From Variovorax sp. MHTC-1 (GTDB taxonomy: Bacteria; Pseudomonadota; Gammaproteobacteria; Burkholderiales; Burkholderiaceae_C), in assembly GCF_003984645.1 (NCBI RefSeq), contig NZ_RWKI01000008.1, positions 1-64,000 on the forward strand: 64,000 nucleotides of DNA, written 5' to 3'. Positions 1 to 64,000 of the stretch are shown here, in pieces. The notes beneath the pieces are model-generated. The model had not been told where the DNA came from, did not search any database, and saw nothing but the letters and a program-made list of their open reading frames with translations. The translations under genes were made by a program, and so were the position numbers. Numbering within the stretch: position 1 is the stretch's first letter; each line of letters begins with the position of its first letter.

Positions 1-28
1 ATCTGATTCGAGCGCACAAGGAATCATC

Positions 29-343
29 ATGGCCACCAAGCAAAAAATCCGCATCCGCCTGAAGGCGTTCGACTACAAGCTGATCGACCAGTCGGCCGCC
101 GAGATCGTGGACACTGCCAAGCGCACCGGCGCGATCGTCAAGGGCCCCGTGCCCCTGCCGACCCGCATGAAGCGTTTCGACATCCTGCGTTCGCCGCACG
201 TCAACAAGACGAGCCGCGACCAGTTCGAGATCCGCACGCACCAGCGCTTGATGGACATCGTCGACCCGACCGACAAGACCGTGGACGCGCTGATGAAGCT
301 CGACCTGCCGGCCGGCGTGGACGTCGAAATCAAGCTTCAATAA
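29..343 (+). CDS. rpsJ: 30S ribosomal protein S10
   Basis: Part of the 30S subunit head; in bacteria the same protein (NusE) also pairs with NusB in transcription antitermination, which is family knowledge. The 104-residue product has full family length and canonical sequence, with PLPTR at residues 42-46 and RTHQR at 69-73. An AAGGAA ribosome-binding site at 18-23 sets the ATG. The genes upstream lie outside the window. Unlike the usual arrangement, rplC does not follow directly: a terminator and two lipoprotein genes intervene. Confidence 0.98.
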
Positions 344-366
344 GCAACTTCGGTTACTTCGCCACG

Positions 367-404
367 GCCCGCCCGCAGAAATGCCGGCGGGCTTTGTTCT
401 TTTT
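367..404 (+). terminator. Rho-independent terminator after rpsJ
   Basis: A 7-bp GC stem (GCCCGCC at 367-373 with GGCGGGC at 386-392, plus an inner GC/GC pair) is followed by a T-rich tract at 393-404. It sits 24 bp after the rpsJ stop and would end the upstream ribosomal transcript before the lipoprotein genes. Confidence 0.8.
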
Positions 405-471
405 GACACCTGGCTGTGGCATTCTCCGGGAGGGCGGCGATTGGCCGGACGTGAACGCTCAGAGGGCGAAA

Positions 472-2073
472 ATGAAGACTAGAACATGGCTCTTGCGGGC
501 CTTTGCGGTGGCTGTCGCGGTGGTGCTTGGCGCATGTGGCGGCGGGGGCGGGGGCGGTGGCGGTGGCGGCTTCCCGATCGGGGGCCTGCCGGGCGCGACG
601 ACCGTCACGCTGAACGGCACCGTTACTTTCGATTCGGTGCCGAATGCGACAGGGACGCTTAACTACGCGGCCGTCGCGGTCAAGCCGGTTCGCGGCGCCG
701 TGGTCGAAGTGGTCAACGGCGCGTCGGCGGTCGTAGCGACGGCGAGCACCGACGCCAACGGCGCCTATTCCGTTTCGGTTCCCGCGAACACATCCGTCAT
801 GGTGCGGGTCAAGGCGCAGATGCTGCAGACCGGTTCGGGCGCGAGTTGGGACGTCACTGTCCGCGACAACACCCAGTCCGATGCGATCTACGCGATGGAG
901 ACGCCTGCTTTCTCCACCGCCGCAGTGGGCACGCTCACGCGCGATGTCCATGCGCCCTCCGGCTGGAACGGCACGAGCTACGCATCGACCCGCGTCGCGG
1001 GGCCTTTTGCGCTGCTCGATACGGTCTACACGACGCAGGCCAAGGTTCTCTCGGTGGCGCCGGGCACTGCGTTTCCGCTGCTGCGCGTGTTCTGGAGCGT
1101 CAATAACGTTCCGGCGTCGGGTACCTTGGCGCTGGGGCAGATCGGAACGACTTTCTTCACCAACAGAAGCACGGGCCGCGCCATCTATGTGCTGGGCAAG
1201 GAGGACGTCGATACCGACGAATACGACGCGCCCGTCGTGGCGCACGAGTGGGGGCACTACTACCAGTCGGCCTTCAGCCGCGACGATTCGCCGGGCGGCA
1301 GCCATTCCCTGAGCGAACTTCTCGATCGGCGGCTGGCATTTTCCGAGGGCTGGGGCAATGCCTGGTCCGGCATCGCACTGGGACGCAGCAACTACACCGA
1401 TTCCGTTGGCCCGAGCCAGGCGCAGGGTGGAAACCTCAACCTGGCCGCAGGTGCGTCGTCCAATCCAGGCTGGTTCCGCGAAGCTTCGATCCATTCGATC
1501 CTGTGGAACTTGAACAGCCAGGTCGGCTTCAAGCCGATACATGACACCCTTACCGCTGCATCCTTCAAGAATGGCGTGGCTGTGACCGCCATCCATCCGT
1601 TCGCGGCCGCTTTCCAGGCGGCGGCACCGGGCAGCGCCGCTGCTTTGAATACGTTGCTCGCTGGCCAGAACATCAGTGCCGCCCCGAACGACCCCTTTGG
1701 GCAGCAGGAAACGAACAACAGCGGCGGCACACTGGCGAGCTATGCATTGCCGATGTACCGCCCTGCCGCGGTTGGCGGGAGTACTTCCGCTTGCGTCACA
1801 AATCTGGGCGGCGCGGGCAACAAGCTGGGCAGCTACGTCTATCTGCGGTTCACCGCGCCTAGCGCGCGCAACTACGCTATCAGCGCCACCGGCCCCGGCG
1901 GATCGGATCCGGACTTCGTTGTCTATCAGGGGCGTCAGATCGTCGACGCTAGTGTGGAAACGACTGTCGTCCAGACTGCTTCTGTCCCCCTTGCCGCCGG
2001 CGAAAGCGTTCTGGTCTTGAACGACTTCAACAACTCGTCGTCGAACACATGTTTCACCGTCACCATCAATTGA
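472..2073 (+). CDS. Putative zinc-metalloprotease-like lipoprotein
   Basis: A 533-residue predicted lipoprotein; I do not recognise a named family. The start at 472 is chosen because AGAGGG (461-466) lies 5 nt upstream and the protein then begins with a clean signal peptide ending in a VLGAC lipobox (Cys22). A run of 11 glycines follows the cysteine as a linker to the envelope. Residues 258-265 read HEWGHYYQ, an HExxH zinc-binding motif, and a SEGW segment places Glu292 as a possible third ligand, as in gluzincin-type peptidases. The N-terminal third looks like a carboxypeptidase-regulatory or Ig-like beta domain, and the C-terminal part resembles a pre-peptidase C-terminal beta domain. It lies inside the S10 cluster, between a terminator and the rplC promoter. 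Peptidase activity is inference. Confidence 0.72.
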   Translation: MKTRTWLLRAFAVAVAVVLGACGGGGGGGGGGGFPIGGLPGATTVTLNGTVTFDSVPNATGTLNYAAVAVKPVRGAVVEVVNGASAVVATASTDANGAYSVSVPANTSVMVRVKAQMLQTGSGASWDVTVRDNTQSDAIYAMETPAFSTAAVGTLTRDVHAPSGWNGTSYASTRVAGPFALLDTVYTTQAKVLSVAPGTAFPLLRVFWSVNNVPASGTLALGQIGTTFFTNRSTGRAIYVLGKEDVDTDEYDAPVVAHEWGHYYQSAFSRDDSPGGSHSLSELLDRRLAFSEGWGNAWSGIALGRSNYTDSVGPSQAQGGNLNLAAGASSNPGWFREASIHSILWNLNSQVGFKPIHDTLTAASFKNGVAVTAIHPFAAAFQAAAPGSAAALNTLLAGQNISAAPNDPFGQQETNNSGGTLASYALPMYRPAAVGGSTSACVTNLGGAGNKLGSYVYLRFTAPSARNYAISATGPGGSDPDFVVYQGRQIVDASVETTVVQTASVPLAAGESVLVLNDFNNSSSNTCFTVTIN

Positions 2074-2084
2074 GGAGCGCATCC

Positions 2085-2594
2085 ATGCATGCACATCGCA
2101 GCTTGGCAGCCATCGTCGTCGCATCGCTGGCGATGGGCGCGTCCTTGCAAGCCTGCGCCGACAGCAAGCCGGAGCGCAGTGCGCCCAAGATGTCAGCAGC
2201 GCCGGCCAAGTCGAACGGCTCCGGCGTTTCCGTGCAGTACCGCGTCGACGGCACCCCGCAGGCCGGGGTTGCCCTTCCAATCGTCCTGAGCTTCGACGGC
2301 ATCACCGATCCCGCCGGCGCGTCGGTTCGCCTGACGGCCGAGGGCGGCCTGTCGCTGAGCGGCGCCGGGGGAACGCAGCCGCTGCCGGCCGGTCAGACGA
2401 CGACCTTGACGGTCCAGGTCGTACCTGGCGCCGAAGGCGTCGGCTATCTCCATGTGTTCACCACCCAGCGCGGCGCCACCAGCGCGACCTCGGTGCCCGT
2501 TCAGGTCGGCAAGGTGCCTTCCGCGCTGCCTGCCAGCGGCACCCTCAAGCAGACGCCGGACGGCGACAAGATCCATGCCATGCCGGTGAAATAG
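2085..2594 (+). CDS. Hypothetical lipoprotein
   Basis: A 169-residue protein with an N-terminal signal peptide and an LQAC lipobox (Cys24), so probably a lipoprotein. The mature part looks like a small beta-rich domain, with repeated Val/Thr-rich strands and a VPVQVG segment near the end, as in Ig-like or cohesin-like folds. No catalytic motif is visible. The ATG at 2085 follows GAGGAGC at 2072-2078, which overlaps the stop of the metalloprotease-like gene 11 bp upstream. The two are probably co-transcribed and may act together at the envelope. Function unknown. Confidence 0.7.
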
Positions 2595-2622
2595 GGTCGC
2601 TGCGCGCTTCCTTTCCGGCGGC

Positions 2623-2652
2623 TTGCTCTTGCGGTCGTCTGCGGGCTATAAT
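2623..2652 (+). promoter_or_regulatory. Sigma-70 promoter for the rplC-rpsQ operon
   Basis: A perfect TATAAT at 2647-2652 is preceded, with an 18-bp spacer, by TTGCTC at 2623-2628. Transcription from about 2659 would give a leader of roughly 130 nt before rplC at 2788. This explains how the remaining S10 genes are expressed once rpsJ is separated from them. The leader holds no convincing ORF and could carry ribosomal-protein feedback control (inference). Confidence 0.7.
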
Positions 2653-2787
2653 CTTCGGCTCTGCCTAACTTGCGCCTTTTGGGGTGAAAGTTGCGCAGAG
2701 CTTTATCAACCTTCTTCCGCATACCAAACGCTGTCGCCAATTGAAGTGGCAGCGGCGGGAGAGGATTCCATTTTTGGAGAAAAACCA

Positions 2788-3468
2788 ATGAGTCTGAGCA
2801 ACTCCCTCGGGTTGCTGGGCCGCAAGGTGGGGATGATGCGTCTCTTCACCGATGACGGGGATGCAGTTCCCGTCACGGTGGTGGATGTGTCGAACAACCG
2901 CGTGACCCAGATCAAAACCCAAGAGACCGATGGCTACGTCGCACTGCAAGTGACGTTCGGATCGCGCAAGGCATCGCGCGTCACCAAGCCCGAAGCAGGC
3001 CACCTCGCCAAGGCTGGCGTCGAAGCCGGCGAAATCATCCAGGAATTCCGCGTGACAGCCGATACGGCGGGTCAGCACAAGGCCGGCGGCGTGATTGCCG
3101 CGGCCAGCGTGTTCGCGGTGGGCCAGAAGGTCGACGTGCAAGGCACTTCGATCGGCAAGGGCTACGCCGGCACCATCAAGCGCCACAACATGAGCTCGCA
3201 GCGGGCGTCGCACGGTAACAGCCGTTCGCACAACGTCCCCGGCTCCATCGGCATGGCGCAGGATCCCGGCCGCGTGTTTCCGGGCAAGCGCATGACGGGC
3301 CACCTCGGCGACGTCACCGTGACGACCCAGAACCTCGACGTCATCCGTATCGACGAAGCGCGTCAGCTGCTTCTGATCAAGGGCGCGATTCCGGGCTCCA
3401 AGGGTGGCTTCGTCACCGTGCGTCCGGCCGTCAAGGCCAAGCCGCAAGCGGCCGAAGGAGCGAAGTAA
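2788..3468 (+). CDS. rplC: 50S ribosomal protein L3
   Basis: An early assembly protein of the large subunit whose central loop reaches toward the peptidyl-transferase centre. The 226-residue product begins with [12 protein letters not shown], typical of L3, and carries the conserved [16 protein letters not shown] segment around residues 130-145. The ATG at 2788 is chosen over upstream in-frame codons because TTGGAGA (2774-2780) is correctly spaced and the family start aligns there. It is the first gene of the re-initiated operon; its stop overlaps the rplD ATG by 1 nt. Confidence 0.97.
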
Positions 3469-4088
3469 TGCAACTCGAACTCCTGAACGAACAAGGCCAG
3501 GCCGCCTCGAAGTACGACGCCCCCGAGACCGTGTTCGGCCGTGACTACAACGAGGACCTGGTCCACCAGATCGTCGTCGCATTCCAGGCCAACGCCCGCC
3601 AAGGCACGCGCGCCCAGAAGGACCGCGAGCAGGTCAAGCACTCGACCAAGAAGCCTTTCAAGCAAAAGGGAACGGGCCGCGCCCGCGCCGGTATGACTTC
3701 CTCGCCGCTGTGGCGCGGGGGCGGCCGCATTTTCCCGAACATGCCCGACGAAAACTTCTCGCAGAAGATCAACAAGAAGATGTACCGCGCCGGCATGGCC
3801 GCCATCTTCTCGCAGCTCGCTCGTGAAGGCCGCCTGGCCGTGGTCGATTCGATCAAGGTCGACTCGCCCAAGACCAAGCCGTTGGCCGCCAAGTTCAAGG
3901 CGATGAATCTCGAGTCCGTGCTCGTGATCGCCGAGGAAGTCGACGAGAACCTGTACCTGGCCTCGCGCAACCTGGTGAACGTGCTCGTCGTCGAGCCGCG
4001 TTACGCCGATCCGGTGTCGCTGGTCCACTACAAGAAGGTGCTGGTCACCAAGGGCGCCGTCGACAAGCTCAAGGAGATGTTCGCATGA
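3468..4088 (+). CDS. rplD: 50S ribosomal protein L4
   Basis: A 206-residue L4 with the tunnel-lining extended loop visible as [15 protein letters not shown] near residues 61-75. In E. coli L4 also represses the S10 operon through the rpsJ leader; here rpsJ is outside this transcription unit, so any such control would have to act at the rplC leader (inference). The gene starts inside the rplC stop and its own stop overlaps the rplW start by 4 nt, giving tight translational coupling. Confidence 0.97.
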
Positions 4089-4420
4089 GCCGCATGAACC
4101 CGACTCCGCAGCAGCGTCAGTTCGACGAAGGTCGTCTGATGAGCGTTCTGGTCGCCCCGATCGTGTCCGAAAAGGCCACGATGGTCGGCGAGAAGTCGAA
4201 CGCAGTCACTTTCAAGGTGTTGCAGGACGCCACCAAGCCCGAGATCAAGGCCGCCGTCGAACTGATGTTCAAGGTCGAGGTCCAGGGTGTGTCGGTGCTC
4301 AACACCAAGGGCAAGACCAAGCGCTTCGGCAAGTCCGTCGGCCGCCGCGACAACGTTCGCAAGGCCTATGTGACGCTGAAGGCCGGTCAAGAGCTCAACC
4401 TCGTTGGGGAAGGCGCTTAA
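4085..4420 (+). CDS. rplW: 50S ribosomal protein L23
   Basis: Sits at the polypeptide exit tunnel, where it docks trigger factor and the signal recognition particle. The product has 111 residues; the family core begins at the [13 protein letters not shown] segment, so this copy has about 17 extra N-terminal residues compared with E. coli. Its ATG overlaps the rplD stop (ATGA), so coupling supports this longer start. It is followed 2 nt later by rplB. Confidence 0.96.
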
Positions 4421-4422
4421 TC

Positions 4423-5247
4423 ATGGCCGTCATCAAGATGAAACCCACTTCGCCGGGCCAGCGCGGCGCGGTGAAGATCTCGCGGGACCACCTGTACAAG
4501 GGTGCGCCGCACGCTGCCCTGCTGGAACCCCAGTTCCAGAAGGCCGGCCGCAACAACAACGGTCACATCACGACCCGTCACAAGGGCGGTGGTCACAAGC
4601 ACCACTACCGCGTGGTGGACTTCGTGCGCAACAAGGACGGCATCCCGGCCAAGGTCGAACGCATCGAGTACGACCCGAACCGCACCGCCCACATCGCGCT
4701 CGTGTGCTACGCCGACGGCGAGCGCCGCTACATCATCGCCCCGCGCGGTCTGGAAGCCGGTGCAACGCTGCTCTCCGGTTCGGAAGCTCCGATCCGCGCC
4801 GGCAACACGCTGCCGATCCGCAACATTCCCGTGGGTTCGACGATCCACTGCATCGAACTGCAGCCCGGCAAGGGCGCGCAGATCGCCCGCTCGGCCGGTA
4901 CCTCGGCCACGCTGCTGGCCCGCGAAGGCGTCTACGCCCAGGTCCGGATGCGCTCGGGCGAAGTTCGCCGCGTGCACGTCGAGTGCCGCGCGACCATCGG
5001 TGAAGTCGCCAACGAAGAACACAGCCTGCGCCAGCTCGGCAAGGCCGGTGTGAAGCGCTGGATGGGTATCCGCCCGACCGTTCGCGGCGTGGTGATGAAC
5101 CCGGTCGACCACCCGCACGGCGGCGGCGAAGGCAAGACCGGCGAAGGCCGTCATCCTGTCGATCCGTGGGGCAATCTCACCAAGGGTTATCGCACCCGCA
5201 ACAACAAGCGCACGCAGGTCTTCATCGTGTCGCGTCGCAAGAAGTAA
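4423..5247 (+). CDS. rplB: 50S ribosomal protein L2
   Basis: A core large-subunit protein needed for subunit association and peptidyl-transferase activity. The 274-residue product is full length, with the highly conserved [12 protein letters not shown] loop near residues 226-237, which contains the histidine linked to peptidyl transfer in E. coli work. It starts 2 nt after rplW and is followed by rpsS after 11 nt. Confidence 0.98.
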
Positions 5248-5258
5248 GGGACAGCACA

Positions 5259-5537
5259 ATGACTCGCTCTCTCAAAAAGGGTCCGTTCGTCGACCACCAC
5301 CTGGTGGCCAAGGCCGACAAGGCCGTGACGACCAAGGACAAGAAGCCGATCAAGACTTGGTCGCGCCGCTCGATGGTCCTGCCCGAGTTCATCGGCCTGA
5401 CCATTGCCGTGCACAACGGCAAGCAGCACGTGCCTGTCTACATTACCGACCAGATGGTCGGCCACAAGCTCGGCGAATTTGCGCTCACGCGCACGTTCAA
5501 GGGGCACCCCGCGGACAAGAAAGTCCAGAAGAAGTAA
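5259..5537 (+). CDS. rpsS: 30S ribosomal protein S19
   Basis: A 92-residue small-subunit head protein that binds 16S rRNA with S13. It begins [15 protein letters not shown], the canonical S19 N-terminus, which fixes the ATG at 5259 although an in-frame extension exists upstream; TAAGGG (5245-5250) provides the ribosome-binding site. It lies between rplB and rplV, in standard order. Confidence 0.97.
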
Positions 5538-5546
5538 GGAACGACC

Positions 5547-5879
5547 ATGTCTGAAACACGTGCAGTCCTCCGCGGCGTTCGCCTCTCGGTCGACAAGGGC
5601 CGTCTGGTCGCCGACCTGATCCGCGGCAAGAAGGTCGATCAAGCGCTCAACATCCTGCAATTCACGCAGAAGAAGGCCGCTGTGATCGTCAAGAAGGTGC
5701 TCGAGTCGGCGATCGCCAACGCCGAGCACAACGACGGTGCCGACATCGACGAACTGAAGGTCAAGACCATCTACGTCGAACAGGGCGCCACGCTCAAGCG
5801 CTTCACCGCGCGCGCCAAGGGTCGCGGCAATCGCATCAGCAAGCCGACGTGCCATGTGTACGTGACGGTCGGCAACTAA
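5547..5879 (+). CDS. rplV: 50S ribosomal protein L22
   Basis: Binds 23S rRNA and lines the exit tunnel with a beta-hairpin. The product has 110 residues, the normal length. The hairpin region rich in Lys/Arg ([16 protein letters not shown] near residues 89-104) is present; mutations in this loop affect macrolide sensitivity in other bacteria. A TAAGGA ribosome-binding site at 5535-5540 overlaps the rpsS stop. Confidence 0.97.
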
Positions 5880-5895
5880 GAGGCCTGGAAGAAAT

Positions 5896-6822
5896 ATGGG
5901 ACAGAAAATCCACCCTACCGGCTTCCGCCTCGCGGTCAGCCGTAACTGGTCCAGCCGCTGGTACGCAAGCAACCGTGACTTCGCGGGCATGCTGGCCGAA
6001 GACATCAAGGTGCGCGAGTACCTGAAGAAGAAGCTCAAGAACGCGTCGGTGTCGCGCGTCCTGATCGAGCGTCCTGCCAAGAACGCACGCATCACGATCT
6101 ACTCGGCACGTCCGGGCGTCGTAATCGGCAAGAAGGGCGAGGACATCGAGAACCTCAAGCGCGAACTCGGCAAGCAGCTGGGCGTGCCGGTCGCAGTGAA
6201 CATCGAGGAAGTGCGCAAGCCCGAAATCGATGCACAGCTGATCGCCGACAGCATCACGCAGCAGCTCGAGAAGCGGATCATGTTCCGCCGCGCGATGAAG
6301 CGCGCCATGCAGAACGCCATGCGTCTGGGTGCCCAGGGCATCAAGATCATGTCGGCCGGCCGCCTGAACGGCATCGAAATCGCGCGTACCGAGTGGTACC
6401 GCGAAGGCCGCGTGCCGCTTCACACGCTGCGCGCCGACATCGACTACGGCACCTCGGAAGCCAAGACCACGTACGGCGTCATCGGCGTCAAGGTCTGGGT
6501 CTACAAGGGCGACACGCTGGGTCGCAACGACCTGCCGGCCGTCGAAACGCCGCGTCCCGAAGAAGAGCGCCGCCCGCGTGGCCCGCGCCGTGACGGCCGC
6601 CCCGGTGGCGACCGTCCCGGTTCCGACCGCCGCGGCCCCGGCCCGCGCGCCGGTGCCCGTGGTCCGATCGGCGGCAACGTCGCTCCGGCCGACGGCAGCG
6701 ACAAGCCCGCAGAAGCCACTGGTGCCGCTCCGGCAGCACCGGGTGCAGACTCGAAACCCGCCGTTAAGCGCGTGCGCAAGCCCGCGCCAGCTGCAGCAGC
6801 TGACGGTGCCAAGAACGAGTGA
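5896..6822 (+). CDS. rpsC: 30S ribosomal protein S3 with long C-terminal tail
   Basis: Forms part of the mRNA entry site with S4 and S5. The first ~210 residues are canonical, including the KH-domain [10 protein letters not shown] motif at about 75-84 and [10 protein letters not shown] near the end of the core. The full product is 308 residues, about 75 longer than E. coli S3 (233). The extra tail is low complexity: first Arg/Gly/Pro-rich, then Ala/Pro-rich and ending in Lys/Arg-rich segments, and looks disordered. Extended S3 tails occur in Burkholderiales; this one is long. Confidence 0.96.
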
Positions 6823-6850
6823 TCGTTCTTAGATCCACGGAGTAACAAAC

Positions 6851-7267
6851 ATGCTGCAACCTGCACGCAGAAAGTTCCGCAAGGAACAAAAGGGCCGCAA
6901 CACCGGCATCGCGACCCGCGGCAACGCGGTGTCCTTCGGTGACTTCGGCCTGAAGTCGATCGACCGCGGCCGCCTGACCGCGCGCCAGATCGAAGCCGCT
7001 CGTCGCGCGATCTCGCGCCACGTCAAGCGCGGTGGCCGCATCTGGATTCGCGTGTTCCCCGACAAGCCGATCTCCCACAAGCCCGCCGAAGTGCGGATGG
7101 GTAACGGCAAGGGCAACCCCGAGTACTACGTCGCCGAAATCCAGCCTGGCAAGGTGATCTACGAGATCGTCGGCGTGCCCGAAGAACTCGCCCGCGAAGC
7201 ATTCCGCCTGGCTGCCGCCAAGCTGCCGCTGCGCACCACCTTCGTCGCGCGCCAGCTCGGCGCCTGA
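6851..7267 (+). CDS. rplP: 50S ribosomal protein L16
   Basis: A late-assembly protein near the A-site tRNA. The product is 138 residues and starts [17 protein letters not shown], exactly the family start, with the conserved [13 protein letters not shown] segment at about 83-95. It follows rpsC after 28 nt and precedes rpmC by 15 nt, within the operon. Confidence 0.98.
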
Positions 7268-7282
7268 TCGAGGAGAACACTG

Positions 7283-7540
7283 ATGGCAACACGTAAGAAG
7301 AAGGACGCCGCGGCCACGCCGGCCAAGGTGTCGAAGGCGCAAGCGCTGCGCGACAAGGACGTCGCCGGCCTGCAGACCGAAATCAAGGATCTGCAGAAGG
7401 CCCATTTCGGCCTGCGCATGCAGAAGGCCACGCAACAACTGTCGAACACGTCGACGCTGCGCATCACGCGCCGCGACATCGCGCGTGCGAAGACCATTCT
7501 TGCGCAGAAGCAGCAGCAAGAAACCCAAGCCGCCAAGTAA
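7283..7540 (+). CDS. rpmC: 50S ribosomal protein L29 (N-terminally extended)
   Basis: A small exit-tunnel protein. Most L29 proteins have 60-70 residues; this one has 85 because of about 20 Lys/Ala-rich residues before the core and a short Gln-rich end. The core helical hairpin is recognisable from [17 protein letters not shown] and [18 protein letters not shown] (7269-7275) supports the ATG at 7283. Confidence 0.93.
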
Positions 7541-7549
7541 GGAGTGAAC

Positions 7550-7819
7550 ATGACGGAAGCTAAAAAATCCCTCAAGCGCACCTTGATCGGCAAGGTGGTC
7601 AGCGACAAGCGCGAGAAGACCGTGACCGTGCTGGTCGAGCGTCGTGTGAAGCACGAGCTCTACGGCAAGATCGTGGCCAAGACGAGCAAATACCACGCCC
7701 ATGACGAAAAGGGCGAGTACAAGCTGGGCGACACCATCGAGATCACCGAAAGCCGGCCTATCTCGAAGTCGAAGAACTGGGTCGTGACCCGCCTGGTCGA
7801 AAAGGCCGTGCTGGTCTGA
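7550..7819 (+). CDS. rpsQ: 30S ribosomal protein S17
   Basis: A primary 16S rRNA-binding protein of the small subunit. The product has 89 residues with the OB-fold core [23 protein letters not shown] 7550 is preferred over a GTG 6 nt upstream because GGAG at 7541-7544 is spaced 5 nt from it. It is the last gene of this ribosomal block: the expected next genes (rplN, rplX, rplE) are absent and a terminator follows. Confidence 0.96.
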
Positions 7820-7855
7820 TACCCCGCTCCCCCGGCGACGCAGCCAAAGCAAAAG

Positions 7856-7885
7856 CGGCCCACAATGTGGGCCGTTTTTCTTTTT
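7856..7885 (+). terminator. Rho-independent terminator after rpsQ
   Basis: A 7-bp stem (CGGCCCA at 7856-7862, TGGGCCG at 7868-7874) with a 5-nt loop is followed by T5-C-T5 (7875-7885). It ends the rplC-rpsQ transcript only 15 bp before the peroxiredoxin start, so its T tract abuts that gene's ribosome-binding site. Confidence 0.88.
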
Positions 7886-7899
7886 CAGGAGCAGATCTC

Positions 7900-8406
7900 A
7901 TGATCAAAGTCGGCGACACCCTTCCTACTGCGACCCTGCAGGAATATTCCGAGGTCGAAGGCGAGGGTTGCAGCATCGGCCCGAACCCGGTCGACGTGAC
8001 CAAGGCGGCCGCAGGCAAGACCATCGCGCTGTTCGCATTGCCCGGAGCCTTCACGCCGACCTGCTCGGCCAAGCATGTGCCGGGTTATGTGCAGCACTTC
8101 GATGACTTCAAGGCCGCCGGCGTGGACGAAATCTGGTGCGTGAGCGTCAACGACGCCTTCGTCATGGGCGCCTGGGCGCGCGACCAGAAGACCGGCACCA
8201 AAGTACGTATGCTGGCCGACGGAAGCGGCGCGTTCGCCAATGCGACCGGCCTGACCCTTGACCTGACGGCACGCGGCATGGGCGTGCGCAGCAACCGCTA
8301 CTCGATGCTGGTGAAGGACGGCAAGGTGGCGGCGCTCAACGTCGAAGCGCCGGGCAAGTTCGAGGTCAGCGACGCGGACACGCTGCTCGCGCAGGCGCGC
8401 GGCTGA
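7900..8406 (+). CDS. Prx5-type peroxiredoxin
   Basis: A thiol peroxidase of the peroxiredoxin-5/hybrid-Prx5 group that reduces H2O2 and organic peroxides using glutathione or thioredoxin-type donors (family knowledge). The 168-residue product has the PGAFTPTCSAKH motif with the peroxidatic Cys55 and the conserved Thr three residues before it, plus MGVRSNRYSMLV near 127-138. ATG 7900 follows CAGGAGCAG (7886-7894). It lies directly after the ribosomal terminator, so it needs its own promoter or read-through. Confidence 0.9.
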   Translation: MIKVGDTLPTATLQEYSEVEGEGCSIGPNPVDVTKAAAGKTIALFALPGAFTPTCSAKHVPGYVQHFDDFKAAGVDEIWCVSVNDAFVMGAWARDQKTGTKVRMLADGSGAFANATGLTLDLTARGMGVRSNRYSMLVKDGKVAALNVEAPGKFEVSDADTLLAQARG

Positions 8407-8409
8407 GCG

Positions 8410-8991
8410 TTAGAGATCCACCTTGAGGTAGTGCGACCCGGCGATCGGGTTGTGATAGTAGGGCGGCACCTCTTCGAAGCCCAAGTCTTCGTAGAGTGCG
8501 CGCGCCGATTCCATGTCGTCCAGCGTATCCAACAGCACGCAGGCATAGCCGGCGCCGCGTGCCGCGTCCAGTATCGCTTCGGCCAGCTGTCGGCCGAGCC
8601 CCAGGCCGCGGAAGGCAGGCCGCACGTAGAGCCGCTTCATTTCTGCCGCGTTGGGGTAGTCGGTCGTGTCCAGGGGGCGCAGCGCGCAGCAGCCGGCGAC
8701 GTGGGCCAGGCCGCCTTGCGGCCGTTGAATCAGCGGCACATCGGCCATCGCGGCGGCGTCCTTGATATCGACCAGCGCCAGCAGCAGCGCGCCGCGCGGC
8801 TCCGCGTAGTCGCCGGGCAGGTTGGCGAGCTCCGCGTCGAAGTTCTGAAAGCACAGATCGATGCCGAGCGAGGCCGCGTAGTCCTTGAAGATCGCGCGCG
8901 TCGCCTCGATCTCCTGCCGTTCGTCGGGCGTGATCAGTACGATATCCGGCGCATCGGCCAGCGGCAGGGGGCGTGAAGTCGAGAAGCTCAT
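8410..8991 (-). CDS. GNAT family N-acetyltransferase
   Basis: A 193-residue member of the Gcn5-related acetyltransferases, which transfer acetyl from acetyl-CoA to an amine; the substrate cannot be read from sequence. The acetyl-CoA pyrophosphate-binding motif is clear (LYVRPAFRGLGLGRQL, about residues 127-142), followed by the usual DTLDDMESARALYEDLGF helix. The ATG at 8991 overlaps the stop of the upstream cytochrome b561 gene by 4 nt (ATGA), so the two are translationally coupled. Confidence 0.85.
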   Translation of the reverse strand: MSFSTSRPLPLADAPDIVLITPDERQEIEATRAIFKDYAASLGIDLCFQNFDAELANLPGDYAEPRGALLLALVDIKDAAAMADVPLIQRPQGGLAHVAGCCALRPLDTTDYPNAAEMKRLYVRPAFRGLGLGRQLAEAILDAARGAGYACVLLDTLDDMESARALYEDLGFEEVPPYYHNPIAGSHYLKVDL

Positions 8992-9701
8992 GCTCTCAAC
9001 GACGCAATCCACGCCGCAAAGGCCGCGCACACCGCGAACACCGCCAAGGCCAGCAGCCGCGAGGCGGCATCGTCGCGGCTCGGTGCCGCGCTGCCGTCCG
9101 TCACCAGCTTGTCGCCCGAGATCATCGGCCGCACCAGGCGACGGCGCTTGATGAGCACGTAGTAGAGCACTGCCAGCACATGCAGGCCGGCCAGCGCAAT
9201 CACGATCCATTTGCCCTGGCTGGTGTGCCAGCCCGTGGCCAGGCTCACCGTCGCGCCGGAGACGAAGCGCGTGAGCGGGCCGGACGCGGTGATCTCGTCG
9301 TCGGCAGTCAGGCCGCTCGCCACCTGCAGCGCCAGGATCGCGAGCAGCGCGAACACGGAGAATGCGCCGAGCGGCGTATGGCCGATGAGGTGGTCTGGAT
9401 GAGCACGCCCCCGCAGGTAGTTCATGAGCGAGCCGGGCGAATAGACGAAGGCGGCGAAGCGCGACCAACGCCCGCCGATGAAGCCCCAGATCAGGCGGAA
9501 CAGCAGCAGCGAAAGCACCGTGTAGCCCCCGCGGAAGTGCCACTCCATGATGCCTGCGAAGCCGGTCACGAGCTGGCTGATCACCGCCGCCGTGAGCGCC
9601 CAGTGAAACACGCGCGTCGGCAGGTCCCAGACCCGCGTACGGGCCGCGCTGGCATCACCCAGGCTCGCGCGGCGCGTGCTGGGCTCGAAGGTGTCGGACA
9701 T
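8988..9701 (-). CDS. Cytochrome b561 family membrane protein
   Basis: A 237-residue integral membrane protein of the bacterial di-heme cytochrome b561/Ni-hydrogenase b-type group, which passes electrons between quinol and periplasmic carriers. It starts VWDLPTRVFHWAL after a short cytoplasmic tail; candidate heme-ligand histidines lie in RVFHW, MEWHF, TGWHTS and AGLHVL, within four hydrophobic helices; a fifth helix is at the C-terminus. ATG 9701 is chosen because the family motif begins soon after; the ribosome-binding site is poor. A divergently transcribed cytochrome c-prime gene is the likely redox partner. Confidence 0.87.
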   Translation of the reverse strand: MSDTFEPSTRRASLGDASAARTRVWDLPTRVFHWALTAAVISQLVTGFAGIMEWHFRGGYTVLSLLLFRLIWGFIGGRWSRFAAFVYSPGSLMNYLRGRAHPDHLIGHTPLGAFSVFALLAILALQVASGLTADDEITASGPLTRFVSGATVSLATGWHTSQGKWIVIALAGLHVLAVLYYVLIKRRRLVRPMISGDKLVTDGSAAPSRDDAASRLLALAVFAVCAAFAAWIASLRA

Positions 9702-9853
9702 CGGGAGGACGGGGTGCGCGAGGCTGCGGGAAGCGCAGATTAGCAAAGTCGCGGCCGCCGCGCCTTCGGGTTGTCTCTATGCACCGCGCTCGACCAGCCC
9801 CCGGACACTGTCACGGTGCCGGCCCCGCGGCGCTGTCTAACAAGGAAAACACG

Positions 9854-10294
9854 ATGAATCGCCTTGCCTCGTTCACCCTGGCAGCGGCCGGCGCAGCCCT
9901 TTGCCTGCCTGCGATCGCCCAGTTTGCCAAAAAAGAAGACGCCATCAAGTATCGCCAGAGCGCGATGTTCATCCAGAACCAGCACGTGGCCCGTCTGGGC
10001 GCCATGGCCAGCGGTCGCGCACCGTTTGACGCGGCGGCCGCTGCCGCCAATGCCCAGGTGGTGGCCGAGATTTCCAAGCTGCCCTGGGCCGGATTCGGCG
10101 CCGGGACCGAGGGCGGCGACGCCAAGCCGGAAATCTGGAAGGAGCAGGCGAAATTCAAGGAGCTCAGCGAGAAGCTGATGGCCGAGACCAGCAAGCTGCC
10201 CACCGCTGCCGGCAACCTGGATACGCTCAAGGCCGCGATGGCATCGGTGGGTGGCACATGCAAGTCGTGCCACGACAGCTTCCGCAAGGACTGA
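9854..10294 (+). CDS. Cytochrome c-prime family protein
   Basis: A 146-residue secreted cytochrome. Residues 1-22 form a Sec signal peptide (cleavage near AIA-QF), giving a ~124-residue periplasmic four-helix protein. The C-terminal heme-attachment motif CKSCH (Cys136, Cys139, His140) is typical of class II cytochromes c. These bind NO or carry electrons. CAAGGA at 9841-9846 is the ribosome-binding site. It is divergent from the cytochrome b561 gene, a pairing common in proteobacteria and suggesting electron transfer between the two. Confidence 0.9.
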   Translation: MNRLASFTLAAAGAALCLPAIAQFAKKEDAIKYRQSAMFIQNQHVARLGAMASGRAPFDAAAAAANAQVVAEISKLPWAGFGAGTEGGDAKPEIWKEQAKFKELSEKLMAETSKLPTAAGNLDTLKAAMASVGGTCKSCHDSFRKD

Positions 10295-10321
10295 GCATCC
10301 GAGGGCCGCCCCGGACGCCGC

Positions 10322-10819
10322 TCAGGCTTCGGCCAGCAGCTTCTCGATCAGCTTGTGCAGCTCGGCAAAGTCGGGTTCGCCCACATAGCGCTTCACGATC
10401 TCGCCGCGCTTGTTGACGATGTAGGTGGTCGGCGTGAGCTTCACGTCGCCCCAGGCCTGCGCCACCGCGCCGGTGTTGTCGATCGCCACTTTGAACGGCA
10501 GCTTGCGCGTCTCGACGAAGTTGACCACGTAGCTCGGCGGGTCGTAGCTCATGGCCACCGCCACCGTGTCATAGCCCCGGCCCTTGTACTTGTCGTAGGT
10601 TGCGATCACCTTGGGCATCTCGGCCACGCAGGTGACGCAGCTGGTGGCCCAGAAATTGACCAGCGTGACCTTGCCCTTAAGATCGTCCGTGCTCCTCTTG
10701 CTGCCGTCGAGCAGCACGAAGGTCGACGCCGGCGCCGCCGACACCCCCGTATTCAGATACACGCCCACGCCGACGGCCAGGGCGATCGCGACGGCTGCGG
10801 CGTAGATGATTTTTTTCAT
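10322..10819 (-). CDS. TlpA/ResA-like thioredoxin-fold protein
   Basis: A 165-residue exported thioredoxin-family protein. It has one N-terminal hydrophobic segment (residues 4-22), an FWATSCVTC active site (Cys61, Cys64) and a cis-proline TPTTY motif near 132-136, so it should face the periplasm and act in disulfide exchange, for example in cytochrome c maturation. The CxxC dipeptide is Val-Thr, unlike thioredoxin (Gly-Pro). Its start codon is only 13 bp from that of the divergent DUF4197 gene. It converges on the cytochrome c-prime gene with a 27-bp gap. Confidence 0.87.
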   Translation of the reverse strand: MKKIIYAAAVAIALAVGVGVYLNTGVSAAPASTFVLLDGSKRSTDDLKGKVTLVNFWATSCVTCVAEMPKVIATYDKYKGRGYDTVAVAMSYDPPSYVVNFVETRKLPFKVAIDNTGAVAQAWGDVKLTPTTYIVNKRGEIVKRYVGEPDFAELHKLIEKLLAEA

Positions 10820-10832
10820 GGGAGAACGATGG

Positions 10833-11537
10833 ATGGACCGACGAGATTTTAGTTCCGCCTTCCTGGCCGCGCCCGCCGCCCTGGCATTGCTGGCAATACG
10901 GCAGGCGCATGCGCTGACGATCGACGACCTCAGCGCCGGCGACGCCTCGAAGGGGCTCAAGGCCGCGCTCGAAAAAGGTGCCACCGCGGCGGTCGGTCTG
11001 CTTGGGCGCCAGGATGGCTTCCTGGGCAATCCCAAGGTCCGCATTCCGCTGCCCGGCTACCTCGAGGACGCGGGCAAGATGCTGCGCATGGTGGGCCAGG
11101 GCAGCCGCATCGACGAGCTCGTGACGGCGATGAACCGCGCCGCCGAGCAGGCGGTTCCGGCGGGCAAGGACCTGCTGGTGAACGCCGTGCGCACCATGAG
11201 CGTGGCCGATGCCAAGGGGATCCTGGTCGGAGGCGACACCTCGGTCACCCAGTTCTTCGCCAACAAGACCCGCGCGCCGCTCACCGAGCGATTCCTGCCC
11301 GTCGTGACCTACGCCACGGTCAAGGTCAAGCTGGCGGAGAAGTACAACAGCATCGCCGGCAAGGCAGCCGGCTACGGCCTGGTGAAAAAGGAAGACGCCA
11401 ACATCCAGCGCTACGTGACCGGCAAGTCGCTCGACGGCCTCTACCTCATGATCGGCGAGGAAGAGCGCAAGATCCGGCAGGACCCGGTGGGCAGCGGCAG
11501 CGCGATTTTGCAGAAGGTGTTCGGCGCATTGCGTTAG
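10833..11537 (+). CDS. DUF4197 family exported protein
   Basis: A 234-residue protein recognised as the DUF4197 family, whose role is unknown. The N-terminus (MDRRDFSSAFLAAPAALALL) resembles a twin-arginine or Sec signal ending near AHA, so the mature protein is probably periplasmic. The core includes the family-like GFLGNPKVRIPLPGYL and GDTSVTQFFANKTR segments and is mostly helical. ATG 10833 is used because GGGAGAA lies just upstream; this same site sits between the two divergent start codons. Confidence 0.8.
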   Translation: MDRRDFSSAFLAAPAALALLAIRQAHALTIDDLSAGDASKGLKAALEKGATAAVGLLGRQDGFLGNPKVRIPLPGYLEDAGKMLRMVGQGSRIDELVTAMNRAAEQAVPAGKDLLVNAVRTMSVADAKGILVGGDTSVTQFFANKTRAPLTERFLPVVTYATVKVKLAEKYNSIAGKAAGYGLVKKEDANIQRYVTGKSLDGLYLMIGEEERKIRQDPVGSGSAILQKVFGALR

Positions 11538-11578
11538 TCCCGAGTCGGAGGGCGGGGGGCGGCTCGATAATCGCTCCG

Positions 11579-12109
11579 ATGCCCTTTCCGTTCCGTCCCC
11601 GATTCGCGACGCTCGCGCTGGCCGCTGCAGCCTTCGGCGCGTGCAGTCCCGTCTTCAATTGGCGCGAAATACCCATCGCGGACGATGGCTTGATCGCGCT
11701 CCTGCCTTGCAAGGCCGACCGGGCGACGCGCATGCTGCCGCTCGGCGCCGAGCTGATCAGCGTCGACGTGACAGGTTGCGAGGCCGGCGGCGCCACTTTC
11801 GCCGTCGCGCACGCAGCGGCCAGCGATGCCGCGCAGGCCGATGCCTGGATGCGCGCCTGGCGCGCGGCAACGCGCACGCAGCTGGGCAGTGCCCCGGTCG
11901 CCGAGACGCCGATCGTGATGGCCCGCGCCGCCGAATCGCCCGGGCCGATCCGGCTCGACACCCAGCCTGGTGCCAGCGGGCCGACCCACGTGCTCTGGTT
12001 CGCCCAGCAGCGCGCCGGAAAGGTGGCGCTCTACCAGGCGACCGTGCTCGGCAAGCCTTCCTCGACCGAGGCGCTCGCCATCTTCTTCGAGGGCTTGCGC
12101 CTTCCATGA
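11579..12109 (+). CDS. Hypothetical lipoprotein
   Basis: A 176-residue protein with an N-terminal hydrophobic segment and a FGAC lipobox-like site (Cys22), so probably an outer- or inner-membrane lipoprotein. The rest is a compact alpha/beta-looking domain with no motif I recognise. It has no clear ribosome-binding site. Its stop codon overlaps the start of the MFS transporter (ATGA), implying co-translation with the transporter and phosphotransferase genes downstream. Confidence 0.65.
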   Translation: MPFPFRPRFATLALAAAAFGACSPVFNWREIPIADDGLIALLPCKADRATRMLPLGAELISVDVTGCEAGGATFAVAHAAASDAAQADAWMRAWRAATRTQLGSAPVAETPIVMARAAESPGPIRLDTQPGASGPTHVLWFAQQRAGKVALYQATVLGKPSSTEALAIFFEGLRLP

Positions 12110-13368
12110 GCGGCGGCGCTCTGGCTGGTCGCGGCCGGATCGCGGCGGTCTTCCTGGCCTTTGCCTTCGCCTACTTTCTCTCGACGCTGGTGCGCGCCAT
12201 CACCGCCACGCTGTCTCCCACGCTGACGGCGGAGTTCGCCCTCCATTCGCGCGACCTCGGGCTTCTCGCCGGCGGCTATTTCCTCGGCTTCGCGTTGACG
12301 CAGCTGCCCATGGGCAGCTGGCTCGATCGGCACGGTCCCAAGCGCGTGATCCTCTCATTTCTGTCGATGGCGGTCGCCGGCTGCCTGCTGTTCTCGGTGG
12401 CGACGCAGTTCTGGCTGCTGCTGGCGGCGCGTGTCCTCACCGGCGTGGGCGTCAGCGCCTGCCTGATGGCGCCGCTCACCGGCTACCGCCGCTGGTTCGA
12501 CCCGGCGCTGCAGCTGCGCAGCAACTCCTGGATGCTGATGATCGGCTCGCTGGGCCTGGTTGCCGCCACGCTGCCCGTGCAGTGGCTGACGCCGCTGGTG
12601 GGTTGGCGGCCGCTTTTCTGGCTGCTCGCAGCCGGCGTGCTGGGTTCGATGCTGCTGATCGCCTGGGCCGCGCCCGCGTGGGACAACGCGGCCCATGCGG
12701 CGAACGTTCAGGAAGTCGCTGTTCCTCGCCGGGACGCCGGCTACGCCGCCGTATGGCGCGACCCATTCTTCCGCAAGCTCATGCCGATCGGTTTCTTCAA
12801 TTACGGCGGCTTCGTCGCCATGCTGACGCTCTGGGTCGTCCCGTGGCTCACGCGCGTCGCCGGCTACGCGCCGGCGGAGGCCGCGGATGCATTGTTCTCG
12901 ATCAGCATCGCGATGCTCGTCACCTACTGGCTCTGGGGCGCCGCCAACCCGTGGCTGGTGCGCCGGGGCCTCGCAGCGGCCCGGCTGATCGGCTGGGGCC
13001 TGCCGCTCGCCATGCTGGCGCTCGCCGCCATCCTGGTGCTCGGCCGTGCAGCGGGCACCCTGGCCTGGGCGATCTTCCTCTGCAGCTCGACCGTGGTGGC
13101 GCTGGCCCAGCCCGCGGTCGCGATGGCGCTGCCCGCCACGCTGGCGGGGCGCGCCCTCTCGGCATACAACCTGGTGGTGTTTCTCGGCGTTTTCGTGGTT
13201 CAGTGGGGTGTCGGGCTCCTGATCGACCTGTTCGGTCGTGCCGGCTTCGACACGGTAGGCGCCTTTCGTGGCGCGCTGGGCCTGTTTCTGGGATGCTGTT
13301 TGTTGTCTTATTTCTACTTCCTGTGGGCGCCCCCGCATAATCGACAGGCAGCCTTCCGACCCACATGA
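12106..13368 (+). CDS. Major facilitator superfamily transporter
   Basis: A 420-residue integral membrane protein with about 12 hydrophobic helices and the MFS signature between helices 2 and 3 (GSWLDRHGPKRVIL, about residues 67-80). A second, weaker copy lies in the C-terminal half. The substrate is not deducible; the closest general type is the nitrate/cyanate/organic-anion MFS group. Both ends overlap neighbours by 4 nt (lipoprotein upstream, EIIA downstream), so it belongs to the same translationally coupled string. Confidence 0.85.
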   Translation: MSGGALAGRGRIAAVFLAFAFAYFLSTLVRAITATLSPTLTAEFALHSRDLGLLAGGYFLGFALTQLPMGSWLDRHGPKRVILSFLSMAVAGCLLFSVATQFWLLLAARVLTGVGVSACLMAPLTGYRRWFDPALQLRSNSWMLMIGSLGLVAATLPVQWLTPLVGWRPLFWLLAAGVLGSMLLIAWAAPAWDNAAHAANVQEVAVPRRDAGYAAVWRDPFFRKLMPIGFFNYGGFVAMLTLWVVPWLTRVAGYAPAEAADALFSISIAMLVTYWLWGAANPWLVRRGLAAARLIGWGLPLAMLALAAILVLGRAAGTLAWAIFLCSSTVVALAQPAVAMALPATLAGRALSAYNLVVFLGVFVVQWGVGLLIDLFGRAGFDTVGAFRGALGLFLGCCLLSYFYFLWAPPHNRQAAFRPT

Positions 13369-13820
13369 ACAGCATCTTCATCATCGCCCACTCGCCGCTC
13401 GCCCAGGCGCTGCGGCAGTGCGCGCTGCATGTGTTCCCGGACAGCGAGACCTCTGTCGTCGCCCTCGACGTGCTGCCCAATGTGTCGCCGGACGAAACCC
13501 TCGCGGCGGCGCGCATCACGCTGGCCCAGCTGCAGCGCGCGCCGCGCTCGCAGGTGCTGGTGTTGGCCGACGTGTTCGGCGCCACGCCCTGCAACGTGGC
13601 GCAGAAGCTGGTCGATGGCGTGCGTTCGCGCCTCGTGGCCGGAGTCAACCTGCCGATGCTGCTGCGCGCCGTGAGCTACCGCAACGAGCCGCTCGAGACC
13701 CTGGTGCAGCGCGCGCTCACCGGCGGCACCGCGGGCGTGATGCAGGTGGCGGTGGCGGCACCCCAGAATCAGGCAAGAAGAAAGCACAGTGATAAAGACA
13801 TCCGTGACCATCAGCAATAA
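13365..13820 (+). CDS. PTS EIIA component, mannose/fructose family
   Basis: A 151-residue phosphocarrier of the ManX/PtsL type. The N-terminal FIIAHSPLA motif carries the phosphorylatable His9. No EIIB or EIIC gene is nearby, so like the incomplete PTS of other betaproteobacteria it probably has a regulatory rather than a sugar-transport role. Its last 32 nt overlap the HPr gene, which starts with GTG inside it. The polar tail after residue 135 may be non-domain sequence. Confidence 0.88.
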   Translation: MNSIFIIAHSPLAQALRQCALHVFPDSETSVVALDVLPNVSPDETLAAARITLAQLQRAPRSQVLVLADVFGATPCNVAQKLVDGVRSRLVAGVNLPMLLRAVSYRNEPLETLVQRALTGGTAGVMQVAVAAPQNQARRKHSDKDIRDHQQ

Positions 13821-14058
13821 GCTGGGGCTGCATGCGCGCGCCTCGGCCAAACTCACCAAGCTCGCCGGCAGCTATCCCTGCGAGGTCTGGCTCTCGCGCG
13901 GCGATCGCCGCGTCAATGCCAAGAGCATCATGGGCGTGATGATGCTGGCGGCGGGCATCGGCGTGACGGTGGAGATTGAAACCAACGGCGAGCGGGAGCA
14001 GGAAGCGATGGACGCGATCGTCGCGTTGATGAACGACAAATTCGGAGAAGGTGAATGA
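13789..14058 (+). CDS. ptsH: Phosphocarrier protein HPr
   Basis: An 89-residue HPr that passes phosphate from EI to EIIA proteins. His15 lies in LGLHARAS and the regulatory Ser46 is conserved in NAKSIMGVM, so it could also be a target of HPr kinase (gene not in this window). The start is GTG at 13789, inside the end of the EIIA gene; the stop overlaps the EI ATG by 4 nt. The order EIIA-HPr-EI is the usual betaproteobacterial arrangement. Confidence 0.94.
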   Translation: MIKTSVTISNKLGLHARASAKLTKLAGSYPCEVWLSRGDRRVNAKSIMGVMMLAAGIGVTVEIETNGEREQEAMDAIVALMNDKFGEGE

Positions 14059-15863
14059 CTTTCGCCGTCCACGGGCTCCCTGTCGCCCGTGGCATTGCCA
14101 TAGGCCGCGCCGTGCTCGTGGTCTCGAGCCGTATCGACGTGGCGCACTATTTCATCAAGCCCGAGGAAGTCGAGACCGAGATCGACCGCGTGCGCACCGC
14201 GCGCAACGCGGTGGCCGAGGAACTGCAGAAGCTGCAGGCCAGCGTCGCGCTGATGGGGCCGAACGATGCGCCGCACGAACTCGCGGCGCTGCTCGAGGTG
14301 CACCAGATGCTGCTGCAGGACGAGGTGCTCACCGGCGGCGTCAAGCATTGGATCGTCGAGCGCCTCTACAACGCCGAATGGGCGCTCACCACGCAGCTCG
14401 AGGTGATCGCGCGCCAGTTCGACGAGATGGAGGACGAATATCTGCGCGAACGCAAGGCCGACCTCGAACAGGTGGTCGAGCGGCTGCTGCACCGCATGAA
14501 GGGCACCGCCGCGGTGCTGGCGCCGACGCCGCCGCGCCGCAAGCGCAGGGCCGAGGACGACGATGCCGATCCGACCGCCAACGACGCCATCGACGCCCCG
14601 CTGGTGCTGATCGCGCACGATCTCTCGCCGGCCGACATGCTGCAGTTCAAGAAGAGCGTGTTCGCCGGCTTCGTGACCGACGTCGGCGGCCGCACCTCGC
14701 ACACCGCGATCGTGGCGCGCAGCATGGACATCCCGGCCGTGGTCGGCGCGCGCAGCGCGAGCCAGCTGGTGCGACAGGACGATTGGGTCATCATCGACGG
14801 CGACGGCGGCGTCGTGATCGTCGACCCCTCGCCGATCATCCTGGCCGAATACGGCTTCAAGCAGCGCCAGAACGACTTGGAGCGCGGGCGGCTCTCGCGC
14901 CTGCGCCACAAGCCGGCCGTCACGCTCGACGGCCAGCGCGTCGACCTGCTGGCCAATATCGAGATGCCCGAGGACACGATCAACGCGGTCAAGGCCGGTG
15001 CGGTCGGCGTCGGCCTGTTCCGCAGCGAGTTCCTGTTCATGGGCCGCGAAGCCCAGCGCCTGACGCGCCTGCCCGACGAGGAGGAGCAGTACCAGGCCTA
15101 CAAGCGCGCGGTCGAGGGCATGCAGGGCATGCCGGTCACGGTCCGCACCATCGACGTCGGCGCCGACAAGCCGCTCGACGGCAGGTCGGTGCGCGACGAT
15201 GGACACCTCAACCCGGCGCTGGGCCTGCGCGCGATCCGCTGGAGCCTGGCCGACCCCGCCATGTTCCTGACGCAGCTGCGCGCCATCCTGCGCGCCGCGG
15301 CACACGGAGAGATTCATCTCCTGATCCCCATGCTCGCGCACGCGAGCGAGATCCGCCAGACGCTTTCGCTGATCGACTTCGCGCGCGCCGAGCTCGACAA
15401 CCGCGGCGCGGTGCACGGCAACGTGAAGCTCGGCGCCATGATCGAGATTCCGGCCGCGGCGCTCACGCTCAAGACCTTCCTGAAGTACTTCGACTTCCTG
15501 TCGATCGGCACCAACGACCTGATCCAGTACACGCTGGCCATCGACCGCGCCGACGAATCGGTGGCGCACCTCTACGATCCCGCCCATCCCGCGGTGCTGC
15601 GCCTGGTGGCCGAGACCATCGCCGAGTGCCGGCGCCAGGGCAAGGGCGTGAGCGTGTGCGGAGAGATGGCGGGCGACGTCATGTTCACGCGGCTCCTGCT
15701 GGGCATGGGTCTGCGCAGCTTCTCGATGCACCCCTCGCAGATCCTGGCCGTCAAGCAGGAAGTGCTGCGCGCCGACACGAGCAAGCTCGAAGCCTGGGCG
15801 CAAGAGGTGCTGGAGGCGGAAGAGCCGGCGGCCGTGCTCACGCCGGCGGCTGCGTCGCAATAA
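14055..15863 (+). CDS. ptsI: PTS enzyme I (phosphoenolpyruvate-protein phosphotransferase)
   Basis: Takes phosphate from PEP onto a histidine and hands it to HPr. The 602-residue product has the HPr-binding N-domain, phospho-His216 in GGRTSHTAI, and the PEP-binding barrel with SEFLFMGR, SIGTNDLIQYT and the catalytic VCGEMAGD loop. A charged, Pro/Arg/Asp-rich insert near residues 155-180 is absent from E. coli EI. It is coupled to ptsH by a 4-nt overlap and ends the operon. Confidence 0.96.
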   Translation: MTFAVHGLPVARGIAIGRAVLVVSSRIDVAHYFIKPEEVETEIDRVRTARNAVAEELQKLQASVALMGPNDAPHELAALLEVHQMLLQDEVLTGGVKHWIVERLYNAEWALTTQLEVIARQFDEMEDEYLRERKADLEQVVERLLHRMKGTAAVLAPTPPRRKRRAEDDDADPTANDAIDAPLVLIAHDLSPADMLQFKKSVFAGFVTDVGGRTSHTAIVARSMDIPAVVGARSASQLVRQDDWVIIDGDGGVVIVDPSPIILAEYGFKQRQNDLERGRLSRLRHKPAVTLDGQRVDLLANIEMPEDTINAVKAGAVGVGLFRSEFLFMGREAQRLTRLPDEEEQYQAYKRAVEGMQGMPVTVRTIDVGADKPLDGRSVRDDGHLNPALGLRAIRWSLADPAMFLTQLRAILRAAAHGEIHLLIPMLAHASEIRQTLSLIDFARAELDNRGAVHGNVKLGAMIEIPAAALTLKTFLKYFDFLSIGTNDLIQYTLAIDRADESVAHLYDPAHPAVLRLVAETIAECRRQGKGVSVCGEMAGDVMFTRLLLGMGLRSFSMHPSQILAVKQEVLRADTSKLEAWAQEVLEAEEPAAVLTPAAASQ

Positions 15864-15928
15864 AACGAAACACGGCGAAACCGGCGCGAAAGGACTTTGC
15901 GGCGCCCGGATCGCACCATCGGGTCTTC

Positions 15929-15947
15929 CTGATCGACATCCGATCAG
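15929..15947 (+). promoter_or_regulatory. Inverted repeat upstream of the Spy-like gene
   Basis: CTGATCG (15929-15935) and CGATCAG (15941-15947) flank a 5-nt spacer, 20 bp before the Spy-like start. No T run follows, so an operator or leader hairpin is more likely than a terminator. It does not match the CpxR consensus. Confidence 0.35.
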
Positions 15948-15966
15948 TCCTCAAAGGAAGACTCTC

Positions 15967-16431
15967 ATGAAACCCTGGTTCAAGCGTTCACTTTTCGGTG
16001 TTGCGGGCGCAGCGCTCGTCGCAGGCAGCCTCGTCGGCTGCGGTCATCGCCATGGCTGGGGCGGCGGCTCGGAGCAAGACCGCGCCGAGTTCCGCGCCCG
16101 CATGGTCGAGCGCGTGGGCAGCAAGCTCGATCTCGATGCTGCACAGAAGCAGAAGCTCGCGGTGCTGAGCGAGAAGCTGCAGGCCCAGCGCGCCGCCCTG
16201 CGCGGCGGCGGCGACCCGCGCGCCGAGTTCCGTGCCCTGTTCGCCGGGTCCAAGCTCGACCAGGAGCGCGCGAAGAAACTGGTGGAAGACAAGACCGCCG
16301 CTATCCAGGCCGGCAGCCCCGAAGTGATCGCGGCGGCGGCCGACTTCTTCGACAACCTGAACCCGGCGCAGCAGCAGAAGGTGCGCGAGTTCATGGAGCG
16401 TCGCGGCCGCCGCTGGAACCGCCATGGCTGA
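15967..16431 (+). CDS. Spy/CpxP-like periplasmic lipoprotein
   Basis: A 154-residue lipoprotein with a VGCG lipobox (Cys25) and a His/Gly-rich linker after the cysteine. The mature part is helical and charged, ending in an LNPAQQQKVREFMERR segment of the LTxxQ type found in Spy and CpxP, ATP-independent periplasmic chaperones and envelope-stress sensors. AAAGGAAG (15953-15960) is the ribosome-binding site. A sensor kinase and OmpR-type regulator lie 0.5 kb downstream, reminiscent of a Cpx-like stress circuit (inference). Confidence 0.8.
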   Translation: MKPWFKRSLFGVAGAALVAGSLVGCGHRHGWGGGSEQDRAEFRARMVERVGSKLDLDAAQKQKLAVLSEKLQAQRAALRGGGDPRAEFRALFAGSKLDQERAKKLVEDKTAAIQAGSPEVIAAAADFFDNLNPAQQQKVREFMERRGRRWNRHG

Positions 16432-16885
16432 TGCATCTGCGCCGCGCTTCGTCGCGCCGCGGGCGCCGCGGGCCGGCCAGGCCCCGATCGAAGGCTCGTC
16501 GTCCGGTGCCACGCTGGGCGGCGTGCGCATCGTGCTGCGGCTCGAAGGCCTCGTCGTGCTCGCGGCGGTCGCGGTCGCCTACATGCAGCTGGGCGCGAGC
16601 TGGGGCCTCTTCGCGATGCTGTTCTTGCTGCCCGACCTGTCCTTCCTCGGCTACCTCGCCGGTTCGCGCGCCGGTGCCGCTGCCTACAACGCCGCACATT
16701 CGTACATCGGTCCAATTGCGCTGCTGGCATTCGGCGCACTGGGCGAGACGTCACTCGCCCTCGCGATCGGGTTGATCTGGTGCGCCCACATCGCCCTCGA
16801 TCGCGCGCTCGGCTACGGGCTCAAGTACGGCAGCGAGTTCGGCGCCACGCACCTGGGCCGCATCGGCCGCGCTGACCCATGGTGA
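16424..16885 (+). CDS. DUF4260 membrane protein
   Basis: A 153-residue protein matching the DUF4260 family from memory: about four hydrophobic helices, with the family-typical YNAAHSYIGP segment (about 87-96) and a WCAHIALDRALGYGLKY end. An extra Pro/Ala-rich leader of some 30 residues precedes the core. Role unknown. It starts 8 nt inside the Spy-like gene and lies just before the response regulator. Confidence 0.78.
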   Translation: MADASAPRFVAPRAPRAGQAPIEGSSSGATLGGVRIVLRLEGLVVLAAVAVAYMQLGASWGLFAMLFLLPDLSFLGYLAGSRAGAAAYNAAHSYIGPIALLAFGALGETSLALAIGLIWCAHIALDRALGYGLKYGSEFGATHLGRIGRADPW

Positions 16886-16952
16886 GCACGGCGATCCGAT
16901 GCCGGCGGGCCTGATCTGCAGCCTTGTGTTCGCCGGTATGCACAATCGCCGA

Positions 16953-17639
16953 ATGCCCCGCATCCTGCTGATCGACGACGACGAGCACCTCGCCGCGCCG
17001 CTGGCCAGCTACTTCGCGCGCTTCGACTGCGCGCTCGAGAGCGCCACGCGGCCGAGCGAAGGGCTCGCCAAGCTGCGCGCCGGCCGCTATGACGCCGCCA
17101 TCCTCGACGTGATGCTGCCCGAGATGGACGGCTTCGCGCTGTGCCGCGAGATCCGCAAGGAGAGCGACATCCCGATCGTGATGCTGACCGCGCGCGGCGA
17201 CGTGATGGACCGCGTGGTGGGCCTCGAGCTCGGTGCCGACGACTACCTGCCCAAGCCGTTCGAGCCGCGCGAGCTGGTGGCGCGCGTGCAAACCATCCTG
17301 CGCAGGCAGCGCGCGCCGGCGCCGGCTGCGGCCACGCAGCGCCGCATATTCGAAGGCCTGTCGATCGACCTCGACAGGCGCGAGGTGCTGCGCCAGGGCG
17401 AGCGGGTGGAACTGACCGGCACCGAGTTCGAACTGCTGGCGCTCTTGGCCGACCAGCCCGGCAAGGTCTGGAGCCGCGACGACATCCTCAACCGCCTGCG
17501 CGGCCACGAGGCCGAGCTCTACACGCGCGCGGTCGACATCGTCGTGAGCCGGCTGCGCAAGAAGCTGGAGCCGCTGGACTGCATCAAGACCCTGCGCAAC
17601 GCGGGCTACACGCTCGCCGTCGGCAAGGGCCCGCCGTGA
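16953..17639 (+). CDS. OmpR/CpxR-type response regulator
   Basis: A 228-residue two-domain regulator. The receiver has the acidic DDD triad at residues 8-10, phospho-acceptor Asp52 (AILDVMLPEMDG), switch Thr79 and Lys101 (LPKPF). The C-terminal winged helix ends in the usual TRAVDIVVSRLRKKL and NAGYTLA segments and binds DNA. ATG 16953 is chosen by family alignment; in-frame ATG 16938 is possible. The kinase start overlaps its stop, so the pair is coupled. The upstream Spy-like gene suggests an envelope-stress role. Confidence 0.93.
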   Translation: MPRILLIDDDEHLAAPLASYFARFDCALESATRPSEGLAKLRAGRYDAAILDVMLPEMDGFALCREIRKESDIPIVMLTARGDVMDRVVGLELGADDYLPKPFEPRELVARVQTILRRQRAPAPAAATQRRIFEGLSIDLDRREVLRQGERVELTGTEFELLALLADQPGKVWSRDDILNRLRGHEAELYTRAVDIVVSRLRKKLEPLDCIKTLRNAGYTLAVGKGPP

Positions 17640-18931
17640 GGCGCAGGCACGGCACGCCGCGCCAGTGGGGCCACCGCTGGCGCCATTCGCTGCGGCTGCG
17701 GCTGATCACCGTCTTCGTGCTGCTCGCGATGGCGATGGCGGCCGTGTTCCTGGGCGGCATGCAGCGCGCTTTCTCCAGCGGCTGGCGCGAGGCGGCGCAG
17801 CCGCTGGTGGCCGACTACATGGACCGGTTGGTGGCCGAGCTCGGCACGCCGCCCGATGTCGCGCGCGCCGAGGCGATGGTGACGCGGCTGCCGATCTCGA
17901 TCCGCATCCAGGGCCCACAGGTCAATTGGGATTCGCATCCCCAGCGCCGGCAACGCGGCTTCGGCCCGCGCAGCGGCGACTGGCTCACGCGCAGCACCGC
18001 CGACGGCCACCGCGTGAGCTTCGGCCTCGGCACCCTGCCGTGGCAGCGCGAGCCGCACGGCATCGGCTGGATCACGCTGGCGCTGCTGCTGGGCCTGATC
18101 GTGCTCGCCTACGTCTATGTGCGCCGGCTACTGCGGCCGCTCGACGACATCCGCGCCGGCGCCGAGCGCTTCGGCCGCGGCGCCTTCGACCAGCCGATCC
18201 CGCTGCGCCGGCGCGACGAACTGGGCGACCTGGCCCAGCGCATCAACACCATGGCGCACGACATCCAGGCCATGCTCGACGCCAAGCGCGCGCTGCTGCT
18301 GGCGCTGAGCCACGAACTGCGCTCGCCGCTCACGCGCGCGCGCCTCAATGCCGAGCTGCTGCCGGCCACGCCCGAGGGCGAGACCGAGCGCGCCGCGCTC
18401 CTGCGCGACCTGGCCGAGATGCGCGACCTGATCAGCGACCTGCTCGAAAGCGAGCGCCTGGCCAGCCCGCATGCAGCGCTGCAGCGCGAACCGGTGGATC
18501 TTGCGGCGCTGGTGCGCGAGCTGGTGGCCGAACATCCCGGGGGTGGGCACGTCGTCCTGGAACTCGCAGAAAAACTGCCGGCGCTGCCGCTGGACCGCCT
18601 GCGCATCCGCCTCCTGGTGCGCAACCTGCTCGACAACGCGCTGCGCTACGGCGCCGAAGCCGCCGAGCCGCCGCACATCGCGCTGCGCGCGGCAGGGCAG
18701 GGCGGCCTCGAGCTGGAGGTGCGCGATTTCGGGCCCGGCGTCGACCCGGAGCAGCTCGAGCGTCTGACCGAGCCGTTCTACCGCACCGACAGCGCACGCC
18801 AGCGCGCCACCGGCGGCGTCGGCCTCGGGATGTACCTGTGCCGGCTGGTGGCCGAAGCGCATGGCGGCACGCTGCGCGTGCGCAATGCGCAGCCGGGCCT
18901 CGCGGTCAGCGCCGTGCTGCCTGGCGCCTGA
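17636..18931 (+). CDS. Sensor histidine kinase
   Basis: A 431-residue membrane kinase, partner of the preceding regulator. Helix 1 (about 23-43) and helix 2 (about 140-160) flank a ~95-residue periplasmic sensor; a HAMP domain follows (RRLLRPLDDIRAG). The H-box is LSHELRSPLTR with His226; the N-box NLLDNALRYG, G1 DFGPGVD and G2 GGVGLGMYLC boxes complete the ATPase. The start is GTG 17636, overlapping the regulator stop. The last 26 bp overlap, on opposite strands, the end of the AraC-type gene. Confidence 0.92.
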   Translation: MRRRHGTPRQWGHRWRHSLRLRLITVFVLLAMAMAAVFLGGMQRAFSSGWREAAQPLVADYMDRLVAELGTPPDVARAEAMVTRLPISIRIQGPQVNWDSHPQRRQRGFGPRSGDWLTRSTADGHRVSFGLGTLPWQREPHGIGWITLALLLGLIVLAYVYVRRLLRPLDDIRAGAERFGRGAFDQPIPLRRRDELGDLAQRINTMAHDIQAMLDAKRALLLALSHELRSPLTRARLNAELLPATPEGETERAALLRDLAEMRDLISDLLESERLASPHAALQREPVDLAALVRELVAEHPGGGHVVLELAEKLPALPLDRLRIRLLVRNLLDNALRYGAEAAEPPHIALRAAGQGGLELEVRDFGPGVDPEQLERLTEPFYRTDSARQRATGGVGLGMYLCRLVAEAHGGTLRVRNAQPGLAVSAVLPGA

Positions 18932-19862
18932 ACTCGCTCGGGCTGCCGCCGGTGTGTTCGCGGAACACGCGGCTGAAATGCGAGAGGTTGGAAAAGCCGG
19001 AGGCAAGTGCGATGTCGGTGATCGGCCGTGCCGCGTTGGCCGGGTCCACCAAGTCGCGGATGCAGCAGGCCAGGCGCTGGTGCAGGATGTAGCCGGCCAG
19101 CGTGTCCTCGTCCCCGGCGAAGGCGTTGTGCAGGTGTCGCTTGCTGCAGCGCAGCGCCTGCGCGATGCCGTCGATGGAAAGCGCGGGGTCGCGCAGATGC
19201 TGCGCCACGTGCTGGCGGATGCGGTCCTTCAGCGCTTCGCGCTGGCTGCGCGGCGTCTCCTGGCCGGCCAGCTCCATCAGCGACAGCCGCACCAGCTGGA
19301 TGATCAGCTCGCCCGCGCCGCGCGCCGCCGCTTCGCTCATGTACGGCAGCTCGAGGTAGGTGTTGCGCATGGTCTCCAGCGCCACGCGCGAGATGCCGCT
19401 CGCGCCGCCCACGCGGCGCGCCACCAGCTCGCCCAGCGGCAGGTCGGGCACCGCCAGCTGGTCCTTGGGCAGCATCACGATCAGGTGGTCGCTGCGTTCG
19501 GGGTTGGCGACGGTGTAGTCGGCGGTGGTGTCGTAGAGCGTCCAGCCGCCGGTGCGCACCGAGGCCTCGCGGCCGCGCTGCGTCACCGCGGCCGAGCCCT
19601 GCCAGGGCGCGACGATCTTCAGGTAGGCGGCCTCGCTGCTGCGCGCCATCTGCGGGGTGCGCAGCACGCGGTGCCGGTTGGCTTCCAGTCGCGTGAGGAT
19701 CACGTCGCCGGCATGCGAGGCCGCGATGTGGCCGTCGAATTCGCTGTCGCCGTAGAGTTCGGAATCGAGGCCGCCGAAATGGCGCCAGACCCATTCGCGC
19801 CAGACCGGTGCGCGCTCGCGCGGCGGGATTTCGTCGGTCGACAGCAGCAGGGAGGCGGTCAT
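18906..19862 (-). CDS. AraC family transcriptional regulator
   Basis: A 318-residue regulator with an N-terminal AraC-binding-like domain of the FeaR/NahR-neighbour type (about 1-190) and a C-terminal double helix-turn-helix (about 215-315; ITDIALASGFSNLSHFSRVFRE is the second helix region). It is divergent from the Liv-type transporter, with 163 bp between start codons, and so is the likely local regulator, probably sensing the transported compound or its metabolite. Its 3' end overlaps the kinase gene by 26 bp. Confidence 0.9.
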   Translation of the reverse strand: MTASLLLSTDEIPPRERAPVWREWVWRHFGGLDSELYGDSEFDGHIAASHAGDVILTRLEANRHRVLRTPQMARSSEAAYLKIVAPWQGSAAVTQRGREASVRTGGWTLYDTTADYTVANPERSDHLIVMLPKDQLAVPDLPLGELVARRVGGASGISRVALETMRNTYLELPYMSEAAARGAGELIIQLVRLSLMELAGQETPRSQREALKDRIRQHVAQHLRDPALSIDGIAQALRCSKRHLHNAFAGDEDTLAGYILHQRLACCIRDLVDPANAARPITDIALASGFSNLSHFSRVFREHTGGSPSEFRRQAARR

Positions 19863-19918
19863 GCGTCTATTGTCCGGCGTGCCGAGCTTGGCGGGCTTTG
19901 CGGGTTAACCACTAGCGG

Positions 19919-19948
19919 TGTGCACGCTGCGTCAAATGCTTTGTGCGC
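19919..19948 (+). promoter_or_regulatory. Candidate AraC-type operator between regulator and transporter
   Basis: TGTGCAC (19919-19925) and TGTGCGC (19942-19948) form an imperfect direct repeat 23 bp apart in the divergent AraC/transporter gap. A GCTGCG/CGCAGC inverted repeat also spans this segment. Spacing near two helical turns is typical of AraC half-sites, but the match is short. Confidence 0.3.
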
Positions 19949-20025
19949 AGCGGGCACAGCGGCGCAGGGCTGCGCTTCCTACGATCACGGCATCGGACGC
20001 AAACGACGCCCGCAAGGAGACTCGC

Positions 20026-21216
20026 ATGCCAAACGCCAATCGCCGCCGCTGGATCCAGCAAGCCGCCACCGCCGTCGGCGCCGCTGCCGTCGCGCCGCGC
20101 CTGTTCGCGCAGGGTGCGCCGGTGAAGATCGGCTATGCCATCGCCCGCACCGGCCCCTGGGCGGCCGGCGCGCAGGTCAGCCAGGAGCCCAACTACCTGC
20201 TGTGGGCCGAGCAGGTCAATGCGGCCGGCGGGCTGTCGGTGAAAGGCGCGAAGCGGCCCATCGAGCTCGTCGGCTACGACGACCGCAGCGAGACCGAGAC
20301 CTGCGTGCGCACCTTCGAGAAGCTGATGGGCAGCGACAAGGTCGACCTGATCCTGCCGCCCTGGGGCTCGGGCGCCAGCTTCGCCGTCGCGCCGCTGGCC
20401 AACCGCTTCGGCTATCCGATGCTGGCGCCGACCGCGCTGTCGCGCAAGTTGATCGACATGCAGCTGCCGTACTTCTTCTCGCTGCTGCAGCAGCCCGACA
20501 AGATGATGGGCGCGCTGGTCGACATGCTGGTCGCGAACGGCGTCAAGAGCATCGTCATCGTCTATATGGACGACCTGTTCGGGCTGGAAAACTTCGCCGC
20601 GCTGAATGCCGCGCTCAAGAAGACGAGCATCCAGGTGCTGGAGCGCAAGAGCTACCCGCTGGGCGTGAAGGACCTGGCGCCGGTGCTGCGCACGATGAAG
20701 GACATGAACCCGGATGCCTTCATCGGCATCACCTACCCGCCCGACACCATCCTCGCGAGCCGCCAGGCGCGGGAGGTGGGCTTCAATCCGAAGTACTTCT
20801 ACGCCTCGGTCGGCACCGCCTTCCAGCTCTACAAGAACGTGATGGCAGCCAACACCGAGGGCGTGATCGGCATGGGCTCGTGGAACGCCAAGACCAGTCC
20901 CGAGGCCAAGGCGTATTTCGATGCGCACACCAAGAAGTTCGGCAAGGAGCCCGACCGCTGGGCCAGCGGCCATTGCTGGGCCGGCCTCGAGATCCTGCAG
21001 CAGGCGGTGGCCAGGGTGGGCCTGGACCGCAAGGCGCTGCGCGAGCAGATCGCGAAGAACGAGTTCAAGACCATCCTCGGGCCGATGCGCTTCGAGGGCA
21101 GCGAGAACGCATCGATTCCCGGCACTGTGGCGCAATGGCAGGGCGGCGAGTTCGAGGTGGTGTGGCCGAAGAACCGTGCGACCGCACAACTGATGCCGAA
21201 GCCGGCCTGGAAATAG
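20026..21216 (+). CDS. Liv-type ABC transporter substrate-binding protein
   Basis: A 396-residue periplasmic receptor of the hydrophobic/branched-chain amino-acid (HAAT) type. The N-terminus NRRRWIQQAATAVGAA resembles a twin-arginine signal, cleaved near FAQ-GA. The fold is the two-lobe type I binding protein (KIGYAIARTGPWA at the first strand; TYPPDTI and WASGHCWAG later). AAGGAGA (20014-20020) gives the start. Many proteins of this class bind aromatic acids rather than amino acids, and the downstream aldehyde dehydrogenase makes that plausible here (inference). First gene of a five-gene transporter operon. Confidence 0.9.
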   Translation: MPNANRRRWIQQAATAVGAAAVAPRLFAQGAPVKIGYAIARTGPWAAGAQVSQEPNYLLWAEQVNAAGGLSVKGAKRPIELVGYDDRSETETCVRTFEKLMGSDKVDLILPPWGSGASFAVAPLANRFGYPMLAPTALSRKLIDMQLPYFFSLLQQPDKMMGALVDMLVANGVKSIVIVYMDDLFGLENFAALNAALKKTSIQVLERKSYPLGVKDLAPVLRTMKDMNPDAFIGITYPPDTILASRQAREVGFNPKYFYASVGTAFQLYKNVMAANTEGVIGMGSWNAKTSPEAKAYFDAHTKKFGKEPDRWASGHCWAGLEILQQAVARVGLDRKALREQIAKNEFKTILGPMRFEGSENASIPGTVAQWQGGEFEVVWPKNRATAQLMPKPAWK

Positions 21217-21217
21217 C

Positions 21218-22093
21218 GTGTCCCTTACTGGATGGGCCGAGCTCCTGGCCGGCGGCTTGATCACGGGCGGCATCTATGCGCTGGTCGCGATCGGCCTGAA
21301 CCTGCAGTACGGCCTGATGCGCATCATGAACATCTCGCACGGCGAATTCCTGATGCTCGGCGCCTTCCTGACCTGGTGGGCGCACACCGCCTGGGGCATC
21401 TCGCCGTTGGTCTTCCTGCCGGCCGCGTTCGTGGTGCTGATGGGGATCGGCATGGCGGTGCACCGGCTGTGCTTTCGCCAGGTCGCGGCACGCGCGCCCA
21501 GCGTCGAAGTGTTCGAGGCGCGCAGCCTGATGGTCGGCTTCGGCCTGATGTTCTTCGTGCAGAACACGGCGCTCCTGATCTGGGGCGGCGACCTGCGCGG
21601 CTACGACTACTTGGCCGAGCCGGTGCAGATCGCAGACATGCGCTTCACCGTCAACAAGCTGGTGCTCTTCGGCATCGCGCTCGCCCTGAGCCTGGTGCTC
21701 ATCGCGCTGCTCAAGCTCACGTTGCTGGGCAAGGCGGTGCGCGCGCTGATGCAGTCGCCCGTCGGCGCGCAGCTGGTGGGCATCAACACGAAACGGCTGC
21801 ATCCGGTGATGTTCGGCATCGGCCTCGGGCTCTCGGGCGTGGCCGGCGCACTGCTGTCGATGACCTACGAGATCTCGCCCTCGATGGGCGAGCCCTACAC
21901 CGTGACCGCGCTGATCGTCATCACCCTCGGCGGCTTCGGCAGCATCGCAGGCAGCCTGGTCGGCGGCCTGCTGCTGGGCGTGGTCGAGGCGCTGGGTATG
22001 CATTTCACCAGCCCCTCGTTCAAGATGCTGCTGTCCTATGCGGTGTTCATCGGCGTCCTGATCTGGCGCCCCAACGGCCTGTTCTCGCGATGA
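21218..22093 (+). CDS. LivH-type ABC permease
   Basis: A 291-residue inner-membrane permease with about eight hydrophobic helices and the LivH signatures GGIYALVAIGLNLQYG near the start and TVTALIVITLGGFGSIAGS near residues 227-245. The start is GTG 21218, one base after the binding-protein stop, with no Shine-Dalgarno of its own, so it depends on translational coupling. Its stop overlaps the LivM start by 4 nt. Confidence 0.93.
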   Translation: MSLTGWAELLAGGLITGGIYALVAIGLNLQYGLMRIMNISHGEFLMLGAFLTWWAHTAWGISPLVFLPAAFVVLMGIGMAVHRLCFRQVAARAPSVEVFEARSLMVGFGLMFFVQNTALLIWGGDLRGYDYLAEPVQIADMRFTVNKLVLFGIALALSLVLIALLKLTLLGKAVRALMQSPVGAQLVGINTKRLHPVMFGIGLGLSGVAGALLSMTYEISPSMGEPYTVTALIVITLGGFGSIAGSLVGGLLLGVVEALGMHFTSPSFKMLLSYAVFIGVLIWRPNGLFSR

Positions 22094-23004
22094 AGGTTGC
22101 GCTCGCCAAGAGGCCCTGGCTTTGGCTCTCCACCGGGCTGCTGCTCGCGGCCAGCGTGCCATGGCTGGCTTCTGAATTCGTGAGCGCGATCGCGCTGAGC
22201 TGCCTCATGTACATCGCGCTCGCCGCCAGCTGGTCGCTGTTCTGCGGCGCGACGCGCTACCTCTCGCTCGCGACCTCCGCTTTTTTCGGGCTCGGCGCGT
22301 ATGCCAGCGCGACGCTGCTAGGCGTGCTGCCGTGGCCGTTGGTGATCCTCTGCGGCGCGGCCGTGGCGAGCGTGGTCGCGGTCGCGATGGGCGCAGCGGT
22401 GCTGCATCTGCGCGGCACCTACTTCGCAGTGCTGACCTTCGGCATGACCGAGCTGATCCGCCATGCCGTCACCTTCGTCGAGAAGCAGGTCTCGGGCACC
22501 GTGGGCCGCGTGCTCACGGTCGTGCCCTCGAACGAGACGGTGTACCTCACGGTGCTCGCGATCGCCGGTGCCGCGATCGCGACTGCGATTCTCGTCAAGC
22601 GCAGCCGCTTCGGCCTCGCGCTCGCGGGCATCGGCGCCGACGAGCAGCGTGCGCAGACGCTCGGGGTCGACACGCGCCGCATCAAGATCGCGGGCTTCGC
22701 GCTCACTGCCGCCTTCGCCGGTGCGGCCGGTGCGGCCATGGCGGTGCGCTGGACCTACATCGAGCCGGCCGCCGTGTTCAGCCCCTTCATCGGCTTCCAG
22801 ACCGTGTTGATCGCGCTCATCGGCGGCGCAGCCAGCATCGGCGGGCCGATCGTCGCGGCGGTCGTCTTCAGCCTGCTGGCCGAGACGCTGCGGCTGCAAC
22901 TGCCTTACGGCTACATGATGGTGCTGGGCCTCCTGTTGATCCTGTGCGTGATGTATCTGCCGAACGGGCTGGCGACGCTGTGGCAAAGGCAGAGAAATGA
23001 ATGA
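22090..23004 (+). CDS. LivM-type ABC permease
   Basis: A 304-residue second permease of the heteromeric channel. It has ten-odd hydrophobic stretches and the LivM features TRYLSLATSAFFGLGAYA, HLRGTYFAVLTFGMTEL and the cytoplasmic coupling loop IGADEQRAQTLGVD. ATG 22090 overlaps the LivH stop (ATGA); the last 8 nt overlap the LivG gene. Confidence 0.93.
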   Translation: MKVALAKRPWLWLSTGLLLAASVPWLASEFVSAIALSCLMYIALAASWSLFCGATRYLSLATSAFFGLGAYASATLLGVLPWPLVILCGAAVASVVAVAMGAAVLHLRGTYFAVLTFGMTELIRHAVTFVEKQVSGTVGRVLTVVPSNETVYLTVLAIAGAAIATAILVKRSRFGLALAGIGADEQRAQTLGVDTRRIKIAGFALTAAFAGAAGAAMAVRWTYIEPAAVFSPFIGFQTVLIALIGGAASIGGPIVAAVVFSLLAETLRLQLPYGYMMVLGLLLILCVMYLPNGLATLWQRQRNE

Positions 23005-23752
23005 CGCGGTGATTCCTCTGCTCGAAGCCCGCGCGCTCACCGTGCGCTTCGGCGGCCTCACGGCGGTCGATGCGGTCAGCGCGCGCCTGCATGCGGGCGA
23101 GCTGGTCGGCATCATCGGGCCCAACGGCGCCGGCAAGACCACCTTTTTCAACGCCATCTCTGGCGTCATCGCGCCGACCTCCGGCAAGCTGCTGGTGCAG
23201 GGCACCATCGATCTCACCGGCCGCGGCCCGCACCACTACGCGGCGCACGGCATCGCGCGCACCTTCCAGACGCCGCGCGTCATGGCCGAGATGACGCTCG
23301 CCGACAACGTGCGCTTCGGCATGCAGTTCGCGGGGCGCCATCGCACGCCGATCGCGGGGTTGAAGAGCGAGGGCGACATTCTCGACATGCTGGGCCTCGG
23401 CACCCTGGCCGATCGCCTGGCCGCCGACCTCACGCCTTCGCAGCAGCGGCTGCTGGAGATCGGCATGGCGCTCGGCACGCGGCCGCGCGTGCTGCTGCTC
23501 GACGAAGTGGCGGCCGGTCTCACCGAGGCCGAGCTCGATGCGATGGCGCGGCGCATCCGCAGCCTGCGCGACGCGCATGGCCTCACCGTCGTGTGGATCG
23601 AGCACGCGGTGACCACGCTGCTGCGCTATGTCGAGCGCGTGCTGGTGCTGCACCAGGGCCGCAAGATCGCCGACGGATCGCCGGCCGAGGTGGTTCGCAA
23701 TGCCGAAGTGGTCGAGGCCTATCTGGGCGACGAGATGGAGGGCCAGGCGTGA
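22997..23752 (+). CDS. LivG-type ABC ATPase with altered signature motif
   Basis: A 251-residue nucleotide-binding subunit. Walker A is GPNGAGKTT, Walker B RVLLLDEV with the catalytic-position residue followed by AAGLTEAE, and the switch His lies in VWIEHAV. The ABC signature, normally LSxGQ, reads LTPSQ (residues 145-149), losing both glycine-position small residues; Walker B is followed by Val rather than the usual catalytic Pro context (DEP), giving DEV. The partner LivF has canonical motifs, so the two ATP sites may be unequal. It starts 8 nt inside livM. Confidence 0.92.
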   Translation: MNDAVIPLLEARALTVRFGGLTAVDAVSARLHAGELVGIIGPNGAGKTTFFNAISGVIAPTSGKLLVQGTIDLTGRGPHHYAAHGIARTFQTPRVMAEMTLADNVRFGMQFAGRHRTPIAGLKSEGDILDMLGLGTLADRLAADLTPSQQRLLEIGMALGTRPRVLLLDEVAAGLTEAELDAMARRIRSLRDAHGLTVVWIEHAVTTLLRYVERVLVLHQGRKIADGSPAEVVRNAEVVEAYLGDEMEGQA

Positions 23753-24459
23753 GCGCTTCGGGAATGCATGTCCGCGGGCTGGCGGCCGGCTATCACGGCT
23801 TCCAGGTGATCCAGGGACTCGATCTCGACGTGCTGCCCGGCATCACCGTCGTGCTGGGCCCCAATGGCGCCGGCAAGACCACGCTGCTGAAGGCGCTCGC
23901 CGGCCTGCTGCCGCGTGCGGGTGAGCTGCTGCTCGACGGCGCGACGCTGCCTCCCAACGACGCCACGGCCTGCGTGCGCCAGGGTCTCGCGCTGGTCGCC
24001 GAAGGCCGGCAGCTCTTCCCGCAGATGAGCGTGACGGAGAATCTCGAACTCGGCGCCTGGCTCGCACCCGCGCGGCTGCGCAGCGAGCGACTGGCGCGTG
24101 CCTTCAACGACTTTCCGCGCCTGAAGGAACGGGCCGCGCAGCTGGCCGGCACCATGAGCGGCGGCGAGCAGCAGATGGTGGCGGTGGCTCGCGCCATGAT
24201 GAGCGGCCCGCGGCTGCTGATGCTCGACGAGCCCTCGCTCGGCCTCGCGCCGCGCATGGTCGACGAGCTGCTGGCCATCGTGCGACGCATCGCGGCCCAG
24301 GGCGTGACCGTGCTGATGGTCGAGCAGAACGTGCGCAAGGCGCTCATGGCGGCCGACCGCGGCTACGTGCTCGAACGCGGCCGCATCGTCGCTTCAGGCG
24401 ATGCGAAGACGCTGCTCGACTCCGACGTGATCCGCCAGGCCTACCTCGGCGTGGCCTGA
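23749..24459 (+). CDS. LivF-type ABC ATPase
   Basis: A 236-residue second ATPase with canonical Walker A (GPNGAGKTT), signature MSGGEQQM, Walker B LLMLDEPSLGLAP and switch VEQNV. The GTG at 23749 overlaps the LivG stop (GTGA) and is preferred over ATG 23764, although the latter also fits the family. It completes the importer; the aldehyde dehydrogenase follows 28 bp later and is probably in the same transcript. Confidence 0.92.
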   Translation: MSASGMHVRGLAAGYHGFQVIQGLDLDVLPGITVVLGPNGAGKTTLLKALAGLLPRAGELLLDGATLPPNDATACVRQGLALVAEGRQLFPQMSVTENLELGAWLAPARLRSERLARAFNDFPRLKERAAQLAGTMSGGEQQMVAVARAMMSGPRLLMLDEPSLGLAPRMVDELLAIVRRIAAQGVTVLMVEQNVRKALMAADRGYVLERGRIVASGDAKTLLDSDVIRQAYLGVA

Positions 24460-24487
24460 ACCCCTTTTCTTTCTGGAGCACCCTCGC

Positions 24488-25942
24488 ATGACCGCCACCA
24501 TTTCCATGCTCATCGACGGCGAGCGCCGCTCGGCGGCGAGCGGCGCCACCTTCGAGCGCCGCAATCCGCTGGACGACAGCGTCGCCACCGTCGCGCCCGC
24601 AGCCACGCCCGCGGATGCGATCGCCGCGGTCGATGCCGCGGCGCAGGCCTTTGCCGGCTGGTCGCAGACCGGACCTGGCGAGCGCCGTGCGCTGCTGCTG
24701 AAGGCCGCACAGGCGCTCGAGGCGCGCACCGATGCCTTCGTGCAGGCCATGGCGCGCGAGACCGGCGCCTCGGCGATGTGGGCCGGCTTCAATGTCCATC
24801 TCGCGGCCGGCATCCTGGTCGAGGCCGCGGCGTTGACCACGCAGATCGGCGGCGAAGTCATTCCTTCGGACGTGCCGGGCAGCCTCGCGATGGGCGTGCG
24901 GCAGGCTGCCGGCGTGGTGATCGGCATCGCGCCGTGGAACGCGCCGGTGATCCTCGGCGTGCGTGCCATCGCGACGCCGCTGGCCTGCGGCAACACGGTG
25001 GTGCTGAAGGGCTCGGAGCTGTGCCCGCAGACCCATGCGCTGATCGTGGAGGCGCTGAACGAGGCCGCGCTGCCGCCCGGCGTGCTGAACTTCGTCACTA
25101 ACGCGCCGGCCGATGCGGGCGCCGTGGTCGAGGCCATGGTCGCGCATCCGGCAGTGCGCCGCGTCAACTTCACCGGCTCGACCAAGGTCGGCCGGATCAT
25201 CGCGCAGACCTGCGCCAAATACCTCAAGCCGGTGGTACTCGAACTCGGCGGCAAGGCGCCGCTGGTGGTGCTGGACGATGCAGACATCGATGCGGCGGTG
25301 AACGCGGCCGCCTTCGGCGCTTTTGCCAACTCGGGCCAGATCTGCATGTCGACCGAGCGCATCGTGGTCGATGCGGCCGTCGCCGACGAATTCGTCGCGA
25401 AGTTCGCGGCCAAGGCGCAACGCCTGCCGCTGGGCGACCCGCGCGAGGGCCCGGTGGTGCTCGGCTCGGTGGTCGACCGCAGCACCGTGACCCGCTGCAA
25501 CGCGCTCATCGACGACGCGCTCGCCAAGGGCGCCACGCTGGTGTGCGGCGGCCGCGCCGACAGCACGCTGATGCCGGCCACGGTGCTCGACCATGTGACG
25601 CGCGAGATGCAGATCTACCGCGAGGAATCCTTCGGGCCGGTGAAGGCGGTGGTGCGCGTGCGCGGCGTCGAGGAGGCGGTCGCCACCGCCAACGACAACG
25701 AGTTCGGCCTTTCCTCGGCCGTGTTCGGGCGCGACGTCGCGCGGGCCTGGAATGTGGCGCGCCGGATCGAGGCCGGCATCTGCCATGTGAACGGCCCCAC
25801 GGTGCACGACGAGGCCCAGATGCCCTTCGGCGGCGTCAAGGCCTCGGGCTACGGGCGCTTCGGCGGCAAGGCAGGCGTGGAAGCCTTCACCGAGCTGCGC
25901 TGGATCACGGTGCAGACCACGCCGCGGCACTACCCGTTCTAG
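24488..25942 (+). CDS. NAD(P)-dependent aldehyde dehydrogenase, vanillin/salicylaldehyde type
   Basis: A 484-residue aldehyde dehydrogenase that oxidises an aldehyde to its acid. Catalytic Cys286 (SGQICMS) and general base Glu252 (LELGGKAP) are present, with cofactor motif FTGSTKVGR and the IAPWNAP segment. The overall sequence most resembles benzaldehyde, salicylaldehyde or vanillin dehydrogenases from memory, suggesting an aromatic substrate. CTGGAG (24473-24478) is the ribosome-binding site. Position after the Liv-type importer suggests the importer supplies a precursor. Confidence 0.88.
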   Translation: MTATISMLIDGERRSAASGATFERRNPLDDSVATVAPAATPADAIAAVDAAAQAFAGWSQTGPGERRALLLKAAQALEARTDAFVQAMARETGASAMWAGFNVHLAAGILVEAAALTTQIGGEVIPSDVPGSLAMGVRQAAGVVIGIAPWNAPVILGVRAIATPLACGNTVVLKGSELCPQTHALIVEALNEAALPPGVLNFVTNAPADAGAVVEAMVAHPAVRRVNFTGSTKVGRIIAQTCAKYLKPVVLELGGKAPLVVLDDADIDAAVNAAAFGAFANSGQICMSTERIVVDAAVADEFVAKFAAKAQRLPLGDPREGPVVLGSVVDRSTVTRCNALIDDALAKGATLVCGGRADSTLMPATVLDHVTREMQIYREESFGPVKAVVRVRGVEEAVATANDNEFGLSSAVFGRDVARAWNVARRIEAGICHVNGPTVHDEAQMPFGGVKASGYGRFGGKAGVEAFTELRWITVQTTPRHYPF

Positions 25943-25968
25943 CTAGGGCCTGTTGAGAGGCCCCAGCT
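25941..25968 (+). terminator. Hairpin after the aldehyde dehydrogenase
   Basis: AGCT-a-GGGCCT (25941-25951) can pair with AGGCCC-c-AGCT (25958-25968) around a 6-nt loop, with one mismatch. It begins at the stop codon of the dehydrogenase. No T run follows, so it is either a weak terminator or an mRNA-stabilising 3' structure that closes the transporter operon. Confidence 0.4.
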
Positions 25969-26051
25969 GGTGTCGCCTGCGCTACCGGCTTGCGCGGGAG
26001 GCGGGGCTACGATGCCCTCCCGCAGACAAGCAGCAGCAGGAGACACCCCCC

Positions 26052-27092
26052 ATGAGCAGCACGTTCACCAACCACCAGGTCCGCCTCGCCAAGCGCCCCG
26101 AAGGCGCGGCCACGCGCGACAACTGGCAGTTCACGACCGAGCCGGTCAGCGAGCCGGCCGAAGGCGGTGTCCTGGTCAAGACCCTTTCGCTGTCGCTCGA
26201 CCCCGCGATGCGCGGCTGGATGAACGAGGGCAAGAGCTACATCGCGCCGGTCGAGATCGGCGCCGTCATGCGCGCCGGCGGCATCGGCCGCGTGATCGCC
26301 TCGCGCAACCCGGCCTTCGCGGTGGGCGACACGGTCTACGGCACGTTGGGTGTGCAGGAATACATCCTGATTCCACAGGAAGAGATCAAGCGCAGCGGGC
26401 TCACCAAGATCGACCTGCGCGCCGGCTCGATCACGCAATGGCTCAACGTGCTCGGCATGCCCGGCATGACCGGCTATTTCGGCCTGATGGACATCGGGCA
26501 GCCCAAGCCCGGCGAAACCGTGGTCGTCTCGGGCGCCGCCGGCGCGGTCGGCCAGACGGTCGGCCAGCTCGCGAAGATCAAGGGCTGCCGCGCCGTCGGC
26601 ATTGCCGGCGGGCAGGAGAAGTGCGACTGGGTGGTGAAGGAGCTCGGCTTCGACGCCTGCATCGACTACAAGGCCGGCCCGTCGGCCGTGCGCGATGGCC
26701 TGAAGGTCCATTGCCCCAAGGGCATCGACATCTACTTCGACAACGTCGGCGGCGAGATCCTCGATGCCGCGCTGGCGCGGCTCGCGCGCGGCGCGCGCAT
26801 CATCATCTGCGGCGCCATCAGCCAGTACAACAACGCCAACAGCGCACCCGCGCAGGGCCCGAAGAACTACCTGAGCCTGCTGGTGAACCGGGCGCGCATG
26901 CAGGGCATGGTGGTGTTCGACTATGCCGATCGCTACCACGAGGCCGTGGCCGAGATGGCGGCCTACCTGAAGGACGGCCGCATGAAGAGCCGCGAAGACG
27001 TGGTCGAAGGCATCGACAATTTCCCGGAAGCGCTGACGCGCCTGTTCACCGGGCAGAACTTCGGCAAGCTGGTGCTCCAGGTCTCTGGTTGA
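26052..27092 (+). CDS. NADP-dependent MDR-family oxidoreductase
   Basis: A 346-residue zinc-free medium-chain reductase of the leukotriene B4 dehydrogenase/CurA group, which reduces C=C bonds in alpha,beta-unsaturated carbonyls. The nucleotide-binding motif is SGAAGAVGQTVGQ (about 159-171), and SLDPAMRGWM, GMPGMTGYFG and YFDNVGGEILD are family-typical. ATG 26052 follows GGAGAC; an in-frame upstream extension is unlikely. It may share the aldehyde pathway but has its own 109-bp leader containing a hairpin. Confidence 0.88.
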   Translation: MSSTFTNHQVRLAKRPEGAATRDNWQFTTEPVSEPAEGGVLVKTLSLSLDPAMRGWMNEGKSYIAPVEIGAVMRAGGIGRVIASRNPAFAVGDTVYGTLGVQEYILIPQEEIKRSGLTKIDLRAGSITQWLNVLGMPGMTGYFGLMDIGQPKPGETVVVSGAAGAVGQTVGQLAKIKGCRAVGIAGGQEKCDWVVKELGFDACIDYKAGPSAVRDGLKVHCPKGIDIYFDNVGGEILDAALARLARGARIIICGAISQYNNANSAPAQGPKNYLSLLVNRARMQGMVVFDYADRYHEAVAEMAAYLKDGRMKSREDVVEGIDNFPEALTRLFTGQNFGKLVLQVSG

Positions 27093-27097
27093 TTTGT

Positions 27098-27943
27098 CTA
27101 GCGCGCGCGTGACCCCATCACCGCGGCCGAGATGATCAAGGCCGCCGCGAGCGCGATGGTCCAGCTCAGCGGCCGCGCCGTGACCACCAGCAGCAGCGCC
27201 GTCGAGGCGAGCGGCGTGATGTAGCTCAGGATGCCGATCTGGCGCACGTCGCCGCGCTTGAGCGCCATGTCCCAGAGAAAGAAGGCTGCGCCGAGCGGGC
27301 CCAGCCCACACAGCGCGACCAGCAGCCAGTCGCGCGAAGTGAGCGCCGCTGCCGGCTCCAGCAGTGCGTGGCAGGCGAGCGAGAGCGCGCCCGACACCAG
27401 CCCGAAGAGCCCGATGGCCGTGGTCGGGAACGCACGCACGCGCCGCGTCCACAGCGAATAGCTGGCCCAGATGAACGCCGAGCCGAGCGCGGGCACGAAA
27501 CCCCAGTACGCACCGCCGGCCGCGGCTTCGGCGCCGCTGCGCGCGCCGAGGATCGCGATCGCGGCGCCCGCGAAGCCCAGCAGCGCCGCGGCCACATGCA
27601 GCGGCCGCAGCCACACGCCCGGCAGCAGCGCCGGCGCCAGCACGACCATGAGGAGCGGCCACAGGTAGTTGACCAGGTTGGCCTCGACCGGCGGCGCGTG
27701 CCGCAGCGCGATGAAGAGCAGGAAGTGGAAGCCGAACAGGCCGTAGACGCCGAGCGCCAGCGTGCGCGGCGGCACGGCCCAGGCCCGGCGGTCGCGCAGC
27801 ACGGCCGGCCAGCTCATGACGCTGCCGATCATCAGCGCGAGGCCGGTCAGCAGGAAGGGCGGCAGATGCGAGAGCGAAGTGCCGAGCGAGGCGAGTGTGC
27901 CCCAGAGGGCGATGGCGGCGAGTGCGTACAGGGTGGCGGACAT
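27098..27943 (-). CDS. EamA/DMT-family exporter
   Basis: A 281-residue drug/metabolite transporter with ten hydrophobic helices in two EamA halves, resembling YddG-like aromatic amino acid or metabolite exporters. Helix 1 starts LYALAAIALWGTLASLG; the second half starts GFVPALGSAFIWASYSLW. It lies 63 bp downstream of an AraC-type regulator on the same strand, and a direct repeat with 21-bp spacing lies in that gap. It converges on the MDR reductase with only 5 bp between stops. Confidence 0.86.
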   Translation of the reverse strand: MSATLYALAAIALWGTLASLGTSLSHLPPFLLTGLALMIGSVMSWPAVLRDRRAWAVPPRTLALGVYGLFGFHFLLFIALRHAPPVEANLVNYLWPLLMVVLAPALLPGVWLRPLHVAAALLGFAGAAIAILGARSGAEAAAGGAYWGFVPALGSAFIWASYSLWTRRVRAFPTTAIGLFGLVSGALSLACHALLEPAAALTSRDWLLVALCGLGPLGAAFFLWDMALKRGDVRQIGILSYITPLASTALLLVVTARPLSWTIALAAALIISAAVMGSRAR

Positions 27944-27973
27944 CGGTCGAGCTTAAGCGGCCGACTCGTCGCG

Positions 27974-28004
27974 CGACGACGGTTCGTCGTCGGGGAACGA
28001 CGGT
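27974..28004 (-). promoter_or_regulatory. Candidate AraC operator upstream of the exporter
   Basis: ACGACGGT occurs twice, at 27976-27983 and 27997-28004, exactly 21 bp apart. This is the classic same-face spacing of AraC-family half-sites. An overlapping inverted repeat, CGACGAC (27974-27980) with GTCGTCG (27986-27992), is also present. The site is between the regulator's stop and the exporter's start, on the exporter's promoter side. Confidence 0.45.
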
Positions 28005-28006
28005 CT

Positions 28007-28705
28007 TCAGCTTTTTCGCAGCGCGGCCGTGAGCGCCGAAGGCGAGCGGTAGCCGGCGCGGCGTGCGGTCTCCGCGACGCTCATGCCGCCGCTGCGCAAC
28101 TGCCGTGCCTGCAGCAGCCGCTGGCTCCGCAGCCATTGCATCGCGCCCATGCCTTGCTCATTGCGGCAGCGCTGGGCGAACTGACTGGGGCTCAGGCACG
28201 CGACCGCCGCGAGGTCGGCGACGCTCAGGGGCCGATGCCAGCGCGCTTGCGCCCATGCGGCGAGGGCCGGCCAGTCGATGGCGCGCCGGCGGCCATTCGG
28301 AACGACGGGGCCCCAGGCCTCCAGCAGCAGCGCCGGCGCGTGATGCAGCGCCGTCGCGGGCGGCGAAGCCTGCGTCACGCACAGCGCCAGGTAGCGCGCC
28401 AGCGACAGCAGCTGCGGTGCCATCGGCGCCCGGCCCGCGCACTGCGCCCACAGGTCCTGCGTGGTGTCGAGCACGAGGCAGCGGCTGCCGGCGCGCGATT
28501 CGAAGTCGTGGCGATCGCCGGGCGTCACCACCCAGCCCTCGCCGGCGCCGATGCGCCGGCCGCGTCCCTCGATCTCCAAGTCCAGCACGCCGTCGAGTCC
28601 CACCAGCACCTGGAAGTGCTCGTGCGCATGGCTGCCGCGCGAAGCGCCGTAGCGCCGCAGCGAAAGACCGTGCGAAGGCGACGAGGACGTGCTGTTGAAC
28701 TGCAT
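28007..28705 (-). CDS. AraC family regulator with cupin sensor
   Basis: A 232-residue short AraC regulator. The N-terminal cupin-like domain shows AHEHFQVLVGLDGVLDLEI and a HDFES segment (about 25-70); the C-terminal helix-turn-helix pair spans about 140-230, with LSVADLAAVACLSPSQFAQR and VAETARRAGYRSPSALT. Such regulators often govern an adjacent EamA exporter, which is the next gene downstream. ATG 28705 has no strong ribosome-binding site. Confidence 0.87.
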   Translation of the reverse strand: MQFNSTSSSPSHGLSLRRYGASRGSHAHEHFQVLVGLDGVLDLEIEGRGRRIGAGEGWVVTPGDRHDFESRAGSRCLVLDTTQDLWAQCAGRAPMAPQLLSLARYLALCVTQASPPATALHHAPALLLEAWGPVVPNGRRRAIDWPALAAWAQARWHRPLSVADLAAVACLSPSQFAQRCRNEQGMGAMQWLRSQRLLQARQLRSGGMSVAETARRAGYRSPSALTAALRKS

Positions 28706-28731
28706 GGGGAGGGCGCCGATTTTCCTCCCGT

Positions 28732-29463
28732 TCAGCCGGCCGCGCGCTGCAACCGCATGGTGAGCGAGAAGCGATCCGCCGGATGGACGGTGACGGTGAC
28801 GTCGATCGTGCCGCCGTCGGCGTCGAGGTAGCGGCGCACGATCTGCATGGCCGCCGATCCGGCTTCCACGCCCAGCTGCCGCGCCATCGCCGCCGGCACC
28901 GCCAGCGCCTGCAACTGCTGCACGATCTCGACCACGCGCCGGCCGTACTGCTGCTCGATCAAGGTGCTGACCAGCGTCTCGGGCGAATCGCGCACCCGCT
29001 CCACCAGCGCCGTGTAGGCCGGGTCCATGTACAGGTCGGTCCAGCAGATCGGCAGCTCCGGCTGCTCTTCGTCCATCCGCAGGCTGGAGATGCGCAGCCA
29101 GGCGGTTCCTTCCGGGCAGCCGAGCAGGCGCGCCAGCGCGCCCTTGGACTCGACCGTCTCGACCTCGCGCACCACCCGCACGTGCGTCGCGCCGAACTGC
29201 ACCACGTCCTCGACCGAGGCCAGCGACTGCTGGAAGCCGACCTGCGGCGTCGCCGACTCCACGCGCGTACCGACGTTCTTGCGGCGCGACACCAGCCCCA
29301 GCTGCTGCAGCTCCTGCAAGGCGGCGCGCACCGTGTGCCGGCTGGTCTTGTAGTGGTCGCGCAGCTCCATCTCGGTGGGCAGCAGCGCGCCCACCGGGTA
29401 GTGACCCGAGGTGATGCCTTCCTTGAGGTGCAGCGCGATATCGGAGAAGCGGGGCTTGTTCAT
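28732..29463 (-). CDS. GntR/HutC-type transcriptional regulator
   Basis: A 243-residue repressor-type regulator: an N-terminal winged helix (FSDIALHLKEGI, LPTEMELRDHYKTSRHTVR, about 5-70) and a C-terminal UTRA ligand-binding domain (about 95-240). ATG 29463 (MNKPRFSD) is chosen by family length; upstream in-frame codons arise from the operator palindrome. It is divergent from the lyase gene, and a perfect 16-bp inverted repeat lies between the two starts, so autoregulation and control of the lyase operon are likely. Confidence 0.9.
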   Translation of the reverse strand: MNKPRFSDIALHLKEGITSGHYPVGALLPTEMELRDHYKTSRHTVRAALQELQQLGLVSRRKNVGTRVESATPQVGFQQSLASVEDVVQFGATHVRVVREVETVESKGALARLLGCPEGTAWLRISSLRMDEEQPELPICWTDLYMDPAYTALVERVRDSPETLVSTLIEQQYGRRVVEIVQQLQALAVPAAMARQLGVEAGSAAMQIVRRYLDADGGTIDVTVTVHPADRFSLTMRLQRAAG

Positions 29464-29507
29464 CGTGGGCGTGATTCTGAGGCCCGGGGTAAATACCGAG
29501 TCGTGTT

Positions 29508-29545
29508 TATGTTCGGACATATTAAAGTCAATATGTCCGAACATA
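29508..29545. promoter_or_regulatory. GntR operator: perfect paired palindrome
   Basis: TATGTTCGGACATATT (29508-29523) and its exact reverse complement AATATGTCCGAACATA (29530-29545) are separated by 6 nt. Each arm contains a near-palindromic 14-mer of the form TATGTYCGRACATA, so two operator copies lie 24 bp apart. The element sits between the GntR start (29463) and the lyase start (29557). Confidence 0.8.
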
Positions 29546-29556
29546 TTAAGGCCGAC

Positions 29557-30933
29557 ATGTCCTCTTCATCCGTTCCGATGGCCAGCACCGTCGTCGATTC
29601 GATCCTGTTCCGCGACGCCTTCGGCACCGCGAAGATGCGCGCGCTCTTTTCCGACCGCGCACTGATCCAGCGCTACATCGATGCCGAGGTCGCGCTGGCG
29701 AAGGCCGAGGCGCAGGTCGGCGTGATCCCGCGGGAGGCGGCCGAAACGATTTCGCGCGAATGCACCATCGAGCGCATCGACTTCGACCACATGCGCGAGG
29801 AGACCGACATCGTCGGCTACCCGATCCTGCCGCTGGTGCATCAACTGGTGGCGATGTGCGGCGAGGCCGGCCGCTACGTCCACTGGGGCGCGACCACGCA
29901 GGACATCATGGACACCGCGGTCGCGCTGCAGGTGCGCGATGCGCTCGACAGCGTCGACGCCGACATCCGCGAGCTGCGTGCCATCCTGGCCGGCCTCGCG
30001 AAGAAGTACCGCGACACGCCGATGGCCGGCCGCACCCACCTGCAGCAGGCCCTGCCCGTGACCTTCGGCTACAAGGCCGCGATCTGGCTCGCGATGTTCG
30101 ATCGCCACCAGCAGCGGCTGGCCGAGCTGCGCCCGCGCGTCGCGCTGGTCGAGTTCGGCGGCGCCGCCGGCACGCTGGCTTCGCTCGGCGACAAGGGTTT
30201 CGAAGTGCAGCAGGCGATGGCCGATGCGCTCGGCCTGGGCGTGCCCGCCACCACCTGGCACGTGGCGCGCGACGGCTTTGCGGAGGCGGTGAACCTGCTG
30301 GCGCTCGTGACCGGCTCGCTCGGCAAGATCGCGCTCGACATCATGATCATGGCCTCGACCGAGTTCGCCGAGGTCTACGAGCCCTTCGTCAAGGGGCGCG
30401 GCGCGAGCAGCACGATGCCGCAGAAGCGCAACCCGATCTCCAGCGAACTGATGCTGGCCGCGTCGAAGGCGGTCCGGCAGCACGCCGGCCTGATGGTCGA
30501 CGCGATGGTGCAGGACTTCGAACGCGCCACCGGCCCGTGGCATGCCGAGTGGATCGCGATCCCCGAGAGCTTCATCCTCACGGCCGGTGCGCTGCACCAG
30601 GCCAAGTTCGCGCTCGGCGGGCTGGTCGTCGACGCCGAGCGCATGAAGCACAACCTCGGTATCAGCCGCGGCCTGATCGTCGCCGAGGCGGTGATGATGG
30701 GCCTGGCGCCCCACTCCGGTCGCCAGCAGGCGCACGACCTGGTCTACGACGCCTGCCGCACGGTGAACGAGAAGGGCGGCACGCTGGCCGAGGCGCTGGC
30801 CGCACTGCCCGCAGTCACGAAGCACTTCGACCGCGGCGCGATCGAGCGCCTGACCGACCCCGCCAACTATCTCGGCCTCGCGCCGCAGATGGTGGATCGC
30901 GCGCTCGCGCTGTCGGCGAAGGCGCAGCACTGA
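29557..30933 (+). CDS. Aspartase/fumarase superfamily lyase (PcaB-like)
   Basis: A 458-residue enzyme of the superfamily that cleaves C-N or C-O bonds, usually releasing fumarate, or cycloisomerises muconates. Signatures are GRYVHWGATTQDIMDTAV, AGRTHLQQALPVTFG and the catalytic loop GASSTMPQKRNP. It most resembles 3-carboxy-cis,cis-muconate cycloisomerase and adenylosuccinate lyase, but no other pca or purine gene is near. TTAAGG (29546-29551) supports ATG 29557; in-frame ATG 29533 lies within the operator. Neighbouring binding protein and fumarase-like gene suggest catabolism of a fumarate-yielding conjugate. Confidence 0.85.
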   Translation: MSSSSVPMASTVVDSILFRDAFGTAKMRALFSDRALIQRYIDAEVALAKAEAQVGVIPREAAETISRECTIERIDFDHMREETDIVGYPILPLVHQLVAMCGEAGRYVHWGATTQDIMDTAVALQVRDALDSVDADIRELRAILAGLAKKYRDTPMAGRTHLQQALPVTFGYKAAIWLAMFDRHQQRLAELRPRVALVEFGGAAGTLASLGDKGFEVQQAMADALGLGVPATTWHVARDGFAEAVNLLALVTGSLGKIALDIMIMASTEFAEVYEPFVKGRGASSTMPQKRNPISSELMLAASKAVRQHAGLMVDAMVQDFERATGPWHAEWIAIPESFILTAGALHQAKFALGGLVVDAERMKHNLGISRGLIVAEAVMMGLAPHSGRQQAHDLVYDACRTVNEKGGTLAEALAALPAVTKHFDRGAIERLTDPANYLGLAPQMVDRALALSAKAQH

Positions 30934-30977
30934 ATTCCCCAGACCCCTTCCTTCCTTCCATTCCAGGAGACATGAGC

Positions 30978-31955
30978 ATGCGTTTCATCAAGACCGTTCT
31001 GTGCGCGTTCGCGGCCACCGCCGCCATGGGTGCCGCAGACGCCCAGGCCTACCCGACCAAGCCGATCACGTGGATCGTTCCCTTCGCCGCCGGCGGCCCG
31101 ACCGACGCGCTGGCGCGCAGCATCGCCGAGCGCGTGGCGCGCGAGCTCGGCCAGCCGATCGTGATCGACAACTCGGCTGGGGCCGGCGGCACCATCGGTG
31201 CAGCCAAGGCCGCACGCGCAGCGCCCGACGGCTACACCATGCTGGTCGGCCACATGGGCTACATGGGCGCCGCGCCTGCGCTCTACAAGAAGCTGAGCTA
31301 TGACCCCGTGAAGGACTTCGAGCCCGTGTTCCGCTTCCCCGACACGCCGTTGGTGCTGATGGTGCGAAAGGAGCATCCGGCGAAGGACATCCAGGGGCTG
31401 ATCGACTTCGGCAAGAAGAACCCGGACAAGCTCTTCATCAGCAATGCCGGCGTGGGCTCCAGTTCGCACCTGATCGCGGCGCTGGTCGCCAGTGCGGCCG
31501 GCGTCAAGGTCACGCTGGTGCCGTACAAGGGCGCGGGCCCGGCATTGGTGGACGTGATCGGCGGCCAGGTCGACGGCATCTTCGACCAGACCAACACCGC
31601 GCTGCCGCAGATCACCGAGTCGAAGGTGCGCGCGCTCGCCGTCACCTCGAAGGTGCGCCTGCCGCAACTGAAGGACGTGCCCACGCTGGCCGAGACGGTG
31701 CTGCCCGGCTTCGAGGCATCGACCTGGTACGGCATCTACGCGCCCAAGGGAACGCCCAAGGCCGCGCTCGACAAGGTCCAGCAGGCCTATCTGAAGGTCA
31801 TGACGGACAAGGCCTTCACCGACAAGATGGCGAGCCAGGCGATCCAGATGCTCCCGACCGAGCAGTACACCGGTGCCGCGCTGGGCAAGCACACCGAGGC
31901 GGAAGTGGCGCGCTGGAAAGAGGTTGCGGCCAAGGCCAATATCTCGTTGGACTGA
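30978..31955 (+). CDS. TctC/Bug-type solute-binding protein
   Basis: A 325-residue periplasmic binding protein of the tripartite tricarboxylate transporter family. A signal peptide ends near ADA-QAY; mature motifs YPTKPITWIVPFAAGGPTDA and IDNSAGAGGTIGA are typical, the latter forming the carboxylate-binding loop. AGGAG at 30965-30969 is 8 nt from ATG 30978, which is preferred over ATG 30972. No TctA/TctB membrane genes are nearby, so it is an orphan receptor as is common in Burkholderiales. Its place between two lyases suggests a di- or tricarboxylate ligand. Confidence 0.9.
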   Translation: MRFIKTVLCAFAATAAMGAADAQAYPTKPITWIVPFAAGGPTDALARSIAERVARELGQPIVIDNSAGAGGTIGAAKAARAAPDGYTMLVGHMGYMGAAPALYKKLSYDPVKDFEPVFRFPDTPLVLMVRKEHPAKDIQGLIDFGKKNPDKLFISNAGVGSSSHLIAALVASAAGVKVTLVPYKGAGPALVDVIGGQVDGIFDQTNTALPQITESKVRALAVTSKVRLPQLKDVPTLAETVLPGFEASTWYGIYAPKGTPKAALDKVQQAYLKVMTDKAFTDKMASQAIQMLPTEQYTGAALGKHTEAEVARWKEVAAKANISLD

Positions 31956-31960
31956 AGCGC

Positions 31961-33350
<1,390 letters not shown>

Positions 33351-33361
<11 letters not shown>

Positions 33362-34472
33362 GCAGCAGCGCCGAGGCCGCGCACACCAGCAGGAAAGGGA
33401 TGCTGATGCGATGGAATTCGCGCAGCCCGTGCGGCACCTTGGCCAGCCTGAGGGCGATCAGGTTGGCCAGCGACCCCAGCACGCAGCCGAAGCCGCCGAC
33501 GCTCACGCCAGCCGCCAGCGCCGGCAGGTCGTGCACGTAGCGCTCCAGCAGGATGGCCGCGGGCACGTTGCTGATGAACTGCGACGTGACGATCGCGGCG
33601 AGGTAGGCGCGCCAGCCCTCGGCGATGGTCCATTGGCCGAGCAGCGATGCGATGGCCGGCAGCTCGGCCAGCTGCCGCAGATCGACGAACATCAGCGCGA
33701 TGATCGCGAGCAGCGCCCAGTCGACGCCGAGCAGCACGCGCGGCCGCAACAGCAGGAAGACGCCGAGCACCACGGCGAGGCCGGCCACCAGCCAGTGGCG
33801 ATCGAGCGCTATCACGAAGCCGATGAAGAGCAGCCCCGACAGGGCGAGCAGCCGCGGCTGCATGGGTGCCGCATCGCCGGCCGGCTTGAGCAGGATCGGC
33901 GCGCGCGGCACCAGGAAGCGGATGGCGAGGAAGAGCCAGAACAGCATCAGCGCGACGGTCGGCGCCATCATGCCCATGAAGCCGATGAAGCTCTCGCCGG
34001 AGCGACGCCAGAGAAAGAGGTTCTGCGGATTGCCGATCGGCGTGAGCGCCGAGCCCGCGTTGACCGCCAGCGCCTCCAGCACCACCAGCCGCGCCAGCGG
34101 CAGATGCGCCTGCGCAGCCAGCACGCGCGTGAGCGGCACCAGGAGAAACAGGCTCACGTCGTTGGTGACCAGCGCCGAGAGCAGCGCCGCGCTCGCGGTG
34201 AGCAGAAAGACAAGCGTGCGCAGCTCGGTGGTGCGCGCGAGCAGCCGCGCGGCGGCGGCCTGCAGCATGCCGCTCTTCTCCACGCCCTGAGTGATGACGA
34301 GCAACCCGGCCAGTGCGCCGATGGTTTGCCAGTCGATCAGCAGCAGGTAGTCGATCGGCGGACGCGGCCGCGCGATCGCGAAGCCGATCGCCACCAGCGC
34401 CAGCACCCACAGCAGGGGGTTGCCGCCGCCAACGTGCGCGGGCGCGGCTTCAGCGTGCGGCGTCGCGCTCAC
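33351..34472 (-). CDS. ArsB/SLC13-type ion permease
   Basis: A 373-residue membrane protein with about ten helices, of the ion-transporter superfamily that includes ArsB, NhaD and sodium-coupled anion symporters. Typical motifs are LVTNDVSLFLLVPL, the re-entrant loop NAGSALTPIGNPQN and, in the second repeat, SQFISNVPAAILL. The transported ion is not deducible. The start is GTG 34472, lying 23 bp inside the end of the acyl-CoA ligase gene, so the two are probably coupled. The 3' end overlaps the fumarase-like gene on the other strand. Confidence 0.82.
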
Positions 34473-35997
34473 GCAGCTCGCGCTTGAGCACCTTGCCGAT
34501 CGCGCTGCGCGGAAGCTCGTCGATGAGCTGCAGGCGCGCGAGCCGCTGGGTCTTGCCGAGCTGGGCGTTGGCCCATTGCAGCAGCGCGTCGGCGGCGGTG
34601 TCGTCGCCGGCGCGCCGCACCACGAAGGCCACCGGCGTCTCGCCCCATTGCTCGGAGGGCACGCCGATCACCGCCACATCGGCCACCGCCGCATGCTCGC
34701 GCAACACCGCCTCGAGATCGCTCGGATAGATGTTGAAGCCGCCGCTGATGATCATGTCCTTCTTGCGATCGAAGAGCGTGAGGAAGCCCTCGTCGTCGAA
34801 GCGGCCGACGTCCCCGGTTCGGATGAAGCGCTTGCCCGCGGGATCGAACCATTCGGCTTCGCGCGTTTTCTCCGGCTGACGGTGGTAGCCGACCATCATG
34901 CCGGCCGAATGGCCCACCACCTCACCGGCCTCGCCGGGTGCGACTTCGCGGCCGCTTTCGTCGATCAAGCGGATGTCGCTGCCTTCTGCCGGCTGGCCGA
35001 CCGTGTGCAGCTTGTCCGGATGCAGGTGCGCCTCGAGGATGCAGGTGCCGCCGCCCTCGGTCATGCCGTAGAACTCGATCAGGCCGCCGGGCCAGCGCTT
35101 CAGCACGTCGGCCTTGAGGGCAGCGTTGAATGGCGCACTGGTGCTGAACTTGAAGCGGAAGCTCGACAGGTCGTGCGCATCGAAGGCGGAGTGCGCCATC
35201 AGCCGCTGGTACTGCACCGGCACCAGCATCGTGTGCGTCACGCGATGTTGCTCGGCCAGCTTCAGGTAGCCGGCGGCGTCGAACTTCGGCATCAGGATCA
35301 CGCAGCCGCCGTAGGCGATGGTCGGAAAAAACACGACCAGCGTGGTGTTGGAGTAGAGCGGCGTCGACAGCAGCGTGACAGTGTCGCGCCCGTACTCGTA
35401 CTTCGCTCCGCGCCGCACATGGGCCCAGCGCATGCCGTGGCCCTGCACGATGCCCTTGGGTTCGCCGGTGGTGCCCGAGGAATAGATGATGTTGAAGGGC
35501 GAGGCGGGCTGCGGCTCGACGGCCGCAGGCCGCGTACCGGCCGGCGCGAGCCAGGCTTCGAGCGCTTGCCCGGCCTCGCAGCCGTCGAGCGCGATGCGCG
35601 GGACGCCTGCTGCTGCCGCATCGCCGATCACCTCGGCCGTGGCCGCATCGACGAACAGGATGCGCGCCTCGGCGTCCTCGATCATCCGCGCCAGGCTGGC
35701 GGGCGTGGAGCCGGGCGCCAGCGGCGCGACGGCGATGCCGGCGCGCAGCGCGCCCAGAAACACCGCCGCATAGTTCACGCTCGACGCGGCGCAGATCGCG
35801 ATCGCATCGCCTGCGCGCAGGCCGTCGCGCTGAAGGCCGGCGGCGATGCGGTCCATCAGCGCGTCGAGCGCGCCGTAGTTCAGTTCGCGTGCGCCGTCGA
35901 CCAGCGCGGGTCGCTCGGAGGCCTCATGCGCGTGAAGGTGGATCAGCTCGGCGATCACGCCGAAGTCGCGGTCCATCGCCGCCTGGAAATCGGTCAT
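34450..35997 (-). CDS. Acyl-CoA synthetase (AMP-binding family)
   Basis: A 515-residue adenylate-forming ligase that would activate a carboxylic acid to its CoA thioester. P-loop-like motif YSSGTTGEPKG (about 171-181), IEFYGMTEGGG, RTGDVGRFDDEG and the hinge KKDMIISGGFNIYP are present, as is the C-terminal catalytic lysine in SAIGKVLKREL. The acid may be aromatic or a medium-chain fatty acid; the sequence does not decide. It precedes the ion permease in a two-gene unit. Confidence 0.89.
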   Translation of the reverse strand: MTDFQAAMDRDFGVIAELIHLHAHEASERPALVDGARELNYGALDALMDRIAAGLQRDGLRAGDAIAICAASSVNYAAVFLGALRAGIAVAPLAPGSTPASLARMIEDAEARILFVDAATAEVIGDAAAAGVPRIALDGCEAGQALEAWLAPAGTRPAAVEPQPASPFNIIYSSGTTGEPKGIVQGHGMRWAHVRRGAKYEYGRDTVTLLSTPLYSNTTLVVFFPTIAYGGCVILMPKFDAAGYLKLAEQHRVTHTMLVPVQYQRLMAHSAFDAHDLSSFRFKFSTSAPFNAALKADVLKRWPGGLIEFYGMTEGGGTCILEAHLHPDKLHTVGQPAEGSDIRLIDESGREVAPGEAGEVVGHSAGMMVGYHRQPEKTREAEWFDPAGKRFIRTGDVGRFDDEGFLTLFDRKKDMIISGGFNIYPSDLEAVLREHAAVADVAVIGVPSEQWGETPVAFVVRRAGDDTAADALLQWANAQLGKTQRLARLQLIDELPRSAIGKVLKRELRERDAAR

Positions 35998-36128
35998 ACG
36001 TGGTGAGAAGGATGTGGCGCCCGCATTGTCTGCACGCAGCGCTGTTCACGGACACGCACAGGATACCGAAGTCCTTGCAGCGAAGGATGCCAGCAGCAGG
36101 ACGTGATTGGACGCCGGCTTCTTCGGCC

Positions 36129-39100
36129 TCAGTGGTCCCGGTCCGTCTCTCGATACCAGTAGGTCCGTTTCCGTATGTTCTTGATCGGTATGACCGGCTT
36201 TTGCGCCCCCAGGCCGGACTTGCCGTCGGCGCCGGAGCCACCGCCGCCGATCAGGAAGGGCAGCTGGCGGTCCGTACCGCCGACGTTGACCGTGACGATG
36301 CCGAACACGGGCGAGGGTGCCAGCCCGCCGCCGTCGAACAGACGGGAACTCGAAGCGCCAGTGAGGAAGTTCACCGAATAACTGCGCGCCGTGCCGAGAT
36401 TGGCCTGGCAAGTGGTGCTGCTGGGAACGATGGGCTGGTTGGTGCCGAAGTAGACCAGGCCGCCGACGGTCGTCGGCGCGTTCACGCCTTTTTCGCCAGC
36501 GCCGGCTAGGGTGACGTAGAAGCCGTTCAGCGAGCCGTCGTACGGAATCGTGTTGGTGGCCTTGAACAGCGTCGCCGGCGCAAGGTTGGCGCTGCTGCTG
36601 GTGTCGTCGCGCACCGGTGTCCAGCCGCTCGCGCTCATGCCGACCTTGGTGTCCTTGATCATGTAGAAGCGGTTCACGATGTTGGTGGCCTGATGCGGCA
36701 GCAGAGGGTGCTCCCGGTCACCGGTGATGTCGAGCACCACGTCGTAGGTCTTCGTCAGCACCACGTCCGGCGGAAAGAAGAACTTGCGCCTGGTGGCGCC
36801 GCTTCCGCCCAGAGCGGCGAGGTGGGTGGCCTGCCAGGTGCTCATGTCGCCGCTGCCGGTGGGCTGAAGGTCCACGCGCCAGATGTTGCCGCCGGTATCT
36901 GCTGCGTAGAGCCGGTCGATGAGGCCGTCGAAGTCGCGATCCACCAGCGTGACGTCGGCGGGGATCGAGTAGGTCATCTCGGCCAGCTTGCAAGGGTTGC
37001 CGGTGCAGCTGCTGCCTGCGCCGCCCGGGCCGGCCTGCCACAGCACGTTGCCGGTCACCGCGTCGACGATGAAGATCCCGCGGCCCATGGTGTCGGCGTT
37101 GGGCGGCTCGACATCCTCGTTGGTGTCGTAGCCCGCACCGAAGATCAGCACCGGGTTGGCGTGGCCCTTGATCATGGCCACCTTCGGCTGCGACCATGTC
37201 TGCCCGAGTTCCGCGAAGCCTGTGTCGGCATTGGTGCGCTTCCACATGAACTTGGGGTTCGTGGGATCGCTCACGTCGAGCGCGTAGAGCAGGCGGCCGC
37301 CGCGGCGCGCCGAGAGGAAGATGTAGGCCTTCCCGGTGGCGCTGTTCTGGTAGACGCTGGGTGCGCCGTCGAAGAAGTAGTTCTTCGCGCTGCCGGTGGT
37401 CAAGGTGCCCAGCTTCAGCGTCGGGCTGTTCTCGTAGAGCCGCTGCAGGCCCGGGTAGAACTCCGAGGGCACGAAGCTCCACAACTCGCCGCCCGGCGGG
37501 ATGCTCGTGGTGGCGCCGGTAGCGTCCCTCATGGTGAGGGCGCAGGTCGACGACACCGTGCAGTTGCCCATGGGCTTGCTACTGTCGGTGGGGTTGTTCG
37601 GCTGGTTGCCGTTGATGGCGCGGAACATGCCGTCGTTGGCGCCGTAGAACACCACCACGCCGGTCGTGCCGCCGTAGTTGATCACCGCGGGTCGGGAATG
37701 CAGGACGTCGCCGTGCACGGAGCCGCGGATCTTGATGCTTGCGTCGGGCGGGCTGCTCGATTCGCGGCCCGCTGCGGTGTCGCCGGCCGCGTAGGTGTCT
37801 TCGCCGCGGACCCAGTTGATCAGGTTGGCCGGGGTCACCTTGCTGTCGATGATACCCAGCGCCGTCGCGCTGAGATTCGTGTTGTCGGCCTTGAAGGGCA
37901 TCGTGCTCAAAGCCGCATTGGCGCTGCAACCGGTGCCGATGCAGGTAAAGACGTTGCGCGCGGTCGTGGGTGTCGCGGCGGCCGCGGTGGCCGAATAGCT
38001 GTCTGTCAGGTACTTGAGCCGAATCTGTTGCCCGACGCCACCCTTCTCGACGACCTGTCCATCCTCCCAGTCGTACCCGTCCTTGGCGCCTTGCTCCTTG
38101 AAGGCATTGAGCCAGAAGCCGCCCTTGGAGTCGGGCAGGGAACCGATGGACTTGGAGGTCCAGAAGCTCACTGCCGAGGGCGAGATGAAGCCCGTGCCCG
38201 CTGCGCTCAGTGCCCGGTTGGCGTTGGTGCCGACCGAGTACTTCCCCCAGGAGGCGTCGGCAAGGAACAACTGCGGCGCCGTCGGGTCGGTGATGTCGAC
38301 ACCGAACTGGTATTGCTTGAGGTTGCCCTGCCAGCGCGGGTTGACGTCGCCGTCGGGGCGGAACATGCCCATGTAGATCTGGTTGAGGTAGGTGCCTTGC
38401 GTGTTGGCGCTCACCGGCAGCACCGGCGCCGCGAACACGCTGTTGACGGCCTGCACCTCGTTGAAGATCTGGAGGATGGCGTCGATCAGGCCCTGGACGT
38501 CTCCGAGCTCGACCAGGAAATACTTGCCGCCGCCCTGTTCGGCCATGCTGACCATGAGCTGTTCGTAGTCGGGGTTGCTGCCATCGCTGAGGATGATGGT
38601 GTAGGTCGTGATGCCCGGATACGTCGTCGCGAGATTGGGCGAACTGCCCGTGTACATGAAGTTCGCCCATTCGTCCGCATAGTCGCTGCGGTACTTGCCG
38701 GAGGCCGCGGAAGAGGAGAGCTCCGATTTCCAGGCCGGCAGCGTCAATTGCGCAGGCAGTGCACTCAAGCCTGCTGCGGCCTGCAAGGCCGTGCCGCCCC
38801 GGGTGCCGCTGTCCTGCGGCTTCTGGTTGTTGGTGGCGAGCGTGATGTAGAGAACGAAGTTCTTGCCGCAGGCTTGCTGGTTCGCCAGGCCCGGGTAGGT
38901 GGTGCCCGAGAGGCCGGTCTTGCCCTGGTAGAAGGCCCACGCTTCCTGCATCGCCTGCGCGATCTGGTTGTTGTTGCCCTTGTCCTTGTTGAGACTCAGC
39001 GCCTCGACGCGTCGGAGCATCTTGCCGACGCCCTTGCTGTCATCGGAGCTGGTTCCGTCCATGAGAAGCAGCGAGCCGGGCGCGGGCGATGCTGCAGGCA

Positions 39101-39440
39101 GGACGAAGGTGCCGCCGTCGGTGGGGCCCCCCGGGAAGTACATCAAGCCCAGATTGATGTTGCCGTTGAGTGCCGCGTTGCTGCCGATCTTGGAGACCGC
39201 GCTGTGCAGGCCGCATTGTTCGAAGCCGAGGTTCTTGTTCGGGTCGTTGACCGTCAGGGATGGGCATGTGAAGCTCGAACTCGCACTGGCCGCCGCCGCG
39301 TTGTCGAGAATGATCAGCATGTTCGGGATGCTGCCGCCGGACGAGCCCTGGTAGATGTCGATGTCTTCGGCCCGTACCGCGGCGCTGGCCAGCGTCAGCA
39401 GGGCCAAGGCACCCAGTTGCAAAAATTGTGAGTTGCGCAT
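36129..39440 (-). CDS. pilY1: Type IV pilus tip/assembly protein PilY1
   Basis: A 1103-residue secreted protein needed for pilus extension and adhesion. A Sec signal peptide ends near VRA-ED. The von Willebrand-like N-terminal half begins PNMLIILDNAAAAS, where the expected metal-site serines are replaced by Ala, and the C-terminal half is the PilY1 beta-propeller with a calcium site DRDFDGLID near residues 831-840. ATG 39440 follows AGGA-type sequence; a longer in-frame extension lacks a signal. Last gene of the minor-pilin operon, 19 bp after pilX. Confidence 0.9.
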   Translation of the reverse strand: MRNSQFLQLGALALLTLASAAVRAEDIDIYQGSSGGSIPNMLIILDNAAAASASSSFTCPSLTVNDPNKNLGFEQCGLHSAVSKIGSNAALNGNINLGLMYFPGGPTDGGTFVLPAASPAPGSLLLMDGTSSDDSKGVGKMLRRVEALSLNKDKGNNNQIAQAMQEAWAFYQGKTGLSGTTYPGLANQQACGKNFVLYITLATNNQKPQDSGTRGGTALQAAAGLSALPAQLTLPAWKSELSSSAASGKYRSDYADEWANFMYTGSSPNLATTYPGITTYTIILSDGSNPDYEQLMVSMAEQGGGKYFLVELGDVQGLIDAILQIFNEVQAVNSVFAAPVLPVSANTQGTYLNQIYMGMFRPDGDVNPRWQGNLKQYQFGVDITDPTAPQLFLADASWGKYSVGTNANRALSAAGTGFISPSAVSFWTSKSIGSLPDSKGGFWLNAFKEQGAKDGYDWEDGQVVEKGGVGQQIRLKYLTDSYSATAAAATPTTARNVFTCIGTGCSANAALSTMPFKADNTNLSATALGIIDSKVTPANLINWVRGEDTYAAGDTAAGRESSSPPDASIKIRGSVHGDVLHSRPAVINYGGTTGVVVFYGANDGMFRAINGNQPNNPTDSSKPMGNCTVSSTCALTMRDATGATTSIPPGGELWSFVPSEFYPGLQRLYENSPTLKLGTLTTGSAKNYFFDGAPSVYQNSATGKAYIFLSARRGGRLLYALDVSDPTNPKFMWKRTNADTGFAELGQTWSQPKVAMIKGHANPVLIFGAGYDTNEDVEPPNADTMGRGIFIVDAVTGNVLWQAGPGGAGSSCTGNPCKLAEMTYSIPADVTLVDRDFDGLIDRLYAADTGGNIWRVDLQPTGSGDMSTWQATHLAALGGSGATRRKFFFPPDVVLTKTYDVVLDITGDREHPLLPHQATNIVNRFYMIKDTKVGMSASGWTPVRDDTSSSANLAPATLFKATNTIPYDGSLNGFYVTLAGAGEKGVNAPTTVGGLVYFGTNQPIVPSSTTCQANLGTARSYSVNFLTGASSSRLFDGGGLAPSPVFGIVTVNVGGTDRQLPFLIGGGGSGADGKSGLGAQKPVIPIKNIRKRTYWYRETDRDH

Positions 39441-39459
39441 CGGTCCTATTCCTGATTGA

Positions 39460-40011
39460 TCAGCATGCGGCGCCAACGGCCACGCGCACGGCGATGCCCT
39501 GGTGCACGGTCGGGGCCGGCTCCGTGCTCCCGGGCGGCGTGGCGGTGGCATTGACTTCCCAGTTCGAGTTCGAGCACAGCGAGTTGCCGCTCGCGCCCGA
39601 GCCGACGATGCCCGTGTTCTGCGAAGCGCCGCTGGCATAGCAGGGCTGGTCGTCCGTGTTGGTGGCGTCCAGCTCGCTCAGCTTGATCGGCTTGACGCCG
39701 GTACAAAGCGGCGCCGGCACCTCGACGGTGTAGGCCGAGCCGGGCTGGCCGCTGTTGTTGATGTCTATCACCGACGTGCTGGGCACCGGCAGCGAAGTGA
39801 AGTCGGCGCTGATCGTGCTTTCGATCGCCTGCTGCGCGGCCGCGCCGGCCTCCTTCTGGGTCTGCATGTTGCCGACCAGCTTGGTGTTGACGTTGACGGC
39901 CTTGATGGACGAGACGACGATCAGCGTGATCACCATCAGAAAGATCATCGAGACCAGCAAGGTGGCGCCTGCCTGCATGCGCGGCGCGGCGCTGCGCCTG
40001 GAGCGGTTCAT
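39460..40011 (-). CDS. pilX: Minor pilin assembly protein PilX
   Basis: A 183-residue membrane-anchored minor pilin. The N-terminus has a basic leader and QAGATLLVSMIFLMVITLIVVSSI, the pilin-like helix without the canonical GFTLIE cleavage site, which is typical of PilX. A Cys-containing C-terminal domain follows. The ATG overlaps the pilW stop by 4 nt (ATGA). Confidence 0.83.
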   Translation of the reverse strand: MNRSRRSAAPRMQAGATLLVSMIFLMVITLIVVSSIKAVNVNTKLVGNMQTQKEAGAAAQQAIESTISADFTSLPVPSTSVIDINNSGQPGSAYTVEVPAPLCTGVKPIKLSELDATNTDDQPCYASGASQNTGIVGSGASGNSLCSNSNWEVNATATPPGSTEPAPTVHQGIAVRVAVGAAC

Positions 40012-41066
40012 GGTGTTTCCCTCTGGCCCGAGCTGTTGTAGAGGCGCGCGACCGTGCTGTAGACGTGGCGCTTGATGCGGTCGTTGAAGGGGCCTGCGGC
40101 CGGCACGGCCAGCCCCATGTCGTAGGTTCTGGCGTCGGTCCAGCCGCCGCTCGGCTCGGTGTTGCGCGCCAGCACGTGAATGCGAATGGCCATCACGTTG
40201 GCCCAGTTGGTCAGCGCCACGGTCCAGTCGTAGGCCGGCGTGGTTTGCGGGCATACCGCGACGGCAATTTCCGATGCCGGCGGACTGGCCGGATTGCTGG
40301 TGTAGCAGTCCGGGGAGCCGCTGCCGTCCATGTCGATTCCGTAGTCGAGCTGCAGGTTCTCGATGCCTTCCACCAGCGGGGTGATCTTCATCTCGCCGTT
40401 CAGATACTCGGCCATCTTGAGCGTGGGAATGGTGTCGGTGCCGCACACATTGCAGGTGCTCACGAAGTACACGTGCTGCACGATCTTGCGCAGTGGCGCA
40501 AGCTTGCTCGGCAGGCAGTCCTTCTGCATCAGCGGAAAGCTGGCCGCGGAGGCGCCGGCTGCGGCCGCAAAGGGCAGCGTGTCATTCGAGCAGGTGGAAA
40601 CCTGCAGGTAGGCCTCGGCTGCGACTGCCGACGCGGGGCTTACGATGTTGGTGCTGACGCGCGTGACGACCAGCATCGCTGTGCCCGCCATGACATTGCT
40701 GATGCAACTCGGCGTGCTGCTCAGTCCGTGGATCGGCAAGGGAACGGTGGAAGTGCCCGGGCTCGTCATTGCAAAGTAGCCGAGGGCGGCGACATTCGTA
40801 GGGCAGGCCACCGGCGCCACGGTCGCGAAAGCGGTGCTCGAGGAAGCGCCGACGAAACCGGCCATCTGGATGTCTTCACTGAGCAGCTGGAGCGCGTAGC
40901 GCCCGTTTTCGATCTGGCGCCCGGTCTTGTCGAGTTCGGAGCGCGAGCTCACGGTCGAGACCAGCAAGCTGATCAGGCCGATCATCAGGAACAGGCCGAG
41001 CGTGATGGCCACCATCAGCTCGACCAGCGTGAAGCCGCTGTTGTGCCGCCGGTAGCCGGAATGCAT
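40008..41066 (-). CDS. pilW: Minor pilin PilW
   Basis: A 352-residue minor pilin with prepilin site NSGFTLVELMVAI (cleavage after Gly, Glu5 conserved) and a large, Cys-rich periplasmic domain with probable disulfides. In other bacteria PilV, PilW, PilX and PilE with PilY1 form the priming complex at the pilus tip. ATG 41066 gives a 12-residue leader; GTG 41078, overlapping the pilV stop, is an alternative. Confidence 0.88.
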   Translation of the reverse strand: MHSGYRRHNSGFTLVELMVAITLGLFLMIGLISLLVSTVSSRSELDKTGRQIENGRYALQLLSEDIQMAGFVGASSSTAFATVAPVACPTNVAALGYFAMTSPGTSTVPLPIHGLSSTPSCISNVMAGTAMLVVTRVSTNIVSPASAVAAEAYLQVSTCSNDTLPFAAAAGASAASFPLMQKDCLPSKLAPLRKIVQHVYFVSTCNVCGTDTIPTLKMAEYLNGEMKITPLVEGIENLQLDYGIDMDGSGSPDCYTSNPASPPASEIAVAVCPQTTPAYDWTVALTNWANVMAIRIHVLARNTEPSGGWTDARTYDMGLAVPAAGPFNDRIKRHVYSTVARLYNSSGQRETP

Positions 41067-41074
41067 GCGCGCTC

Positions 41075-41671
41075 TCACGACAACGCCCCGATCCGCACCT
41101 TGGTCGTGACCACCCGATGCAATTTTTCGTCGCCGTAGGCTCCGCTGCCGCAGGGAAAGGCGGTGCTGCCATCGGCCAGGGTCGGCGCGGCCGTCTTGGC
41201 CAGGCCTTGCCACGACACGGCGATCAGATAGATGTTGTTGGCCGCGTCGTCGAGCGTCACGCAGCCGATCGCTCCGATCATGGCGCCGAGCTTGGCGCCC
41301 GACTGGGTTTCGGCCTGGCCACTGATCAAGTCTTTCCAGGCCGTGAGATCGGCAGCCGCCTGGGTTTGCTGCTGCACGTTGCCCGCGGTGCAGGCCGGCA
41401 CGGTGGTGCTGGTCGCGCTCAACTGCAAGCCGGTGGCGCCATTCGAATAGCAGCTTGCGACCTTCCGGTTCGCATTGAGGCGATCGGCCATGTCCTGCAC
41501 GAGCTGTAGCGCCTTGATCCGCTGGTAGGCCTCCATCTCGGCAACGTTGGCGCGGCTGCTCACGCCTGCCAGGCCGAGCAGCCCGAAGAGCAGGATCACG
41601 AGCGTGACCAGGACTTCGATCAGTGCGACCCCCTGCTGGGCCGTCACGCGAGCCGGAATGCGCGGCGCCAT
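41075..41671 (-). CDS. pilV: Minor pilin PilV
   Basis: A 198-residue minor pilin. The leader MAPRIPARVTAQQG is followed by VALIEVLVTLVILLFGLLGLAG, a type IV pilin helix in which the +1 residue is Val and Glu5 is present. The C-terminal domain has four cysteines that could pair. It directly follows the fimT/gspH-like gene (stops and starts abut at 41671/41672), so the two are coupled. Confidence 0.87.
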   Translation of the reverse strand: MAPRIPARVTAQQGVALIEVLVTLVILLFGLLGLAGVSSRANVAEMEAYQRIKALQLVQDMADRLNANRKVASCYSNGATGLQLSATSTTVPACTAGNVQQQTQAAADLTAWKDLISGQAETQSGAKLGAMIGAIGCVTLDDAANNIYLIAVSWQGLAKTAAPTLADGSTAFPCGSGAYGDEKLHRVVTTKVRIGALS

Positions 41672-42154
41672 CTAGCAGGCCCCCATGCTGCTGCTCGGCA
41701 GGCCGCTCAGCCCGATGGAAATGCAGCGCGAATTGACGCCTGCCATGGTGGCCGACGGCGCGATGGTGAACTTGGTGCTCGTGGTCACGGTGCGGCCGTC
41801 CTTGCCATAGGTGATGACGTCCAGGTCGCTCGAGTCGCTGATGGCGAGGTTCTTGTAGGCCTGCTGGCTGTGGAAGACGTTAGCGCCGTCCTTCACTTCC
41901 CAGCCTTCGTCCCAGGCGCTGCCTGTCTTCGCCAGATCGACGCTGCGATTGCGGGTCACGGCCTCGCTGCGAGCGAGCGTGAGCGCCGCCATCAAGTCGA
42001 AGGAAACGTTGCGGATGCGCTGGTTCGCAACGAAGGCGCGAAACGAGGGCAGCGCAAGCGCAGCGAGGACGCCCATCACCGTGATCACGGTGACCAGTTC
42101 GATCAGGGTGAAGCCGCGGACGTGGCGGCGCGTGCGGCGACGGCTTACCAGCAT
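41672..42154 (-). CDS. FimT/GspH-type pseudopilin
   Basis: A 160-residue pseudopilin with prepilin site [12 protein letters not shown] and the GspH/FimT domain ([27 protein letters not shown]). The C-terminus contains a Cys pair (about 143 and 160). In type IV pilus clusters FimT/FimU primes assembly, and some FimT proteins bind DNA during natural transformation; the C-terminus here is not clearly basic, so DNA binding is unproven. It overlaps pilE by 10 nt. Confidence 0.87.
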
Positions 42155-42624
42155 CCCGCAGCTCCGCTGGTGCCCGACGCAGTCTTCGCTCCCGCTTCGT
42201 CGATGGTCAGCGTCCCGCAGGCGGTGTCCCTGGCGGCCTGACCGCCGGTCGGCGTGGCGGTGATCCTGAACTTCGGTGGCGTGCCGGCAACGGGGGCCGC
42301 CTCGATGGAGTAGTTGGACGACACATTCGACGGAGGTGAATAGTTCAACGCGGCCAGATTCGGGGCGTAGCTCCGCGCGTCCAAAAGGTAGCGCTGCTCG
42401 AGGTTGCTGAGTTCGAGCATGTAGCCCTGGGCGGCCGATCGATTAGAACGAACGATGTAATTGGTATACGAGGGATAGGCGATCGCTGCCAGGATGGCGA
42501 CGATCGCCACCGTCACCATCAACTCGATCAAGGTGAAGCCACGCGATGGCCGCCGTCCGTTGCAGCGCGCGCGCCGGCTTGACAGCGTGAATGCAGTCGA
42601 CGGCAATTCCAGAAACTGATGCAT
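42145..42624 (-). CDS. pilE: PilE-type minor pilin
   Basis: A 159-residue pilin with [20 protein letters not shown] as the processed N-terminus and two C-terminal cysteines (ACGTL, AGCW), matching the PilE minor pilins that close the tip complex. The leader from ATG 42624 is 29 residues, long for a prepilin, and the ribosome-binding site is poor; no better ATG exists, so the start is uncertain. It is the first gene of the six-gene minus-strand operon. Confidence 0.85.
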
Positions 42625-42953
42625 GGAGGCCAATCCCTTCGAGCGCCCAGAAAAATTTCAAAACGTGACTATATGTTAATAATGTGAAAAATTCACATTC
42701 GATGATCGTTGCGCGAAAAGGCTTTTCGCGCACAAGTTCACGCGCCTGGGCAGAGCGAATGAGGGCGCAGCCTCGAGGCCTGACGGATGGACGAGAAAGG
42801 AGGCGCGCTCGCACATGCGGCGCGCACGATCTGCTCGCCGCGAGAATTCCGCAGTGGTTTTTTTACGTTGAGCAGGCCGAGTGCGCAAGGCACTGGCGGG
42901 CACTGGCAAGTGCGCTCGCGCGCTGAAGCCGCAAGCAGGCTTCCGGTCGAGGC
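42625..42953. promoter_or_regulatory. Gene-free region between pilE and lipA, with two palindromes
   Basis: No convincing gene is present in this 329-bp stretch. It is clearly more AT-rich near 42650-42700, as expected for the promoter of the pil operon (minus strand; ACTATA at 42668-42673 reads TATAGT on that strand). Two perfect inverted repeats occur: AATGTGAA/TTCACATT (42681-42688, 42692-42699) and TGCGCGAAAAG/CTTTTCGCGCA (42710-42720, 42722-42732). The second also lies downstream of lipA but has no T run. Operators for the pilus operon are the simplest reading. Confidence 0.5.
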
Positions 42954-43937
42954 CTAGACGCCGGCCGCGTGCGCTTGCTGGTCGGCGTGGTAGCTGCTGC
43001 GCACCATCGCGCCCACGGCGGCATGGCTGAAGCCCATCTTGTAGGCCTCTTCCTCGAACATCTTGAAGGTGTCGGGATGCACATAGCGGCGCACCGGCAA
43101 GTGGCTGCTGCTGGGCGCGAGGTACTGGCCGACGGTCAGCATGTCGATGTCATGCGCGCGCATGTCGCGCATGACCTGCAGGATCTCTTCGTCGGTTTCG
43201 CCGAGGCCGACCATGATGCCGCTCTTGGTCGGCACCTCGGGATGCAGTCCCTTGAACTTCTTCAAGAGGTTGAGGCTGAATTGGTAGTCGCTGCCCGGGC
43301 GCGCTTCCTTGTAGAGGCGCGGCGCGGTCTCGAGGTTGTGGTTCATGACGTCCGGCGGCGCGGCCTTGAGGATTTCGAGCGCGCGGTCGTCGCGGCCGCG
43401 GAAGTCGGGCACCAGGATCTCGATTTGCGTTTGCGGCGAGAGCTCGCGGATGTTGCGGATGCAGTCGACGAAGTGCTGGCTGCCGCCGTCGCGCAGGTCG
43501 TCGCGGTCGACGCTGGTGATCACCACGTACTTGAGGCGCAGCTTGGCGATGGTCTTCGCGAGGTTCAGCGGCTCGTCCTTGTCCAGCGGATCGGGCCGCC
43601 CGTGGCCGACGTCGCAGAAGGGGCAGCGCCGCGTGCACTTGTCGCCCATGATCATGAAGGTGGCGGTGCCGTTGCCGAAGCATTCGCCGATGTTGGGGCA
43701 GGAGGCTTCTTCGCAGACCGTGTGCAGGTTGCTCTCGCGCAGGATCTGCTTGATCTCGTAGAAGCGGGTGGTCGGGCTGCCGGCCTTGACGCGAATCCAC
43801 TCGGGCTTCTTGAGCACCTCGCCCTGCTGGATCACCTTGACCGGGATGCGCGACAGCTTGGCCGCGGCCTTCTGCTTGGCCAGGGGGTTGTAGTTTTCGG
43901 CGCTCTGTGCGTCGCGGACAACGTCGAGGGTGCTCAT
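42954..43937 (-). CDS. lipA: Lipoyl synthase
   Basis: A 327-residue radical-SAM enzyme that inserts two sulfurs into protein-bound octanoate to make lipoyl groups. The SAM cluster motif CTRRCPFC and the auxiliary cluster motif [12 protein letters not shown] are both present, as is the C-terminal SSYHA serine region. The ATG at 43937 (MSTLDVV) is preceded by AAGAGAAG; an upstream in-frame stretch overlapping lipB is not family sequence. Last gene of the lipoate operon, 19 bp after lipB. Confidence 0.97.
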
Positions 43938-43956
43938 GGCTTCTCTTGAGTGGGGC

Positions 43957-44616
43957 TCAAGGCGCGAGGTAGGCGGCCAGCTTGCCGGCCAGCACCTGCG
44001 CGGCTTCGTCCCAGGTTGTTTGAACGCCGATTGTAGAAAGATCGACGGTTTCGAGCCCTGCATAGCCGCAGGGGTTGATGCGCGAGAAGGGTTCCAGGTC
44101 CATCGCGACGTTGAGCGCAACGCCGTGGTAGGCGCAGTGCCGGCTGACCTTGATGCCCAGTGCGGCGATCTTGCCGAGGCCGCGGAAGGGGTCGGTGGGA
44201 TGCATCGGGCCGGTCAGCGCGGCGTGCGAGAAGGGGTCGTCGAGCCGCACATAGATGCCCGGTGCGCCCCCCACGCGGTGGCCGGTGACGCCGAAGTGCG
44301 CCAGCGTACGGATCACCGACTCCTCGATGCGAAAGACGTATTCCTTCACGTAGTAGCCGGCGCGCCGCAGGTCGACGAGCGGATAGGCCACCACCTGGCC
44401 GGGGCCGTGGTAGGTCACCTGGCCGCCGCGGTCGGTCTGCACGATCGGAATGTCGCCGGGATTCAGCACATGGTCGGCCTTGCCGGCCAGGCCCTGCGTA
44501 TAGACCGGAGGGTGTTCGCAGATCCAGAGCGCGTCGGCAGTGTCCGGCGTGCGCTCCCGTGTCGCCTGCTGCATCGCCGCGTAGGTCGGCGCGTAGGCGA
44601 CGCGGCCGAGCCACAC
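43957..44616 (-). CDS. lipB: Octanoyl-(acyl-carrier-protein):protein transferase
   Basis: Moves octanoate from acyl carrier protein to lipoyl domains, the step before LipA. The ~219-residue product has the [12 protein letters not shown] motif, the catalytic lysine in [12 protein letters not shown] and catalytic cysteine in [10 protein letters not shown]. The annotated start is GTG 44616. An in-frame CTG at 44637, overlapping the preceding gene's stop, would give seven more residues (LSTALAP); the start is therefore uncertain. Confidence 0.95.
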
Positions 44617-44633
44617 GGGCGCGAGCGCTGTGC

Positions 44634-44930
44634 TCAGAGCACCACCTTGACCATCGGATGCGCGGACAGCGCCATGTAGATGGCGTCGAGCTGCTCGCGG
44701 CTGGTGGCGGTGACGGTGATGGTCACGCCCAGGTAGTTGCCGGCTTTGCTGTTGCGCAGCTCGATGGTGCTGGCATCGAAGTTCGGATCGAACTGCTCGG
44801 CGATCAGAGTGATCGCATGCACGAAGCCATCGGCCTTGGCGCCCATGACCTTGATCGGAAACTGCGAGGGGTACTCGATCAGCGATTCCTTGCGCGCGTC
44901 GATCGGCGGGGTGTCGGGGGATGTGCTCAT
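44634..44930 (-). CDS. DUF493 family protein (YbeD-like)
   Basis: A 98-residue ferredoxin-like-fold protein of the DUF493/YbeD family, whose function is unproven but which is repeatedly found next to lipB. Segments [13 protein letters not shown] and [21 protein letters not shown] are typical. A strong GGAGGT (44937-44942) supports ATG 44930. It sits between the aminotransferase and lipB in a conserved order. Confidence 0.9.
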
Positions 44931-44960
44931 TAGGTAACCTCCGTGCTGTGCACTGCGGCG

Positions 44961-44991
44961 TGAGCCCCTTCGGGCGGCCGGGCGGGGCTCA
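44961..44991 (-). repeat. Inverted repeat at the aminotransferase stop
   Basis: TGAGCCCC (44961-44968) pairs with GGGGCTCA (44984-44991) across a GC-rich 15-nt loop; the second arm includes the aminotransferase stop codon. It resembles the start of the dispersed GC-rich element at 57959. It may be a REP-like unit or mRNA-processing site between the two genes. Confidence 0.4.
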
Positions 44992-45894
44992 TGCGTGGAC
45001 TCCTTGCTCTCGCGCGCTGCGCTCGATGGCCCGCTGGTAGCCCGCATGCAGCGCCTGGAAGACCGGGCCGGGACGTCCCGATCCGATAGGCTGGCCGTCG
45101 AGCGTGACCACCGGCAGCACTTCCTTGCTGGCCGAGGACAGCAGCAGTTCGTCGGCGCCGAAGACTGCGTCGCGTGCGATGCGGCGCAGCGAGAAGGGGA
45201 AGTTCGCCTCGGCGCAGATGCGCTCTATGAGGCCGTAGCGGATGCCCGTGAGCACCAGCTCGTCCTTGGGCGGTCCGTAGACCGCGCCGTCCTTCACCAC
45301 CCAGACGTTGCTCGACGATGCCTCGCTGAGCCAGTCGCCGCGGAACATGATGGTCTCGGCCGCGCCGGCCTCGACGCTGATCTGCCGCGCCAGCACCGCG
45401 CCCAGCAGGCTGGTGCTTTTGATGTGCGCCTTCTGCCAGCGGAAGTCGTGCGCGCTCACGCAAGCGACGCCCTTGGCGCGCATCGCTTCGGACACCGGCT
45501 TCATCGGGTTCAGCATGACGAACACGGTGGGCACGAGGCCCTGCACCATCGCATGCTCGCGCGGGGCCACGCCGCGCGTGACCTGGATGTAGATGGCCTG
45601 CACGGCCGCGCGCTCGGAAGGCGGGCTGGCCTCGACGAGATGCATCGCGATCGCGCGCCATTGCGCATGCGTCAACGGATTGGCGATCTGCAGCTCGCCC
45701 AGCGAGCGGTCGAGCCGCGCCATGTGCTCCTCGAAGCAGAAAGGCACGCCGCCGTAGACCGGCACCACTTCATAGACGCCGTCGCCGAAGATGAAGCCGC
45801 GGTCGAGCACGCTGACCTTGGTGTCGCGAAGAGGCTCGTAGCTGCCGTCGAGGTAGCAGAGGGAGTCGGGGATGGCGTCGGCGATCGGGTGCAT
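44989..45894 (-). CDS. Class IV PLP aminotransferase (D-alanine/branched-chain type)
   Basis: A 301-residue fold-type IV aminotransferase, usually annotated as D-amino-acid transaminase. N-terminal motif VLDRGFIFGDGVYEVV, Schiff-base lysine in KAHIKSTSLLG and the cofactor-phosphate loop ASSSNVWVV are visible. D-Ala and branched-chain specificities cannot be told apart with confidence. In related genera it heads the lipB/lipA operon next to a D-Ala-D-Ala carboxypeptidase gene, which is absent here. Confidence 0.87.
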   Translation of the reverse strand: MHPIADAIPDSLCYLDGSYEPLRDTKVSVLDRGFIFGDGVYEVVPVYGGVPFCFEEHMARLDRSLGELQIANPLTHAQWRAIAMHLVEASPPSERAAVQAIYIQVTRGVAPREHAMVQGLVPTVFVMLNPMKPVSEAMRAKGVACVSAHDFRWQKAHIKSTSLLGAVLARQISVEAGAAETIMFRGDWLSEASSSNVWVVKDGAVYGPPKDELVLTGIRYGLIERICAEANFPFSLRRIARDAVFGADELLLSSASKEVLPVVTLDGQPIGSGRPGPVFQALHAGYQRAIERSAREQGVHA

Positions 45895-46013
45895 AGGAGA
45901 TTATGGTGGGGCCACTCCGGCGCTTTCCAACTGCTGTGCGCTTGCCGCAGCGCGGGGCAAGGATGTTTTGCGAGCGCGGCTCGGAACATGGCGGAGAGCC
46001 ATGGGTTTTTACT

Positions 46014-46019
46014 TATAAT
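46014..46019 (+). promoter_or_regulatory. -10 element of the atp operon promoter
   Basis: A perfect TATAAT lies 48 bp before atpI in the 172-bp gap shared with the divergent aminotransferase gene. The position of a -35 hexamer is not clear (GCGGAG at the 17-bp distance is a poor match), so an activator or extended contact may help. Confidence 0.5.
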
Positions 46020-46066
46020 CAATGGCTTTGTAGAAATTCTGGGTCGTCATCCGGGCTTCATTCGAA

Positions 46067-46567
46067 ATGAAAACAATCGCCCGCGATGTGAGAGAGAGGG
46101 AAGTCCGAGAGGACGCTCAAGACCCGGATGCTGACTTCAAGCCGTTGACCGCCGAAGAGGCCCAGCGGCTGCGCGAAAAGAAGCCGTCGATCTCGCCTTG
46201 GCGCGTGATTGCGGTTCAGATCGGAGCGGGGCTGCTGGTGGCGTTGGCCGCCTGGGGCCTGACGGGGAGGCAAAATCTGGGGTGGTCCGCCGGATACGGC
46301 GCACTGGCAGTGGTCATTCCCGCTGCGGTGTTCGCGCGGGGGCTCACCGGAAGGTTTTCTTCCCTGAATCCGGGCACTGCGGTGTTCGGATTCTTCTTGT
46401 GGGAAATGGTCAAGATGGCCTTGACGGTGGCGATGCTGATCGCCGCGCCAAGGCTGGTAACGGCGCTGAGCTGGCCGGCGATGCTGGTCGGCCTGGTGGT
46501 GACAATGAAGGCGGCGTGGGTGGCAGTGATGCTGGCTCCCAGGCGCTTGAAACTTAAAGACGAGTAA
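46067..46567 (+). CDS. atpI: ATP synthase subunit I
   Basis: A 166-residue membrane protein that aids assembly of the c-ring in some bacteria but is not part of the finished enzyme. Four hydrophobic helices follow a long charged N-terminal tail (about 45 residues). The helix segments GYGALAVVIPAAVFARG and FFLWEMVKMALTVAML are AtpI-like. First gene of the atp operon; only 3 bp separate its stop from atpB. Confidence 0.9.
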   Translation: MKTIARDVREREVREDAQDPDADFKPLTAEEAQRLREKKPSISPWRVIAVQIGAGLLVALAAWGLTGRQNLGWSAGYGALAVVIPAAVFARGLTGRFSSLNPGTAVFGFFLWEMVKMALTVAMLIAAPRLVTALSWPAMLVGLVVTMKAAWVAVMLAPRRLKLKDE

Positions 46568-46570
46568 CGG

Positions 46571-47428
46571 ATGGCTGCTGAAAACGCTGCGGAACATGGT
46601 CAGACCGCTGGTGAATACATCGTTCACCACTTGACGCATCTTCAGAGCTCCAAGCCGACGGGCGTCGCCGACCTCTCGGTCTTCAACTTCGACTCCTTGT
46701 TCTTCTCGATCCTGCTCGGCGTGCTGGGCTGCTGGGTGCTGTGGTCGGCCGCGCGCAAGGCCACCTCGGGCGTGCCGGGCCGATTCCAGGCTGCGGTCGA
46801 AATCCTGGTAGAAGTGGTCGACCAGCAGGCCAAGGGCATCGTCCACAACGCCAACAGCCGCAAGTTCGTGGCACCGTTGGCGCTCACGATCTTCGTGTGG
46901 ATCTTCCTGCTCAACGCGATGGACCTGCTGCCCGTCGATCTGCTGCCCTGGATCTGGGGTCTGATCCATGGCGATCCGCACCATGCCTATCTGCGCGTGG
47001 TTCCCACGGCCGACCTCTCGGTGGCCATGGGCATGTCGGTCTCGGTGCTGCTGATCTGCCTGTACTACAACGTCAAGATCAAGGGCCTGGGCGGCTGGAT
47101 CCACGAGCTGTTCACCGCGCCCTTCGGCAACCACTGGGCGCTCTATCCCTTCAACTTCGCGATGCAGATGATCGAGTTCATCGCCAAGACCGTCTCGCAC
47201 GGCATGCGTCTGTTCGGCAACATGTATGCCGGCGAACTGATCTTCCTTCTGATCGCACTGATGGGCGGCGCCTGGACGCTGTCGGCCACGGGCGTGTTCC
47301 TCGCGCTCGGCCATGTCGTCGCGGGCACCGCGTGGGCCATCTTCCACATCCTGATCATCACGCTGCAGGCCTTCGTCTTCATGATGCTGGCGCTGGTGTA
47401 CGTGGGCCAGGCGCACGATCACCACTGA
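46571..47428 (+). CDS. atpB: ATP synthase F0 subunit a
   Basis: A 285-residue membrane subunit forming the proton half-channels against the c-ring. The essential arginine lies in [16 protein letters not shown], and further conserved polar positions lie in [10 protein letters not shown] at the end. It follows atpI and precedes atpE across 63 bp whose T-rich sequence may lower or set c-subunit translation. Confidence 0.96.
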
Positions 47429-47755
<327 letters not shown>

Positions 47756-47804
47756 TCGGGGACCCGGCTTCTCGTCGGATCGAATCCCAAAGAGAGGGTG
47801 AAAA

Positions 47805-48275
47805 GTGAGCATTACCGGTACCCTGATCGTCCAGATGATCGTGTTCCTGATTCTTGTCGGGTTCACGATGAAGTTCGTGTGGCCGCCGATCGCCAAGGCG
47901 CTGGATGAGCGTGCCCAGAAGATCGCCGATGGCCTGGCTGCTGCCGACAAGGCCAAGGCCGCGCTGTCCGATGCGGACAAGCGGGTGGAAGTCGAACTGG
48001 GCAAGGCGCGCAACGAGTCCGCGCAACGTCTTGCCGATGCCGAACGTCGTGCGCAGGCCATCGTTGAAGAGGCCAAGGCCCGCGCCACGGAAGAAGGCAA
48101 CAAGATCGTCGCAGCCGCCCGTGCCGAAGCCGAGCAGCAGGCCGTGAAGGCGCGCGAGACCCTGCGCGAGCAGGTGGCCGCGCTGGCCGTCAAGGGCGCC
48201 GAGCAGATCCTGCGCAAGGAAGTGAATCCGGCCGTGCACGCCGATTTGCTCGCCCGCCTGCAGACCGAACTCTGA
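47805..48275 (+). CDS. atpF: ATP synthase F0 subunit b
   Basis: A 156-residue stalk protein: one N-terminal membrane helix (about 4-25) and a long charged coiled coil rich in Ala, Glu, Lys and Arg that clamps F1. The start is GTG 47805, preceded by AGAGAGGG (47791-47798). It lies between atpE and atpH in standard order. Confidence 0.96.
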
Positions 48276-48283
48276 TCGAAGCC

Positions 48284-48814
48284 ATGGCAGAACTCGCCAC
48301 CATTGCACGTCCTTATGCCGAAGCGCTGTTCAAGGCGTCTTCGTCGGACCTCGCGGGCGCCGGCGCCTGGCTCGAAAAAGTCGCCGCCATCGCCGCCAAC
48401 CCCGAGCTCCAGCAGTTCGCGGACAACCCCAAGGTCACGCCCGAGCAGGTGCTCGGCGTCATCGCCGGCGCTTACGGCGCTGCGTTGCCGGCTGCCGCCA
48501 ACAACTTCCTGATGGCCCTGCTCGAGAACGGGCGCTTTTCCGCGCTGCCGGAAATCGCGAAGCAGTTCCGGGCCCTGGCGAATGCGCAAAGCGGTTCGTC
48601 CGACGCCGTCGTATACAGCGCCTTCCCGATCGATGCGGCAGCGCTGAATGGCGTTGCTGCGGCGCTTGAAAAGCGCTTCGGCCGCAAGCTGCAGATCTCG
48701 GTCCAGCAGGAGCCGGCCCTGATCGGCGGCATTCGTGTGGTGGTGGGTGACGAGGTGCTCGACACCTCCGTCAAAGCGCGCCTCGAACAAATGAAAGTTG
48801 CGCTGGCAGCCTGA
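48284..48814 (+). CDS. atpH: ATP synthase F1 subunit delta
   Basis: A 176-residue subunit that joins the b stalk to the top of F1. It starts [16 protein letters not shown], as in the family, and ends with the conserved [23 protein letters not shown] segment. It is 8 bp after atpF and 36 bp before atpA. Confidence 0.96.
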
Positions 48815-48850
48815 GGCCGTCAGCCCTTACAAAGAAAGAAGGAAAGAGTC

Positions 48851-50404
<1,554 letters not shown>

Positions 50405-50422
50405 TCGACCCAAGGAGTCCCA

Positions 50423-51298
50423 ATGGCAGCTGGTAAGGAAATCCGCGGCAAGATCAAATCGGTGGAGAACACCAAGAAGATCACCAAGGCCATGGAAATG
50501 GTGGCCGCGTCGAAGATGCGCAAGGCGCAGGAACGCATGCGCGCCGCCCGCCCCTACAGCGAGAAGATCCGCAACATCGCGGCCAATCTCGGCCAGGCGA
50601 ACCCGGAGTACACGCACGCCTTCATGAAGGTCAACGACGTGAAGGCCGCGGGCTTCATCGTCGTGACGACCGACAAGGGCCTGTGCGGTGGCATGAACAC
50701 CAACGTGCTGCGCGTCGTGACGACCAAGCTGCGCGAGCAGCAGTCGGCCGGTGTCGCCATCGAGGCGGTGGCGATCGGCAACAAGGGCCTGGGTTTTCTG
50801 AACCGCATCGGCGCCCGCGTGGTCTCGCATGTCACCCAGCTGGGCGACACGCCGCATCTCGACAAGCTGATCGGCCCGGTCAAGGTGCTGCTCGACGCAT
50901 ACGCTGAGGGCAAGCTCAGCGCGGTCTATCTCTGCTACACCAAGTTCATCAACACGATGCGCCAGGAGTCGGTGGTCGAGCAGCTGCTGCCGCTGGCCGC
51001 CGAATCGATGAAGATGGAAAAGGGCCAGCACTCCTGGGACTACATCTACGAGCCCGATGCCCAGAGCGTGATCGACGAACTGCTGGTGCGCTACGTCGAA
51101 TCGCTGGTGTACCAGGCGGTGGCCGAGAACATGGCGTCGGAGCAGTCGGCGCGCATGGTCGCGATGAAGTCTGCCACCGACAACGCCGGCAACGTGATCG
51201 ACGAGCTCAAGCTGGTCTACAACAAGACCCGCCAGGCCGGCATCACCAAAGAGCTGTCGGAGATCGTTTCGGGCGCTGCGGCGGCCGCAGGCGTCTGA
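50423..51298 (+). CDS. atpG: ATP synthase F1 subunit gamma
   Basis: A 291-residue rotor shaft. The N-terminal helix ([31 protein letters not shown]) and the C-terminal helix ([24 protein letters not shown], split here for description) are the coiled coil that turns inside alpha3beta3, with the GLCGG motif between. CAAGGAG (50411-50417) is the ribosome-binding site. Confidence 0.97.
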
Positions 51299-51332
51299 AG
51301 ACCTTCGGTCCTTCGACCTCAACCAGAATTAA

Positions 51333-52766
<1,434 letters not shown>

Positions 52767-52784
52767 GGCGCCATAGGAATCCAG

Positions 52785-53204
52785 ATGGCAAACACCATTC
52801 ACGTCGACGTGGTCAGTGCCGAGGAGTCCATCTTCTCGGGCGAGGCCAAGTTCGTCGCGCTGCCCGGCGAAGCCGGCGAGCTCGGTATCTATCCGCGCCA
52901 CACGCCGCTGATCACGCGCATCCGTCCGGGGGCGGTTCGTATCGAGACGGCCGACGGCGGCGAGGAATTCGTCTTCGTGGCCGGCGGCATCCTGGAAGTG
53001 CAGCCCAGTACCGTGACCGTGCTGTCCGACACCGCGATCCGCGGCAAGGACCTCGACGACGAGAAGGCCAGCAAGGCGAAGGCCGCGGCCGAGGAAGCGC
53101 TCAAGAACGCCAAGAGCGACATCGACATCGCGCTCGCCCAATCCGAACTGGCCGTGATGGCGGCCCAGATCGCGGCGCTGCGCAAGTACCGGCAGAAGAA
53201 GTAG
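52785..53204 (+). CDS. atpC: ATP synthase F1 subunit epsilon
   Basis: A 139-residue subunit coupling gamma to the c-ring and, in many bacteria, inhibiting ATP hydrolysis through its C-terminal helices. The N-terminal beta sandwich ([31 protein letters not shown]) and helical C-terminus (about 90-135) are both complete. Last gene of the operon. Confidence 0.96.
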
Positions 53205-53210
53205 CAGCAC

Positions 53211-53262
53211 GTAGAGGCGCTTCGCGCCTCTCGCAGCGCAGCCCGGCGCGCCGGGCCTCTAC
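53211..53262. terminator. Alternative hairpins between atpC and the convergent hydrolase
   Basis: AGAGGCGC (53213-53220) pairs with GCGCCTCT (53224-53231). GCCCGGCG/CGCCGGGC forms a second palindrome (53241-53256). GTAGAGGC (53211-53218) can instead pair with GCCTCTAC (53255-53262), enclosing everything. There is no T run. The element lies 6 bp after the atpC stop and its end includes the hydrolase stop, so it may serve both strands as a 3' end or processing signal. Confidence 0.5.
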
Positions 53263-54032
53263 TTGGATTGACGAACAGCGTCCAGGATCACCTGCGCCAC
53301 CTTGGCGGGCTGCGACTGGTGCGGCACGTGGCTGGTGTTCAGCGCAGTGACGCGGGCACCGATCTTCTTGGCCATCTCACGCTGGAGATCCGGCTGGATC
53401 ATGTGGTCTGCAGTGGCGACCACATACCACGAAGGCTTGGTCTTCCACGCCGCTGTCGAGACCTTCTGTTCGAAGGCCTTGCTGTGGATCGGTCCTTGCG
53501 TGGCGGTCATCACGGCGGTTCTCGAGGCCGGCAGGTCCTGCGCGAAATGCTTGCTCACCCCTTCCGGCGTCAGCCGCAGGAAGCCCCCTGAGTCCGCGCT
53601 GATGTGGGCGAAGCCGGGCGCCGGTGGGTGGTTCTTGCCGATCTCGCCTGCGATTTGCCCGGCGTCTGGTGCGAACGCCGCCACGTACACGAGCGAAGCA
53701 ACCTTTTCGGCGGCGCCGGCCTCCGTGATGACGACGCCACCCCAGGAATGCCCGACCAGGACCACCTTGCCGGGCTGCGCATCGATGGCTCTTCGCACCG
53801 CGGCTACGTCATCCTCCAGCGAGGTGAGCGGGTTCTGGACCGAGACGACGTGCACCCCCTCGGCCTGTAGCAGCGGAATGACCTTGTCCCAGTCCGAACC
53901 GTCGGCAAAGGCGCCGTGCACCAGGACTACGTTGGCGTCGGAGGAGGCCGGGCCCGCTGCGCTGGCCGAGAAGGAAAGTCCAGCGAAAAGGGTCATCGCG
54001 GCCGCGGACCGCAGGCGTCGAGAAAGCTGCAT
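53259..54032 (-). CDS. Secreted alpha/beta hydrolase
   Basis: A 257-residue hydrolase with a Sec signal peptide cleaved near ASA-AGP. The oxyanion segment is VLVHGAFADGS, the nucleophile elbow GHSWGG, and the catalytic histidine probably in NTSHVPHQSQP. This is the group often annotated as periplasmic esterase or salicylate-esterase-like; the substrate is unknown. It converges on atpC and is divergent from the ROK regulator. Confidence 0.85.
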   Translation of the reverse strand: MQLSRRLRSAAAMTLFAGLSFSASAAGPASSDANVVLVHGAFADGSDWDKVIPLLQAEGVHVVSVQNPLTSLEDDVAAVRRAIDAQPGKVVLVGHSWGGVVITEAGAAEKVASLVYVAAFAPDAGQIAGEIGKNHPPAPGFAHISADSGGFLRLTPEGVSKHFAQDLPASRTAVMTATQGPIHSKAFEQKVSTAAWKTKPSWYVVATADHMIQPDLQREMAKKIGARVTALNTSHVPHQSQPAKVAQVILDAVRQSK

Positions 54033-54136
54033 GAAGGTTCTGCCTTGAAGTGAAAGGGCCGCGATTGTGGCGTCGGGTCACATGCGTGCGGCCGGCTCGC
54101 GTCATTTCGCGAGATTTTCATTTGGCCCAAAATTGA

Positions 54137-54178
54137 CCGAAGTTCAATCTTGTTCGGCTGAAGCCAGGCGCCTAGTAT
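54137..54178 (+). promoter_or_regulatory. Promoter and possible operator of the ROK gene
   Basis: TTGTTC (54150-54155) and TAGTAT (54173-54178) are 17 bp apart, a fair sigma-70 promoter. CCGAA (54137-54141) and TTCGG (54153-54157) form an inverted repeat with an 11-nt spacer that overlaps the -35, a possible ROK autoregulatory site. Confidence 0.42.
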
Positions 54179-54241
54179 TCGCCTTCGCCCGAACCGTGGG
54201 AGAGACACACGGGCGACGAAGAACACTGGAGACACAAGCGC

Positions 54242-55444
54242 GTGGCACGTTGGAACGGCCTCACTGCCGACGAGATGCGACTGCTGGAGACGACCTTCTG
54301 GTCGGCCGGCGGCTCGCGCCATGGCATGGCCGAAAAGCTGGGCTTCTCCAAAAGCAAGGCCAATGCGCTGATCGCCGGCCTGGTCGACCAGGGCTTGCTT
54401 GCCGAGGCTGGCCTGCAGCGCTCCTCGGGCGGCCGCCGGGCCGAAAACCTCCAACTCCATGCCGGGCTCGGCGTGCTGGTCGGCGTGGACATCGGCGCCA
54501 CCAGCCTCGACGTCGCCGTGCTGCGGCCCGACCTGACGGTGCTGGCCCAGCATGCGGAGCCTGCCGACGTGCGCGAAGGCCCGGGCGTGGTGCTGGCCCG
54601 CGTGCGCGTGCTGATGCGCGAGCTGCTGGGCCGATGCGGCTTCGAGCCGAAGCAGGTGATCGGCATCGGCATCGGCGTGCCGGGGCCGGTCAACTTCGAG
54701 ATCGGCCAGCTGGTGAACCCGCCGTTGATGCCGGCCTGGGACAGTTTCTCGATCCGCGACTACTTGCGCGAGGACTATGCGGCCCCGGTCTTCGTCGACA
54801 ACGACGTCAACCTGATGGCGCTGGGTGAGCTCTGGCGCCTGAAGCGCTCGCTCTCCAACTTCCTCGTCATCAAAATCGGCACCGGCATCGGCTGCGGCAT
54901 CGTGTGCCATGGCGAGGTGTACCGCGGCGCAGCCGGCTCGGCCGGCGACGTCGGCCACATCTGCGTCGACCAGGAAGGCCCGCGCTGCCACTGCGGCAAT
55001 GTCGGCTGCGTGGAGGCCATGGCGGCCGGCCCGGCCATCACGCGCATGGCGGTGCAGGCTGCGGAAGCCGGCGAGAGCGCCGCGCTGGCCGAGCGGCTGC
55101 GCGCGCAGGGCCGCATCGACGCCGTCGACGTCGGCCAGGCCAGCCGCGCCGGCGATGCGGCGGCCAACGCGATCGTGCAGCACGCCGGCAACCTGATCGG
55201 CCAGATGCTGGCCTCGATCGTCAACTTCTTCAACCCGTCGCACGTGTTCATCGGTGGCGGCATCACGCGCATCGGGCCGCTGTTTCTCGCGGCGCTGCGG
55301 CAAAGCGTGTACCAGCGCTCGCTGGCACTCTCGACACGGCATCTCGAGATTCAGTACACGCCGCTCGGCACCCAGGCCGGGCTGATCGGCGCCGGCGTGC
55401 TGGCCATGCACGAGACGCTCAAGGTTCGCGGGGTCGCGCCATGA
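54242..55444 (+). CDS. ROK family regulator/sugar kinase homolog
   Basis: A 400-residue protein with an N-terminal winged helix (about 8-60; GMAEKLGFSKSKANALIAGLVDQGLL) joined to a ROK kinase fold. The kinase part has VGVDIGATSLDVAV, VDNDVNLMALGE and the zinc motif CHCGNVGC. This is the NagC/Mlc/XylR architecture, so it most likely represses the downstream sugar importer and senses its sugar. The start is GTG 54242. Its stop overlaps the ABC ATPase ATG by 4 nt. Confidence 0.88.
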   Translation: MARWNGLTADEMRLLETTFWSAGGSRHGMAEKLGFSKSKANALIAGLVDQGLLAEAGLQRSSGGRRAENLQLHAGLGVLVGVDIGATSLDVAVLRPDLTVLAQHAEPADVREGPGVVLARVRVLMRELLGRCGFEPKQVIGIGIGVPGPVNFEIGQLVNPPLMPAWDSFSIRDYLREDYAAPVFVDNDVNLMALGELWRLKRSLSNFLVIKIGTGIGCGIVCHGEVYRGAAGSAGDVGHICVDQEGPRCHCGNVGCVEAMAAGPAITRMAVQAAEAGESAALAERLRAQGRIDAVDVGQASRAGDAAANAIVQHAGNLIGQMLASIVNFFNPSHVFIGGGITRIGPLFLAALRQSVYQRSLALSTRHLEIQYTPLGTQAGLIGAGVLAMHETLKVRGVAP

Positions 55445-56958
55445 CGCAGCAGCAGCCCAAGCGCAGCGTCGCCGTCGAATTCGAGCAGGTGGTGAAGGCC
55501 TTCGGCCCGGTGCAGGTGCTGCACGGGGTGAGCTTCGCCATCGAGCCGGGGCGCGTCTACGGCTTGCTCGGCGAGAACGGTGCGGGCAAGTCCACATTGA
55601 TGAAGATCCTCGCCGGCTACGAATCGATCACCGGCGGCGTCGTGCGCGTGAACGGCGAGCCACAGCGCTTCGGCAGCTCGCGCGATGCGGAAGCGCTCGG
55701 CATCGTGCTGATCCACCAGGAGTTCAATCTCGCCGAGGATCTGAGCGTGGCGCAGAACATCTTCCTCGGCCACGAGAAAAGGAAGGGCTGGCTGCTCGAC
55801 GACGCCGCAATGGAGCGTGAAGCCGCCGCCGCGCTCGCGCAGGTCGGCCTCCAGGTCGACCCGCGCACCAAGGTGCGCCGCTTGATCGTCGCCGAGAAGC
55901 AGCTGGTCGAGATCGCGAAGGCGGTCTCGCGCCATGCGCGTCTCCTGATCATGGACGAGCCGACCGCCACGCTCACGCCCGGCGAGACCGAGCGCCTGTT
56001 CAAGCTGATCGCGCAGCTGCGCGCCGACGGCGTCACCGTCGTCTACATCTCGCACAAGCTCGACGAGGTCGAGCGCATCACCGACGAAGTGGTCGTGATG
56101 CGCGACGGCCGCTTCGTCACGCGCGCGCCGACCGCCGAACTCACGCGCCACCAGATGGCCAACCTGATGGTCGGCCGCGAGCTCGCCGATCTCTATCCGC
56201 CGCGCGATGTCGTAGTCGCGGACGCGGCGCCTGCGATGCAGGTGCGCAACTTCTCCGTACCGGGCTGGGCCGAAGATGCGAGCTTCGAGGTGCGCCCCGG
56301 CGAGATTCTCGGCTTCGCCGGCCTGGTCGGCGCCGGCCGCACCGAGCTCTTCGAAGGACTGATGGGCCTACGACCCGCGAGCGGCAGCGTCGAGATCCAG
56401 GGCCGCGCGGTGCAGCTGCGCAACCCGCGCGACGCCGCCAAGCACGGCTTCACCTACCTCAGCGAAGACCGCAAGGGCAAGGGCCTGCATGTGCACCTCG
56501 GCCTGCGCCAGAACCTCACGCTGATGGCGCTCGAGCGCTATGCGACGCCGTGGCTGCATCCCGAAGCCGAACGCAGTGCGCTCGCCGCAGCCGTCAAGGA
56601 CTACGGCATCCGCACCGGTGACCTCGACGCGCGCGCCTCGTCGCTCTCGGGCGGCAACCAGCAGAAGCTCGCGCTCGCCAAGGTGCTGCAGCCGCAGCCC
56701 AAGGTGGTGGTGCTCGACGAGCCCACGCGCGGCGTCGACGTCGGCGCCAAGCGCGACATCTATTTCCTGATCCAGAAGCTCGCCCGCGAAGGGCTGGCCG
56801 TGATCGTCGTCTCGTCGGAGCTGATGGAGCTGATCGGCCTATGCCACCGTGTCGCGGTGATGCGCGCCGGCCGGCTCGTCACGACGCTCCAGGCCGACCA
56901 ACTGACAGAAGAGGAGCTCATCGCTCATGCCACCGGAACCGCAACAAGCCACGCCTGA
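55441..56958 (+). CDS. Ribose-type sugar ABC ATPase (two-domain)
   Basis: A 505-residue ATPase of the RbsA/XylG/MglA class with two nucleotide-binding halves. The first has GENGAGKST and [12 protein letters not shown], the second a degenerate Walker A (GLVGAGRTE) but an intact LSGGNQQK signature and [13 protein letters not shown]. Such asymmetry is normal for the class. The first half's signature reads RRLIVAEKQ, without the SGGQ core. The 3' end overlaps the permease gene by 32 nt. Confidence 0.92.
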
Positions 56959-57961
56959 GGCCGGCACGGCCGCAGGCGCCGCGCATCGCAGCGAAAGCAA
57001 GCCGCGCTGGACCGAGCGCCTGCACGGGCTCGGCCCGGTCATCGGCCTGGTGCTGCTGTGCATCGCCGGCACCTCGCTCAACAGCGACTTCGCCACTGTC
57101 GACAATGCGATGAATGTGCTCACGCGCACCGCCTTCATCGGCATCATCGCGGTGGGCATGTGCTTCGTGATCATCTCCGGCGGTATCGATCTGTCGGTGG
57201 GTTCGATGGCGGCTCTGATCGCGGGCTGCGTAATCATGTTCATCAACGCAATGGGCCCGATGTTCGGCTCGCCATTGCTGGCCGTGATGCTCGGAGCGCT
57301 GCTCGCGGTGGTGCTGGGCGCGGTCTTCGGCCTCGCGCACGGCCTGCTCATCACCAAGGGGCGCATCGAGCCCTTCATCGTGACGCTGGGCACGCTGGGC
57401 ATCTTCCGCGCCTACCTGACCTACTTCGCCGACGGCGGCGCGCTCACGCTCGACAACGAGCTGTCGGACCTCTACGCGCCGGTCTACTACGCGAGCCTGC
57501 TGGGCATCCCGGTGCCTGTATGGGTGTTCCTGATCGTCGCGATCATCGGCGGCGTGATCCTGAACCGCACTGCCTACGGCCGCTACGTGCAGGCCATCGG
57601 CTCGAACGAGCAGGTCGCGCGTTATGCGGCGGTCGGCGTCGACGGCGTGAAGATCCTGACCTACATGCTGCTCGGTGTCTGCGTCGGCATTGCGACGCTG
57701 CTCTACGTGCCGCGCCTGGGCTCGGCGTCACCCACCACCGGCCTGTTGTGGGAGCTCGAAGCCATCGCCGCGGTCATCGTCGGCGGCACCGCGCTCAAGG
57801 GCGGCGCGGGCAGCATCACAGGCACGGTGATCGGCGCCATCCTGCTCTCGGTGATCAGCAACATCCTGAACCTCACCAGCATCATCAGCGTGTACCTCAA
57901 CGCTGCGGTGCAGGGCATCGTGATCATCGTCGTCGCCTTTCTTCAGCGAGGCAGAAGATGA
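56927..57961 (+). CDS. Ribose-type sugar ABC permease
   Basis: A 344-residue inner-membrane permease of the RbsC class with about ten helices after a polar N-terminal tail of 30 residues. Class signatures are [19 protein letters not shown] and [19 protein letters not shown]. It starts 32 nt inside the ATPase gene. A 128-bp structured intergenic element separates it from the binding-protein gene. Confidence 0.92.
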
Positions 57962-58089
57962 GCCCCCGGCTTTTCACTCGCTGCGCTCGTGTAACTCCAC
58001 CCCCCGAGGCGGAGGCGCGGCCGCCTTGGGGCGGCCCGGCGGCGGCCGCTAGTCGCTCATTTCCTTTTTCAACCACGGAGACAACAAGC
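57962..58089. repeat. GC-rich dispersed element between permease and binding protein
   Basis: This gap holds no gene. It reads as a CCCCCCGAGGCGGAGG block, a CGCGGCCGCC block and a CCTTGGGGCGG block with overlapping self-complementary parts. From memory, near-identical elements are scattered between genes in Variovorax and relatives. It may set the usual imbalance between membrane subunits and abundant binding protein by stabilising or blocking the 3' end. Confidence 0.5.
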
Positions 58090-59052
58090 ATGAATCTCAT
58101 CACTCGACGCATCGCACTCACCGCCGTCGCAGCCGCGAGCTTCGCGGCCTTCCCGACGCTCGCTGCAGAGAAGGTCAATCTCGGCGTCTCGATCCCCGCC
58201 GCCACGCACAGCTTCATGGGCGGCATCAACTACTGGGCCAATCAGGCGAAGAAGGATCTCGAAAAGCAGCACAAGGATCTCAAGATCACGATCAAGACGG
58301 CGGCCAACGCGCCCGAGCAGGCCAACCAGCTGCAGGACCTGTCGACCGTGACCAAGATCAACGCGCTGGTGATCTTCCCCTTCGAATCGGCCGCGCTCAC
58401 CAAGCCGGTGGCCCAGGTCAAGGCCAAGGGCACCTACGTCACCGTGGTCGACCGCGGCCTGACCGACACCAGCGCGCAGGACGCGTATGTGGCCGGCGAC
58501 AACACCGCCTTCGGCAAGATCCCGGCCGAGTACATCGCGAAGAAGCTGAACGGCAAGGGCAACATCGTCGCGCTGCGCGGCATCGCCACCACGCTGGACA
58601 ACGAGCGCATGGACGCCTTCAACAGCGTGCTCAAGAACTACCCCGACATCAAGCTGCTCGACGCCAAGTACGCCAACTGGAACCGCGACGATGCCTTCAA
58701 GGTCACGCAGGACTACCTGACGCGCTTCAAGAACATCGACGCCATCTGGGCTGCCGACGACGACATGGCGGTGGGCGTGCTCAAGGCCATCGAGCAAGCC
58801 AAGCGCGACGACATCAAGATCATCTTCGGCGGCGCCGGCGCCAAGGGCATGGTCAAGACCATCCTCGACGGCAAGGACAAGCGCATCGACGCCGACGTGA
58901 GCTACTCGCCCAAGTTCATCTACGACGCGATCAAGCTCACGGCCGAAGCGCGCCTGAAGGGCGAGAAGCTGCCGGCGACGACCATCATCCCGTCGGTGCT
59001 GATCACCAAGGAAAACGCCAAGGACTTCTACCACCCGAATTCGCCGTTCTAA
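58090..59052 (+). CDS. Ribose-type sugar-binding periplasmic protein
   Basis: A 320-residue receptor with a Sec signal (cleavage near LAA-EKV) and a type I two-lobe fold of the RbsB/YtfQ class. Features include [23 protein letters not shown] and [14 protein letters not shown]; acidic and aromatic residues around the cleft suit a pentose, hexose or inositol, but the ligand is not predictable. ACGGAGACAAC before 58090 is the ribosome-binding site. Confidence 0.91.
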
Positions 59053-59182
59053 GCTCTCCCCCAGGCTTCGCGCACTTCGTGTCGCTCTCGCCAACCCCCT
59101 TCCGGGGGCGACACCAGCGGCCCGGCAGAGCCGGTTCCGCGGTGTCCCCCGAAGGCGCTGGCCTGGACCCTTCCTAGCACTC
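59053..59182. repeat. Second structured intergenic element
   Basis: No gene is present. CCCCC-ttcc-GGGGG (59095-59108) and CCGGC-aga-GCCGG (59122-59134) form small hairpins, and GGGGGCGACACC pairs imperfectly with GGTGTCCCCC at 59141-59150 to enclose the second. From memory this is a repeat family seen repeatedly between Variovorax genes. It separates the binding-protein gene from the dehydrogenase gene. Confidence 0.55.
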
Positions 59183-60349
59183 ATGATTCACGAGCCTCTT
59201 TCCCGCAAGCTGCGCTACGCCATGGTCGGCGGCGGGCGCGACGCCTTCATCGGCGCGGTGCACCGCAAGGCGATCGCGCTCGACGGCCAGGCCGAGCTGG
59301 TGGCCGCTGCGCTGTCGTCGAGCGCAGAGAAGGCCCGGGCTTCGGGCCGCGACCTGCTGCTGGCGGACGACCGCAATCACGGCGACTGGCGAAGCCTGCT
59401 CGACGACGAACTGAAGCGCCCGGCACACGAGCGCATCGACTTCGTGTCGATCGTCACGCCGAACCACGTGCACTTTCCGGTGGCGCAGGCCTTCGTAGAG
59501 GCCGGCTTCCACGTGGTGTGCGACAAGCCGCTGGTGCATACGCGCGAGCAGGCCGACGCACTCGTCGAGGCCGCGGCGCGCAAAGGGGTCGTGTTCGCGG
59601 TCACCTACAACTACACCGGCTACCCGATGGTGCGCGAGGCGCGCGAGCTGGTGCGCTCGGGCCGCCTCGGCGAGATCCGCAAGGTGGTGGTCGAATACAA
59701 CCAGGGCTGGCTTTCGGCCCAGATCGAGAGCGAAGGCAACAAGCAGGCCGCCTGGCGCAGCGACCCGGCCATGAGCGGTGCGGCCGGCGCCATCGGCGAC
59801 ATCGGCTCGCACGCCGAGAACCTGGTCGCGACCGTGACCGGCCTCGAGATCGAAAGCTTGTGCGCCGACCTGAGCGCGCTGGTGCCCGGCCGTGCGCTCG
59901 ATGACGACGGCAGCCTGCTGCTGCGCTTCCGGGGCGGCGCGCGCGGCGTGCTGATCGCGTCGCAGGTCAACACCGGCCTGGAGAACGACCTGCGCCTGCG
60001 CGTCTCCGGCACGCTGGGCACGCTGGTCTGGCGGCAGGAGCAGCCGAGCGAGCTGCTGCATCTGCCGCACGACGGACCGCGGCGCATCCTCACGCGCGGG
60101 TCGCCCTGGCTCGGCGAGTCGGCGAAGCGCGCGAGCCGGCTCCCGAGCGGCCATCCGGAGGGCTTCATCGAAGCCTTCGCCAATGTGTATGGCGGCGTCG
60201 TCGCCGACATCCGTGCGCGGCTCGCGGGCCTTGCGGCCGATCCGCTGGAAGCAGACTACCCGCGCGTCGAGGACGGCGCGCGCGGCGTTCGTTTCATCGA
60301 GCGCACGGTGGCCTCCGCGAAGAGCGAGGCGAAGTGGACGGCCTGGTGA
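59183..60349 (+). CDS. Gfo/Idh/MocA family oxidoreductase
   Basis: A 388-residue NAD(P)-dependent dehydrogenase. The Rossmann motif is [16 protein letters not shown], slightly altered from GxGxxG, and the catalytic lysine lies in the CDKPL segment (EKP in most members). [11 protein letters not shown] carries the usual Asp/His pair. Members oxidise sugars, inositol or their derivatives. Position after a ROK regulator and sugar importer suggests it acts first on the imported sugar. Confidence 0.88.
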
Positions 60350-60353
60350 GCCT

Positions 60354-60374
60354 GCATGCGGGCAGTTCGCATGC
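60354..60374 (+). terminator. Hairpin after the dehydrogenase gene
   Basis: GCATGCG (60354-60360) and CGCATGC (60368-60374) enclose a 7-nt loop 4 bp after the stop codon. Without a T run it may mark a Rho-dependent end or a stabilising 3' hairpin. Confidence 0.4.
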
Positions 60375-60460
60375 CGCGCTGTAGGTACCTTCCCACAGCT
60401 GAATGTCCGCTCTGCCGCTGACTTGGCGCGGCCGGCGGAACAGCATCCCCATGGAGACAC

Positions 60461-60482
60461 CCGCGATGACCGCCGATCGCGG
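60461..60482 (+). promoter_or_regulatory. Inverted repeat upstream of the tandem paralogs
   Basis: CCGCGAT (60461-60467) and ATCGCGG (60476-60482) flank 8 nt, 36 bp before the first paralog. It could be an operator or leader hairpin; no known consensus is matched. Confidence 0.3.
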
Positions 60483-60518
60483 TGGGCCGCGAGTGTCCCG
60501 ATGCGAAGGGAGATGCGT

Positions 60519-61118
60519 ATGGATGCCACGAACACGCAGGCGTTGCTGGTCCTCGGGATCGTCGTGATCCTCGCCTTGGTCGCCCTGGCCGTTTACTTCT
60601 TCTATCGAAGGCGACAGTCGCACCGGCTCGCGGCTCGCTTCGGCTCGGAATACGGCCATGCGGTCGATGAACTCGGCAGCCGCAGCAAGGCCGAGGCCGA
60701 GCTCAGGCGGCGTGAAGCGCGCGTCGCAGGGCTGGACATCGTGGCGCTCGCGCCGGGCGAAGCCGTCAGGTTCACCGGGGAATGGAAGCGCTTGCAAGCC
60801 GAGTTCGTCGACAACCCTGCGGGGGTGGTCGGCCAGGCGGATCAACTGGTGCGCGAGCTGATGCAGCAGCGCGGCTATCCGATGGGCGACTTCGAGCATC
60901 GCGCCGCCGACATCTCGGTCGACCATCCCGACGTGGTGAGCAACTACCGCGCGGCGCAGGAGATCCGGGCGCGCAACCTGCACGGCGAAGTCGATACCGA
61001 GGAACTGCGCAAGGCGGTGGTGCACTACCGGGCGCTCTTCGACGAGCTGCTGGAAGTGCGGCCCGAGGTAGACCAGCGACAGAGCATGCCGGCGAGGCCG
61101 GTGGAGGCACGATCATGA
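60519..61118 (+). CDS. Membrane-anchored protein of unknown function (paralog 1)
   Basis: A 199-residue protein. Residues 6-27 form one hydrophobic helix ending YFFYRRRQSH, so it is probably an inner-membrane anchor with a cytoplasmic remainder. The middle is charged and helical; residues 85-115 (WKRLQAEFVDNPAGVVGQAD then QLVRELMQQRGYP) form a domain repeated in the next gene. GAAGGGAGA (60505-60513) sets ATG 60519; ATGs at 60501 and 60513 are in frame but worse placed. Its stop overlaps the next gene by 4 nt. I do not recognise a named family with a known role. Confidence 0.75.
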   Translation: MDATNTQALLVLGIVVILALVALAVYFFYRRRQSHRLAARFGSEYGHAVDELGSRSKAEAELRRREARVAGLDIVALAPGEAVRFTGEWKRLQAEFVDNPAGVVGQADQLVRELMQQRGYPMGDFEHRAADISVDHPDVVSNYRAAQEIRARNLHGEVDTEELRKAVVHYRALFDELLEVRPEVDQRQSMPARPVEARS

Positions 61119-61546
61119 ATCGCGATGTGACGCAGGAAGACCGCGGCAGGCCCCAGGCCGCCGCGACTGTGGAAGAACGCAGCGTAGAGCAGCGCCTCGC
61201 GCCGGACGATCTGCGACAGCCGGTGGCCGAGCAGCGAGCGCCTGCCGAGAGAGCCGAGAGAACACAGGACGAATCGCTCGACCCGCTGTTCTCCGCCGAG
61301 GCGGCGCGCGACTTTCGCGCCAGCTGGGACGCCGTCCAGATCGGCTTCGTGGACGACCCGAAGCAGGCGGTGCGCCAGGCCGACGAGCTGGTCCGCCAGG
61401 TTCTGGAGAACCTGAAGCAGACCTTCTCGAACGAGCGCGGCGCGATCGACGGCAATACGGACGCGGCGGACCAGGCGTCGACGGAGCACCTGCGCATGGC
61501 CTTGCGGCGCTATCGCTCCTTTTTCCAGCGCCTGCTTTCTCTTTGA
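61115..61546 (+). CDS. Soluble protein of unknown function (paralog 2)
   Basis: A 143-residue protein without a signal or membrane segment. The first 55 residues are polar and probably disordered. The C-terminal part contains ASWDAVQIGFVDDPKQAVRQ then ADELVRQVLENLKQ, clearly related to the helical domain of the preceding protein. The end (HLRMALRRYRSFFQRLLSL) also parallels that protein's ELRKAVVHYRALFDELLEV. The start ATG lies inside the stop of paralog 1 (ATGA), so the two are made together and could form a heteromer. Confidence 0.75.
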   Translation: MNRDVTQEDRGRPQAAATVEERSVEQRLAPDDLRQPVAEQRAPAERAERTQDESLDPLFSAEAARDFRASWDAVQIGFVDDPKQAVRQADELVRQVLENLKQTFSNERGAIDGNTDAADQASTEHLRMALRRYRSFFQRLLSL

Positions 61547-61561
61547 GACGCTAAGACGCGG

Positions 61562-61591
61562 CCGGTCCTTCGAGCGCCGGCCTGGGACCGG
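61562..61591 (+). terminator. Hairpin after the tandem paralogs
   Basis: CCGGTCC (61562-61568) pairs with GGACCGG (61585-61591) around a loop that can itself fold. No T run follows. It lies 15 bp after the stop, before the NAD synthetase gene at 61640. Confidence 0.38.
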
Positions 61592-61639
61592 AATCCGGGT
61601 TGGCAGCGGGCGGCCGGCACAACCGCCACAATCCGGCCC

Positions 61640-63724
<2,085 letters not shown>

Positions 63725-63731
63725 GCGCGGA

Positions 63732-63950
63732 TCAGTGTGACGCGCTGGAATGCCGTCCGGCACCGGCATGGCGGCTGCCGCGCAGGTGCCACTCGATGTC
63801 CGATGCGCGGCTGCCCACCGCGCGAACGGCTTCGCGCAGCCGGTCGTGCGTGACATCCAGTTTCCTGGACCATTTGTCGAGTTCGCGGGCGGTGCTGATG
63901 TCGATGCGGTCGGACTGAATGCCGCCGCTTGTGCTGGCTGCTTTCTTCAT
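63732..63950 (-). CDS. DUF3606 domain protein
   Basis: A 72-residue small protein. Residues 14-58 (DRIDISTARELDKWSRKLDV, then THDRLREAVRAVGSRASDIEWHL) match the DUF3606 pattern from memory. The role of the family is unknown; many members are small, basic and stress-associated. ATG 63950 follows AGGAG on the minus strand (about 63957-63962). It converges on nadE with a 7-bp gap. Confidence 0.78.
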   Translation of the reverse strand: MKKAASTSGGIQSDRIDISTARELDKWSRKLDVTHDRLREAVRAVGSRASDIEWHLRGSRHAGAGRHSSASH

Positions 63951-64000
63951 TGCGTTGGCTCCTGTCAGTCGTCGCACCCTAGGAGATGCGCCATCTCCCG

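Follow-up and report, generated by a model that had tools for sequence, protein, structure and literature searches.

A putative L4-type leader before rplC in Variovorax and its relatives, at a boundary that also holds a lipoprotein gene pair

The window analyzed here is a stretch of 64,000 nucleotides from the soil bacterium Variovorax sp. MHTC-1 (contig NZ_RWKI01000008.1, positions 1 to 64,000). Near its start, rpsJ is followed by a terminator-like hairpin, two genes designated A and B, a predicted TATAAT promoter, a leader, and rplC (Table 1), with rplD as the next gene in the ORF list (start at 3468). A first-pass annotation had described a split S10 operon, in which a strong terminator at 367-404, two envelope lipoprotein genes on the same strand, and a promoter at 2623-2652 lie between rpsJ and rplC, and all of these elements are present. 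Absent from that annotation was a structured leader of ~130 bases at 2657-2787.

Table 1. Features between rpsJ and rplC, in window coordinates.
Feature	Position	Strand	Basis
rpsJ, ribosomal protein S10	29..343	+	NCBIfam PRK00596.1, 1.4e-50; unambiguous
Intrinsic-terminator-like hairpin with U-rich tail, 3′ of rpsJ	366..404 (hairpin 366-393, tail to 404)	+	Fold
TGTGGCATYCT motif between terminator and gene A	415..425	+	51/57 S10-context loci
Gene A, lipoprotein with thermolysin-fold metallopeptidase domain and C-terminal collagen-binding/PPC-like domain	472..2073	+	Predicted structure
Gene B, small exported protein, putative alpha-2-macroglobulin MG-like beta-sandwich, gene A partner	2085..2594	+	Predicted structure
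Predicted rplC-unit promoter: TTGCTC (2623-2628), 18 bases, TATAAT (2647-2652)	2623..2652	+	Sequence, family-wide pattern
Leader hairpin P1, at expected 5′ end	2657..2702	+	Fold; comparable hairpins in relatives
Leader helix P2 (2711-2720 with 2755-2764), enclosing P3	2711..2764	+	Fold; covariation
Leader hairpin P3, loop CAAUUGAA at 2738-2745, L4-leader-like element	2729..2754	+	Covariation
Short hairpin overlapping the rplC Shine-Dalgarno GGAG (2776-2779)	2767..2779	+	Fold
rplC, ribosomal protein L3, opening the downstream unit	2788..3468	+	NCBIfam TIGR03625.1, 1.3e-80; ORFs; unambiguous

Gene A starts at ATG 472 and encodes 533 aa with the lipobox LGAC. Its motif HEWGH (258-262) is accompanied by E292, and H258, E259, H262, and E292 are invariant in 33 sequences (80 of 101 gene A relatives were retained). 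The AlphaFold2 model (pLDDT 89.5) resembles aureolysin/thermolysin with Z about 19-20 (Z 19.8, rmsd 3.1, 260 aligned). As in M4/M36 peptidases, HEXXH is combined with a glutamate ligand about 25-35 residues on in a predicted thermolysin fold, whereas identity to these enzymes is ~10% and gene A has its own N- and C-terminal beta domains and lipobox. Since no M4 or M36 model of Pfam or NCBIfam is matched up to E 1, the protein is termed thermolysin-fold and is not filed as M4. A few members of the gene A family weakly match M12B, M61, or M57 models, and a search of the sequence against the PDB gave one match (E 0.22). An NCBIfam match to a transporter subunit was rejected, as it lies far below cut-off and covers the beta domain only. 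Gene B (ATG 2085, 169 aa) follows gene A in 78 of the 80 loci retained. It carries the lipobox LQAC in the window, the cysteine of which is absent in many relatives. The predicted model (pLDDT 84) is best matched by Salmonella alpha-2-macroglobulin (Z 11.4, rmsd 2.3, 98 aligned), and other beta-sandwiches score nearly as high; the window protein matches no Pfam family.

A strain oddity or assembly error is ruled out, given that 2426-2616 bases separate rpsJ from rplC in 50 of 55 genus genomes. The gap holds the A-B pair in 52 of the 55 measurable genus genomes and lacks it in three, and its presence there is a trait of the Variovorax group; the proviso of the first-pass annotation, that the order might be normal among relatives and thus less novel, applies at genus level. 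The gap is merely 90-371 bases in 126 family relatives. These are the 130 non-genus family genomes that have rpsJ, minus G118, G125, G170, and G173, where the two genes do not lie side by side (the assemblies of G125 and G170 are fragmented). The pair also occurs in other neighborhoods, away from rpsJ-rplC.

The hairpin after rpsJ folds with dG -23.9 and z -2.4, which 4 of 200 shuffles equal. A scripted scan found a terminator-like hairpin and T run in all 57 loci where the pattern located rpsJ upstream of gene A, a count run without shuffle control and to be read against ~10% by chance under a similar criterion. Such a terminator is not general in the family (16/64 gaps vs. 6.6 expected), and therefore read-through from rpsJ to rplC may be possible in many relatives. 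Between terminator and gene A, the TGTGGCATYCT motif is possibly part of an A-B promoter; the exact motif was not found in A-B copies located elsewhere. A TTGACA at the terminator end was rejected as an A-B promoter because inspection by eye gave no -10 at a suitable distance. A -10 followed by the same context as that before rplC occurs in 59 of 64 family gaps, compared with 255 of 1280 after shuffling; in 57 of those 59, a TTG lies at -35 spacing. One start mapped in Cupriavidus metallidurans (score rank 526), with TTGCCC and TATAGT, is assigned to rplC (PMC9045368 Table 2). A pattern scan at its own thresholds gave no promoters and four terminator-like sites, all on the minus strand, and listed neither the hairpin after rpsJ nor the rplC promoter, which we attribute to an interrupted stem and a weak -35.

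The segment 2652-2790 folds with dG -59.5 and z -5.2, a value equaled by none of 200 shuffles. Downstream of P3, the sequence (2755-2787) is purine-rich and then enters the Shine-Dalgarno region, with no U-run in the window or in alignment A1 (52 of 76 type A loci, near-duplicates removed; row L069 begins at a wrong ATG). Some genus members show CUUCCAUUUUUGGAG-type pairing at the short Shine-Dalgarno hairpin.

Covariation supports two of the leader helices. For P3, the covariation score was 0.649 vs. 0.231 over 66 distinct sequences (L098, with 4 pairs, excluded). This score, the paired cells, and the double changes were each reached by 0 of 500 shuffles, with slides all far lower; for two measures based on numbers of pairs or pair types, 6 of the 500 shuffles reached the observed value. 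Over 52 sequences, P2 and P3 together have 97.8% of cells paired, and no shuffle of 500 reached any of the five measures. The inner 7 pairs of P2 covary, with changes on both sides in 6 of 7, and P2 gives way to another architecture in part of the family. Conservation in P3 is highest in the loop (family consensus CAAUYGNW), and the stem covaries freely. Related sequences may exceed shuffles even without structure, a caveat on the P3 shuffle test.

Searched with a covariance model built on type A leaders, 64 of 150 family genomes give a match, once apiece, with all 64 matches ending -1 to +4 bases from the rplC match start; at E 0.001, the other 86 have no match. Almost every family locus read has the terminal hairpin just ahead of rplC. 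Three loci without an rplC start by pattern (L095, L099, and L125) were excluded from alignments A1 and A2 and from the 64-gap promoter and terminator counts; the hairpin is present in L099 and L125, and in L095 the loop sits on a broken stem. Across the order, the hairpin lies within 110 bases of rplC in 35 of 40 regions (39 families), is absent in strict form from five, and is found in about 0.1% of shuffled 150-mers (4/4000). These regions come from 40 of 115 order genomes with rplC, and position was counted by distance to rplC, rpsJ boundaries being misread or missing in several order loci. The order regions, with at least 150 bases readable ahead of rpsJ in 33 of 40 and 350 in 21 of 40, yielded no such hairpin there; the sole other one lies inside the rpsJ coding sequence of L184. 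The loop CAAUCGUA occurs in many other families of the order. Outside the order, the hairpin is present in merely 9 of the 60 regions read, which come from 60 of 123 other class genomes with rplC. When the E. coli hairpin was searched as a pattern allowing up to 2 mismatches, 19 of 143 class genomes had a match. A known Rfam family was ruled out as the identity of the leader, as Rfam 15 gives no match at gathering and one chance match (E 5.1) on the opposite strand. This absence says little on homology, because the E. coli S10 leader itself has no Rfam match up to E 1. The leader combines two general marks of ribosomal leaders, a covariation-backed structure and a consistent place upstream of ribosomal protein genes.

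The leader and promoter-like sequence occur family-wide, also where A-B is absent, and in two family genomes (G118 and G173) rpsJ and rplC lie at separate places with the hairpin still before rplC, which bears on uncoupling without insertion. The sequence supports transcription of S10 separately from L3 onward, as had been claimed at first; the part of that claim that fell is the role given to the inserted genes, since the promoter-like sequence and leader do not depend on their presence. The A-B pair sits at a predicted transcription-unit boundary already present in the family.

The reading we favor, with a probability of roughly 0.6, is that an L4-type autoregulatory leader lies between rpsJ and rplC, with S10 outside the loop and A-B inserted at the unit boundary. 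The S10 cluster would form two transcription units. rpsJ would stop at its own terminator-like hairpin, and an L3-L4-L23-L2 unit would begin at the promoter before rplC, its mRNA opening with the structured leader. Excess L4, the predicted ligand, would most likely bind P3 and lower expression from rplC-rplD onward. Repression would probably act at translation, because the hairpin is followed by no terminator U-run and the ribosome-binding site is ~10-25 bases away. With the putative L4 leader on the rplC-led unit, S10 would therefore escape L4 control. The A-B pair may have entered at this point in an ancestor common to Variovorax and its close relatives, and would have been kept there with both units left intact.

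It is unlikely, though the strongest of the alternatives, that the leader serves another protein of the unit (L3, L23, L2, or L22) and that the E. coli loop reflects convergence or recognition by another factor. L3 is encoded by the first gene after the leader, and prior knowledge, or the only or closest gene, is the basis on which Table 1 of Eckert and Weinberg (2020; PMC7247131) assigns ligands to new leaders. However, the leader that carries this loop in E. coli is described, in the portions of two sources that concern it (PMC10578931, PMC10931766), as controlling the same operon through L4, and hairpins of this kind are rare among shuffled 150-mers. Improbable to a greater degree is that the hairpins have no ribosomal protein as ligand and serve just to protect the 5′ end of the mRNA or to adjust translation: P1 does lie at the expected 5′ end, like stabilizing 5′ hairpins, and P2 is replaceable, but a most conserved loop on a freely covarying stem is the pattern of a recognized element. 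The model extending the first-pass annotation, in which the lipoprotein genes are placed to couple envelope proteolysis to ribosome synthesis, is very improbable and its lipoprotein-ribosome link unsupported: the position is retained in most genus genomes, and gene B ends 52 bases before the rplC -10 with no terminator seen between them in the window, so that A-B transcripts could read into rplC, but a terminator-like hairpin parts the pair from rpsJ in every S10-context locus scanned, the pair also lives elsewhere, and the gap works without it in three genus genomes.

Autogenous control is classically illustrated by the S10 operon, whose L4-controlled leader in Escherichia coli was reportedly worked out by Lindahl, Zengel, and co-workers. 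A search of 1.1 kb in E. coli K-12 gave a single occurrence of the loop CAAUCGUA, at a distance of 62 bases upstream of rpsJ. Both elements belong to the 5′ leader of an S10-operon mRNA with rplC and rplD and present the same type of loop near the start of the first gene (CAAUUGAA in the window), and the window leader, directly before rplC with rplD next, would likewise lie on the L4-encoding mRNA. In contrast, the E. coli hairpin is upstream of rpsJ and that of the window between rpsJ and rplC; a U-rich run (attenuator) comes after the E. coli hairpin but not after P3; and the stems and the remaining leaders differ in sequence. The suggested likeness thus consists of one 8-base loop and a place in the same operon. 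E. coli K-12 is the one case upstream of rpsJ that was read here, others being taken from a review. In its portion on this operon, that review describes the L4 site as narrow, as having arisen late in gammaproteobacteria, and as not conserved in E. coli-like form even in Pseudomonas (PMC10931766). A proposed L4 leader of Archaeoglobi also precedes an rplC-rplD-rplW-rplB unit, as listed in Table 1 of Eckert and Weinberg (2020; PMC7247131); it is archaeal, carries a borderline rating there, and is likened here by gene context, not structure. We suggest tentatively, at somewhat less than even odds, that the L4-type hairpin is not a late enterobacterial invention, that it is shared by almost the entire betaproteobacterial order and by scattered other lineages of the class, in which it would govern an rplC-led unit with its own promoter, and that the location upstream of rpsJ in E. 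coli, by which S10 also comes under L4, is derived. With a covariation-backed leader that lies after rpsJ and has the same loop across this order, direct tests of how this control arose and how it is wired become possible, and the 66 distinct hairpins are a ready set of natural variants of a possible L4 target.

In the window, rpsJ and rplC are separated by two genes, as the first-pass annotation had described, and the split is borne out both by the layout of the region (table below) and by 52 of the 55 Variovorax genomes, from a sample of 61, in which rpsJ and rplC lie on one contig. The rpsJ-rplC spacing in these 55 is 2426-2616 bases in 50, about 11 kb in two, and 239-277 bases in three, and by comparison of coordinates the same 52 genomes that have the long spacing carry a long match to gene A between these ribosomal genes. 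In contrast, the synteny comparison gave a gap of 90-371 bases (median 217) in 126 genomes of the family outside the genus. The rpsJ-A-B-rplC order is real and ordinary inside the Variovorax group, where it constitutes a genus trait. Among named records, those in which gene A lies between rpsJ and rplC are mainly Variovorax, along with a few assemblies under other names; three Pseudacidovorax loci (L279, L280, and L282) have this order, and two more (L286 and L307) carry gene A without rplC nearby. At two Variovorax loci, L130 (genome G024) and L131 (genome G023), about 8.5 kb of additional sequence separates rpsJ from gene A.

Features of the rpsJ-rplC region in the window
Feature	Position	Strand	Basis or context
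rpsJ	29-343	+	start of window
Terminator-like hairpin	366-404	+	3' of rpsJ; fold and conservation
Gene A	472-2073	+	ORF between rpsJ and rplC
Gene B	2085-2594	+	ORF 3' of gene A
Predicted promoter	TTGCTC 2623-2628, 18 bases, TATAAT 2647-2652	+	sequence
Leader, about 130 bases	between promoter and rplC	+	fold
rplC	2788-3468	+	followed by rplD and the remaining cluster genes

The hairpin after rpsJ folds at -23.9 kcal/mol (z -2.4), a value equalled by 4 of 200 shuffles. Because a simple pattern scan of the window listed neither a terminator for rpsJ nor a promoter for rplC, the strength of this terminator rests on fold and conservation: a hairpin with a stem of 6 bp or more and a T run after it is present in 57 of 57 loci in which the search pattern finds rpsJ upstream of gene A (a count made without shuffle control). 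Between terminator and gene A (415-425), the motif TGTGGCATYCT recurs in 51 of 57 loci in the S10 context, and its exact form was not found in gene A copies outside that context; one locus tallied as other, L275, has the motif but also has rpsJ upstream. The motif may be part of a promoter for the A-B pair.

Gene A carries the lipobox LGAC, and its peptidase domain contains HEWGH (258-262) and E292, with catalytic-type residues unchanged in 33 sequences. Sequence models of the M4 and M36 families do not match the window protein. Its AlphaFold2 model (pLDDT 89.5) aligns with aureolysin and thermolysin in VIA-align 2 at Z about 19-20 (rmsd about 3.1-3.3 over about 260 residues, 10% identity), and residues 429-533 of the predicted model, the C-terminal domain, resemble a collagenase collagen-binding domain (VIA-align 2, Z 12.7). 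The N-terminal beta domain is weakly similar to carboxypeptidase regulatory domains: with E allowed up to 0.1, 33 of 33 members match, the best at 1.3e-6, and the window protein scores under the curated cut-off. Of the 80 loci kept, 78 have gene B after gene A; L308 and L309 do not. The gene B model (pLDDT 84) resembles MG domains from bacterial alpha-2-macroglobulin at Z 11.4, and numerous other beta-sandwiches score nearly as high. Gene B of the window and its relatives share a conserved C-terminal tail, LK..P.G..I..MPVK, and the lipobox cysteine is missing in many relatives. We infer that the pair encodes an envelope protease and a small partner or inhibitor. It also occurs elsewhere, with neither rpsJ nor rplC in the sequence read around it; examples are draft assemblies of Rubrivivax, Polaromonas, and Ramlibacter and second copies in Variovorax. 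Its place beside S10 looks like an insertion at a tolerated boundary.

The rplC promoter and its leader are independent of this insertion. When family gaps are viewed side by side, a structured leader comes immediately after a -10 element, whether or not the A-B pair is there. The -10 pattern occurs in 59 of 64 family gaps (255 of 1280 shuffled gaps), with TTG at -35 spacing in 57 of those 59, and 16 of the 64 have a terminator, against 6.6 expected. In Cupriavidus metallidurans, where starts were mapped by Cappable-seq, the source table lists a start assigned to rplC at score rank 526 with TTGCCC and TATAGT (RpoD score 11.6) and gives no distance to rplC (PMC9045368, Table 2). In genome G118, rpsJ and rplC lie about 0.9 Mb apart on one contig (L136/L137); in G173 they are on different contigs (L138/L139), with rplC mid-contig and rpsJ 181 bases into its own contig with further ORFs behind. 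Each gene is flanked by other ORFs in both genomes, and the hairpin before rplC is kept in both with rpsJ elsewhere. The leader is part of the rplC unit. The -10 pattern at rplC passes in G173 and fails in G118, where GATAAT is seen by eye. At several loci other than the window (L063, L064, L071, L077-L083, and others), the rplC promoter lies inside AACGCGGACTTGC...GCAGTCCGCGTT, an almost perfect inverted repeat with arms that, by eye, overlap the -35 and -10; possible roles for this repeat are an operator or an overlapping terminator of rpsJ.

The window leader folds at -59.5 (z -5.2), reached by none of 200 shuffles. The TTTAYYAAC block and P3 loop are common to 76 type A loci (some genomes counted twice), and family members outside type A keep P3 in a different surround; the loop motif CCAATYG was found in 110 of 111 loci scanned, L127 having a one-base variant. 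Over 66 distinct P3 sequences, 89.1% of cells are paired, changes on both sides occur in eight of nine pairs, and the covariation score is 0.649 against 0.231 (sd 0.017) for shuffles and at most 0.164 for slides. Three of five measures were reached by 0 of 500 shuffles; for the other two, which are counts of pairs or of types, 6 of 500 did so. For P2 and P3 together (52 sequences), 97.8% are paired, the score is 0.493 against 0.249, and no shuffle of 500 reached any of the five measures. Unaided, RNAalifold recovered P3 but not P2. The type A model gave one match each in 64 of 150 family genomes, all 64 with their end at -1 to +4 bases relative to the start of the rplC match; at E 0.001 the other 86, including genomes with another surround, gave none. 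A second architecture (L105, L108, L113-L124, and L126-L129) has the same P3 loop but lacks both P2 and the TTTAYYAAC block; at several of its loci an AGCCC/GGGCT pairing is seen by eye right before the Shine-Dalgarno.

Across the order, 40 regions representing 39 families were read, and 35 of them have, at most 110 bases before rplC, a hairpin with a stem of 5 bp or more and an 8-base CAATNG loop; L182 has a 4-bp version, and L157, L161, L165, and L166 have none. Chance produced it in 4 of 4000 shuffled 150-mers. The sole further hairpin of that kind in these regions (L184) is 357 bases before rplC, in rpsJ coding sequence by position; sequence upstream of rpsJ reached at least 150 bases in 33 of 40 regions and at least 350 in 21, rpsJ not being located in four. 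In other orders of the class, the hairpin precedes rplC in 6 of 40 and 3 of 20 regions, and occurs nowhere else in the regions read.

In the E. coli S10 leader, most of the binding energy for L4 is supplied by a small hairpin. Repression of rplC translation by L4 through P3 is likely: excess L4 would bind P3 and stabilise the P2/P3 fold adjoining the Shine-Dalgarno (2776-2779), which would reduce translation of rplC and the genes coupled to it; S10 lies outside this unit. Conservation of the structure, its position, and the shared loop are observed; the ligand, the repression, and promoter and terminator activity in MHTC-1 are what we infer. Pairing of the Shine-Dalgarno in a small hairpin is also possible in part of Variovorax. 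The window has no match in Rfam 15 at gathering scores, and 2600-2800 at up to E 10 gave a lone chance lncRNA match on the opposite strand. The 20 new leaders listed by Eckert and Weinberg (2020; PMC7247131) include none for betaproteobacterial rplC, and no report of such a leader was found in the literature searched on ribosomal leaders, rplC, the S10 operon, and Betaproteobacteria or Burkholderia, with subscription journals thinly covered. What is new is an L4-type leader variant, with L4 as its presumed ligand, that sits between rpsJ and rplC and occurs widely across the order.

In the E. coli S10 leader, stem D is required for L4 control and stem E is the attenuator, L4 affecting both transcription and translation according to published descriptions (PMC10578931, PMC10931766). 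The K-12 leader (L151) contains CCCAU-CAAUCGUA-AUGGG 62 bases before rpsJ, in its last hairpin with a U-rich run behind, which on our reading of the fold is stem E. The adjoining hairpin, GCUCCCAAUCGGGGAGC, has CAAUCG in its loop region too, so the recognised element may be present twice in the E. coli S10 leader. The E. coli hairpin CCCATCAATCGTAATGGG is matched, with one or two mismatches, in 19 of 143 class genomes (L312-L333); of these matches, only that of G378 was seen to be the hairpin before rplC (L225). The loop CAAUCGUA, frequent among hairpins before rplC across the order and class, is shared with the E. coli S10 leader, whereas the latter carries it upstream of rpsJ.
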